Counted from the stretch's first letter, positions 1 to 42,960 are shown. The stretch: DNA of 42,960 nt from Flavobacteriales bacterium (GCA_030828175.1 JAURDB010000003.1:1-42960), one strand, 5' to 3'. Numbers and translations are program-made. Notes: generated by a model not told the origin, from the sequence alone.

Positions 1-2
1 CC

Positions 3-110
3 TATACCAACTTCATTTGGTACAAGCAGCCGGATATTTGGGCCCACATGCTGGATGCGACCTTGCCCTTCGCATTATTGGGCGCCCTTGCCCACAGGAT
101 GGCGGGCTGA
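3..110 (+). CDS. C-terminal fragment of an unidentified, probably membrane-associated protein
   Basis: An open frame enters from the left edge and stops with TGA at 108-110, giving about 35 residues that begin YTNFIWYKQPDIWAHM and end LLGALAHRMAG. The composition (aromatic residues, then a hydrophobic stretch) is protein-like and suits the tail of a membrane protein. The stop lies only 6 bp from the stop of the convergent gene at 117, as expected for densely packed convergent genes. The family cannot be named from this fragment, and chance openness over 105 bp is possible. Confidence 0.4.
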   Translation, partial: YTNFIWYKQPDIWAHMLDATLPFALLGALAHRMAG

Positions 111-116
111 TCCCGG

Positions 117-1715
117 TCAGTGGGAGGAGCCCTGTGCCGGTCCCAATTGTTGTTGAAGAACCGAGCAAACGGTGGCGGCATCGTTGGGCTGGCCGTTCAA
201 TTTCTGCTTGATCTTCAATGCGGGGATGGACCGCGGATTCTCTTCCAGGTGACCCTCAAGCAGCGCTCTGCCTTCCTCCATGCGCCCCTTGTTGAAAGCA
301 CTCATGCATCGGAACAAGTCAGCGTGGTTCAATGCAATGTCCTGAGGGTACAGTCGTACACACCTTTCCTCCATCGGTGACCATTGGACCGTCAGTGCTC
401 CCGGTTGGGTGAGGGTTCGACCGAGTGCATTCTGCGCCATGACCCAAGAGCCGATCAGAAGGGTGATGGCGCCGAACACGGATACAGCCAATGGTTTGCC
501 GAGCGGAGAAGGCGCATCCTCCAAGGGGTGTTGTTGTTTGAGCCACCAACCCAACATGGCCAGGGGCCAGAGGATTTCGGCGCGTTCGGCTGGAAAGGTG
601 AAGGCCAAGAAGGGAAGGGCAAACAGGGCCCACCTTCCCAGGCTTTTCCGCAGAGGCCAACACAGTCCAATGAGAACCAAAAGCGGAATCCAGCCGATTT
701 CATAACCCCATTGAAGGAGCTCTGAATGTGCGCGGTGCAAGGCTTCGCCACAGCGGTTGACTGCCAAGTTGGTCCACCCTTCGGCGTCGTTGCGCCATGC
801 GCCAAGTCCCGCACCCCAGCCATTGCTGTTGTCCAGGGTCCAAGACCACAGGTTGACCCGGATGGAAGAGCTTTCCGCTCCTTTGAGGTTGTAGACGATA
901 TCGAGGGATTTCAGTACGTCCGGTGCCTGGGCAAATTGGGTCACTCGATACTCGGAGGGCTGAGCATTCCAAGCGAATTGAGCCCCGAGGAAGAGGATGC
1001 ACGCACCCATGAATACCCGTCTGATCCAGACTGCATGCCGGCCTTGGTTCCAGAGCGAGTAGATCATCCAGATGGTGCTTCCGAGCAATACGCTTCGGAC
1101 CTGGTATACCAGGGCGAGCAGGGTGATGAACCCCCACCACCACAACCAGCGGCGCTTGGAGAAATGCCCGCCCAAAACACACATGAGGAAGAGGGATTCC
1201 ATGGCAATGTTGCGATGGGCCCACGGCAATGTCATCGCATAGGACTGACCGTGACCCCAATCCCCGCGAAGCATGGAGCCCGTCGCGTGCAGCAGCATGA
1301 CGCTTCCTATGACCAATGCAAAGACAGGAAGCGCTTTGGCCCCCTTGAACCAATGCAGTCGTTCGGGATTCGGAAGGGTCCAGATCCAGGTCCAGATCCA
1401 GCCCAGTTGGGCCAATACTTCCCATCGGCAATGGCCTCCCCTCATCGCTTGGATCACCAGAATGCACATGCCTGCACCCCATAGGAGGGGCCGTACGATT
1501 CGAATGCAGTTCAGAAGGCCCAGAAGAGAAGTAATTCCCCCCAACAACAGCCATGCCGTGGTCCAGTGGTTATCCAGGGCTTGCCCCTTGGCCAAAAATG
1601 AAATGGCCAACGTAAGGCCGAAGAACAGAACCCACTGCGGCCATTCCTTTGACAAGGCCGCTGCACTCAGCGGCAAGGGGCCTTCCTCGGTGGCATCCGG
1701 GTCTTTGGTATTCAT
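117..1715 (-). CDS. O-antigen ligase / polymerase-like polytopic membrane protein (Wzy_C-type)
   Basis: This 532-residue protein has about ten to eleven hydrophobic segments between residues 28 and 430. Its large periplasmic loop carries a motif typical of the O-antigen ligase/Wzy superfamily (RAHSELLQWGYEIGWIP, about residues 328-344) and a preceding arginine-containing stretch (SSSIRVNLWSWTL, about 282-294). Family members join or polymerise lipid-linked glycans at the outer face of the inner membrane. The last 80 residues are soluble and helix-rich (AFNKGRMEEGRALLEGHL), resembling a TPR-like tail seen in some ligases. The ATG at 1715 lies downstream of an unusually AT-rich tract. A flippase and a glycosyltransferase 3-5 kb away support a role in surface glycan assembly. 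Ligase and polymerase cannot be told apart from sequence alone. Confidence 0.8.
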   Translation of the reverse strand: MNTKDPDATEEGPLPLSAAALSKEWPQWVLFFGLTLAISFLAKGQALDNHWTTAWLLLGGITSLLGLLNCIRIVRPLLWGAGMCILVIQAMRGGHCRWEVLAQLGWIWTWIWTLPNPERLHWFKGAKALPVFALVIGSVMLLHATGSMLRGDWGHGQSYAMTLPWAHRNIAMESLFLMCVLGGHFSKRRWLWWWGFITLLALVYQVRSVLLGSTIWMIYSLWNQGRHAVWIRRVFMGACILFLGAQFAWNAQPSEYRVTQFAQAPDVLKSLDIVYNLKGAESSSIRVNLWSWTLDNSNGWGAGLGAWRNDAEGWTNLAVNRCGEALHRAHSELLQWGYEIGWIPLLVLIGLCWPLRKSLGRWALFALPFLAFTFPAERAEILWPLAMLGWWLKQQHPLEDAPSPLGKPLAVSVFGAITLLIGSWVMAQNALGRTLTQPGALTVQWSPMEERCVRLYPQDIALNHADLFRCMSAFNKGRMEEGRALLEGHLEENPRSIPALKIKQKLNGQPNDAATVCSVLQQQLGPAQGSSH

Positions 1716-1750
1716 CGTACTGGTGGCGGGGACAATTTCCGCCCTTCAAT

Positions 1751-1797
1751 TCGATAAATATAATATAATTAACTGATTAAAATAGAATAAACCAACG
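1751..1797 (-). promoter_or_regulatory. AT-rich promoter region of the O-antigen ligase-like gene
   Basis: Positions 1751-1797 are almost entirely A/T in otherwise GC-rich DNA. On the minus strand the tract contains TATATTTA (1762-1755), which matches the Bacteroidota -7 consensus TAnnTTTG in all but the last base and lies about 40 nt before the ATG at 1715. No well-spaced -33 TTG was found, so the exact start is uncertain. Confidence 0.4.
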
Positions 1798-1801
1798 TGA
1801 A

Positions 1802-1963
1802 TCAGCTTTTTCGGCCTGGCCATCTGAGCCTTTGTCGCCATTGGTCCACTTTTTCCTTTCGGATGACCCCGCGCGCGACCAGACCGAAAACCACCAGCCA
1901 CAGCAACCCCTTGATGAGGAAGAAGAGAAAGCCGGCCAAGCCCAATGTCTTCAGTGTCTCCAT
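1802..1963 (-). CDS. Small single-pass membrane protein, 53 residues
   Basis: This short frame encodes METLKTLGLAGF, then a strongly hydrophobic helix (about residues 6-31), then a basic, tryptophan-containing tail (KVDQWRQRLRWPGRKS). The positive-inside rule would put the C-terminus in the cytoplasm. The frame stays open further upstream, but a start beyond 1963 would run into the divergent gene at 2024, so the internal ATG is preferred. It lies 86 bp upstream of the ligase-like gene on the same strand. Function is unknown. The composition is far from random, which supports a real gene, but it is small enough for automatic annotation to miss. Confidence 0.55.
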   Translation of the reverse strand: METLKTLGLAGFLFFLIKGLLWLVVFGLVARGVIRKEKVDQWRQRLRWPGRKS

Positions 1964-2023
1964 GTTCGCAACATCCTGTGCAAAGGTGCATCCGTTCGAT
2001 GCGATAAGTGAACTTCGGTATCC

Positions 2024-3751
2024 ATGAAAAGTCCCCTGCGCACCCTCGTCTGCCTTTGCGCTCTGCTTTCTTTGAACGGATTCGTTCCGGTTGAAGCCCT
2101 CGCTCAGAAATCCAGCTCGAAATCCACCAAGATCGATGTGGTCCAGTTTCCAACTGTGCCTGCAGATGCCGCATACAGAATTGCTTTCAACCTGCATGCG
2201 GATGCGGACTTCTTCAACCTGGATGATCTGCGGCGGTACGGCGGAAACATGGACTTGCTGAAGTCGGGAGGAGAGCGCCTGAGTGGCATGAAGTATTTCA
2301 CGGTGGGACGCGAGGCGGAAGTTGTGGACGTCGGTCCCAGCGTGGTGGTGGATGTGGCGATCGGCCCAGAAAGGCAGGGCGTTCCCAAATTCTCCAGTGA
2401 GCCGGTCAAATCGGGGTCCGAGGATTTGACGTTTTGGGCCAATATTTCCTGCAATCTGCCCATGCGGGTCCGGATTGGATCGCCCGAGGGTGAGGTTTGG
2501 GATGCCTTTGAAGTGGATGAACCCATGAGCGTTCGATATGGCAACGAGAAAATCTCGACCATAGAGACCCGCCCAGGAGGTTTCTCGTATTCCAAGTCCA
2601 GCCTCAATTTCAGCAGTGAGGCGGAGTTGATGGAAAAGCTGTCTTCACAAGAGGGGGCGCGATTCTTTCGGCGCAAGGCTGTCCTCATGCAGTTGAGTCG
2701 GGTCATCGATGAGCTTGAGACCCGAATTTTCTTTCTCGAGGGAAAGGTGGAGGTGTCGGTCTATTCAGGAAAGGGAAAGCACGATTATCCCGAATTGGAT
2801 GCAGCGCGCGATGTCGCCATCGAATCCTATGACAACGGATACTTCGATGGATTGTCGAGTCCCATTGACACCTGGCGTTCGTGGGCGGCCAAGGTTGATT
2901 TCACGGACAAGAAAGCCAAGGTGACACGCGCTGTGGCACTGGGACTGCATTTGAACCTCGCACAAGCTCACTTGTACAGAGACGAATTCACCGAGTGTGC
3001 CCAAGCCATTTCAGATGCGCGCGCCCTCGTCCTACCTGGGGGGGAGGAGTCTCTCTTCCTGGATGAGGTTCAATCTCGATTGATGAAGCGCCGCAGGGCC
3101 CTGCAGGCCAACGGCAATTTCCAGTTCACTTTGGAAGCGGAACAGGAAAAAGCCCCGGACATCAAAAACATCGTGGGCAAGCGCTCCGAGAACAAGGATG
3201 TCCAAATGATATACCCGGAGGATCGCTTCGATGAGATCGGAAGGCAGATTGCATTGTGGGAGGCAGAGGAGGTGGAGGGAAGTCCTGAGGCTGCGGCAGC
3301 CGAGGCGAGTGAAGTCACACTTGAGCAGCGCCTGGGTGGGCGCCTGGAGCAGACCATTGGAGGGATGATGCTGCGGATGAACCCTTTGATGGATCCGGAT
3401 TTGGTTGGAGAGGAGTTCCCGGAGGAAATCTTGAACATTCCCAACCTCGTTTACCTCGACATCAGCGGGATGAAGTTTGGTGCCCTGCCTGAGAACATCG
3501 ACCGTCTCGTGACCTTGCAAACGCTCGTGGCGTCGAGGAATGACCTGACAGCGCTTCCTGAGCAGCTCGGGAACATTACTGGATTGAAGAAGTTGTTCGT
3601 CAACAAGAACGACCTCAAGGGGGTGCCCACTTCCCTGACCCAGTGCACCGAGTTGAAAACATTGGACCTCAAGGACAACCCGATGACGGCGGAAACCCTG
3701 GACCAAATCCAGCAGATGCTCGGCGAGGATGTGAAAGTCAAGCGCGACTGA
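2024..3751 (+). CDS. Exported leucine-rich-repeat protein
   Basis: The 575-residue product starts with a signal peptide (MKSPLRTLVCLCALLS, cleavage likely after ALA near residue 27). The middle (about 30-330) matches no family I recognise. It contains a helical stretch with two tetratricopeptide-like helices (about 300-350) that may mediate protein contacts. From about residue 460 to 560 there are four to five leucine-rich repeats of the LPxxIxxLxxLxxLxxxxNxL type. No T9SS sorting domain or lipobox is visible, so it is probably periplasmic. It is transcribed divergently from the small membrane protein. Its role is unknown; LRRs suggest binding of protein or glycan. Confidence 0.75.
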   Translation: MKSPLRTLVCLCALLSLNGFVPVEALAQKSSSKSTKIDVVQFPTVPADAAYRIAFNLHADADFFNLDDLRRYGGNMDLLKSGGERLSGMKYFTVGREAEVVDVGPSVVVDVAIGPERQGVPKFSSEPVKSGSEDLTFWANISCNLPMRVRIGSPEGEVWDAFEVDEPMSVRYGNEKISTIETRPGGFSYSKSSLNFSSEAELMEKLSSQEGARFFRRKAVLMQLSRVIDELETRIFFLEGKVEVSVYSGKGKHDYPELDAARDVAIESYDNGYFDGLSSPIDTWRSWAAKVDFTDKKAKVTRAVALGLHLNLAQAHLYRDEFTECAQAISDARALVLPGGEESLFLDEVQSRLMKRRRALQANGNFQFTLEAEQEKAPDIKNIVGKRSENKDVQMIYPEDRFDEIGRQIALWEAEEVEGSPEAAAAEASEVTLEQRLGGRLEQTIGGMMLRMNPLMDPDLVGEEFPEEILNIPNLVYLDISGMKFGALPENIDRLVTLQTLVASRNDLTALPEQLGNITGLKKLFVNKNDLKGVPTSLTQCTELKTLDLKDNPMTAETLDQIQQMLGEDVKVKRD

Positions 3752-3796
3752 AGCATTTCGGTCAGGCCGTCAGGCGGCGCGCAAGTCAACGCAGGC

Positions 3797-4156
3797 TCAG
3801 ATGTGGTCACATCGCTCCACAGTGCGGTCGTCCTGAACACCGCCGGTGTGGTGGATGTCTTGGGGTTCGAAAAGCAGGATCCAGACCTCTTCCTCGGCCA
3901 CCGGGCGGTGTTCCACTCCTTTGGGGACGACGATGATTTCTCCGGGTCCCACTTCCACCTTGCCGTCCCTGAACTCCATGGTCATGTTGCCCTTGATGAC
4001 GTGGAACAGCTCGTCCTGCCCATCGTGGGCGTGCCAGACGAATTCTCCTTGTATGCGGGCCAGCTTCACGTCTTGTCCATTGAGTTGCGCGATGATTTTT
4101 GGGCTCCATTGATCGGAGAATCGATTGAATTTTTGAAGGAGGTTGATGGCGTTCAT
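3797..4156 (-). CDS. Cupin-domain protein
   Basis: The product is a 119-residue single-domain cupin. Motif 1 is visible as WHAHDGQDELFHVIKG, with the two histidines and the glutamate that usually bind the metal. Motif 2 is PGEIIVVPKGVEHRP, carrying the last histidine. Members of this small group are metal-binding beta-barrels of unknown substrate. I chose the ATG at 4156 (MNAINLLQKFNRF) because the frame's extra 24 upstream residues do not look like the family. It converges on the leucine-rich-repeat gene, and an inverted repeat lies upstream at 4214-4228. Confidence 0.8.
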   Translation of the reverse strand: MNAINLLQKFNRFSDQWSPKIIAQLNGQDVKLARIQGEFVWHAHDGQDELFHVIKGNMTMEFRDGKVEVGPGEIIVVPKGVEHRPVAEEEVWILLFEPQDIHHTGGVQDDRTVERCDHI

Positions 4157-4213
4157 GGGCAGTGGGGCAGTGTGTTCTATGCCTATGGTTGCGAAGGTAT
4201 TCGATGCGGAGGC

Positions 4214-4240
4214 GTGTACTTTGTACACACTTAAGTACTT
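4214..4240. promoter_or_regulatory. Inverted repeats between divergent cupin and unknown gene
   Basis: GTGTAC (4214-4219) and GTACAC (4223-4228) form a perfect 6-bp inverted repeat around TTT, and five bases further on AAGTACTT (4233-4240) is a second palindrome sharing the GTAC core. They sit in the 135-bp divergent intergenic region, 58-84 bp before the cupin start. Operator function is inference. Confidence 0.35.
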
Positions 4241-4291
4241 GATTTGATGATGGTTAGAGGTTAGTTTTACCTCGATTCAAATGTGGCCACG

Positions 4292-4582
4292 ATGAAGAAC
4301 CGCTCCCTCAATGAATTGCGTCAAACACGAGACGCCGTCTATGTTCCCCCTCGTTCTCACGCTGAGCGTATGGAAGAGCGAAAGCAGGGGCAAGGTTATC
4401 TCATCCTCGACGCGGAAGGCGTGCCGCAGGTGACCTGCGATGACATTGCGTGCATCGTGGAAGCCCGCCCCATGGTGAGCACGGCCGAGCTCGAGGCCCA
4501 TTTCGCTGGAGGAGAGGCATGCTTTGAGCTTCCCGGTGGAGAGGTGGTCCGCGCCATCACGCGCCGCAAGCGCCCAGCCTGA
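4292..4582 (+). CDS. Conserved-looking small protein of unknown function, 96 residues
   Basis: The ATG at 4292 (MKNRSLNELRQTRDAVYVPP) is preferred to an in-frame GTG three codons earlier. The protein is soluble and charged. It has a basic helical N-terminus, a short segment GYLILDAEGVPQVTCDD, and a basic end (ITRRKRPA) that could contact nucleic acid. No catalytic motif is visible and I do not recognise the family. It lies 88 bp upstream of the flippase gene on the same strand and may be co-transcribed. Confidence 0.6.
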   Translation: MKNRSLNELRQTRDAVYVPPRSHAERMEERKQGQGYLILDAEGVPQVTCDDIACIVEARPMVSTAELEAHFAGGEACFELPGGEVVRAITRRKRPA

Positions 4583-4670
4583 CATCCAGGGTAGGACGTC
4601 TCCTTGCGCCGTTCTCCGCATCTGCCCGGCGTAACTTGCGCTTCGTGGGCGTGATCAATCCCCATAGCCG

Positions 4671-5924
4671 ATGATTCGGCGCATGGCCACCCTGATGGGA
4701 GGAGCTGCAGCGGGCCAATTGGTGACCGTGTTGGCTGCCTTCGTACTGACGCGGTTGTACACGCCCGAGGCTTTCGCCCATCTCGAGATGTTCGCTTTGG
4801 TCACAGGAATGGCCGCCGTGCTCGGAACCGGGAAATACGAGCAGGCATTGATGCTGCCGGAATCGGACCGGGAGGCGCGTGTGCTCTTCTCGGCTGGCCA
4901 AAGAGCAGCAGCCATCACATTGCTGGTGGTGGGAAGCGCAGCCTGGCTCACCCAAGATTGGATCACGGAGCGCTACGCATTGCCTGCTTGGAAGTGGGTT
5001 TCCTTGTGTCTGCCCTTTGTTTGCGCCTTGGCTGCCCATGGCCGGCTCTTGGAGTATTGGCACCACAGGCAGAAATCGGTTGGAAAAGTGGCTTCCGCGC
5101 AAGCACTGGCTCCCTTGACTTCCGAGGCCGTCAAAATGGCCGGAGCCTCTTTTTTCTCCCTGTCAGGGCTCGTCTTCGGAGCTGCCACCGGATTGATTGT
5201 GCGGTGGGCCATTTTGACCCGGGGCATGAAACAGCTCCTGCAAAGCAGCTGGTCTTGGCATGCGGTGAAGCAGGACCGGATCTTGGAGGAGTACCGGGAT
5301 TATCCAACGTGGGTTTTGGCAGGGAGCGCCATGAACCGCGGCGCCCAGTGGCTGCATGTGCTGCTCATCGGTGCCACCTTGGGTCCGGTGTTGCTCGGAA
5401 TGATGGGGCTCGCCCGGCGATTGGTCATGCAGCCCCTTTCCTTGTTGGCCATGTCAGCGGCGCCTGTGTTGTTCCAGACATCCACAGAAAAGGCGGATGG
5501 GGCTCCTTTGCGCCGTCTGTTTGCATGGTCGCTCCTCTCTTTCGCTTCGGTTTCAGCACTCGTTTGGGTGGGGGTCCATGTGGCTCCGGACAACGCCACG
5601 GCCTGGTTGTTTGGTGAAGAATGGGAGGGGGCCATTGACGTGGTGCGCATCCTGACCCCTTGGTTCGTCCTCAATTTCATCACGGCGGGCCTCGGCTCTC
5701 TGTTCCATCGTGTGCGGAAGCCGAGATGGATCACCGGACTCGACGCACTGCACCTGCTCGCCGTATTGGCCGGTTGGTATGCTGGGAAGCAGCACCCGGA
5801 TTGGTTTGGCGGTGGAGAGTGGGGCGCCCTCGTGGGCATCGTTTGGGCCAAATGCGGCTATTACATAGTCAACCTCGCGGTGCTCATCACCGCCGTCATG
5901 CGACATGGAAATGCGGATCGCTAA
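4671..5924 (+). CDS. Polysaccharide flippase (Wzx/MOP-type membrane protein)
   Basis: The 417 residues form about ten to twelve hydrophobic helices. The N-terminus (MIRRMATLMGGAAAGQLVTV, then RLYTPEAFAHLEMFALV) has the arrangement typical of polysaccharide transporters of the MOP superfamily: a first helix with small residues, then a LYTPEEFG-like motif. Such proteins flip lipid-linked oligosaccharides across the inner membrane. It overlaps the glycosyltransferase gene by 20 bp, so the two are probably co-expressed. The length is near the family norm. The translocated glycan cannot be inferred. Confidence 0.85.
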   Translation: MIRRMATLMGGAAAGQLVTVLAAFVLTRLYTPEAFAHLEMFALVTGMAAVLGTGKYEQALMLPESDREARVLFSAGQRAAAITLLVVGSAAWLTQDWITERYALPAWKWVSLCLPFVCALAAHGRLLEYWHHRQKSVGKVASAQALAPLTSEAVKMAGASFFSLSGLVFGAATGLIVRWAILTRGMKQLLQSSWSWHAVKQDRILEEYRDYPTWVLAGSAMNRGAQWLHVLLIGATLGPVLLGMMGLARRLVMQPLSLLAMSAAPVLFQTSTEKADGAPLRRLFAWSLLSFASVSALVWVGVHVAPDNATAWLFGEEWEGAIDVVRILTPWFVLNFITAGLGSLFHRVRKPRWITGLDALHLLAVLAGWYAGKQHPDWFGGGEWGALVGIVWAKCGYYIVNLAVLITAVMRHGNADR

Positions 5925-7071
5925 CCTTGTCCTCAACGACTTTACGCGGGACAACCGCGTGCTGAAGGTCTCCCAGGCCTTGGCTGATGCGGGGCATGAG
6001 GTGACCGTGGTGGCCCTGCACAAGAAAGGACTGCCCGAGCGGGAGGAACGCGGGGGCTGGATGGTTCAACGCATCCCTGTATCGCTGGCCGCGTTGCCTC
6101 GAGGCACCGTTTTCGGCGCGATGAAGATGGCAGAGTTGGCGCTCAAGGTGGTGTGGCGCTGGCGCAAGATGGATGCCTGGCATTGCAACGACATCGAGGC
6201 CTTCGTGCTCGGATGGTGCGCCAAGCGCTTGAATCCCCGGCTCAAGCTCATATACGATTGCCACGAATTCGAAGCGGAACGGAACGCCAAACCTGCCATT
6301 GAGCGCAAGCTGGTCGGCTGGCTCGAGCGGCGCATGATTCGAAAGGCCGAAGCGGTCATCACCGTCAGCCCTTCCATCGCCCACGCCTACCGAGAGCGAT
6401 ACGCTTCATACGGCATTCCCGAAGTTCATTTGGTGCGGAACATCCCCGAAGTTGCCGCCTTGAATGGGGAAAAGCGCACCGCCGAAATGGGGATGCCCGA
6501 TCATTTCCGGTCGCGCTTCGGCATCCCCGAGGGCGACTTCATCGCCCTGTACCAAGGCGCATTCACATACAACCGCGGCCTGGAAACGGCATTGGAAGCC
6601 ATGGTGGGCCTCCAGGAATCCGGGATCCACTTGGTACTCATGGGCTATGGCCCCCTTCAACACTTGGTGGACGATGCGGCGGCGCGTTTGCCTCATGTGC
6701 ACGTCCACCCCGCCGTTCCCTACGAGCAGGTACTTGCCCACACCCGCAGTGCCGACGTGGGCTTGGTTTCGGTCAAGCCCACCTGCCTTTCCTACCTGTA
6801 CTGCCTGCCCAACAAGCTTTTCGAATACATTCTCGCCGGCGTCCCCGTCCTGTCCAATGACCTTCCCGATTGCCGCGCACTCATCGAGGATTTGGGAGTG
6901 GGCGAGGTGGTACAGGACGATACCCCCGAAGGCTGGCGCGCGGCGCTCCGGCAAGTACAGCAGCGAGGAAATCAAGCGTTTCACAAGGCACTTCAAGCCG
7001 CACCTGATCGAATTTCCTGGGAGCAGGAGAAGGCGCGTTTGGATGCCATCTATGCCCACATGGCCCATTAA
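5905..7071 (+). CDS. Glycosyltransferase, GT4-like, GT-B fold
   Basis: This 388-residue protein has the two Rossmann-like halves of a GT-B enzyme. The N-terminal half carries DFTRDNRVLKVSQALADAGH, the pattern of GT4 enzymes that bind the acceptor. The C-terminal half starts near ALYQGAFTYNRGLETALEAM and ends with the nucleotide-sugar-binding stretch NKLFEYILAGVPVLSNDLP. The glutamate of KLFEY and a following ALIEDLGVGEVV loop are as expected for retaining GT4 enzymes. It begins inside the end of the flippase gene and is followed after 9 bp by cysQ. The sugar donor is unknown. Confidence 0.87.
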   Translation: MEMRIANLVLNDFTRDNRVLKVSQALADAGHEVTVVALHKKGLPEREERGGWMVQRIPVSLAALPRGTVFGAMKMAELALKVVWRWRKMDAWHCNDIEAFVLGWCAKRLNPRLKLIYDCHEFEAERNAKPAIERKLVGWLERRMIRKAEAVITVSPSIAHAYRERYASYGIPEVHLVRNIPEVAALNGEKRTAEMGMPDHFRSRFGIPEGDFIALYQGAFTYNRGLETALEAMVGLQESGIHLVLMGYGPLQHLVDDAAARLPHVHVHPAVPYEQVLAHTRSADVGLVSVKPTCLSYLYCLPNKLFEYILAGVPVLSNDLPDCRALIEDLGVGEVVQDDTPEGWRAALRQVQQRGNQAFHKALQAAPDRISWEQEKARLDAIYAHMAH

Positions 7072-7080
7072 ATTCAAACC

Positions 7081-7872
7081 ATGGAATCACTCAGGAACAA
7101 AGCCGTTGCAGCAGCAGTGGAGGCGGGAAAGGCCATTTTGGAAATCTACCACAGCGGTGACTTTGACGTGACGGTCAAGGGCGATGACAGCCCCCTCACA
7201 CGGGCCGATCTCGCTTCCCACGAGGTGATCATGAAGCACTTGACGGACACCGGCATTCCCGTTCTCTCCGAGGAAGGCCGCGACATGCCCTATGCGGAAC
7301 GTTCTGACTGGTCCGAATTGTGGATTGTGGACCCCATTGACGGGACCAAGGAATTCATCAAGCGCAACGGAGAGTTCACCGTCAACATCGCACTGGCACG
7401 GGACGGGGTTCCGGTACTCGGTGTCATTTACGTACCTGTTACGGGCGAGCTATACGTTGGGGAGGAAGGCCAAGGGGCCCGCAAGGCCCTCTGGCCCGCA
7501 GATGAGGCCCGCGATGTGCCGGCCGTGATCGAGGGTGCAGCGGCATTGCCCATGGAAAGGGGCGACCGTCCTTTCACAGCGGTGGCGAGCCGTTCCCACA
7601 TGTCCCCCGAAACGGAAGCGTTTATCGCTGCATTGCGCGAGGAACACGGCGAGGTGGCCCTGATTTCCAAGGGGTCTTCGCTGAAGCTCTGCATGGTGGC
7701 CGAGGGAAAGGCCGATTGCTACCCCCGTTTCGCACCTACCATGGAATGGGACACCGCCGCGGGCCAGGCCATCTGCATGGCGGCCGGGTTCGATGTCATC
7801 GACCAGAACACCGGCGCTACCATGCGGTACAACCGCGAGCAGTTGCTCAACGCCTGGTTCCTCGTGAAGTAA
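7081..7872 (+). CDS. cysQ: 3'(2'),5'-bisphosphate nucleotidase CysQ
   Basis: The 263-residue product belongs to the inositol-monophosphatase superfamily. The metal-binding motif DPIDGTKEFI lies at residues 84-93, an upstream SEEGRD glutamate pair near 63-68, and the second signature MEWDTAAGQAI near 220-230. The FI after DGTKE and the FTVNIAL strand are characteristic of CysQ rather than IMPase. It converts 3'-phosphoadenosine 5'-phosphate to AMP, removing the by-product of PAPS-dependent sulfation or assimilation. It lies directly behind flippase and glycosyltransferase genes, so a link to glycan sulfation is possible but unproven. Two hairpins follow the stop. Confidence 0.92.
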   Translation: MESLRNKAVAAAVEAGKAILEIYHSGDFDVTVKGDDSPLTRADLASHEVIMKHLTDTGIPVLSEEGRDMPYAERSDWSELWIVDPIDGTKEFIKRNGEFTVNIALARDGVPVLGVIYVPVTGELYVGEEGQGARKALWPADEARDVPAVIEGAAALPMERGDRPFTAVASRSHMSPETEAFIAALREEHGEVALISKGSSLKLCMVAEGKADCYPRFAPTMEWDTAAGQAICMAAGFDVIDQNTGATMRYNREQLLNAWFLVK

Positions 7873-7920
7873 CCGCCGCACGGCGGTAAATGAACAAGGC
7901 CGCCCCGAGGGACGGCCTTG
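7872..7920. terminator. Tandem hairpins between convergent cysQ and fasciclin genes
   Basis: ACCGCCG/CGGCGGT (7872-7887) is a perfect palindrome starting at the last base of the cysQ stop codon. CAAGGCCG (7895-7902) pairs with CGGCCTTG (7913-7920) in a second, 8-bp stem. There is no long T-run on either side, so these may be weak or factor-assisted bidirectional terminators for the two converging genes. Confidence 0.5.
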
Positions 7921-7958
7921 CTTCCTTGCAGATGTGCCCCCGGCAAGGGGCAATTGGA

Positions 7959-10334
7959 TTACTGTTTGATGACGGCCTTCACCGCACGCTGTCCATCGGC
8001 TTCGATGACGACGACATACCGACCGTTGTCAAAGGCGCTCATGTCGAGCACACCGGTCGGATTCGTTGTCTCATAGCAGAGGCGGCCGTTGGCGTCGAGC
8101 ACCTGCAGGCGATCTACCTGCACGGCACCCCAGCGCAACACATCCGTCGTGGGGTTCGGGTACACCTCGAACAAGGAGCCGAGGTCGAGCTGATCCACAC
8201 CGGACGGAAGGCTGAGTACGGCGTCGATGACGTGCACCACTCCGTTGTCAGCGACGAGGTCGGCGACAATGACGTTGGCATCGTTGACCATGACCATCAT
8301 GCCGTCGATGGAAATCGTGACTTCTTCACCCTGCAGGGTGGCGATGGTCTGTCCATCGGTCAGGTCCGTACTCATGGCCGCTGCACCTCCCACTACATGG
8401 TAGGTGAGGATGTCGGTCAAGGCTCCCGCGGGGTCCGCGAGGAGCTCATCGATCAAGCCAGCGGGCAATGCTCCGAAGGCTGCGTCTGTAGGGGCAAATA
8501 CAGTGAAGGGACCTTCACCCGAGAGGGCGTCGACCAATCCCGCAGCGCCAACAGCGGCTTCGAGGATGGTGTGGTTTTCACTGTTCACGATGATGTCCAC
8601 CACAGTGGCCGGAGCTGGTGGCTGAGGAAGCAACACGGCATCGATGACGTGCACCACACCGTTGTCGGCCACCAAGTCGGCCACGACCACCAAAGCATTG
8701 TTGATGATGACATTGCCTCCGTTCAAGGTCACGGTCACGTCCTGCCCATTGAGGGTGGTGATCATCTGACCGTCGGACAAGTCGCCACTCATGGCGGCAG
8801 CTCCGCCTACCACGTGGTAGGTCAGGATGTCGGTCAATGCGCCGGTTGGGTCGGCGAGGAGCTCGTCAATCACACCTGCGGGAAGCGCAGCAAAAGCCAT
8901 GTCAGTAGGAGCAAAGACCGTGAAGGGACCTTCGCCGGAAAGCGCGTCCACCAATCCTGCAGCAACCACGGCTGTCTCGAGGATGTTGTGGTTGGGACTG
9001 TTCACCACGATGTCCACCACGGTGGCGGGTGTGGGAGCCGGTGGCGTCAGGATGGCATCAATGACGTGCACGACACCGTTGGAGCCGATGAGGTCAGCCA
9101 CAATGACGGTAGCATCGTTGATCATGACCGTACCGTCCATGATGGTGACGGTTACTTCCTCCCCGTTGAGGGTTTCGATCATCATGCCGTCGGAGAGGTC
9201 TCCAGCGGTCAGGCTGTCACCCGCTACGTGGTAGGTGAGGATGTTCGTCAGGAGCGCGTTGTCCGTCAGAATCTGCAGAATCACGGCAGGAGGAAGGGCA
9301 TCGAATGCCGCATCCGTGGGGGCGAAGACCGTGAAGGGGCCGTCGCCAGCCAGGGCCTCATCCAATCCGGTGCTGTCGAGAACAGCAGCCAAAACCGTAT
9401 GGGCCTCGCTTTCGGCAATGATATCTGCCACCGTCGGGGTGACCTCTGGCGTCGGCGGCAACAGCACCGCATCGATGACGTGCACCACGCCATTGTCCGT
9501 GGTGATGTCCGCCACAGTCACGGTTGCGTCGTTGACCATGACAGTACCGTCCATGATGGAGATGGTAATGTCCTCACCGAGCATGGTGGTGATCATCTGT
9601 CCATCGGAAAGGTCACCACTCAAAGCGGTGGCATTGACCACGTGGTACAACAGAATGTCTGCGAGGCCTTCGAGAGCGAGCAGGTCGTCAGCGGTGATCC
9701 CGAGGGTGGTAACCAACGCGGTCACGGCATCATCGGTAGGGGCAAAAACCGTGAAAGGACCTTCTCCGGAGAGGGCGTCCACAAGACCGGCTGCACCTAC
9801 TGCAGCCTCCAACAAGTTGTGGTCCTCGCTGTTGACGATGACATCCACCACCGTTGTCGTTGCGGGCGGGGGAGGGAGGAGCACAGCGTCGATGACGTGC
9901 ACGACTCCGTTGTCGGCAGCAATGTCCGCAACGGTCACATTGGCGCTGTTGACCATCACGTTTCCTCCCATGATGGAAATCGTGACGTCCTCGCCTTGCA
10001 GCGTGGTGACCATTTGTCCGTCAGAGAGGTCTCCGCTCATGGCGGTTGCACCGACAACGTGATACAAGAGAATGTCGGTGAGGCCATCCAGGGCAAGCAG
10101 GTCATCCGCAGTAATGCCGAGCTCGGTAACCAAGGCAGTCACAGCTGCGTCGGTGGGAGCGAAAACCGTAAAAGGACCATCTCCGGAGAGGGTGCCTGCG
10201 AGATCGGCTGAAAGGACCGCAGCTTCGAGGAGCGTATGGTCATCGCTGTTGACTACCACGTCGACCACGGTGGTCTGGGCTTGAAGAAGTGCGCCGATCA
10301 GGAAGAAGGGCAAAAAGAGGGTATGCTTGAGCAT
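7959..10334 (-). CDS. Secreted five-domain fasciclin (FAS1) protein with T9SS sorting domain
   Basis: The 791-residue protein has a signal peptide (residues 1-19, ending LLQAQ) and five FAS1 domains at about 21-154, 160-293, 300-430, 437-570 and 577-707. Each shows the H1 motif GPFTVFAPTD, a YHVV-type motif and the closing GVVHVIDAVL. Short proline-rich linkers (LPPPPATT, TPPAPTPAT) separate the domains. The last 70 residues are a T9SS type A sorting domain (EVYPNPTTDVLRW ending VKAVIKQ). FAS1 domains mediate cell-cell or cell-matrix adhesion, so this is probably a surface adhesin. Domains 1-2 and domains 4-5 form two closely similar pairs, with domain 3 intermediate, which suggests stepwise duplication. 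It converges on cysQ and diverges from the M43 protease. Confidence 0.93.
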   Translation of the reverse strand: MLKHTLFLPFFLIGALLQAQTTVVDVVVNSDDHTLLEAAVLSADLAGTLSGDGPFTVFAPTDAAVTALVTELGITADDLLALDGLTDILLYHVVGATAMSGDLSDGQMVTTLQGEDVTISIMGGNVMVNSANVTVADIAADNGVVHVIDAVLLPPPPATTTVVDVIVNSEDHNLLEAAVGAAGLVDALSGEGPFTVFAPTDDAVTALVTTLGITADDLLALEGLADILLYHVVNATALSGDLSDGQMITTMLGEDITISIMDGTVMVNDATVTVADITTDNGVVHVIDAVLLPPTPEVTPTVADIIAESEAHTVLAAVLDSTGLDEALAGDGPFTVFAPTDAAFDALPPAVILQILTDNALLTNILTYHVAGDSLTAGDLSDGMMIETLNGEEVTVTIMDGTVMINDATVIVADLIGSNGVVHVIDAILTPPAPTPATVVDIVVNSPNHNILETAVVAAGLVDALSGEGPFTVFAPTDMAFAALPAGVIDELLADPTGALTDILTYHVVGGAAAMSGDLSDGQMITTLNGQDVTVTLNGGNVIINNALVVVADLVADNGVVHVIDAVLLPQPPAPATVVDIIVNSENHTILEAAVGAAGLVDALSGEGPFTVFAPTDAAFGALPAGLIDELLADPAGALTDILTYHVVGGAAAMSTDLTDGQTIATLQGEEVTISIDGMMVMVNDANVIVADLVADNGVVHVIDAVLSLPSGVDQLDLGSLFEVYPNPTTDVLRWGAVQVDRLQVLDANGRLCYETTNPTGVLDMSAFDNGRYVVVIEADGQRAVKAVIKQ
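8214..10274 (-). repeat. Five tandem copies of a ~415-bp FAS1-encoding unit
   Basis: The coding sequence for residues 21-707 of the fasciclin protein is a head-to-tail array with a period of about 137-140 codons. Motifs such as GTCGATGACGTGCACCAC recur at each unit border on the plus strand. Protein similarity is highest between units 4 and 5 and between units 1 and 2. The array is prone to unit gain or loss and to assembly collapse. Confidence 0.85.
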
Positions 10335-10549
10335 GGTTTGGATTTGTGTGATTGTGACAGAGGAACAGGAGGATTGTAGGAAAGTTCAAATCGGGTGATT
10401 TCCGGCATGGAATTGAGCTTTTGGGCCGCATCCGTCGGAAACCAGATCGTCGCAGTGGGACATTATCCACGGAATGATGAAAGTCATCTCAAAATGTTCT
10501 GTTTGGCCACGTTCCTTTTCTGAAATTGAGGCGAAACTGAATTACCGAA

Positions 10550-12283
10550 ATGAACCTTCGTACCCTCTTTTGCACCCTATTGGTGGGTGCTTCGGCCATG
10601 CTCTCAGCCCAAGAGCGGGTCTGCCACACGATGGGCAACCTCGATCGACTCCTGAATGAACATGAGCAGCTCCACGAGCAAATGGAGCAGATCGAAGCCT
10701 TTACCCGGACATTCGAGACGACGCCCCAGCTCAGGAATGGAAATGTGGTCACCATTCCCGTGGTGGTCAACGTCATCTACAAGACAGGAGCGCAGAACAT
10801 CTCGGATGCCCAGATCCAATCCCAGATCGATGTGCTCAATGCCGATTTCCGCCGGACCAACAGCGATGCGGACAACACCTGGTCACAGGCTGCTGATACC
10901 GAAATCGAATTCTGCCTCGCCAGCGTGGACCCCGATGGCAATGCCACCAATGGCATCCGCCGCAAGTCCACCAACAAGCCTTCCTGGCAGGCCAACGATG
11001 CCATGAAGGGCAACCAGGGCCTCACACCTTGGGATCCCTCATCCTATCTCAATATCTGGGTTTGCAACCTGAGTGGTGGACTGCTCGGATACGCACAGTT
11101 CCCTGGAGGACCGGCATCCACCGATGGCGTGGTGTGCGACTACGCCTATTTCGGTACGATCGGCACGGCCACCTTCCCCTTTGACCAGGGACGCACCTGT
11201 ACCCACGAGGTGGGACACTACCTCAATCTGCGGCACATCTGGGGCGATGGCGGTTGCAGCGTGGACGACTTCGTGGGGGACACCCCCCTCTCGGACGGGC
11301 CGAACTACGGCTGCGCCATTGGTCATGTGAGTTGCGGATCAGTCGACATGGTCCAGAACTACATGGACTACACGGACGATGGCTGCATGAACCTGTACAC
11401 CGACGGACAGGCCATCCGGATGCACGCCCTCTTTGCACCGGGCGGATTCCGCTATTCACTGACCCAGTCAGGGGGCTGTGGCGACACACCCACGCCCACC
11501 TGTACGGACGGCATTCAGAACGGCGATGAGACCGGTGTCGACTGCGGTGGATCTTGTGCCCCGTGTGCCACACCTACCTGTGACGATGGCATTCAGAATG
11601 GTGACGAGACCGGTGTCGACTGCGGTGGCGCGGATTGTCCCGCTTGTCCGGCGACCTGCGACGATGGGATTCAGAACGGCAACGAGACCGGCGTGGACTG
11701 CGGAGGACCCGATTGTTCTCCCTGCTCCACAGGCACGTGCGACGTGCCCGCAGGAACCAATGCGGTCAACATCAGACGCAAGCGGGCTACCCTGACGTGG
11801 GATGCCGTCGGCGGCGCGGTCAGCTACACGGTACAATTCAGGGTGGCAGGTTCTGCCGCTTGGACGAGTGAGGCGACCACGACAGAGACGAGCATCACGG
11901 CTTCCAGCTTGAACAACAACGTCACCTACGAATGGCGGGTCCGGAGCAATTGCAACGGGGATGCCAGTGCATTCTCGCCCATTTGCAGTTTCACGGCGGG
12001 CGATTCGAACTCGAGCAGCTGTGCGGGAGAGCGTGTTGTTTTGGCTGAGGTACGGGCCTATCCAAACCCCGCCGATGCTTCGGTGCGCATCGAGGTTTTG
12101 CTCGGCGGAGACACTCCGGTCAGCTTGCAGGTGGCCGATGCCTTTGGCCGATTGGTCATGGAGCAGGAGCTTGTCGATGGTGCCTTCGTCGACCTCGACG
12201 TGAGCGACCTCGATGCCGGCATCTATCTGGTACGGGCCACCAACGGTTTGACCGAAGACGTCATCCGACTCGTGGTCGAATAA
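10550..12283 (+). CDS. Secreted M43-family zinc metalloprotease with T9SS sorting domain
   Basis: The 577-residue protein starts with a signal peptide (MNLRTLFCTLLVGASAMLSA). The catalytic domain (about 60-305) carries the metzincin site HEVGHYLNLRH (219-229: three histidines and catalytic Glu220) and the Met-turn NYMDY (Met272), as in pappalysin/ulilysin-like M43 enzymes. Three cysteine-rich copies of DGIQNGxETGVDCGG follow (318-386), then a fibronectin type III domain (about 400-482) and a T9SS sorting domain (AYPNPADASVRIEV to the end). It is therefore an extracellular protease released or anchored through T9SS. It diverges from the fasciclin gene across 215 bp in which no confident promoter was found. 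Confidence 0.93.
   Translation: MNLRTLFCTLLVGASAMLSAQERVCHTMGNLDRLLNEHEQLHEQMEQIEAFTRTFETTPQLRNGNVVTIPVVVNVIYKTGAQNISDAQIQSQIDVLNADFRRTNSDADNTWSQAADTEIEFCLASVDPDGNATNGIRRKSTNKPSWQANDAMKGNQGLTPWDPSSYLNIWVCNLSGGLLGYAQFPGGPASTDGVVCDYAYFGTIGTATFPFDQGRTCTHEVGHYLNLRHIWGDGGCSVDDFVGDTPLSDGPNYGCAIGHVSCGSVDMVQNYMDYTDDGCMNLYTDGQAIRMHALFAPGGFRYSLTQSGGCGDTPTPTCTDGIQNGDETGVDCGGSCAPCATPTCDDGIQNGDETGVDCGGADCPACPATCDDGIQNGNETGVDCGGPDCSPCSTGTCDVPAGTNAVNIRRKRATLTWDAVGGAVSYTVQFRVAGSAAWTSEATTTETSITASSLNNNVTYEWRVRSNCNGDASAFSPICSFTAGDSNSSSCAGERVVLAEVRAYPNPADASVRIEVLLGGDTPVSLQVADAFGRLVMEQELVDGAFVDLDVSDLDAGIYLVRATNGLTEDVIRLVVE
11501..11707 (+). repeat. Three-copy cysteine-rich repeat within the M43 protease gene
   Basis: Three near-identical units of about 75-80 bp each encode C(T/D)DGIQNGxETGVDCGG, followed by a CxxC-like pair. 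The DNA copies also share most third positions (for example GAGACCGG with TGCGG downstream), pointing to recent duplication. The units probably act as a disulfide-stabilised spacer between protease and FN3 domains. Confidence 0.8.
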
Positions 12284-12304
12284 GGCTCTCGATCCAACGG
12301 CCTT

Positions 12305-13549
12305 CTACGGGGAAGGAGTCCATGTCGCCGTGCGCACATGGGCTTCCTTCCCCGTTGTCGTCCAGGCCAACATGACGCCGCCTCTCTCGAGTCCCACCAA
12401 CGAAGGGAATCCTCCCGCCCGAGCGTCGTCCACAGAGGTAAGCGCGATGGGCTCAGTGAGAAGGGGTGTTCCGCTGGGCATCCAGCATTGGCCCATCAAT
12501 CGCGGCGCATCGTTTTCTCTCTCCATCCAAATGGCATGGAATCGGCCCTGACCATCGACAGCGGCTGCAACGCGGCCCACAGCTTCTGCGCGTTGCAGGT
12601 TCTCGACCTCCGACCACACTCCTTCCTTCGAACGCCAGGCCATCCGAATCCGCGGCTGGTCTTCGGCATTCGTGAACCAGATGGCGAGGGTGCGGTCGGC
12701 TCCCGAAGCCAAGGCCGATCCATTGACGGGACATCCTGCAATGCGCCATCCGTCGGCACCCACAGGAACGGGACCCTGGATCAATTGAACGGAGTGCGCA
12801 TCGGTGGACGCGATTTCAACGGCACTGAAGTCCCTCATCTCGTCTGCCGTGCGGTCGCGATAGGTGAGCAGATACCCGCCGCCGGAGAGGGCGGCTGAAG
12901 CCATGGGACAGCAGGTGCAGGCGGAACTGTCCAACACCACTTCGTCCGACCAACCCAAAGCTGGCGTCCATCGGGCAGCGCGCACCTCCATGGGGGCCTT
13001 GGCCGGGTTGGGATGTCCGTCGAACTGCCGGCCATCCAACCAGGCCAGCATCGCCCCATCGCGGGTGGGCATCCACTGGGCGAATCCGTGCTCGGCCACG
13101 GCCGTGTCGCGGTGGGGTCGGTCGGCCTCGGACCATGTCAGGCCGCCATCCACGCTGTGCGCGGTTTCGATGCCGTAGCAGAAGTCACCCCTTGGATCCA
13201 TCCGCAGCCAATGGGCGTGGGCGTCTCCTTGGGGGCCGAACGCCATCGAAGGGCGATCGGCCCAGTTGACCAGCAATCCAGTGTCCTCGACGATCGTGAC
13301 GGGTGTGCTCCAACCGGTGTCCACCCATTGCGACCACCGAATGGCCACGGTATCCCCCCGTTCCTCTGCAAAAAGCAAGGCAGGACCATCAGGAGAGAGG
13401 GCAAGTCCCGGCAACGAAGTGCCGGCAGGCAAGTCCTTCATCTCATGCAAGGGCCCTCTGGATTCAGATTCGGCACAGCTGCACAGAAGGACGGCCCACA
13501 CGGCGCCCAGGGTGAATTCAAATGCCGTCCGCCAGGGGCGGTTCATCAT
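12305..13549 (-). CDS. Exported sialidase-fold (BNR-like) lipoprotein
   Basis: The 414-residue product has a lipoprotein-type signal (VWAVLLCSC, lipid cysteine near residue 25). The rest is rich in beta-propeller-like repeats of the BNR kind (SVDGGLTWSEAD, WARSKEGVW-like stretches) and contains a tight cysteine cluster ACTCCPM seen in a branch of exo-alpha-sialidase-like proteins. Sialidase catalytic residues cannot be assigned, so enzymatic activity is uncertain; it may only bind glycans. The start overlaps the stop of the phosphodiesterase gene by 4 bp (ATGA), placing it last in the four-gene operon. A long hairpin lies at its 3' end. Confidence 0.7.
   Translation of the reverse strand: MMNRPWRTAFEFTLGAVWAVLLCSCAESESRGPLHEMKDLPAGTSLPGLALSPDGPALLFAEERGDTVAIRWSQWVDTGWSTPVTIVEDTGLLVNWADRPSMAFGPQGDAHAHWLRMDPRGDFCYGIETAHSVDGGLTWSEADRPHRDTAVAEHGFAQWMPTRDGAMLAWLDGRQFDGHPNPAKAPMEVRAARWTPALGWSDEVVLDSSACTCCPMASAALSGGGYLLTYRDRTADEMRDFSAVEIASTDAHSVQLIQGPVPVGADGWRIAGCPVNGSALASGADRTLAIWFTNAEDQPRIRMAWRSKEGVWSEVENLQRAEAVGRVAAAVDGQGRFHAIWMERENDAPRLMGQCWMPSGTPLLTEPIALTSVDDARAGGFPSLVGLERGGVMLAWTTTGKEAHVRTATWTPSP
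12307..12355. terminator. Long hairpin between M43 protease and sialidase-fold genes
   Basis: ACGGGGAAGGA (12307-12317) pairs perfectly with TCCTTCCCCGT (12345-12355). The inner arms GTCCATG (12318-12324) and CATGGGC (12337-12343) extend the stem after a one-base bulge. The loop is about 12 nt. The stem lies just after the protease stop and inside the last codons of the convergent gene. No T-run follows on either strand, so a role as a bidirectional terminator or mRNA 3' stabiliser is inferred. Confidence 0.5.
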
Positions 13550-15741
13550 TCCACCACGATGCGGGTGGGCAGGCCTTGGCCGTCCACCGCAGCGGTGTAG
13601 ACACCGGAAGCAACGCCGTCGAGCGGAATGCGCGTGATGCCGTTGCCGAGCATGGAGCGGAGCACTTCCCTGCCGGCCAGGTCACGCAAAACGAGCTCAC
13701 CGGGTACGGCAGTGGACTCCCAGCGAATGGAGAGGTTTCCGTGGGCAGGATTCGGGAATACCGTACAGATGGGAGTACCGGTCTCATCTTCCACCGATGC
13801 GATGACGCCGAGGGCGATGAGGATGCCTTGGAATTCCTGGTGGTAGAGGTTGGCCACACGTGCATCGTGAACGATGACCGTATTCTCGTCGTTGACGTTT
13901 TCTGCGGAGGACGACCAGTTGTGCGAACCGGTGATCACCACAGGGTCATTCGAAGGTGAGGCGTGGTCCACGATCGCGTACTTGTGGTGCAGGTCGCCAC
14001 TGATGTTGTGGTGATAGACCTGGACTCCCGAGGACAGCAGGTTTTCGTATTCGCTGCCTGTGGTATTGACCTGTTCGATGGCCCCAATGGGGTTGACGAA
14101 GAAGCTCTCGCCCAATTGTGCAATGGCGTCGCCGAGGTCGTCGCGGGTCAAGGCGAGGAGGGCGAATTCAAACTCGGAATCGGCCGCTTCGATTTCCTCG
14201 CGTATGGCATTGGTCGTGCCGTCCGAGGGGGAGAAGTAAAGCTCAACCGGCACCCCTCCCACGAGGAAGTCGACGGGCGTGTTCCAGGTCTTGTCCGGAC
14301 CGAACTTGGCGTTGGCGGCGTCCGGCATCATGCCATCCGCTCCCCACATTTCGTTGAACTCCATGGTGTAGGCGCGGGCCAGGCTCTGGTCCTCGAAGAC
14401 AATGGCGTTGTTGAGATCCTGCACGAGGTTGCCGGTGGTCAGGTTGGTGGATCCGGTCAGCACGAAGGCCGACTCGGGGTATTCCGCGTCGCCTACGATG
14501 AACTTGTTGTGCATGCCGCTGCCCTGGCCATCGGTGCGGGGGTGGGTCACGACGGATTCCGGAAGGTTGCTGAGGCCGACGTTGGCGTTCTGCCCTTCAT
14601 AGATCCAGCGGATTTGTACGCCGTTGTTGGCGGCGGTCTCGAAGGCGTCCTCCAAGGTCTGGTCGTTGAAGTTGTAGGCGGCAACGTCCAGGGTGTGCTG
14701 AGCGGATGTGATCCATGCGGCGACCGTGTCATTCATGTCCACACCGAGCGACTGGGCCTCCTCTACGGTGGCGACCGCGGTGTTCACCGGGCCGTTGAAG
14801 TAGACGTGGATGGCGCCGGAAGAATTGGACACCGTGGCGTAAGGGCGAATGGGGGAGGCGGCACTTTCTCCGTCAGGCAGGCTCGAGATGGCCCGGGCGA
14901 AGTAAATCTTGCCCGCTTCCAATCCGGTGAGGTCCACACTGTGATCGGTGGTGCCGGAGGCACCGCTGGCCGTCATGCCGAGGTCCTCGGTCAGTCCGTA
15001 TTCCACAATGCCATCCGACGCAAGGTCGGTGCTCCACGAAAGTGTGAATCCCGAAGTCGTCATGTTGGACTGGACCACCGGTGAGGTATAACAGATGCCC
15101 GATGCCGGCAACAAATCAACCGGACCGCGGGGCAGCAACTGGTAGCCCCCCGTTCCATCAAAAGAGAACTGGCTCACGATACCGATGAGGTCCACGGCAC
15201 ACCCCGTCAAGGTTTCACCCACCAGGCTGTTGCTCGTGCGGACGTACATGATGCCCGTCTGCCCGTCGGCTGTAAAATCGTAGGTGTTGTTGCCCGTGAT
15301 TTCCAGACCGGCCAAGGGGAAAGTGGCTCCGTTCACACGGACGAGCTGTCCTTCCAGCGATTCATCCATTTCGGAAGCGCCGATGACCATAGGCTCTGGC
15401 AATGTCCCAGCGCCTTCAAACACCACGGCGGTCAGGTTGGGCCCAACCTCCAGCAGGCCGTTGTACTCGGTGATCTCGCCGGTGACGGTCAACGAATCCC
15501 CGATGGCCGGGGTGGCGTCCCAATCGCCCCAATCCCCGCCAGGATAAAGCGCGATGCCGGCGGTGGCGTCCTGCAGGTAGCGGACCGACCCGAGGTTGTC
15601 GTCGCTGGTCACCACACCGGTGACGGTCACGACGTCGCCAACGCCAAAGTTGGTGCGGGCGTCGAGGATGTTGTCCTGGGCGCGGAGGCCGTTGGACAGG
15701 GCCAATGCCATCAAGGCAACGGAGAAAACAAGCTTGTTCAT
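13546..15741 (-). CDS. Secreted phospholipase-D/nuclease-family protein with OB-like domain and T9SS tail
   Basis: The 731-residue protein has a signal peptide (to about residue 21). An OB-like domain of the secreted-nuclease type spans about 24-210 (FGVGDVVTVTGVVTSDDN). An FN3-like domain (about 220-303; TLSWSTDLASDGIVEYG) precedes two phospholipase-D half-sites. Both HKD motifs are intact: HNKFIVGD (His411, Lys413, Asp418) with GSTN, and HHKYAIVD (His585, Lys587, Asp592) with GSHN. A T9SS sorting domain ends the protein (VFPNPAHGNLSIRW onward). PLD-family enzymes cut phosphodiesters in phospholipids or nucleic acids; the OB-like domain favours nucleic acid. It overlaps the TonB receptor gene and the lipoprotein gene by 4 bp each, implying coupled translation. 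Confidence 0.9.
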   Translation of the reverse strand: MNKLVFSVALMALALSNGLRAQDNILDARTNFGVGDVVTVTGVVTSDDNLGSVRYLQDATAGIALYPGGDWGDWDATPAIGDSLTVTGEITEYNGLLEVGPNLTAVVFEGAGTLPEPMVIGASEMDESLEGQLVRVNGATFPLAGLEITGNNTYDFTADGQTGIMYVRTSNSLVGETLTGCAVDLIGIVSQFSFDGTGGYQLLPRGPVDLLPASGICYTSPVVQSNMTTSGFTLSWSTDLASDGIVEYGLTEDLGMTASGASGTTDHSVDLTGLEAGKIYFARAISSLPDGESAASPIRPYATVSNSSGAIHVYFNGPVNTAVATVEEAQSLGVDMNDTVAAWITSAQHTLDVAAYNFNDQTLEDAFETAANNGVQIRWIYEGQNANVGLSNLPESVVTHPRTDGQGSGMHNKFIVGDAEYPESAFVLTGSTNLTTGNLVQDLNNAIVFEDQSLARAYTMEFNEMWGADGMMPDAANAKFGPDKTWNTPVDFLVGGVPVELYFSPSDGTTNAIREEIEAADSEFEFALLALTRDDLGDAIAQLGESFFVNPIGAIEQVNTTGSEYENLLSSGVQVYHHNISGDLHHKYAIVDHASPSNDPVVITGSHNWSSSAENVNDENTVIVHDARVANLYHQEFQGILIALGVIASVEDETGTPICTVFPNPAHGNLSIRWESTAVPGELVLRDLAGREVLRSMLGNGITRIPLDGVASGVYTAAVDGQGLPTRIVVE

Positions 15742-18700
15742 GGTCGGTTCTGGAGTCCCTTGAGTTCGAGTACCGCACTCAGGCGGATCATGCGCGGTGG
15801 GCCGACAAAGATTTCGGCCTGTCCGCTGCCCCCCTCGGGACCATAGGGGTAGGGGGCGTACTGTGAATTGTTGTTCGCGTCGGTGATGAAGAGCTCGTCG
15901 AGGAGATTCGTCACACTCAGACGCACGCGCAGGAGCGCATTGTCAGAGACATCAAAGCTGGTTCCCGCATTGAAATTGATGAGGTTGTAACCAGGGGTCA
16001 CCCACACGTCTTTCGGCTCGCCCTCGGTGATCACATCACCGGGCGAGAAGTTGGCATAGTGCTGCCAGAACCAGGTGCTCCGCAAGGAGAAGTAGGTGCC
16101 GCGCTTCGGGCGGTAACTGATGGAGGCAGAGATCTGACGTTGCGCCGCATCGCCCACCTTTACCCCATTGAGGTTCACGAGGGTGTCCGCCACAGCTCCA
16201 TTGTCCGTGCGGGTGATGAAGTCATTGTCGGAGCTGTTGATGAGGTCGACACTCTCGTTGCTGGTCCAACGCCAGTTGCCCCATGAGAAGACACCCTGCA
16301 CATCGAGTTTGGAGGTCACGTCATAGGCGAAGTCCCACTCCACACCGCTGTGGACGGCATCCGCGTTGAGCAGGTTGTAGCCCAGGTTCCGGTCCACTTG
16401 CTCGATGATGGTGTTGGCCTCGGTTCCCCAGTCGACGTCCTCGATGAGTCGGTCGTCCTGTGCCAACACGAGCAAATCCTGCCGGCCTTCCGTGGTGGAA
16501 GTGTCAGCGTACACACTCAGGTTGGGGTCCTGCCACAGGTTGGACACGCTGTAGAAGCGGTTTACAGCCTTGTTCTCCCAGCCGGTGCGGTAGGCATTGA
16601 TGTTCGATGCGAAGCGTCCTTTGGCGTATTTCACACCGAGTTCGACCGCTTTGACGTATTGATTTTCATAACCCTGGATGAGTTCATTGCTGAGGTCGAA
16701 TACCGAGTTGAACAGCGGTGCCCGGCTCAGGTAGCCCAGGTTGGTGTAGGCGCTGGTCCACTCGTTGAGGTTCTTGTTGCCTCCAGCCTTGACCGTGAAG
16801 CTGTTCAGGCGCTCCCAATCCGTGGTGTAAGTCTGCAGGTCCGGGTGATCGGCCGCAAGCACGGTCCCGTTGGCCAAAGTGTCAGTGGACCAGTCATCTT
16901 CGCCGAGGACCCGCCACTCATCCGTGGAGCGCACTTCATAGGTGGTTCCGTCCAGTGTCAATACCCGCGGACGGAAGTAGTCGATGCCCCGGTACCAACT
17001 CTGAGCGCCGGATACATTGACAAAGGCGCTGTGGTTCAGCTTGTCCCATTCGAGTTGGACATAAGAGCCGCCCCAAGCCACCTGTCCGTCATCGTAGTAG
17101 TAATACTTATCTCCTTCGCGCAAGGGGGTATCGAAGTCGGCATTCTGGTCGCGGCGGTCGTTGGGGGCGTCGTAATAGTCGGCGCCAAACATGTCGCCTA
17201 TGGTCCTGTAGTGGCTTCCCGTGTAGTGTCGCGCATCAATTCCCGCGCTGAAGTTCAGTTCATCGCTGACGTCCGTGGTGAAATTGGACAGCGCGCCGAA
17301 CCAACGGTGGTCGTTGTGGGCGATCCGGATGAAGTTGGAACCCTTGCGCTCTCCATTGGCATCGACATTCAGCCCATTGGGGCCAAACTCGAACAGCTGG
17401 TGCGAATCCCAAGTCGGCTGCAGGTCCAGCGTTCCGTCCCCCAAACGCGTGCCGGGCGTGCTGGCCAAGGCCTCTCCACCACCGGTTCCGAAGCTCGCGT
17501 ACGCGGTGGTCGTCAAGGTCGACTTGTCGCTCATGGCCCACACGTCGCGCGCCGTGAAAATCGGCTTGAAGTAGTAATTCTGGCGGGAATTGTATCGGCG
17601 GTTCTCACCATAGGTAGTATCGACCTGACCGGTGGCCTCGTTGTAGTCGTAATAGACCTCCTGGTAGTTGACGATGAACTCGTTGAAATCCCGTCCGCGG
17701 GAAACGAGGTCCGTGGAGTCGGCTCCGGCGATGATGCCCTGCAGTTGTACTTGCCCTTCTGCCGTGGTCAATTCACTGGCGAGGTCAGTGTCGAATTCAT
17801 GGACCTGCATCTGGAAGGAGCGTTGTCCATGGCGCTGGGGGGCGCCGAAAGCCGTGAAACTTACGTTGTGGTTGCCCATGGTCTTGCGGCCCTTCAGGTA
17901 GTAGGCCCAAGCCTCGGATTCCAGACCGGATGCAAAGCCCTGGTTGGTCCGGTAGGATCCTACAAAGTGGAGGAAACCCTTTTCCTGGTTGCCGAAAACG
18001 CCCGCAAGGCTGTTGCGGTAGTAGCCGTAGTTGCCGATTTCAGAAAGAAAGGTCAGGCGGCCGTTGCCGCTTTCATCGCCGCCCGTGAGGATGTTGATCG
18101 TCCCTCCCACGGATGGGATGGCGAGCTTGCTGGCGCCCAATCCCCGTTGGACCTGCGTGGTGCGAACCACAAGGTCCAAGCCGGCCCAGTTGCTCCAATA
18201 CACCCAGCCGTTCTCCATGTCGTTCATGGGGACTCCGTCCACCATGACAGCAAGGTTGGTCTGGTCGAATCCACGGATGGTCACACGGGCGTCTCCGTCG
18301 CCGCCCCCTTGTTGCGTCGCATAGACGCCAGGTGTCGTGTTGAGGATCATCGGCAGGTCGCGGCCGGCCAGTTCCTCTTGAATCTGCGCTGGAAGGACAT
18401 TGGTGAAAGCCACGGGGGTCTTCCGGTCGATGGCCAAGTCAGCAGCGACGATCGCCTCTTCCAGGATGAGCGATTCAAGGTTGGCATTGACCGTTTGGCT
18501 GGCGCCGGTCACGGTGACAGAAACCACCTTGGCGGCATAGCCGATGTACGAAAAGGTGAAGTCGCGGGTGCCGGTGGGAACAGACAACTGGTAGCGTCCG
18601 TCGATGTCAGTAGCGGTGATGTTGTCACCCACTTTGACGTAGGCTCCGATGAGCGGGTCACCGGAAAGTCCGTCGCGAACGAGACCGGACACCGCGCAAT

Positions 18701-18764
18701 TCTGCGCATGCGCACCGGCCATGCCCAGCCCGAGGGCCAGGAACAGCGTGAGCCATTGCTTCAT
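15738..18764 (-). CDS. TonB-dependent outer-membrane receptor with N-terminal carboxypeptidase-like domain
   Basis: The 1008-residue protein has a signal peptide (ending GAHAQ). A carboxypeptidase-regulatory-like beta-sandwich spans about 24-100 (GLVRDGLSGDPLIGAYVKVG). The plug domain lies at about 110-230, with VTIRGFDQTNLAVMVDGVPM and GGTINIL, and a long 22-strand-type barrel runs to the C-terminus. Such receptors import large or scarce ligands using TonB energy. The plug motif MNDMENGWVYWSNWAGL is distinctive of one receptor group. No SusD-like partner is adjacent, so this is not a standard polysaccharide-utilisation pair. It sits second in the operon, between a secreted lamin-tail protein and a secreted phosphodiesterase, so its ligand is probably a product of their action. 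Confidence 0.93.
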   Translation of the reverse strand: MKQWLTLFLALGLGMAGAHAQNCAVSGLVRDGLSGDPLIGAYVKVGDNITATDIDGRYQLSVPTGTRDFTFSYIGYAAKVVSVTVTGASQTVNANLESLILEEAIVAADLAIDRKTPVAFTNVLPAQIQEELAGRDLPMILNTTPGVYATQQGGGDGDARVTIRGFDQTNLAVMVDGVPMNDMENGWVYWSNWAGLDLVVRTTQVQRGLGASKLAIPSVGGTINILTGGDESGNGRLTFLSEIGNYGYYRNSLAGVFGNQEKGFLHFVGSYRTNQGFASGLESEAWAYYLKGRKTMGNHNVSFTAFGAPQRHGQRSFQMQVHEFDTDLASELTTAEGQVQLQGIIAGADSTDLVSRGRDFNEFIVNYQEVYYDYNEATGQVDTTYGENRRYNSRQNYYFKPIFTARDVWAMSDKSTLTTTAYASFGTGGGEALASTPGTRLGDGTLDLQPTWDSHQLFEFGPNGLNVDANGERKGSNFIRIAHNDHRWFGALSNFTTDVSDELNFSAGIDARHYTGSHYRTIGDMFGADYYDAPNDRRDQNADFDTPLREGDKYYYYDDGQVAWGGSYVQLEWDKLNHSAFVNVSGAQSWYRGIDYFRPRVLTLDGTTYEVRSTDEWRVLGEDDWSTDTLANGTVLAADHPDLQTYTTDWERLNSFTVKAGGNKNLNEWTSAYTNLGYLSRAPLFNSVFDLSNELIQGYENQYVKAVELGVKYAKGRFASNINAYRTGWENKAVNRFYSVSNLWQDPNLSVYADTSTTEGRQDLLVLAQDDRLIEDVDWGTEANTIIEQVDRNLGYNLLNADAVHSGVEWDFAYDVTSKLDVQGVFSWGNWRWTSNESVDLINSSDNDFITRTDNGAVADTLVNLNGVKVGDAAQRQISASISYRPKRGTYFSLRSTWFWQHYANFSPGDVITEGEPKDVWVTPGYNLINFNAGTSFDVSDNALLRVRLSVTNLLDELFITDANNNSQYAPYPYGPEGGSGQAEIFVGPPRMIRLSAVLELKGLQNRP

Positions 18765-18781
18765 GGGAGCCTTTTTTGGAA

Positions 18782-19666
18782 TCAGTTCTTGACCGTTTGG
18801 CGACGGGCCAAGGCGCCGTCCACCATGCGGGCTTCGATGAGGTACGCACCTCCCGGCAGGTCGCCGAGGTCCATGCGCAGGCGAAGGACACCACCTGCTT
18901 GAATGCGGCGTACTTCAGCACCTGAGAGATCGCGGATGACGACGGTCTCCATGGGCTGGCCCGTCACGAGCTCAAGCTGGTCATTGAAGGGGTTGGGAAA
19001 GGACTGCAGGCTGGCAGTGTTGCGCTCCTCCACGTTCGTGACGCAGTCGCAGACGTGGAAGCCGAGCTGGTCGAAGGTGTTGACCTCGAGGGAGTCCCAC
19101 ACGGCGAGAACATCGAAGGCGTCGGTGGCCGCCATGTCGCCTCCCGTGACTTCAGGACGGCGCACGAGCGTGTGGTTCTGGGTGATTTCGTCCCAGCCGG
19201 CAGAACCGGGGTCCTCCCCGATGACACCGAAGATGTCGATGGCGCTGTTGGTCGAAATCTTGCGCAGCACCATGGCGTCGTTGCCGTTGAAGTACATCGC
19301 GTTGTTCTCATCGTAAACGGGGCAGAGCCAGAGGTCGGCCGCGGCGGCGAGCTCGTCCCAAACCGGGGCCTCGAAGTCGACACCGTCGGGGTCCTGCTTG
19401 TCGAGGACGCAGACGACCACATCTCCGGGCTCAATCGTTCCGCTGAGGTCTACTTTCTGGTTGTCCTGTGCTGAAGTGGCACCGTTGGAGTAGCGCTCCA
19501 GGCGGTAGTCCGACAAGTCGATGGCGGCTCCGGTCGGGTTGTAAATCTCAATGGCCTTGTTGTTGGACCATCCTTCGATGTACTCTGAGATGAACAGTTC
19601 GTTGCACTGTGCCAGAGCGGCGGATGTGGACAGGGCCATAGCGGCCAGGAAAAACAGCTTGCGCAT
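18782..19666 (-). CDS. Secreted lamin-tail-domain protein with T9SS sorting domain
   Basis: The 294-residue product has a signal peptide (MRKLFFLAAMALSTSAALA) followed directly by a lamin-tail domain (about 20-205) starting ELFISEYIEGWSNNKAIEIY. This variant is also found at the N-terminus of secreted ExeM-like nucleases. No nuclease domain follows. The final 70 residues are a T9SS sorting domain (SFPNPFNDQLELVTG to the end). It is the first gene of the operon, 17 bp before the TonB receptor gene, and lies behind a clear promoter. It may act as a surface ligand-binding subunit; this is inference from context. Confidence 0.88.
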   Translation of the reverse strand: MRKLFFLAAMALSTSAALAQCNELFISEYIEGWSNNKAIEIYNPTGAAIDLSDYRLERYSNGATSAQDNQKVDLSGTIEPGDVVVCVLDKQDPDGVDFEAPVWDELAAAADLWLCPVYDENNAMYFNGNDAMVLRKISTNSAIDIFGVIGEDPGSAGWDEITQNHTLVRRPEVTGGDMAATDAFDVLAVWDSLEVNTFDQLGFHVCDCVTNVEERNTASLQSFPNPFNDQLELVTGQPMETVVIRDLSGAEVRRIQAGGVLRLRMDLGDLPGGAYLIEARMVDGALARRQTVKN

Positions 19667-19691
19667 GGTATTGGGCTTGAGTGAATCGGCG

Positions 19692-19720
19692 CAAAGTTAG
19701 ACGCGATTCCGAACCCGCAA
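19692..19720 (-). promoter_or_regulatory. Promoter of the four-gene receptor/phosphodiesterase operon
   Basis: On the minus strand TTG (19720-19718) is separated by 18 bases from TAACTTTG (19699-19692), a perfect match to the Bacteroidota -7 box TAnnTTTG. The expected transcription start is near 19687, giving a leader of about 20 nt before the ATG at 19666. It is the only strong promoter seen upstream of the four genes down to 12305. Confidence 0.7.
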
Positions 19721-19742
19721 CCCCCATGTCGTCAACACCACG

Positions 19743-20621
19743 TCAACCACGCAATGCTCGGCTGCGCGGCGAAGGAGACGCAAGCCAGTCCAATGCCTGG
19801 GCCATCCCGTGGTGGTAATCTTGCAACAATTGCCCTGCAGTAATGCGGAAGCCGTCGGAGCGCAAAGGCTCAAGCGGAGCAATTTCCTCCCATTTCAACC
19901 GGCCTTCTCCACCTGTGGCCAAACGGTCCACCGCATCGTTGTAGGAGATGTGGCCGTGGGTGTAGAGTTTCACGATGGCGGGGTTGTCCCGGTACCAATA
20001 AGTCGCGAGTGTGTCGATCCAACCCTTGTCAATGTGTTGTCCCGAGGGCCGCGTTCGGATGACCAAAATGCGTCGGGAGCCTCGGTCCAATGCAGCTTGC
20101 AATGGAAGCGCATCGGAAATGCCCCCATCGAACATCCATTGGTCGTGGACGCGAATCTTGCCCCGGGTCACCATCGGGAGGGTGGCCGAGGCCCACATGA
20201 TCCGCAACCAATCGCGGGTGTTGGGACGCAGGTACATGGGTTCGCCGGTCGCGTGATTCGTGGTGACCATGCGGACATCCTTTGCCCTGGTCGCAAAAGC
20301 AGCGGCCTCGATGTCCAAGGGCCGGTTTCGACGGACGTGGTCAAACAAATGGGCCAGGTTCATCAGGCCTTCTTCGCGGAAGGCGGAGGAGAATCGGATG
20401 AATTGACCATCCTCCACAACGTGGCTCGCGACATCGATGAAATGCTTGCGCTGTCCCGACAGAAACGAGGTCAGCGCCATGGTCCCCGCAGAAACGGCAT
20501 AGTAGCGCTTGAAGCGATTGTAGCCGACCACAGCGAAAGTGTCGAGCACCCCCGCGGTGAAGGCACAGCGCAGGCTTCCTCCTTCGAGGATGAGGGTGTC
20601 GAAATCGCGCTTAGAACGCAT
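19743..20621 (-). CDS. Patatin-like phospholipase
   Basis: The 292-residue form begins MRSKRDFDTLILEGG. The oxyanion-hole motif is GGSLRCAFTAGVLD. The nucleophile elbow reads AVSAG, so the first glycine of GxSxG is alanine. The catalytic aspartate lies in MFDGGISDALPL. This Ser-Asp dyad architecture and the length fit the YjjU-like branch of bacterial patatins, which are lipid acyl hydrolases. An upstream ATG at 20663 would add 14 residues (MERNLKPSSLVLFI) and remains possible. No signal peptide is convincing, so it is probably cytoplasmic. It is transcribed divergently from the small protein at 20696. Confidence 0.85.
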   Translation of the reverse strand: MRSKRDFDTLILEGGSLRCAFTAGVLDTFAVVGYNRFKRYYAVSAGTMALTSFLSGQRKHFIDVASHVVEDGQFIRFSSAFREEGLMNLAHLFDHVRRNRPLDIEAAAFATRAKDVRMVTTNHATGEPMYLRPNTRDWLRIMWASATLPMVTRGKIRVHDQWMFDGGISDALPLQAALDRGSRRILVIRTRPSGQHIDKGWIDTLATYWYRDNPAIVKLYTHGHISYNDAVDRLATGGEGRLKWEEIAPLEPLRSDGFRITAGQLLQDYHHGMAQALDWLASPSPRSRALRG

Positions 20622-20683
20622 GATGAAAAGTACGAGGGAAGAGGGTTTCAGGTTGCGCTCCATGCGGATTGGAAGTGATGTGA

Positions 20684-20690
20684 GATATTG
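20684..20690 (+). promoter_or_regulatory. Candidate -7 box immediately before the start at 20696
   Basis: GATATTG ends 5 nt before the ATG. It resembles the TAnnTTTG box and sits at the same close distance as in several other genes here. If real, the mRNA would be leaderless. No -33 element is evident. Confidence 0.25.
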
Positions 20691-20695
20691 GGCCC

Positions 20696-21061
20696 ATGCA
20701 ACAGAACGCCTCCATCCTGATCGCCGCTGCCTTCACCATGATTGGTTTTGCCCTCGGCAGGGTGACCGCCCCGGATTGTCCCCACGGAACCCATGGTCAT
20801 CTGCACCCATCCGTTCACCACATGGAGTGGATTGGAGAAGGGGGCGGTGCAGAAGACATCCAAGTCATCGTCAAATCCCTGGAAGCAGAAGATTTTGAAG
20901 GAGATACCGTCCTGATGATTCCCGGAGGACAGGTTCGAATGGTCAAGACCGGGGATGAAATCGAGGTCGAAGTGGAAATGGAGGACACCGAGGGAACTCC
21001 ATCCGGCGAGCAGGTCATCGTCAAGAAGCAAATCGTCGTCACCTCTGAAGCGGAAGACTGA
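20696..21061 (+). CDS. Short N-terminally anchored or exported acidic protein, unknown function
   Basis: The 121-residue product has an N-terminal hydrophobic segment (SILIAAAFTMIGFALG, residues 6-21) acting as signal or anchor. A histidine-rich patch follows (CPHGTHGHLHPSVHHM, about 28-43) that could bind metal. The remainder is acidic and beta-rich with long Glu/Val runs (EIEVEVEMEDTEG). I recognise no family. It is divergent from the patatin gene and 200 bp upstream of the histidine kinase. Confidence 0.65.
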   Translation: MQQNASILIAAAFTMIGFALGRVTAPDCPHGTHGHLHPSVHHMEWIGEGGGAEDIQVIVKSLEAEDFEGDTVLMIPGGQVRMVKTGDEIEVEVEMEDTEGTPSGEQVIVKKQIVVTSEAED

Positions 21062-21261
21062 GAAGCAGCACACATTACGGTTTGTGGGTCGTGTCTTACA
21101 ACCCAATCGGAGACGACGAGATTATGCGCGTGGAGTGCTAATATTCAATCGTTTGGATTGAAGCGGTTCCGTCCATAACAGGTCTTTTGGAGCGCAGGGT
21201 TGAAGCCGAGGCAACATTGCGTGATAGCTTCATGATATCGAATTCGTTGCAAGGAAAAACG

Positions 21262-21984
21262 ATGACCAAAACAACTACTGAAGAATCGCAGGCAGGGCAT
21301 GCCTCCAATGCTGTATCGACCGAGGGCCAATCCGACCATTGGAAAAGGTTTGCGATGGTGGTGGCGCATGACTTGAAAGAGCCTTTGCGCAACGCATCAA
21401 GTTGTGCGAAGATGCTGGCTTCCATCGTGAAGGATGAAAGCGAGGAGACCCAACAGATCACGCGTTGGTTGGAAAAATCTGCCGACCGCTTGCAGAACAT
21501 GGTCGACGCTTTGCTCGAGCATGCCCGCCATGGGTCTGAGGCCCTTGAAATTGTGGATTTGAATGTGCTCGTCCACGAGGTGGTGGCGGATTTGCGTTGC
21601 CTTCAGCGCAGAACGGGAGGGGGTGTTGAAATCGGCCCATTGCCTGAGTTGAAATCGGGCCCCTTGGGCATGCGGCTGCTGTTCGGAAACCTCATAGAAA
21701 ATGCGCTGAAGTATGGGTCTGCAGGTGTGGCGCCGCGCATATCTGTGTCCTCCACCGTTGAGTCTGGCTTCGATGTGATCAGGATCCAAGACAACGGCAA
21801 GGGCATGTCACCTTACCAGATGCGCCACATCTTCGAGCCTTTTCGCCGTTTTGAACACGATGTCGAAGGCCTTGGTATGGGTCTGAGCCATGTCTACAAT
21901 ATCGTGCAGGGTCACGGAGGCGATATAGAAGTGGAAAGTCGGGTCGGGGAAGGCACGACTTTCATTCTTCGGTTCCCGAATTGA
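21262..21984 (+). CDS. Sensor-less histidine kinase
   Basis: From the ATG at 21262 (AAGGAA lies 6-11 nt upstream) the protein has 240 residues. The H-box is AHDLKEPLRN with phospho-accepting His36. The N-box is NLIENALKYG, and the G boxes are DNGKGM and GLGMGLSH, with an F-box-like FEPFRRF between them. HisKA and HATPase_c domains are complete, but there is no transmembrane, PAS or GAF input domain, only about 25 polar residues before HisKA. The catalytic half resembles phytochrome-like or hybrid-associated kinases. No response regulator lies nearby. The frame is open upstream to a TTG at 21187, but that start is less likely. Confidence 0.85.
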   Translation: MTKTTTEESQAGHASNAVSTEGQSDHWKRFAMVVAHDLKEPLRNASSCAKMLASIVKDESEETQQITRWLEKSADRLQNMVDALLEHARHGSEALEIVDLNVLVHEVVADLRCLQRRTGGGVEIGPLPELKSGPLGMRLLFGNLIENALKYGSAGVAPRISVSSTVESGFDVIRIQDNGKGMSPYQMRHIFEPFRRFEHDVEGLGMGLSHVYNIVQGHGGDIEVESRVGEGTTFILRFPN

Positions 21985-21998
21985 ATGAACGCCCGCGC

Positions 21999-23165
21999 TT
22001 AGAATGGACTCGAAAAGGCGGGATTCGTCCGGATGGTCGTGTCCGAGAGGGTGTGCAGGAAGGCCACCAGCCCCTCTCGCTCAGCCTCGGTGAGTTCCAA
22101 TCGGTAGGGCTCCTGTCCGGGAGGTCCGATGCCATTTTCGGAGAACCGCTCATCGAGAAAGGGGTGGGGTTGTATGCTGTCGCTGTAGAAGTCCACCACA
22201 GCCCTCAAATCCTCGAACCGACCATCGTGCATGTAAGGAGCCGTGAGACCCACATTGCGCAGGGAAACCGTCTTGAACCTGCCATCGTCGTCTGCATTTC
22301 CTGTCAATGAACCGATTCCGCCATCGCCTGCAGCGGCATAGTCGACCTCGAGGCCATTGATGAAAGGCTGGGTGGAAAAGAAGTTCAAACCGCTGTGGCA
22401 TTGGTTGCAGCGACTTTCGCCATTGAAGAAGACCTCCTTTCCCAGCATTTCGCTTTCGGTGAAGTCGGCGAATCCATTCGCCAGCCCGGCGTCATAGCGG
22501 CTCTGGTAGGTACGAATCGACAGGAGGAATTGAACGAGTGCGTCCATGATCCGGTCGAGGTTGACCTGAGGGTCCCCAAAGGCATCTTCGAACAGTTCCG
22601 GATAGTAGGTCGTTTCCGCCAGCCTGCCAGGTAGGGCGTCCAAATCCATGCCCATTTCGTCGGGATGGCCGATGGGTTGAAGAACCTGGTTTTCCAAACC
22701 GACCACGCGCAGGTCCCAGAACAGGCGACGCTGATAGCGCAGATTGAATAGGCCCGGTGCATTTCGGGTCAAGGGAACACCGGAAATGCCCACCGACGCA
22801 GGGTTGGCGTCGGCAAAGGCGTGCGATGGCTGATGGCAAGTCCCGCAGGAAACCGAGTGGTCCGCGGAAAGTCGGGTGTCATGGAAGAGTACCCTTCCGA
22901 GGGTGGCACCGGCATCGGTAATCTCGATGTCTCCCCCTCCGCCGAACAGACCCAATGCGGGATCGTCCAACCACGCGTCCGGGAAATTCCACTGAGAATA
23001 GGGCAAAGGAGGGTCCGGAAGCACAGGGACCACCTGCATGTCAGGTGTAAGGGTCTCGCTCGGCGGCATGGCATTCTGCTTGCAACCGAACAAAAACAGA
23101 CCCGAACAGAACATTAGGGAAAGATTTCCGCGTACGCTCAAGGACCCAATATAACGAAGGGTCAC
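21999..23165 (-). CDS. Di-haem cytochrome c peroxidase (MauG/CcpA family) lipoprotein
   Basis: Two haem-binding CxxCH motifs are present, CGTCH in the N-terminal domain and CNQCH in the C-terminal domain, as in bacterial di-haem peroxidases that reduce H2O2 using electrons from small cytochromes. A lipoprotein signal (LSLMFCSGLFLFGC) precedes the mature protein. The conserved TRNAPGLFNLRYQRRLFWD and SLRNVGLTAPYMHDGR stretches match the family. The listed GTG start gives 388 residues. A TTG eight codons in also gives a good signal peptide, whereas the ATG at 23114 would leave too short a signal. It lies tail to tail with the histidine kinase (14 bp) and is divergent from the metalloprotease. 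Confidence 0.9.
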   Translation of the reverse strand: MTLRYIGSLSVRGNLSLMFCSGLFLFGCKQNAMPPSETLTPDMQVVPVLPDPPLPYSQWNFPDAWLDDPALGLFGGGGDIEITDAGATLGRVLFHDTRLSADHSVSCGTCHQPSHAFADANPASVGISGVPLTRNAPGLFNLRYQRRLFWDLRVVGLENQVLQPIGHPDEMGMDLDALPGRLAETTYYPELFEDAFGDPQVNLDRIMDALVQFLLSIRTYQSRYDAGLANGFADFTESEMLGKEVFFNGESRCNQCHSGLNFFSTQPFINGLEVDYAAAGDGGIGSLTGNADDDGRFKTVSLRNVGLTAPYMHDGRFEDLRAVVDFYSDSIQPHPFLDERFSENGIGPPGQEPYRLELTEAEREGLVAFLHTLSDTTIRTNPAFSSPF

Positions 23166-23188
23166 CTTTGCAGCGCATTCTATGAATC

Positions 23189-26100
23189 ATGCAACGTTTC
23201 AGCACTGTCATTTTCTCTTTGATAGGGTGTACAATCGCCGCCCAAGATTTGCCAGATCCTCTGCCCGCCGCGCGCGGGGTGGTGTTGGCTACCGAAGCGG
23301 CGTCTTCATTCCACGTCCCTGCTCCCGCCTTGCGCCCGGCTGAGGACAGAACCGCCGAATTCATCGTCAATTATTCCGGCTTTTCGACAGAAGCGCAGAC
23401 GGCATTTCAATACGCCGTGGACATTTGGTCCGGCCTCATCACCAGCGATGTGCCCATCGTAATTGATGCCCAATGGGAGGACCTGCCCGGAAACACCTTG
23501 GGGTCGGCGGGAGCCACCGGGCTGTGGTACAATTTCTCAGGTGCCCCTTTCAACGGAATTCTCTATCCGTCCCCCCTCGCAGACAAGCTGGCGGGCTTCA
23601 ATCTCGACCCGGGCCAGGCCGACATCTCTGCCAATTTTGACAGTGGCACAAACTGGTATTACGGCTTGGATGGGAATCCCCCCTTCTCTGCATTCGACCT
23701 CGTATCTGTGGTTCTCCACGAAATAGGACACGGCCTTGGGTTTGCTGGAACTGTCTACGTCGGTGCGGACGGCAATGGCTATGTGTTGAATGGAAGTTTG
23801 CCCGGCGTGTTCGATGGCCATGTCTGGACAGGAAACAGTGAATCCATCCTGTCATTTGGAGATGGCAGTGCGGCGCTGGGTGCCGCCCTCGTCTCGGAGA
23901 ACTTGTACTGGGGCGGCATCCAAGGCAATGCATACAGCGGTAGCCCCTTGTCGCCCAAGATGTACGCTCCCATGTTCTGGGAGCCCGGCTCAAGTTTTTC
24001 GCATTTCGATGAAGACCTGTACCCGGCAGGTTCCGATCACTCTTTGATGACGCCTGCGATTGGAAACGGTGAAGCTGTGCACTCACCGGGTGCGATGGCA
24101 CTGGGGGTATTGGATGACATCGGATGGACCGTTGACTACGCGGCATTGGGTGTTGGAATACCGGGATGCACGGACGAGTCGGCCTGCAATTACGATCCGG
24201 AAGCCACCCTGGTGGATGGCAGCTGCATCTATCCCGTAGCCGATGAGCCCTGTGGCGATTGCATTTCCGTATGGTCGATGGCCAGCGATCTGGCAGCCGG
24301 GGAGGGAGAAGCCTTCACCTATGGCGGTGTGGGGACCATGGGTCAGGTCGACATCTCGGTTCAGTGGCCGGGACAATCCGGAGGAGGAGAATGGATATCA
24401 GACTTGCTCGTCGAAATATGCGATCCGAACGGAGACTGCTTTGAGTGGGGCGGCTATGATTTGACTTCCGGATCGCCCAACGCGGGTGTGGATTGGCCCG
24501 AGGAATGGGACGTGTCTTCCGGCGGCACTTTCACCGTTTCATTGGATTTAACGCTCTTGGACCTTTCCGGGGTCGGGACGTGGACGGTCACCCTTTACAA
24601 CGGATATCAGAGCTCGTCAGGGCTGACCCTTTCCGATGTCACCTTCACGGTGCCCTTTGTCTGTTCCTTGACGGGGCTCAATCCGGGGTGCACGGATTCG
24701 GCCGCTTGCAATTTTGATGCGGCGGCGGATTACAACGATGGGAGCTGCGATTACTTGTGCTTCAACTGTGCTGAAACCACGGTGAACGAGACATTTCAGG
24801 GCTACGATACAGACCAGCCTCTGACGGTGCAATCCAGTGCCGGTTGGGAGACCTGGAGCGGGGGCAGCGGTACCGCTGAAGACCCTTATGTGGTCTTTGA
24901 TGGATTCGATGGTGCTGCAGCCATCGTGGCTGCGGATGTCGATCCCACACAGGGCACGGATCTCATCTTGCCCATAGGAGAAACGGAGGGGACACATGTC
25001 GTGCAGTTTGCCTTGAAAGCCGATGCGGGGAGCAGCGTGTATTACAATTTCCAAGGCGACGTGGTGCCGGGTGTGGAGTGGACTTTCGAGAACTACATCT
25101 TTCCGGACGGAACCCTGAGGATGTACCACGGGACCGACTCCACCATTGCGACCGGCTTCCAGTGGGGGCAGGACAATTTCCTGACCCACCTGTTCGATTT
25201 GGACAACAACGAGTTGCGCGTGGTCATGGGCAGCTCCCTGATCGCCCTGATCCCCTATCCCGGAAACCTCGGTGGCGTCAATTTCTATGGGGTCAGTTTT
25301 GGCGGAGGAACGGGTGAATACCTGCTCGATGATGTGACCGTGTGCTCCACCACCACCTCGGTGGTCGGTTGCACGGATGCTTCGGCCTGCAATTACAATC
25401 CCGAAGCCGAAGTGGACGATGGGTCATGCTGGACCCCGTTTGATTACGGCTGGTGCAACTGCGAAGGCGACGTTTTCGATGCACTGGGCGAGTGCGGAGG
25501 TGATTGCGCTGCAGATCTGGATGACGATGGGATTTGCGATTCCGAAGACCCTTGTGTCGGAGGCGAGCTGGATGAATGCGGCATGTGCGATGGACCTGGC
25601 CCCATTTACGAGTGCGGGTGCACCGACATTCCCAACGGAGATTGCGATTGTGACGGAAACCAGTTGGATGCCCTCGGTGTATGTGGTGGCGACTGTACGG
25701 CCGACCTCGACATGGACGGTGTGTGCGACATTCCCGGGTGCACCGATGTGTTGGCTTGCAACTACGAATCCTCTGCCAACTACGATGACGGCAGTTGTGC
25801 TTATGCCGAGGCTTACTACGATTGTCAGGGGAATTGTCTGAATGACACCGATGGCGATGGAGTGTGCGATGAACTTGAGGCCGCAGGATGCACCGATGGC
25901 GAGGCTTGCAACTTTGATGCAGATGCTACGGAGGATGACGGCAGCTGCGCCTTTCTCATGGCAACGGGCATAGACGGCGCCCCGGTTGTGAATGAGGGCG
26001 ATGTGACATTGTATGTCGCTCAACCCTCCGAGCCGGGCAACACGTACACTTGGGCCGTATCGGGAGGGTCTTTGGAATCGGGCCAGGGGACCCCGATCGT

Positions 26101-26458
26101 GACCGTGGCATGGTCGGATGTGGGAAGCCAGGGAATTCAACTGGTCGAATCCAATTCGGAGTGCACCGGAGGGGTGCTGAGCCTGGATGTTGCCGTTCAG
26201 GAGGTCGTGGGAATGGATGAAGCCGGAAGGGAACGCATTACCGTCTTCCCGAACCCCGCGGTACAGGGGTTCCATATTTCCAGTCCCGTCGCAGGGGTAT
26301 TGCTCATGGCCTTGGATGGCCGGAGGGTGCAAACTTGGCCGGCAGCAGCTCCCGGGGGATGGTATCCATTGCAGAATGTGGGGTCTGGGGTCTACCTGCT
26401 TCAATTCGAAACGGGGGGGAGGCCGCGCACCCAGCGATTGCTGATAGGGGAACTTTGA
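23189..26458 (+). CDS. Secreted leishmanolysin-like metalloprotease with CTDxxACN repeats and T9SS tail
   Basis: The 1089-residue protein has a signal peptide (to about residue 19) and a protease domain (about 50-320). The zinc site HEIGHGLGF (177-185) lacks the histidine six residues on that matrixins use. A later His272 in FSHFDEDLYP, followed by the Met-turn LMTP (Met287), gives the spaced third ligand known from leishmanolysin-type M8 enzymes. Five copies of GCTDxxACNxxxxAxxxDGSC follow (326-346, 500-520, 727-747, 850-870, 900-920), with jelly-roll-like segments between, and a calcium-binding-like DxDxDG region (about 765-850). A T9SS sorting domain (VFPNPAVQGFHISS onward) ends it. It is an extracellular protease. 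Confidence 0.88.
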   Translation: MQRFSTVIFSLIGCTIAAQDLPDPLPAARGVVLATEAASSFHVPAPALRPAEDRTAEFIVNYSGFSTEAQTAFQYAVDIWSGLITSDVPIVIDAQWEDLPGNTLGSAGATGLWYNFSGAPFNGILYPSPLADKLAGFNLDPGQADISANFDSGTNWYYGLDGNPPFSAFDLVSVVLHEIGHGLGFAGTVYVGADGNGYVLNGSLPGVFDGHVWTGNSESILSFGDGSAALGAALVSENLYWGGIQGNAYSGSPLSPKMYAPMFWEPGSSFSHFDEDLYPAGSDHSLMTPAIGNGEAVHSPGAMALGVLDDIGWTVDYAALGVGIPGCTDESACNYDPEATLVDGSCIYPVADEPCGDCISVWSMASDLAAGEGEAFTYGGVGTMGQVDISVQWPGQSGGGEWISDLLVEICDPNGDCFEWGGYDLTSGSPNAGVDWPEEWDVSSGGTFTVSLDLTLLDLSGVGTWTVTLYNGYQSSSGLTLSDVTFTVPFVCSLTGLNPGCTDSAACNFDAAADYNDGSCDYLCFNCAETTVNETFQGYDTDQPLTVQSSAGWETWSGGSGTAEDPYVVFDGFDGAAAIVAADVDPTQGTDLILPIGETEGTHVVQFALKADAGSSVYYNFQGDVVPGVEWTFENYIFPDGTLRMYHGTDSTIATGFQWGQDNFLTHLFDLDNNELRVVMGSSLIALIPYPGNLGGVNFYGVSFGGGTGEYLLDDVTVCSTTTSVVGCTDASACNYNPEAEVDDGSCWTPFDYGWCNCEGDVFDALGECGGDCAADLDDDGICDSEDPCVGGELDECGMCDGPGPIYECGCTDIPNGDCDCDGNQLDALGVCGGDCTADLDMDGVCDIPGCTDVLACNYESSANYDDGSCAYAEAYYDCQGNCLNDTDGDGVCDELEAAGCTDGEACNFDADATEDDGSCAFLMATGIDGAPVVNEGDVTLYVAQPSEPGNTYTWAVSGGSLESGQGTPIVTVAWSDVGSQGIQLVESNSECTGGVLSLDVAVQEVVGMDEAGRERITVFPNPAVQGFHISSPVAGVLLMALDGRRVQTWPAAAPGGWYPLQNVGSGVYLLQFETGGRPRTQRLLIGEL

Positions 26459-26517
26459 CCAGAAATTCAGGGGGATGCGCCTTCGAATTTCCCTACCGCA
26501 TCATCCGCGTGACCCCG

Positions 26518-26524
26518 TATTTTG
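26518..26524 (+). promoter_or_regulatory. Candidate -7 box just before the CotH-like gene
   Basis: TATTTTG ends 4 nt before the ATG at 26529. It is one base short of TAnnTTTG. The position would place the transcription start at or next to the start codon. Confidence 0.35.
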
Positions 26525-26528
26525 CGGC

Positions 26529-28820
26529 ATGAATCTGTCTTTGCGCACTGGGGTGCGTGTTATCGCCGCCTTCACAGGCGTGTGGTTGTTTGGGAGTTCA
26601 TCCGCTCAAACGGACATCCCACCGTTTGGTCCCATCTTCCTGCAAGAAGAGGTTGCCACCATTGAGATCACAATGGACCCCGACAGCGCAGCAGCCATGC
26701 TCTTCGGAGATGTGGATGACGCGTCGACCAATCCCTTTCCGGCCGTTTTCCATTACCAATCCACCGTGCTCGATACTGTCATCGACAGTCTGGCCATCCG
26801 GTTGCGGGGCAATACCTCACTGAGTGCGGCCAAAAAGAGCTTCAAGATTGACATGAACGCGGTCATACCCGGACAGAAGATCGCGGACCTGGAAAAGCTC
26901 AACATCAATGCCAACCAGAACGACCCTTCGCTCCTGCGGGCGGGATTGGGCTGGAACATCATTCGCCGCATGGGACTGGCGGGTTCGCGCACGAGCCATG
27001 TCAAGTTGGTGCTCAATGGTGAATACATGGGTGCTTACCTCAACACCGAGCACTTCGACGAGGAGTTTGTGGAGGAGTATTGGGACAAGGACAATGGCAA
27101 CCTATACAAATGCTTGTATCCCGCTACGCTGGAGTACATCGGAAGCGATCCAGATGACTACAAGTTCGAGTTGTTCGGACGTCGCGTTTACGAGCTCAAG
27201 ACCAATACCGATGAGGACGACTACGCGGACCTTGCGGAGTTCATAGACGTCCTCAACAACACCCCTGAAGCCGATTTCCCTTGCGCCATCGAGCAGGTCT
27301 TCAATGTGGCTGATTTCTTGAAGGTGCAGGCATTTGATGTGGTGAGCGGCAACTGGGATGGATACGCGGGCAACAAGAACAACTTCTACCTCTACCACAA
27401 CCCGCAGACCGACCTTTTCGAGTACATCCCTTACGACCTTGACAACACCTGGGGCATTGACTGGGTCAACCAGGATTGGGAGAACCGAAACCCTTACGCC
27501 TGGTCCACGGAGTACCGTCCACTCTACGATCGATTGATGGCGGTACCGGAGTATCGGCAGTGGTATACCCATTACCTCCGCAGGATGGCCTCAGAATGGG
27601 CCCATCCGGATTCGGTCTCTGCCTATCTCGACCCCCGACAGGCCTTGCTGTCGCCGGCCATTGCCGAGGATGCCTACTACCCCCTTCAGTTCGGGTTCTC
27701 GCCGGACGATTTTGAAGCGTCTCTGGAAGAGGCATCCGGAGGCCATGTGGAATTCGGCATTCTGCCTTGGCTCAGTGCGCGCCTTGGTTCGCTGAACGGC
27801 CAACTCGATGCGGATGACCCGGTACTCGTGGTGCACGAAGTCGAGGACAATGCGCCCGTGTTGGATTCACTGCGGATACGGGCCATTGTGGACGGCGGTG
27901 GAGATGGTGTCGAGGTCATCTGCTGGATCGATGCTGGAGCGGGCCCCCTTCCTTTCGAGATGTTCGACGATGGAGAACACGGCGACCGCCAGCCCGATGA
28001 TGGAACTTGGGGCGTCAAGGTGCCGATTGCATACAATTGGACCGCAGTGGACTACCATGTGCAGGCCACAAGCGAGTCCGGCCTCGAGCGCTGGGTCCCC
28101 TGTGATCCGGTGACGGTGACGGTGGGGCTTTCCCCTTCGAACCTGGTGGTCAACGAGCTCATGAGTTCCAACGCCAACAATGTGTCGGACGAATTTCTCG
28201 AGTTCGACGATTGGGTAGAGCTCTACAACGACGGTCCCGACCCCATTGAACTCGGCGGGAAGTACCTGAGCGACAATCTCGGCAATCCCGGAAAATTCGC
28301 TTTGCCCGAGGGAACCATCGCACCCGGAAGCTGGGCATTCTATTGGGCAGACAACGACCCGGAGCAGGGCCCTTACCACGCGGACTTCACCCTTTCGGGA
28401 TCGGGTGACGAAATCGTACTGTCGGAATGGGACGCAGAGAATGAAGTCTGGCTCATCCTCGACTACTTTCCCTTCGGCGCCTCTCCAGAGCAGGACGCTT
28501 CCCTCGGCCGGTATCCTGACGGGGAAGACTACTGGGTGTGGTTCGCCACTCCCACGGCGAGCTATACCAACAACTACGCCATCATCCTCGGAGCCGATGA
28601 GCTCGAAGGGCCGGCACCCCGCACCATGGGCCCCAACCCTTCGCGGGATTGTGTGCGGTGGAATGGAGCCGCCGCTTCGGGAGAGGTCTGGGATACACAA
28701 GGCCGTCTGCGCCTCGCCTTCGATGCCACCCACCAGCTCTGCCGAGGAGGTTGGGAGGCCGGCGTCTACCTGATCACCTTGGACGACGGCACACGCTGGC
28801 GCTGGGTGCTCGTGGACTGA
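26529..28820 (+). CDS. Secreted CotH-kinase-like protein with lamin-tail domain and T9SS tail
   Basis: From the ATG at 26529 the protein has 763 residues and a signal peptide (ending FGSSSAQ). The CotH-like domain (about 35-400) shows RLRGNTSLSAAKKSFKID, NLYKC and the metal-binding DLDNTWG (303-309), the signature of CotH atypical protein kinases. A linking beta domain follows (about 430-540), then a lamin-tail domain (about 545-680; VVNELMSSNANN, DDWVELYND). A T9SS sorting domain (MGPNPSRDCVRWNG to the end) completes it. CotH proteins phosphorylate secreted partners in spore formers; the substrate here is unknown. A longer in-frame start at 26475 lacks a sensible signal peptide. Confidence 0.88.
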   Translation: MNLSLRTGVRVIAAFTGVWLFGSSSAQTDIPPFGPIFLQEEVATIEITMDPDSAAAMLFGDVDDASTNPFPAVFHYQSTVLDTVIDSLAIRLRGNTSLSAAKKSFKIDMNAVIPGQKIADLEKLNINANQNDPSLLRAGLGWNIIRRMGLAGSRTSHVKLVLNGEYMGAYLNTEHFDEEFVEEYWDKDNGNLYKCLYPATLEYIGSDPDDYKFELFGRRVYELKTNTDEDDYADLAEFIDVLNNTPEADFPCAIEQVFNVADFLKVQAFDVVSGNWDGYAGNKNNFYLYHNPQTDLFEYIPYDLDNTWGIDWVNQDWENRNPYAWSTEYRPLYDRLMAVPEYRQWYTHYLRRMASEWAHPDSVSAYLDPRQALLSPAIAEDAYYPLQFGFSPDDFEASLEEASGGHVEFGILPWLSARLGSLNGQLDADDPVLVVHEVEDNAPVLDSLRIRAIVDGGGDGVEVICWIDAGAGPLPFEMFDDGEHGDRQPDDGTWGVKVPIAYNWTAVDYHVQATSESGLERWVPCDPVTVTVGLSPSNLVVNELMSSNANNVSDEFLEFDDWVELYNDGPDPIELGGKYLSDNLGNPGKFALPEGTIAPGSWAFYWADNDPEQGPYHADFTLSGSGDEIVLSEWDAENEVWLILDYFPFGASPEQDASLGRYPDGEDYWVWFATPTASYTNNYAIILGADELEGPAPRTMGPNPSRDCVRWNGAAASGEVWDTQGRLRLAFDATHQLCRGGWEAGVYLITLDDGTRWRWVLVD

Positions 28821-28830
28821 CTCCGAGCCG

Positions 28831-28838
28831 TTTCTTTG
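28831..28838 (+). promoter_or_regulatory. Candidate -7 box before rluF
   Basis: TTTCTTTG ends 4 nt before the rluF ATG and is followed by CAAC. It matches TAnnTTTG except for one base. No -33 element is clear. Confidence 0.35.
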
Positions 28839-28842
28839 CAAC

Positions 28843-29589
28843 ATGAGTGAAGCGTCCGGCGTCCGCATCAACAAGTATCTGAGCGAGGTCGGTCATTGTT
28901 CCCGAAGGGCGGCAGACAAGCTGCTTGAACTCGGTCGCATTACCATCAACGGGACGGTTCCCGAGCTGGGAACCAAGGTCATGCCAGGCGATGTGGTCGC
29001 GGTCGATGGCCAAACGGTGGGACAGCCCATTGCCCAGGAGGAACACGTCTACATCGCCTACCACAAACCGGTGGGCATTGTGTGCACGACGGACCGCAAG
29101 CGCGAGAAGGACAACATCATTGATGCCATCGGCCACGAGCGGCGCATCTTCCCTGTGGGACGGCTCGACAAGCCCAGTGAAGGGCTCATTTTCCTGACAT
29201 CGGACGGGGACATCGTGAACAAGGTGCTGCGCGCCCGCAACCACCACGAGAAGGAGTACCATGTGACCGTGGATCGTCCCATAAAAGGCTCCTTTGTGGA
29301 GGACATGGCGGGAGGAGTACCCATTTTGGGCACGGTGACCCGCCGTTGCGAAGTGGAACAGACCGGCCCCCGGCATTTCCGCATTGTACTCACCCAGGGC
29401 CTCAATCGGCAGATTCGCCGGATGTGCGAGCACCTTGGATACAATGTCGTCCGACTGAAGCGGGTGCGCATCATGCACATGAACCTGGACCTGCCAAAGG
29501 GCGAATGGCGCGACTTCACCGCTGCTGAGCTTTCAGCACTGCAGTCGATGGTAGGTGAATCCAAAAAGACCGTCGATGGAGCCGAGTAA
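28843..29589 (+). CDS. rluF: 23S rRNA pseudouridine(2604) synthase RluF
   Basis: The 248-residue enzyme has an N-terminal S4 RNA-binding domain (residues 7-60; VRINKYLSEVGHCSRR) and a RsuA/RluB-type catalytic domain. The catalytic aspartate is Asp109 in GRLDKPSEGLIFLTS. The stretches DNIIDAIGH, RARNHHEKEYHVTVD and GLNRQIRRMCEHLGY are specific to the RluF branch. It isomerises uridine 2604 of 23S rRNA. Its 3' end overlaps the FAD oxidoreductase start by 14 bp, so it leads a small operon. Confidence 0.93.
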   Translation: MSEASGVRINKYLSEVGHCSRRAADKLLELGRITINGTVPELGTKVMPGDVVAVDGQTVGQPIAQEEHVYIAYHKPVGIVCTTDRKREKDNIIDAIGHERRIFPVGRLDKPSEGLIFLTSDGDIVNKVLRARNHHEKEYHVTVDRPIKGSFVEDMAGGVPILGTVTRRCEVEQTGPRHFRIVLTQGLNRQIRRMCEHLGYNVVRLKRVRIMHMNLDLPKGEWRDFTAAELSALQSMVGESKKTVDGAE

Positions 29590-30778
29590 CCGACCCGTCG
29601 TCATCGGCGGCGGCGCGGCGGGGCTGGCCGCTTGTCTTACTTTGGAGTCAGCGGGCCATGCACCGCTTCTCTTGGAAGCGACGCATCAGTTGGGGGGGCG
29701 ATTGTGTACAGAACAATTGCCCGATGGGACATCGGTCGATGCGGGGTTTCAGGTACTCTTGACCGCCTATCCTGAATTGCAGCGTTGGTTGAACCTCGAC
29801 ACCTTGGATTCCGTGGCCTTCGTGCCCGGGGCAAGGATATACTGGCGAGGGCGTTGGCGGACATTGGCTGATCCGCGGCGCTGGCCAAGTTCCATTCCAG
29901 CCACCTTGAAAAGCGGACTGGGAACCTGGGGAGACTGGTGGCGCATCCTTCGTTTGGTAGGCGAAGTTCGTTCAGGAGCGTCTGGTCCATTGCAGAGCCG
30001 TCAACAGGAAGGGACCACGCTTGATTTTCTTCATGAAAGAGGGTTCAGCGGGGAGTTCATTGCTGGTTTCCTCCGTCCTTTTTTCTCGGGTATTTTTCTG
30101 GACCATGCCCTTTCTCCGCCACCAGCACAGTTCCTCTACACTTTGCGGATGTTCGCATCGGGGGATGTCGTCCGCCCGGTGGGGGGTATGCGCACTTTGG
30201 TCGACCGGTTGGCCGATGGGTTGAAACGTACGGAGGTCCAATTTGGTCAGGAGGTTCAGGAGGCCGCTGCCAACGAGGTGACCTTGTCGGATGGACGGAT
30301 TGTGACTTGCAATGGCGTGATCGACACCTTGCCACTGAAGGAGGGAGTGGAATGGAACGGGTGCTTCAATGCCATTTTTAAGTGCGACCATCCCACTTTC
30401 GGACGGCCCATTATTGGATTGCTCCCGGAGGCCCGCACCGTTTCCAATTTTCATTTCATGGAGGATGTGCAAGGGGCAGAGGGCAAGAACCGACTGAATG
30501 TTACGGCCTTGATCACAGGTGAATTCGACAGGGAAGCCACAGAAGCCGCAATGCGTCGGGATTTGCATGATGCCGGGCTCGAAACAGGAGCCTTGGAGTG
30601 GTGCATTCACATTCCCAAAGCCTTGCCAAGGATGAACCAGGTCCGCAGTTGCCTCGATCATCCCAAGGACAACCGGGGCGTATACGTAGCAGGAGATCAT
30701 TCAGCAGCCCCTTCATTGGATGCTGCTCTTAGGTCAGGTCGCGTGGCGGCTGAGCATTGGTTGGGAGACAGAGGATGA
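29576..30778 (+). CDS. FAD-dependent oxidoreductase (amine-oxidase / protoporphyrinogen-oxidase-like)
   Basis: The 400-residue protein (ATG at 29576, preferred over a GTG at 29555) starts with the dinucleotide-binding motif VVIGGGAAGLAACLTLESAG and the linked LLEATHQLGGRL. The closing FAD motif is VYVAGDHSAAPSLDAALRSG. This architecture matches NAD(P)-binding amine-oxidase family members related to phytoene desaturase and protoporphyrinogen oxidase. The substrate is unknown. It is transcribed between rluF (14-bp overlap) and the thioredoxin-fold gene (ATGA overlap). Confidence 0.88.
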   Translation: MEPSNRPVVIGGGAAGLAACLTLESAGHAPLLLEATHQLGGRLCTEQLPDGTSVDAGFQVLLTAYPELQRWLNLDTLDSVAFVPGARIYWRGRWRTLADPRRWPSSIPATLKSGLGTWGDWWRILRLVGEVRSGASGPLQSRQQEGTTLDFLHERGFSGEFIAGFLRPFFSGIFLDHALSPPPAQFLYTLRMFASGDVVRPVGGMRTLVDRLADGLKRTEVQFGQEVQEAAANEVTLSDGRIVTCNGVIDTLPLKEGVEWNGCFNAIFKCDHPTFGRPIIGLLPEARTVSNFHFMEDVQGAEGKNRLNVTALITGEFDREATEAAMRRDLHDAGLETGALEWCIHIPKALPRMNQVRSCLDHPKDNRGVYVAGDHSAAPSLDAALRSGRVAAEHWLGDRG

Positions 30779-31410
30779 GTACACAGGGAACATCCGAGCG
30801 GGAGCGATGGTCCGCATGGTGGAATCAAGGAAGACCCGATGCACTGAGCAGCGAAGAATTTGAGGCTCTCATGGAACACTGGGTGAAGACAGATGGCCAC
30901 AGTGGAGCGGAACCCTCTGACAAACTGTCGGCGTACACGGCCTTGAATGCCGTTCGCATGCGCCGCGTGCTGAAGACGTACAAAATGTCGGATTCCATGA
31001 AAACCCTGCTGGACAGTGGGCGCTGTGCAGGGCAGCATTGGGTGTTGATCACCGAAAGCTGGTGCGGAGACGCGGCCCAATCAACACCTCTGATTGCTGC
31101 ATGGGCCCAAAGGGCAGGTGTCCCTTTGGATTGGGTCCTCCGTGACGGGGAAAATGGTCTAATCGATGATTTCCTGACCCGAGGAGGAAGGGCGGTTCCC
31201 ATGTGGATTGTTTCAGACACATTGGGAGAGGTTCTTCATTGTTGGGGCCCACGGCCGCAACCCGCCATGGAAATGGTGAATCAGTATCGCATCCTTCCTG
31301 AGCCCAAACCTCCTTATGCAGAATTCGCCGCCGAGGTTCAGCTGTGGTATGCGAGGGACAAAGGGCGCACCATCGAAGAAGAAGCCAGGGAAATGTTGGC
31401 CGCAGAATGA
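30775..31410 (+). CDS. Thioredoxin-fold protein lacking the CxxC pair
   Basis: From the ATG overlapping the previous stop (ATGA at 30775-30778) the protein has 211 residues. A helical N-terminal part precedes a thioredoxin-like domain (about 90-190). The active-site region is WVLITESWCGDAAQ, so only the first cysteine of the usual WCxxC is kept and Asp-Ala-Ala replaces the rest. The cis-proline position is present in RAVPMWIV. This pattern is seen in a Bacteroidota thioredoxin-like family, probably not acting as a standard dithiol reductase. No signal peptide is present. Confidence 0.8.
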   Translation: MSTQGTSERERWSAWWNQGRPDALSSEEFEALMEHWVKTDGHSGAEPSDKLSAYTALNAVRMRRVLKTYKMSDSMKTLLDSGRCAGQHWVLITESWCGDAAQSTPLIAAWAQRAGVPLDWVLRDGENGLIDDFLTRGGRAVPMWIVSDTLGEVLHCWGPRPQPAMEMVNQYRILPEPKPPYAEFAAEVQLWYARDKGRTIEEEAREMLAAE

Positions 31411-31420
31411 AGGGGGTGCC

Positions 31421-31453
31421 TTTGCTTCCTGAAGAATCGGGTTCTTAACTTCA
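31421..31453 (+). promoter_or_regulatory. Candidate promoter of the small exported protein at 31473
   Basis: TTTG (31421-31424), 21 bases, then TAACTTCA (31446-31453), which matches five of the six fixed bases in TAnnTTTG. The predicted start near 31458 leaves a leader of about 15 nt. Confidence 0.45.
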
Positions 31454-31472
31454 CGGCTCAAAACAACTCACA

Positions 31473-31916
31473 ATGAAAAACTTCATTTTTGCGAGCCTGC
31501 TCGCGTTTGCAGCTTGCTTCGACGCGGCAGCACAGGAATACAAGGTGGTGACGGTCGTTGAAAGCATCGTGACAGGTGGAGTGGGGCGCTCCCGGATCAT
31601 CGAGGCGACGACGGAAATGGACAGTGAAGCGGCAACCACTGAGCGCACCGATGGGAAGAAAAGTGACCAGGGCGATGTAAAGCGCGGAGATTTGAAAATC
31701 GAAGGCTTCAAGGAGACCAAGTTGCTCAATTTCTTCAGTGGTGTGGGCATCAATTTTCAGAACATCGCCTCTAACGATGCATTGATTGCGGATCGCATCA
31801 ATGGATTGGTTTCAGAAGGGTGGAGTCTGGAATTTGTAGTGAGTGGTGTCGAGTCAGATGCAGGCAAGCCGGATAGCCAAGGCTTGTACATTACCCGACT
31901 CATTTTCAAGAAGTAA
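31473..31916 (+). CDS. Small exported protein, possibly DUF4177-like
   Basis: The 147-residue product has a signal peptide (MKNFIFASLLAFAACFDAAA). The mature part begins EYKVVTVVES and ends with SEGWSLEFVVSGVES and GLYITRLIFKK. The order YKVV...EGWxLxxV...xIFKK recalls DUF4177-type domains, with an acidic linker between the halves (TEMDSEAATTERTDG). The function is unknown. It is separated from the thioredoxin-fold gene by 62 bp that contain a promoter-like element, so it is probably transcribed on its own. Confidence 0.7.
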   Translation: MKNFIFASLLAFAACFDAAAQEYKVVTVVESIVTGGVGRSRIIEATTEMDSEAATTERTDGKKSDQGDVKRGDLKIEGFKETKLLNFFSGVGINFQNIASNDALIADRINGLVSEGWSLEFVVSGVESDAGKPDSQGLYITRLIFKK

Positions 31917-31944
31917 GACCATCGACAAAAAGTGTGCAAACATG

Positions 31945-31976
31945 TTGTGCGCTTTCTTGATGGTGTCCTATATTTG
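31945..31976 (+). promoter_or_regulatory. Promoter of a candidate small RNA
   Basis: TTG (31945-31947), 21 bases, then TATATTTG (31969-31976), a perfect TAnnTTTG box. Transcription should start near 31981. The only thing between this and the downstream terminator is about 70 nt without a credible reading frame. Confidence 0.65.
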
Positions 31977-31980
31977 CAGA

Positions 31981-32053
31981 AGCTATCGCTAGGAATGGCG
32001 ATTGGCAAGTAGATTGTTAGGAAGGAAGGGCGCGAAGGCGCCCTTCTCTTTTT
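31981..32053 (+). ncRNA. Candidate small RNA of ~73 nt with its own promoter and terminator
   Basis: The predicted transcript starts about 5 nt after a perfect -7 box. It contains a 5' hairpin (ATCGC 31985-31989 with GCGAT 31998-32002, loop TAGGAATG), a single-stranded purine-rich linker (32007-32024) and a strong 3' terminator hairpin. The only ATG frame inside is six codons (MAIGK then stop). It does not resemble tRNA, 4.5S/SRP RNA (no GGAAGCAGCC-type loop), 6S RNA or tmRNA. An alternative is an attenuated leader for the lipoprotein gene 25 bp downstream. Confidence 0.55.
32025..32053 (+). terminator. Intrinsic terminator of the candidate small RNA
   Basis: GAAGGGCGC (32025-32033) pairs perfectly with GCGCCCTTC (32038-32046) across a GAAG tetraloop, followed by TCTTTTT (32047-32053). 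This is a textbook intrinsic terminator on the plus strand. Confidence 0.85.
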
Positions 32054-32078
32054 CCATTATCTTGTCGAAATTCAGAAC

Positions 32079-32525
32079 ATGGAACGACATTTATGGATGG
32101 CCGCAGTTGGGTTTTTGGCCTTCGCAGGATGCAAGGATCCTGAGCCCATTACCCGCTGTGTCATTGACCGTGTAGAGGTGCTCGAAATTGATGAGGATTA
32201 TTTCGAGGACACCATTGACGAAGGCGCCCCGGATTTGTTCGTTGAATGGAGAAATGCGGCCACGCAGTCGGTCATTTTTACGACCGGTGTAGTACAGGAT
32301 GCTCAGTTGCCCGTCAACCTGGATTTTGTGGCGGCAAACATTGAAGAAGTGGATTTCGCCACCGAATACGAATTCACGGTATTCGATTCAGATGTGGCAA
32401 CAACCCAGGATTTCATCGCCCTTGGACTGCCCTTTAGGGCCGCCGATCATTTGGATGGGGAGCGCACAGAAGTGGACATTTCGGATGGTGCGACCACCAT
32501 CCGTGTACATTTGATTTGGTACTAG
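32079..32525 (+). CDS. Small lipoprotein of unknown function
   Basis: The 148-residue product has a lipoprotein signal with lipobox FAGC (MERHLWMAAVGFLAFAGC). The mature protein is acidic and beta-rich with regular alternation (IDRVEVLEIDEDYFED, EYEFTVFDSDVA), suggesting a small C2- or immunoglobulin-like sandwich. I recognise no family. It follows the small-RNA terminator by 25 bp and could be its regulatory target or be served by read-through. Confidence 0.7.
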   Translation: MERHLWMAAVGFLAFAGCKDPEPITRCVIDRVEVLEIDEDYFEDTIDEGAPDLFVEWRNAATQSVIFTTGVVQDAQLPVNLDFVAANIEEVDFATEYEFTVFDSDVATTQDFIALGLPFRAADHLDGERTEVDISDGATTIRVHLIWY

Positions 32526-32548
32526 TCGGATTGCACCGAATGGTTGTC

Positions 32549-32556
32549 TATATTTG
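32549..32556 (+). promoter_or_regulatory. -7 promoter box of rpsT
   Basis: TATATTTG is a perfect TAnnTTTG box, followed by CACC, placing the likely start near 32561 and leaving a leader of about 15 nt before the rpsT ATG at 32576. A well-spaced -33 TTG was not identified. Confidence 0.6.
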
Positions 32557-32575
32557 CACCCCTTAAATCGCAAGT

Positions 32576-32833
32576 ATGGCGAACCACAAATCAGCCCTCA
32601 AGCGGATCCGATCCAACGAGACCAAGCGTCTCAGCAACCGCTATTACCACAAGACCATGCGGAATGCCCTCCGCAAGTACCGTGCTACCACGGATGCCAA
32701 AGAGTTGGAGGAGCAGCTGCCCAAGGTGACGTCCATGATTGATCGTTTGGCCAAGAAGAACGTCATTCACAAGAACAAAGCGGGCAACCTCAAAAGCAGC
32801 TTGGTTCGACACCTCGCGACCACAAAGGCTTGA
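32576..32833 (+). CDS. rpsT: 30S ribosomal protein S20
   Basis: The 85-residue, highly basic protein begins [19 protein letters not shown], the conserved S20 start, and continues with the helical [19 protein letters not shown] and [17 protein letters not shown]20 binds 16S rRNA early in 30S assembly. The length is normal. It has its own promoter box upstream and a strong terminator 40 bp downstream, so it is likely monocistronic. Confidence 0.97.
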
Positions 32834-32872
32834 CGACCTTGGCCGCATGACGGTCTACACGATATCGAAAGA

Positions 32873-32898
32873 GGGAGGTGAAAGCCTCCCTTTTTTTT
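32873..32898 (+). terminator. Strong intrinsic terminator after rpsT
   Basis: GGGAGG (32873-32878) pairs with CCTCCC (32885-32890) around a short TGAAAG loop, followed by eight T residues (32891-32898). It separates rpsT from radC and rules out a radC start inside the hairpin. Confidence 0.92.
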
Positions 32899-32940
32899 CG
32901 GCGGAAATTTGGGACGAACACATGGGTGAGGCACTTCGCG

Positions 32941-33591
32941 ATGCGACCTCGTGAGAAGGTCCTCTTGCTGGGAGCCGGCGGATTGACCGACTCCGAACTC
33001 TTGGCGGTTCTCATCGGTACGGGCACGCCCGGTGAGGAAGCCCTGGATGTCGCCAACCGCGTGCTGGCGTCCGTGGACGGGGATCTGCATGCGTTGGGCA
33101 GATGTGACCCTTTGCGTCTTCGCAATTTGAAGGGAATTGGTGACGCGAAGGCCATCAGCATTGGAGCGGCGATGGAGTTGGGGAGGAGAAGAATGGGGGC
33201 CAAAGAAGCGGATCAGGTCCGCATTGCTCGGTCGATGGATATCGTCCACCGTTTTCGTGCACGGCTCATCGATTTGGAATGGGAAGAGTTTTGGATCCTG
33301 GCCTTGTCCAGGGCCAATACGCCCATCTGCGATCTCCGCGTCTCCATTGGAGGGCAATCCGGCACGGTTGTGGATCCCAAGATGGTGTTTCGAAAGGCAC
33401 TATCCGTGCGCGCCGCGGCGTTGGTTCTGGTGCACAATCACCCTTCTGGCAACCCCAATCCAAGCTTGGCCGACAAGTCGCTGACGTCTGCATTGTGTCA
33501 AGCGGGCAAAGCATTGGATCTTCCCATTCTCGACCATGTCATCATTGCAGGCATGCGTCATTTTAGCTTTGCCGATAATCGGTTGATATGA
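32941..33591 (+). CDS. radC: RadC family protein (JAB/MPN domain)
   Basis: From the ATG at 32941 the protein has 216 residues and begins MRPREKVLLLGAGGLTDSEL, the RPREK motif typical of RadC N-termini. A helix-hairpin-helix-like stretch (LKGIGDAKAISI) follows. The C-terminal JAB/MPN metal site is HNHPSGNPNPSLAD. Its molecular role is unsettled despite the historical DNA-repair name. A GTG at 32926 (MRHFAM...) would add five residues and is also plausible. Its stop overlaps the wecB start (ATGA). Confidence 0.92.
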   Translation: MRPREKVLLLGAGGLTDSELLAVLIGTGTPGEEALDVANRVLASVDGDLHALGRCDPLRLRNLKGIGDAKAISIGAAMELGRRRMGAKEADQVRIARSMDIVHRFRARLIDLEWEEFWILALSRANTPICDLRVSIGGQSGTVVDPKMVFRKALSVRAAALVLVHNHPSGNPNPSLADKSLTSALCQAGKALDLPILDHVIIAGMRHFSFADNRLI

Positions 33592-34724
33592 ATCCTACGT
33601 CCCCCCCACATGCCGCAGACCTGCTCACCGTGGTGGGAGCACGTCCCCAGTTCATCAAGTCTGCGGCATTGACACGGGCACTCCCCGACGTGGGTTGGTC
33701 CCAGAGATTGGTTCACTCGGGACAACATCCCGACGACGCGATGGGGTTGGATTTCCTGATTGAGTTGGGTGTCCCGGCTCCAGATGTTCAGCTGCGTCCC
33801 AATCAGGCTTCAAGAAGTCGGAGAATGGCAGACATGCTCGTCGGGATCGAGGCCGAGATACGCAAGGCAAATCCTCGGGCGGTAGTGGTCTACGGTGACA
33901 CCGATAGCACCCTTGCCGGTGCATTGGCTGCCCACCATTGCAACGTTCCATTGGTCCATGTAGAGGCTGGATTGAGGAGCGGTGACCGCCGCATGCCGGA
34001 AGAGCACAATCGCATCATGACCGATCAACTCGCCGATTGGCTGTTTACGACCGGCCCCGCTGCCACCCGGCAGTTGATCAACGAGGGCATGCGGGAGGAG
34101 CGAATCGCGGAAGTGGGAGATGTGATGTTGGATGTGGCCTTGGCAGCACGGCCATTGTTGCGGGACCGGCATCCACCTCTTTGGCCTGGAGATGGGCCGG
34201 TCATGCTGGTCACCTTGCATCGCCCAGGCCTGGTGGATCAATCCGATCTTCTCAAGGGGGCCCTGGGAGCCATGGGTGCATGGGTCTCGGAGGTGGGGGG
34301 GCGCATTTACTTCCCGGTTCATCCCCGAACACGTCGAGCCATGGAGGAAGCGGGATTGAAGCTGCCGGAAGGAGTGGTTGATCCGGGTCCGATTGGTTAC
34401 CTGGACATGCAGGCGGCATTACACCGCGCCGATTTGGTATTGACCGATTCTGGTGGGGTTCAGAAAGAAGCTTGGTATCAGGGTACGCCCGCTGTAGTCC
34501 TCAGGAGTACCACCGAATGGAAGGAGCTGCTCGAGATGGGGGCCTGCTGCCTGGTGGACCCTTCCAATTTGGCTACACCTGCGGGAAGGAACGAATTGCT
34601 TGACAAGCTCGAGACTTGGCGAACAGTCCAGGTGCCATCCGTTCAGGAGGCCGGCTTGTTCGGAGGCGGTGCAGCTGCCGCGTCCTTGCTGAGAACCTTG
34701 ACACAACGAGACCTTCGTCCATGA
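33588..34724 (+). CDS. wecB: UDP-N-acetylglucosamine 2-epimerase (non-hydrolysing)
   Basis: The 378-residue enzyme has the GT-B-like fold of this family. It contains VVGARPQFIKSAAL at the N-terminus, VVYGDTDSTLAGALAA, HVEAGLRSGDRRMPEEHNR and the nucleotide-binding TDSGGVQKEA near residue 285. It interconverts UDP-GlcNAc and UDP-ManNAc, a precursor of ManNAc-containing surface glycans. It starts within the radC stop codon and overlaps the next gene by ATGA, so it is translated in a tightly coupled operon. Confidence 0.93.
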   Translation: MNPTSPPHAADLLTVVGARPQFIKSAALTRALPDVGWSQRLVHSGQHPDDAMGLDFLIELGVPAPDVQLRPNQASRSRRMADMLVGIEAEIRKANPRAVVVYGDTDSTLAGALAAHHCNVPLVHVEAGLRSGDRRMPEEHNRIMTDQLADWLFTTGPAATRQLINEGMREERIAEVGDVMLDVALAARPLLRDRHPPLWPGDGPVMLVTLHRPGLVDQSDLLKGALGAMGAWVSEVGGRIYFPVHPRTRRAMEEAGLKLPEGVVDPGPIGYLDMQAALHRADLVLTDSGGVQKEAWYQGTPAVVLRSTTEWKELLEMGACCLVDPSNLATPAGRNELLDKLETWRTVQVPSVQEAGLFGGGAAAASLLRTLTQRDLRP

Positions 34725-36013
34725 TTCGATACCCGGATTTGCCAGAAGTTTGGGTCCATGCTCCGCGGATGACCCCTCGGTTGGAAGCTGCCTTGGACTG
34801 GACAATTGGGGCTGTCCTGGGATTGTCGTGGCATTTCGAGTCGGATCGTGAGAAGCACCGCGCGGGTGAAACCCCTTGGAAATTTCAGTACGGTGGGGAG
34901 CCGGGTGCAGGATATTGGGTGCAACCGGACGGGCTCCTCGACGGCGCGGAAATGCGTTGGACAGCTCCAGAGCCACATCCGGAAGCCGATTGGCTCGCCC
35001 TGATTTTCTGGATGGGAAGCAGAATGGAGGAGTGGGGGCCGGGGGCACGGCGGGATGAACACGGGCGGTTTGATCCCACCGGGTCTTTTTCCGAACAGAA
35101 AGGGTGGCTCAATCGCCCGGTGTGCGAGGAGTGGGCCTTTGCTTGGGGCGAGCGTGTCATGAAGGAACAATGGCCTGCCCATTTGCACAGGTTGAGGTCA
35201 GAGTACTCCGTGCGGCCAACGTTGGATGTGGACAGTGCTTTTGCATTCAAGGGAAAGGGTTGGTGGCGAACCTCTGCTGCGTTGGGCCGTGATCTGATGA
35301 TGGGAGACTGGAAAAGGGCCCTGGCGAGGGCGCACACCTGTCTAGGAAAGAAAGCAGATGTCTATGACACCTATGCCCAGACGGCACGTTGGCACGATGC
35401 ACATGGGGCGGAGCCACAGTGGTTCTTCCTGCTGTCCCGTTTTGGGCGATACGACAAAGGACTTCCTCCCGGCAGCCCGCCATTGGCTGATTTGATGCGA
35501 AGTCTGGAAGAAAGAAATCCGGGATCGGTCCAATGGCACCCTGGGTATGCGGCAGCTTCGGATGCCAGCCGCATGCAGGAGGAATGCAGCGCCTACACTG
35601 TCATCATGGGGCGGCCTCCCAAGGCTGCTCGGCAGCATTATCTGCGCATGATTCCCGGACAGACCCGACGGCAATTGATCAGCCTTGGGATCCAAGAAGA
35701 CCATACAGAGGGACACGCGGTGCGGACAGGATTCAGAGGGGGGTTCAGTCGGTCGCGAAAGTGGTATGACCTGGAGGAAGAGCGGTTGACGGATTTGATC
35801 CTGTGTCCTTTTGCCGCGATGGATGCCACACTGTGCCGCTACATGAAGGTGCCTCCCGAGCAAGCTTCCGCCCACCTTGCTGCATTGGCAGACTCGGTCA
35901 AAGAGGTGGGAGGGACCCTTCGTTTGCTCTGGCACAATGAAAGCCTGGCTGAGCAGGGAGAATGGCATGATTGGGGAGGTGTATATCCCAACGTTCTGAA
36001 AGCGGTGCACTGA
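34721..36013 (+). CDS. Polysaccharide-deacetylase-like protein (DUF7033-type)
   Basis: The 430-residue protein starts at the ATG overlapping the wecB stop. The N-terminal third (about 1-160) is of the kind that precedes polysaccharide-deacetylase-like domains in Bacteroidota. A metal-binding-like TLDVDSAFAFKGKGW (about 168-182) resembles the first NodB-type motif (TxDxD), followed by HPGYAAA in place of the HxxxH site. This points to a carbohydrate esterase 4-like fold, possibly acting on ManNAc/GlcNAc glycans made with its neighbour WecB. The exact family was not searchable here and catalytic residues are only partly matched. Confidence 0.7.
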   Translation: MIRYPDLPEVWVHAPRMTPRLEAALDWTIGAVLGLSWHFESDREKHRAGETPWKFQYGGEPGAGYWVQPDGLLDGAEMRWTAPEPHPEADWLALIFWMGSRMEEWGPGARRDEHGRFDPTGSFSEQKGWLNRPVCEEWAFAWGERVMKEQWPAHLHRLRSEYSVRPTLDVDSAFAFKGKGWWRTSAALGRDLMMGDWKRALARAHTCLGKKADVYDTYAQTARWHDAHGAEPQWFFLLSRFGRYDKGLPPGSPPLADLMRSLEERNPGSVQWHPGYAAASDASRMQEECSAYTVIMGRPPKAARQHYLRMIPGQTRRQLISLGIQEDHTEGHAVRTGFRGGFSRSRKWYDLEEERLTDLILCPFAAMDATLCRYMKVPPEQASAHLAALADSVKEVGGTLRLLWHNESLAEQGEWHDWGGVYPNVLKAVH

Positions 36014-36033
36014 AGCCCCCAGGTAGCTGTTCC

Positions 36034-36037
36034 TTTG
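36034..36037 (+). promoter_or_regulatory. Candidate -7 TTTG box before the membrane-protein gene
   Basis: TTTG in the context TTCCTTTGCC ends 5 nt before the ATG at 36043. It has the same close spacing as the boxes before rluF and the DUF3467 gene. It may provide an internal promoter in the radC operon. Confidence 0.25.
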
Positions 36038-36042
36038 CCTGA

Positions 36043-36480
36043 ATGACGGAAGCTTCCATCATCTTTGAGATTCTGGGCTGGTGGTTGTTGAGCTTCCTCA
36101 AGTTCATCGTCATGCCTTCTGCGGGTCTGGCGGCGGGAATGGCCCCTCTCAGGGTCTTCACCTATTCCGCTTCGGGAGCCATCTTGGGACTGCTCTTGAT
36201 GCAGCCGGTCATTCGGGTTTTGTTCGATTGGCGCTCGCAGGTGAGGCGCAAGAAAGGCAAGCGGGCGTTCACGCCGGGTCGACGTCGCATCGTTCGGATC
36301 AAACAGCATTTCGGGATTCTCGGGATCGCTTTCCTTGGGGGGCCTTTGGGGGTGCCTGTGGGCGCCTTGCTGGCTTTCAAGTATTTCGGGCACCGCTCAT
36401 CCACCTTGCCGATCATGATGGTGGGCTATGTGATGTGGAGCGCTTTGTTGACGACATTGTCTGCGTTGGCCTTCCATTGA
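36043..36480 (+). CDS. Small polytopic membrane protein
   Basis: The 145-residue product has three to four hydrophobic helices (about 8-28, 38-60, 90-112 and 120-142) separated by a strongly basic cytoplasmic loop (SQVRRKKGKRAFTPGRRRIV). The segment FGILGIAFLGGPLGVPVGAL recalls the re-entrant GxxxGxPxPG-type motifs of the small multidrug export/DedA-like proteins, but the match is only suggestive. It lies 29 bp after the deacetylase-like gene and 10 bp before the HAD gene. Confidence 0.7.
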   Translation: MTEASIIFEILGWWLLSFLKFIVMPSAGLAAGMAPLRVFTYSASGAILGLLLMQPVIRVLFDWRSQVRRKKGKRAFTPGRRRIVRIKQHFGILGIAFLGGPLGVPVGALLAFKYFGHRSSTLPIMMVGYVMWSALLTTLSALAFH

Positions 36481-36490
36481 ATCCTCACCC

Positions 36491-37195
36491 ATGTCCGACA
36501 CACTCTCTCTTTTTTTTGATTTGGATCGAACCCTATGGGATTTTGAGCGCAACTCCCAGGAAACCCTCAAGGGGTTGTTTGCGGATTGCGACCTCGGCGC
36601 CAAGGGGAAAGGCGGGTTTGCTGCTTTCAATGCGATCTACCAAAGAGAGAATGCGCAATGTTGGGCGGATTACCGCGCAGGTCGGATGGAGAAGGAGGTT
36701 CTGCGTTCGGAGAGATTCAAGCGGGCCTTGCAAGGATTCGGTATCCAGGATGAAGGACTCGCAGAAACCATGGGCTGGGAGTATGTGAAGCGCGGTCCCC
36801 ACCAGCGCCATTTGCTGCCGGGTAGTTTGGAAGTACTGGAGGCTTTGAGGGGTCGGGGGCACGATATCCACATCTTGACGAATGGCTTCAGCGAGGTCCA
36901 GCACATCAAGGTGGAGAACACGGGCATTTCGAATTGGATTGACGCCCTGCTGACAAGCGAAGAGCTCGGCTCCCTGAAGCCCGCAAGGTCTTGTTTTGAT
37001 GCGGCATTGAAGGTCACAGGAGCCCCGGTGCAACAGGCGTGGATGATAGGGGATGACCACGAAGCGGACGTGGTAGGCGCCCACCAGGCTGGCTGGAAGT
37101 CGGTGCATTTCGATCCCGAAGGCCAACACCCGGAGGACACCCCGGCAGATGCCACGGTGAGCCATTTGCGGGATTTGTTGGCAGTCTTGCCCTGA
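36491..37195 (+). CDS. HAD-superfamily phosphatase, YjjG-type pyrimidine nucleotidase
   Basis: The 234-residue enzyme has all HAD motifs: FFDLDRTLWDFERNS (nucleophile Asp9, acid Asp11), ILTNGFSE (motif 2 Thr), the lysine of GSLKPARSCF (motif 3) and MIGDDHEADVVGA (motif 4). The WDFExNS extension of motif 1 is characteristic of YjjG, which dephosphorylates non-canonical pyrimidine nucleotides. It sits inside the plus-strand run started by radC. Confidence 0.88.
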   Translation: MSDTLSLFFDLDRTLWDFERNSQETLKGLFADCDLGAKGKGGFAAFNAIYQRENAQCWADYRAGRMEKEVLRSERFKRALQGFGIQDEGLAETMGWEYVKRGPHQRHLLPGSLEVLEALRGRGHDIHILTNGFSEVQHIKVENTGISNWIDALLTSEELGSLKPARSCFDAALKVTGAPVQQAWMIGDDHEADVVGAHQAGWKSVHFDPEGQHPEDTPADATVSHLRDLLAVLP

Positions 37196-37215
37196 GCCCA
37201 GCGCCCTGTCGACCT

Positions 37216-37222
37216 TACATTG
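37216..37222 (+). promoter_or_regulatory. Candidate -7 box before the DUF3467 gene
   Basis: TACATTG is followed by CAACC and the ATG at 37228. It matches TAnnTTTG with one base deleted and would give a leaderless transcript. Confidence 0.35.
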
Positions 37223-37227
37223 CAACC

Positions 37228-37551
37228 ATGAGTCAGGAGAATCCAGGGAAGAAGCCCAAACTCAACATTGAACTGCCGGACGAGGTCGCACCTGGCGTGT
37301 ACTCGAACCTCGCCGTAGTCACACACAGCCAGACTGAATTCGTTCTCGATTTCATTCAGGTGATGCCGGGAACCCCCAAGGCCAAAGTCAGGTCGAGGGT
37401 GGTGCTTTCACCCCAGCACGCCAAGCGGGTCATGAAGATGCTGGTCGACAACATCGGAAAATTCGAAGGCCAACACGGCAAAATCGAAATGGCCAGCCAG
37501 CCGGAACCCTCTTTCCCGGTCAACTTCGGAGGCCCCACTGGAGAGGCCTGA
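37228..37551 (+). CDS. DUF3467-domain protein
   Basis: The 107-residue product carries the DUF3467 pattern across its length: VAPGVYSNLAVVTHSQTEF, VLDFIQVMPG, AKVRSRVVLSPQHAKR and LVDNIGKFE. The family is widespread in Bacteroidota as a small cytoplasmic protein of unknown function. A flexible acidic/polar tail ends it (PVNFGGPTGEA). It converges on the dihydroorotase-like gene 26 bp away. Confidence 0.9.
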   Translation: MSQENPGKKPKLNIELPDEVAPGVYSNLAVVTHSQTEFVLDFIQVMPGTPKAKVRSRVVLSPQHAKRVMKMLVDNIGKFEGQHGKIEMASQPEPSFPVNFGGPTGEA

Positions 37552-37577
37552 TTGGCGCTGGGCATTCAGCCCTGCCT

Positions 37578-38858
37578 TCAGTTCCAGTGGCTTCCACGTG
37601 GAGTCACCGTGCCCAGCACGCGCCCTCGAAGTTTGGGAGTGTCGTGGGTGTAAAAGGCATTAGGGGCCTTCGAAAACGACTGCGGCAGCCCCCCTTCGGT
37701 GAGGGAAAATGCCGTGATTTCAGCTGCACCGCCTTCAGAAAGAGGCATCAGCGATTCGGCATCGCCCAAGAGTTTTCTGGGACCTTCGCAGAGCAAGGCA
37801 TAGATCGCTGAAAGGATTTGTTTGTCGTTCGCTCCGTGGTCGCTCAATGCGCCCATGAGGGCCGGTCCCACGGCATGTACACCTGCAATGCCCGGACGCA
37901 CCATCATGAAGTCGACGTCGTGTTCTTCCGGCGTGCGGGGGCGATGATCGGAAACCACCAAATCGAGAGCGCCATCCAAGGCGGCCTGCCGGAGCGCATT
38001 GCGGTCTTCTTTCGAGCGCAAGGGAGGAAGCAGTTTCATGTCTGTATTGAACCCGTCCAAATCTTGGTCTGTCCAGCACAGGTGGTGAATGGAGGTTCCA
38101 CATGTGACCGATAAACCTTCTTCCTTGGCTACCCTCACAGCGGCCAATCCCGCCGCAGTGGTCATGATGGGGAAGTGCAGTCTTCCTCCCGTGTAGCGAA
38201 GGATGTCGAGGTCCCGGTTGACCCTAAGCAATTCTGATTCCCCTGAGTTCCCTTGCAATCCAAGTGCAATGCTCATGGCGCCTTCATGCATCACCCCGTC
38301 CGGTTGAAAATGGGGGTCGTGGGCATCTGAGAAAACAGGCAGTCCAGAAGGTTGGTGGTATTCGAGCGCTCTTCTGAGCAACTCGGGTCGGTCGATGGGT
38401 GAGTCGTCAGAGAAGGCGCGGGCACCCGCTTCTTTCAAGGCGAACGCTTCGGAGAGCTGTGTGCCTTTTCGCCCCATGCTCAATGCCGCAATGGGAATCA
38501 CACCGCACTCCATGTTCGCGGACCGATGAATCAGCGAGCTGATTTCAGAAGGCTGGTCTCGGCAAGGATGGGTCGAAGAAACCGGGGCGACCCTTGTGAA
38601 TCCACCTTGTGCAGAAGCTTTAAGACCCCCAAGGAGGCCTTCGGCACGCTCCATTCCAGGGTCTCGAAAGTCGACTTGGCCATCCCACCACCCTGCAGAA
38701 ATCCAAGCGCCTTTGAGGTCTATATCGCCTTCTGCCAACGGGCGGTCGGAGGCGGGCTGCAGCGATTGGACGGTGCCGTCCTGGATGACCAAGTCCACGG
38801 CTTTTCCGTGAAGGTGATCACCCGGTTGGAGGAGTTTGGGGTTGCGGAGTCGGATCAT
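37578..38858 (-). CDS. Dihydroorotase homologue lacking the HxH metal ligands
   Basis: From the ATG at 38858 (the longer TTG start overlaps little and is less likely) the protein has 426 residues with an amidohydrolase fold. At the place of the usual DxHxHxRxPG motif it reads DGQVDFRDPG, so both histidines are replaced (Gln61, Asp63). Later family signatures remain: SIHHLCWTDQDLDGFNTDMK and VVSDHRPRTPEEH. Bacteroidota commonly carry such divergent dihydroorotases, so it may be a structural partner of aspartate transcarbamoylase or an enzyme with altered metal use. It lies 37 bp after the BatA-like gene and is probably co-transcribed with it. Confidence 0.85.
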   Translation of the reverse strand: MIRLRNPKLLQPGDHLHGKAVDLVIQDGTVQSLQPASDRPLAEGDIDLKGAWISAGWWDGQVDFRDPGMERAEGLLGGLKASAQGGFTRVAPVSSTHPCRDQPSEISSLIHRSANMECGVIPIAALSMGRKGTQLSEAFALKEAGARAFSDDSPIDRPELLRRALEYHQPSGLPVFSDAHDPHFQPDGVMHEGAMSIALGLQGNSGESELLRVNRDLDILRYTGGRLHFPIMTTAAGLAAVRVAKEEGLSVTCGTSIHHLCWTDQDLDGFNTDMKLLPPLRSKEDRNALRQAALDGALDLVVSDHRPRTPEEHDVDFMMVRPGIAGVHAVGPALMGALSDHGANDKQILSAIYALLCEGPRKLLGDAESLMPLSEGGAAEITAFSLTEGGLPQSFSKAPNAFYTHDTPKLRGRVLGTVTPRGSHWN

Positions 38859-38895
38859 ATTCTTCGTGCAGGGTCTTGCGATGATCAAAGGCGTT

Positions 38896-41028
38896 TCAGC
38901 CGGTTGATTCCGTCTTCCGCATGGCGGAAGTGCGCTTGAGCAGAACCATTTCCAAAATCAAGAATAACAAAGCCAAAATGATGAGCGTGAGCCACAAGGG
39001 CTGGCCTGCCTCCAAGACTTCGACTTCTTCTACGAGTTCCTCGACATCAGCAGAGATCACTTCGCTGTTGCGCCAACCTTCTGTAATGAGCGCTTGCTTC
39101 CAGTCCTGAGGGTCCCAGGTGGCCAATTCGCTTTCTTCTCGGGAGGGATTGATGCCCAGCGTTAGAATGACCGAAGTGGTGTCCATCCCACCAGAAAGGG
39201 AGGTCTTTTGCTCGAGCACGTAGTTGCCTGGGGGCAGCACCCGGTTGGGCAAGGAGACTTCCAGTCCACCAGGGACCGCAATGGATTCGAGGAGCGACCG
39301 CTCCTCCGTGGCATTTCCCTCGGGTGCCAACGAGAGCTGGGTTTCTGGGGATCGTTGCAATCCTTGCACAAGGAATGTCGTCTTTTCTCCTGCGGTGAAT
39401 TGCCGCAAGCCGCTGGTGCGGCTTGTCTCCGCCATCCGGAGCGCAATCGGCACCAGCAGGGCGTGCTGGGCGAGGTTGGACCATTCTGCATCCAGCGGGC
39501 CGGCGCAGAAGTGGTAACGCCCCAGTCCACTCAACCCGGTGGTAAGAAAGGGTTGATCGTCCGAGAAAGAGAGCAGATTCCGCTCGAGTGAACCCTTTCG
39601 AGAGCGGGAGTACCAGCCCCTGACTGAAGGAAGGTCCACCCGGCGGGGTGAACGGGCGAAAACCCCTTCAAACAAGGGGTGGTCAGAATGCAAAGTACCC
39701 AAGCGCACCGGGTTTGGAGCTTCTCGCCACGCACCCAGGCCGTTCGCTCCCAATCCCAGGAGCAACTCGTTCCATCCAGGTCCCGCATTTTCTGCGGGGG
39801 GAAGCATCAGGAGGCTTTTCCCCCCCTCGACCCCCAGAAGAAGCGATGCAATCAAACCATTCGAGGGATTCTCTACTCCTTGCAGGACAATCAGGTCGGC
39901 CGTTTCCAATGCGCTGTAATCCAGTGCCGTCGCCTCCATGAAGGTCACATTGTGAAGGGAGGCATCACCGAACAGCCTGCCGAGCGCCACCTGCTCGAGG
40001 GGAGAAGCGGATCGGCCTTGGACCAGCAATACATCCACATGCTCATCCACGGTATACCCGAAATGGAAGCGGTCATCAAACGTGACCGGGGCATCCGAAG
40101 TGGAAACCACGGCGTGAACAGGGCCACTTTTCTCGTGCCGAAAGCGCAGGACCGTATCCGTTGGCAACCCCGGTGTTACGCGAAATGACCCAATGGCAGC
40201 CTTTCTTCCGTTGATGTTCAAACCCAATGGCAAATCGTCCACGGGGCTGCGGGCGTCGTGGGAAATCCGCACGTGCAGAACCTCGCTTCGGCCCACAAGT
40301 CGCATGGGGGTGTCGAACCATACCGAATCAATGCGCACGTTCACCTGAGGTTGGGGCTGCTGGGTAATGAACCGAACGCTGATCGAGGAATCAGCTATGC
40401 CATCGGACGCCCCTTGCAGCACGTGACTCGAAGCCTGCAGGTCCGTGAACAGGTAGGCGTGTTTCGAGGATTTGGGATCTCCTTCCTCGGAGAGCATGGA
40501 CTGTTGATGCAGCAATACATCCTGAATCACAGGTGCTGCATTGCCAGGTTGAAGGCGAGACAGGCGGTCGATCGCTTCATCCTTGTTGAGCCATTTGCGG
40601 TCACCGGGGTCAAAAGAGGAGGTTACCACGTGGAACCGGTCGGAGGCCGCATGGGACTCCACCAATGCCAGGGCACCGTTCCGGGCTGCATCCAGCATGG
40701 GCCCGTTTCGCCCCTCCAGGTCCATGGAAGGACTGGTGTCGATGTAAAGGGAGACCCTTTTCTGACCGTCCTGTTGGCCGCCGGTTTCGCTCTGTCGCAT
40801 GGGCTCGGCGAAAGCGAGGATGATGCAGGCAACGGCCAAGAGACGCATCAGAAGTACCAGCCAATTCCGGATTCGGTTCCGCGATCGAGATTCCATCCGC
40901 ACTTCCTTGAGGAAGGCGGTCTGAGAGAAGGCCACCTTGCGGTGGCGCCGGAAGCTGAACAGGTGTACCAGCACCGGTATGGTCAGCGCTGAAAGCGCCC
41001 AAAGGACCTCGGGGTGGACAAACTGCAT
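38896..41028 (-). CDS. BatA-like membrane protein with von Willebrand A domain
   Basis: The 710-residue protein starts with the aerotolerance-regulator N-terminal segment (MQFVHPEVLWALSALTIPVL, then FRRHRKVAFSQTAFLKEV) with two membrane helices (about 8-25 and 57-75). A von Willebrand A-like domain begins near residue 90 with the metal-site motif DTSPSMD (Asp97). A long periplasmic region follows, and a C-terminal membrane helix (about 683-702, LTLIILALLFLILEMVLL) ends the protein. Such proteins are common in Bacteroidota; the role is unproven. The start is 25 bp from the divergent TIGR02757 gene, and TAAATTCG, resembling a -7 box, lies 8 nt upstream. Confidence 0.9.
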   Translation of the reverse strand: MQFVHPEVLWALSALTIPVLVHLFSFRRHRKVAFSQTAFLKEVRMESRSRNRIRNWLVLLMRLLAVACIILAFAEPMRQSETGGQQDGQKRVSLYIDTSPSMDLEGRNGPMLDAARNGALALVESHAASDRFHVVTSSFDPGDRKWLNKDEAIDRLSRLQPGNAAPVIQDVLLHQQSMLSEEGDPKSSKHAYLFTDLQASSHVLQGASDGIADSSISVRFITQQPQPQVNVRIDSVWFDTPMRLVGRSEVLHVRISHDARSPVDDLPLGLNINGRKAAIGSFRVTPGLPTDTVLRFRHEKSGPVHAVVSTSDAPVTFDDRFHFGYTVDEHVDVLLVQGRSASPLEQVALGRLFGDASLHNVTFMEATALDYSALETADLIVLQGVENPSNGLIASLLLGVEGGKSLLMLPPAENAGPGWNELLLGLGANGLGAWREAPNPVRLGTLHSDHPLFEGVFARSPRRVDLPSVRGWYSRSRKGSLERNLLSFSDDQPFLTTGLSGLGRYHFCAGPLDAEWSNLAQHALLVPIALRMAETSRTSGLRQFTAGEKTTFLVQGLQRSPETQLSLAPEGNATEERSLLESIAVPGGLEVSLPNRVLPPGNYVLEQKTSLSGGMDTTSVILTLGINPSREESELATWDPQDWKQALITEGWRNSEVISADVEELVEEVEVLEAGQPLWLTLIILALLFLILEMVLLKRTSAMRKTESTG

Positions 41029-41053
41029 CTGCGTGCGAATTTAGCGCCCAACC

Positions 41054-41920
41054 GTGGCCGAATCCTCTTCTTCCTCCCGTCGCCGTCAACCGTTGCACAG
41101 ACGTCGCCCTTCGCCGGCTCGACTGGCGGCTTGGCGCGAGATGCTCGACGAGGCAGCAGATCGCTACGAACGCCCCGATTTTCTGGATGCCGATCCATTG
41201 GGAATCCCGCACCGGTTCAGCGATCCGGAAGACATCGCCATCGCTGGATTCCTGGCTGCTACGCTGGCCTGGGGAAACCGTAAGAGCATCTTGCGTTCAT
41301 GCGATGACCTGATGGCCCGCATGGACGGCGCTCCGGCCGAATTCATCCGAAACGCTGGCCCCAGGGACCTCAAGGTCATGGACGGATTCGTACATCGAAC
41401 GTTTCAGGCGGAGGATGCGAAGCGTTTTGTTCGATGCTTGAAATCGCTGGAGCGGGATGGGGGCCTGCAAGGGGCATTTGCCGCTGCCTTGGCCTCAGCG
41501 CCGGACACGGAACAGTGTCCTGGGGTACCTGACCTTGGCTGGGCATTGAACCGATTCAAAGCGCGTTTCTTCGCGGATGAGGCACCGGAGCGGACCGTCA
41601 AGCATGTCGCCGATCCAGCGAAGGGGAGCGCGGCAAAGCGTCTCTGTATGTACCTCCGCTGGATGGTTCGGTCGAATCATCGCGGTGTGGATTTCGGGCT
41701 GTGGTCGGGCATGGATTCCGCCGCATTGCGTTTGCCACTCGACGTGCATACGGCCGGCGTTTCACGCGCTTTGGGGCTCTTGAAGCGCGCGGCCAACGAT
41801 TGGCGCGCGGTGGAGGAAGTCACCCAGGCCTTGCGGTGGTTGGACCCATCCGATCCCGTGCGTTACGACTTCGCCTTGTTCGGGATGGGGGTCAATGGTG
41901 CCCTGGATCCCATTCGCTGA
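41054..41920 (+). CDS. TIGR02757 (DUF2400) family protein
   Basis: The 288-residue product begins at a GTG with a serine/arginine-rich, low-complexity N-terminus, then the family core: DPEDIAIAGFLAATLAWGNRKSI, VKHVADPAKGSAAKRLCMYLRWMVR and LPLDVHTAGVSRALGLL. The C-terminus (FALFGMGVNGALDP) is also typical. The core resembles helix-hairpin-helix DNA glycosylases, but activity is unknown. It is divergent from the BatA-like gene and its last 29 bp overlap the end of the converging MnmD-NUDIX gene. Confidence 0.92.
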   Translation: MAESSSSSRRRQPLHRRRPSPARLAAWREMLDEAADRYERPDFLDADPLGIPHRFSDPEDIAIAGFLAATLAWGNRKSILRSCDDLMARMDGAPAEFIRNAGPRDLKVMDGFVHRTFQAEDAKRFVRCLKSLERDGGLQGAFAAALASAPDTEQCPGVPDLGWALNRFKARFFADEAPERTVKHVADPAKGSAAKRLCMYLRWMVRSNHRGVDFGLWSGMDSAALRLPLDVHTAGVSRALGLLKRAANDWRAVEEVTQALRWLDPSDPVRYDFALFGMGVNGALDPIR

Positions 41921-42960
41921 GCCCGTGGGCTCCCTTCAGTGCCACAGCGGCCTCTCGGTCGGTGGCAAAGGTCAATTGCTTAGGGTCGAAGCCGTCCACG
42001 GGCACCCATCTAAAAGACTGGGCACTGCCGTCTTCAAAATCGAAAGGTGCTTCGGTCACCCTGAAGGCAATGGGCCCTTTCAACCGGGCGACATAATAGT
42101 GGCACAGCACCTGCTCTTCAGGTCGCCAAGCCGACCGTACAAACCCACCTGTGGCATGCACGAGGGGGCCCAGTTCGATGTCCTGGCCCAATTCCTCCTT
42201 TGCCTCCCGCAGGGCACAATCGCGAGGGCCTTCACCGAATTCGAGTCCCCCTCCGGGCCACTTCGTACAGTGCTTTCCTGCCAGGATCTCGTCGCTCAAC
42301 AACACCTCTCTTTTGACCCCATCCCTTCCCTCGGATAGGAGAAAGAAGTAGACCCGCACATTGAACCTTCGGGGAGCGACCCTTTCGGCATCCGGTCGGG
42401 TGGCCCTCAACATCTCCCGCTTGCCCGGGGGGCCGGGCAGCTTCTCCACATGCAACCCCGCAGCCTCCATGGACCTTCTGACGTCTCCTTTCGAGCAATA
42501 GGTCACGAGCACCCCTTCCGGGGCCAACAGATCATGCGCCTCCCGAAAACGCTCCGCGGTCCACAACTCGGGTTGGCTGTCCGGAGCAAACGCGTCGAAG
42601 TAAATGAGGTCGAAAGGCTGGTCTGCAGAGGGTGCAAATTCCTGCCAGGTTTGCCGCAACCGGATGAGGCGGGCGTCCTCTGCCCAGCGGACGTCGTGTC
42701 GCACTGCGTCAGGGCGGGCGTGCAAGGCATCCACATCTTCGGGCGGCACTCCCGCATCCTGCGCGGCATTCAACTTACTGAGCACTTCCGGTGGTACGGG
42801 GTAGGGTTCCAATGCCACATAGGTCATGGCAGGGCGACGTCCTGTAGGAAGGGACCGCCATTCCGCGAGGGTCAACAGGGCATTCAGTCCCGTGCCCAAT
42901 CCCATTTCCAGAATGCGAAGAGGGGCAGTGGGGGCCATTCGGTCCATCCGGTGTTTCCAC
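41892..42960 (-). CDS. mnmD: MnmD-type tRNA methyltransferase fused to a NUDIX domain (N-terminus cut by window edge)
   Basis: The frame is open to the right edge (WKHR precedes the first ATG at 42947), so the true N-terminus, including the usual MnmD start, lies outside. Residue numbers count from that ATG. The methyltransferase half has LRILEMGLGTGLNALLTL (10-27) and DLIYFDAFAPDSQPELW, then VTYCSKGDVRRSMEAAGL and KREMLRA, all typical of MnmD, which makes mnm5s2U34 in tRNA. After RPDAERVAPRRF a NUDIX domain begins (about 195-345). The Nudix box is complete (Gly233, Glu239, Arg247-Glu248, Glu251-Glu252, Gly254). NUDIX enzymes hydrolyse nucleoside diphosphate derivatives. It overlaps the TIGR02757 gene tail to tail. 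Confidence 0.85.
   Translation of the reverse strand, partial: WKHRMDRMAPTAPLRILEMGLGTGLNALLTLAEWRSLPTGRRPAMTYVALEPYPVPPEVLSKLNAAQDAGVPPEDVDALHARPDAVRHDVRWAEDARLIRLRQTWQEFAPSADQPFDLIYFDAFAPDSQPELWTAERFREAHDLLAPEGVLVTYCSKGDVRRSMEAAGLHVEKLPGPPGKREMLRATRPDAERVAPRRFNVRVYFFLLSEGRDGVKREVLLSDEILAGKHCTKWPGGGLEFGEGPRDCALREAKEELGQDIELGPLVHATGGFVRSAWRPEEQVLCHYYVARLKGPIAFRVTEAPFDFEDGSAQSFRWVPVDGFDPKQLTFATDREAAVALKGAHGLSEWDPGHH

Follow-up and report, generated by a model that had tools for sequence, protein, structure and literature searches.

TonB-dependent receptors are known to carry iron chelates, vitamins and glycans. What would such a receptor import when its gene shares an operon with a secreted PLD-type protein and a lamin tail domain (LTD) protein? 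This question is raised by a locus of a Flavobacteriales bacterium contained in a 42,960-nucleotide stretch of DNA (GCA_030828175.1 JAURDB010000003.1:1-42960), which was analysed as a whole and is hereafter called the window.

Four tandem genes occupy positions 12305-19720 of the minus strand, on a single contig of a genome that is 84% complete (Table 1). Gene and domain calls confirmed what a sequence-only reading had described, that is, the four genes at these positions, their spacing of +17 bp (LTD to receptor), -4 bp (receptor to PLD gene) and -4 bp (PLD gene to lipoprotein), and the absence of SusD: no SusD partner was matched among the four ORFs in the Pfam and NCBIfam searches, and no extra gene lies between them. 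The receptor is thus without the SusD-like partner that defines a SusC/SusD utilisation locus. The single promoter proposed upstream of the first gene also held, as it is the sole match in the window to the Bacteroidota -33/-7 pattern, for which 0.15 matches were expected, and no second -7 box of this type was found elsewhere within the operon. Of nine relatives from the genus whose sequences were compared, eight retain its -7 box, TAnnTTTG. A sigma-70 promoter at 19720 was considered and dropped, since a sigma-70 scan gave no site there and the Bacteroidota pattern fits instead.

Table 1. Positions of the operon features in the window, listed in the direction of transcription
Feature	Position	Strand	Remarks
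Bacteroidota-type promoter TTG-N18-TAACTTTG	19692..19720	-	25 bp upstream of LTD start codon
Core gene 1: secreted LTD protein with T9SS tail, 294 aa	18782..19666	-	PF00932 57.4 bits, PF18962 27.9 bits
Lamin tail domain, residues 21-148	19223..19606	-	Pfam domain search
Core gene 2: TonB-dependent receptor, 1008 aa	15738..18764	-	Plug PF07715 47.8 bits, CarboxypepD_reg PF13715 41.6 bits
Core gene 3: secreted OB/DUF5689 - fn3-like - tandem PLD - T9SS tail protein, 731 aa	13546..15741	-	PF13091, PF18942
DUF5689 (PF18942) / OB-like domain, residues 29-209	15115..15657	-	31 bits, cut-off 28.6
First HKD motif HNKFIVGD (H411, K413, D418)	14488..14511	-	H, K, D invariant 57/57
Second HKD motif HHKYAIVD (H585, K587, D592), then GSHNW and NDENT	13966..13989	-	All invariant 57/57
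Candidate T9SS sorting tail of the nuclease, residues 661-722	13576..13761	-	23.1 bits, under cut-off 27
Beta-propeller lipoprotein, 414 aa, one Asp box (SVDGGLTW)	12305..13549	-	Genus-specific

The LTD protein carries a T9SS sorting domain that scores just above the cut-off of 27 bits, and its family was found at E 1e-20 in 184 of the 224 good genomes of the order. Its best NCBIfam match is ExeM (NF033680), and the 78 bits of this match, which covers the N-terminal part only, are far from the 1300 bits of the equivalog, a full-length match that includes the EEP domain. In ExeM of Shewanella, the LTD, OB-like and nuclease domains are joined in one chain, and the OB-like and nuclease domains are both needed for activity (PMC6085458). 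ExeM and Xds of Shewanella and Vibrio thus resemble the present proteins in combining these three domains in a secreted or envelope protein; unlike them, they are single polypeptides with an EEP catalytic domain, no T9SS tail and no TonB receptor described alongside. Elsewhere in the window, a CotH kinase gene (26475-28820, plus strand; 188 bits) also encodes a lamin tail domain (44.9 bits), and it adjoins the gene of a 1089-aa protein (23189-26458) without any Pfam match.

The product of the third gene contains PLDc_2 (PF13091) twice (115.9 bits), and its two HxK(x4)D motifs, expected to form one active unit, place it in the PLD superfamily of HKD phosphodiesterases. The HKD motifs with the GS-N and N-EN signature are shared with NucT, Nuc and MitoPLD, whereas two HKD units in one chain, together with the OB, fn3-like and T9SS domains, distinguish it from these proteins. 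The T9SS tail, which is under the cut-off in the window, scores 49.9 and 57.8 bits in relatives. The best NCBIfam match was NucT (NF010492), with 44.9 bits against a curated cut-off of 297 bits, so that the protein is not a member of the NucT family, although it may work similarly to NucT. The closest solved sequence in the PDB was MitoPLD (48.8 bits). In the predicted structure (pLDDT 78), the fold matched two-unit PLD proteins, MitoPLD/Zucchini, Nuc and NucT, and also phosphatidylserine synthase and polyphosphate kinase; the PLD fold by itself is therefore compatible with a lipid enzyme as well as with a nuclease, because lipid enzymes and polyphosphate kinase match too.

Conservation of the locus was analysed in neighbourhoods gathered by a search with the PLD protein in 60 relatives and a genome collection, and ORFs were chosen with domain weighting, because in GC-rich loci a choice by length alone let antisense ORFs mask some of the genes. 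The LTD, receptor and nuclease genes recur in the same order and on the same strand, and full triads were found in 21 families of the class Bacteroidia (7 in the order and 14 others), as counted by family labels in loci picked for spread and not at random. A gene order limited to close relatives would have counted against the sequence-only reading; the order is kept in these 21 families instead. Median gaps in the triad loci were 30 bp from the LTD gene to the receptor and 10.5 bp from the receptor to the next gene. Three loci of other lineages (L103, L109 and L113) encode LTD, OB and PLD as parts of a single chain, and the order of the parts is that of Shewanella ExeM. Literature searches on DNA-uptake loci, TonB and nucleases, which did not extend to most subscription journals or to preprints, brought up no account of the triad.

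A PLD query favours loci with PLD. To avoid this bias, counts were drawn from separate searches with an LTD alignment and a receptor alignment, after which the neighbouring genes were read. LTD-receptor pairs were counted when the third gene was uncut by a contig end, and a nuclease was accepted if it followed on that strand no more than a few genes away. Among complete loci, the third slot held a nuclease in 43 of 43 from the LTD search and in 28 of 32 from the receptor search, and reading of the genes found no nuclease in the four remaining receptor-found loci (L200, L202, L205 and L206). Over all sets, a nuclease was present in 110 of 114 loci, of which 46 encode PLD and 64 Endonuclease I.

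The PLD-type and Endonuclease I families are unrelated, and both include known nucleases. On the receptor tree the type of enzyme switches approximately six times, and at least two of the switches are forced by well-supported branches. Two loci (L066 and L067) encode DUF5689 with Endonuclease I (PF04231, 84 and 76 bits) in place of DUF5689 with PLD. This exchange bears on the substrate, for which nucleic acid, a teichoic-like polymer and phospholipid had all been offered. Phospholipases and phosphatidylserine synthases belong to the PLD superfamily, and together with the fold matches this would suit a system that degrades phospholipid or a teichoic-acid-like polymer and imports the products. 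Nevertheless, the same slot is occupied by Endonuclease I, for which we know of no role as a lipid enzyme, and the nearest sequence families of the PLD protein are NucT and MitoPLD, so that we regard lipid or polymer degradation as extremely improbable. Of the three substrates, nucleic acid is favoured, in view of the Endonuclease I exchange and of the 5′-nucleotidase and EEP neighbours described below.

The fourth gene behaves differently from the first three. It is confined to 8 members of the genus, including that of the window, and was absent from all other loci examined; the conserved unit is genes 1-3 only. The Pfam and NCBIfam searches gave no match for its product, and Foldseek matched the model (moderate pLDDT, 65.5) to lectin propellers and sialidases. 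Its CTCCP motif is invariant and it has a single Asp box. The sialidase-fold lipoprotein had been proposed as a component of the apparatus, which its genus-specific occurrence does not bear out, and it was left out for that reason. The operon is flanked by genes for a T9SS protein with five fasciclin repeats (7959-10334, minus strand) and an M43 metalloprotease with a T9SS tail (10550-12283, plus strand), and both are kept alongside in several members of the genus.

Further genes are linked to the triad in some families. In one of them (f9), two genes follow in nearly every locus, the first for a lipoprotein with a 5′-nucleotidase C-terminal domain (PF02872, 56-59 bits), the second for a metallophosphatase (PF00149, 71-82 bits), and each mostly lies no more than approximately 20 bp from the preceding gene; L123 is an exception, and another gene intervenes in L139. 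EEP nucleases (PF19580, 403 bits) lie downstream in a second family (f3), and a T9SS metallophosphatase lies inside the unit in L204. Nucleic acid is indicated as the substrate because PLD is swapped for Endonuclease I in the third slot and because 5′-nucleotidase and EEP genes follow. The window's genome (84% complete) has two more Endonuclease I genes, and no PF02872 5′-nucleotidase was found in it; acquisition of phosphorus through the 5′-nucleotidase pairs is plausible.

A set of surface nucleases directed at extracellular traps or at the DNA of biofilms or phages, next to a receptor with an unrelated cargo such as iron, would also explain a secreted nuclease, and secreted nucleases such as ExeM often work in biofilms (PMC6085458). 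However, the link between receptor and nuclease holds over 21 families while the enzyme changes, and 5′-nucleotidases are linked in one family, which makes this explanation distinctly improbable. The coupling of a surface phosphodiesterase to a TonB receptor, as proposed from the sequence, is supported by the order kept across these families.

We then turn to the receptor itself. Its Plug domain precedes an outer-membrane barrel, predicted from its family, which is the arrangement of a TonB-dependent receptor. In the tree, the triad receptors group together as a single clade (SH-aLRT 100), and a larger clade (SH-aLRT 96) unites them with the DUF5689-adjacent and MID receptors and leaves outside it 28 other receptors from three genomes. 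Profile scores agree with the tree: with a profile of the DUF5689-adjacent receptors, the median score of triad receptors was close to 200 bits, and other receptors scored 34.5 bits or less, a figure that leaves out the window's own receptor and a MID copy. The MID-type receptors (L208-L214) sit alone beside unrelated housekeeping genes. Directly 3′ of the receptor, six loci of several families (L184, L186, L189, L198, L200 and L202) encode a lipocalin-like lipoprotein (about 145-150 aa); in L200 and L202, the genes read beyond it include no nuclease.

The DUF5689-adjacent receptors recall a pair of genes of Riemerella anatipestifer, RA0C_RS04915 and RA0C_RS04920, which encode an outer-membrane barrel with CarboxypepD_reg and a protein with DUF5689 and DUF5017, respectively; deletion of either lowers transformation below detection (PMC8459023). 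Mutation of tonBA in this species also lowers transformation, with iron uptake unimpaired in the medium used (PMC8383284). As in the triad loci, a CarboxypepD_reg receptor adjoins a DUF5689 protein in the Riemerella pair, whereas the pair lacks both a nuclease and an LTD gene of its own, belongs to a sister subfamily and has transformation as its demonstrated role. In 17 other genomes, the DUF5689 gene directly adjoins a receptor in 15, and no clear receptor match was found by the DUF5689 gene in the other two (L242 and L254). One such locus (L241) has exactly the domain content published for the Riemerella pair, and in another (L239) the DUF5689 partner protein also carries LTD. In L241, the DUF5689 gene is followed at a distance of approximately 300 bp by the gene of a PHO4-family phosphate transporter (107 bits; L241:7795-10098). 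From domain content, adjacency and the tree, in which Riemerella-type loci stand for the Riemerella proteins themselves, the window receptor appears to share a branch with Riemerella-type transformation receptors. It was not accepted as their orthologue: the two types share a clade (SH-aLRT 96) as sister subclades, and in two genomes (G080 and G088) the receptor nearest that of the window is a different gene from the DUF5689-adjacent one.

This relationship raises the alternative of genetic DNA uptake, in which the receptor would be the transformation gate, LTD and OB would capture DNA, and the nuclease would make ends for threading. The loss of transformation on deletion of either Riemerella gene, the grouping of receptors such as that of L241 with the window's receptor (SH-aLRT 96) and the joining of DUF5689 and LTD in the L239 partner all fit this idea, but the Riemerella-type pair lacks the adjacent nuclease that the triad has, and the two receptor types are sisters inside the clade and not orthologues. 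ComEC and a DUF1343/NamZ homologue, both present in the window's genome, would also fit; being too widespread to decide, they carry little weight and were discarded as competence markers. The 5′-nucleotidases that follow the triad in one family suit breakdown and not the import of intact DNA, and use as food is favoured over gene uptake because of this linkage. We therefore consider genetic uptake an unlikely role for the triad.

The cassette of the first three genes probably serves the utilisation of nucleic acid at the cell surface, with TonB-dependent import of the fragments. The LTD protein and the OB-like domain would bind DNA or RNA outside the outer membrane, and the tandem-HKD nuclease, whose domains and catalytic residues are present and which is predicted to be secreted by T9SS, would cut it there. 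The receptor would draw the fragments into the periplasm, as suggested by the gene linkage and by the related receptor type in Riemerella DNA uptake. In some families, the linked 5′-nucleotidases or EEP nucleases would then release nucleosides and phosphate. The cassette most likely serves mainly for nutrition, as a source of phosphorus, nitrogen or bases. Such a system would resemble the SusC/SusD polysaccharide loci in combining a TonB receptor, a surface binding protein and a degrading enzyme in one operon, and would differ from them in the lack of SusD and in having nucleases instead of glycosidases. The DNA-degradation loci of Ca. Izemoplasmatales likewise link nucleases with LTD proteins, and combine them with transporters of nucleosides or nucleobases in the use of DNA as a food source (PMC8289736); unlike the triad, they belong to another phylum, and TonB is unmentioned in the main text of that paper. 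Against utilisation of nucleic acid by the cassette, a gene can be a conserved neighbour of the receptor and yet have nothing to do with its cargo, four of the receptor-found loci have no nuclease, MID-type receptors of the same clade stand by unrelated genes, no PF02872 5′-nucleotidase was found in the window's genome (84% complete), and the PLD fold is shared with lipid enzymes.

A wider idea, possible if somewhat doubtful, is that the whole Bacteroidota clade of TonB receptors moves DNA over the outer membrane, as food where nucleases accompany it and for transformation as in Riemerella, replacing the type IV pilus route by which other Gram-negatives take up DNA. If utilisation of nucleic acid by the cassette is true, nucleic acid would join the cargoes of TonB receptors through a conserved receptor tied to exchangeable nucleases. 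In marine sediments, Bacteroidota are reported to be prominent among the degraders of DNA (PMC8289736), and the cassette would explain how such bacteria could bring DNA in. The unexplained transformation genes of Riemerella would likewise be placed in a context whose evolutionary origin can be tested.
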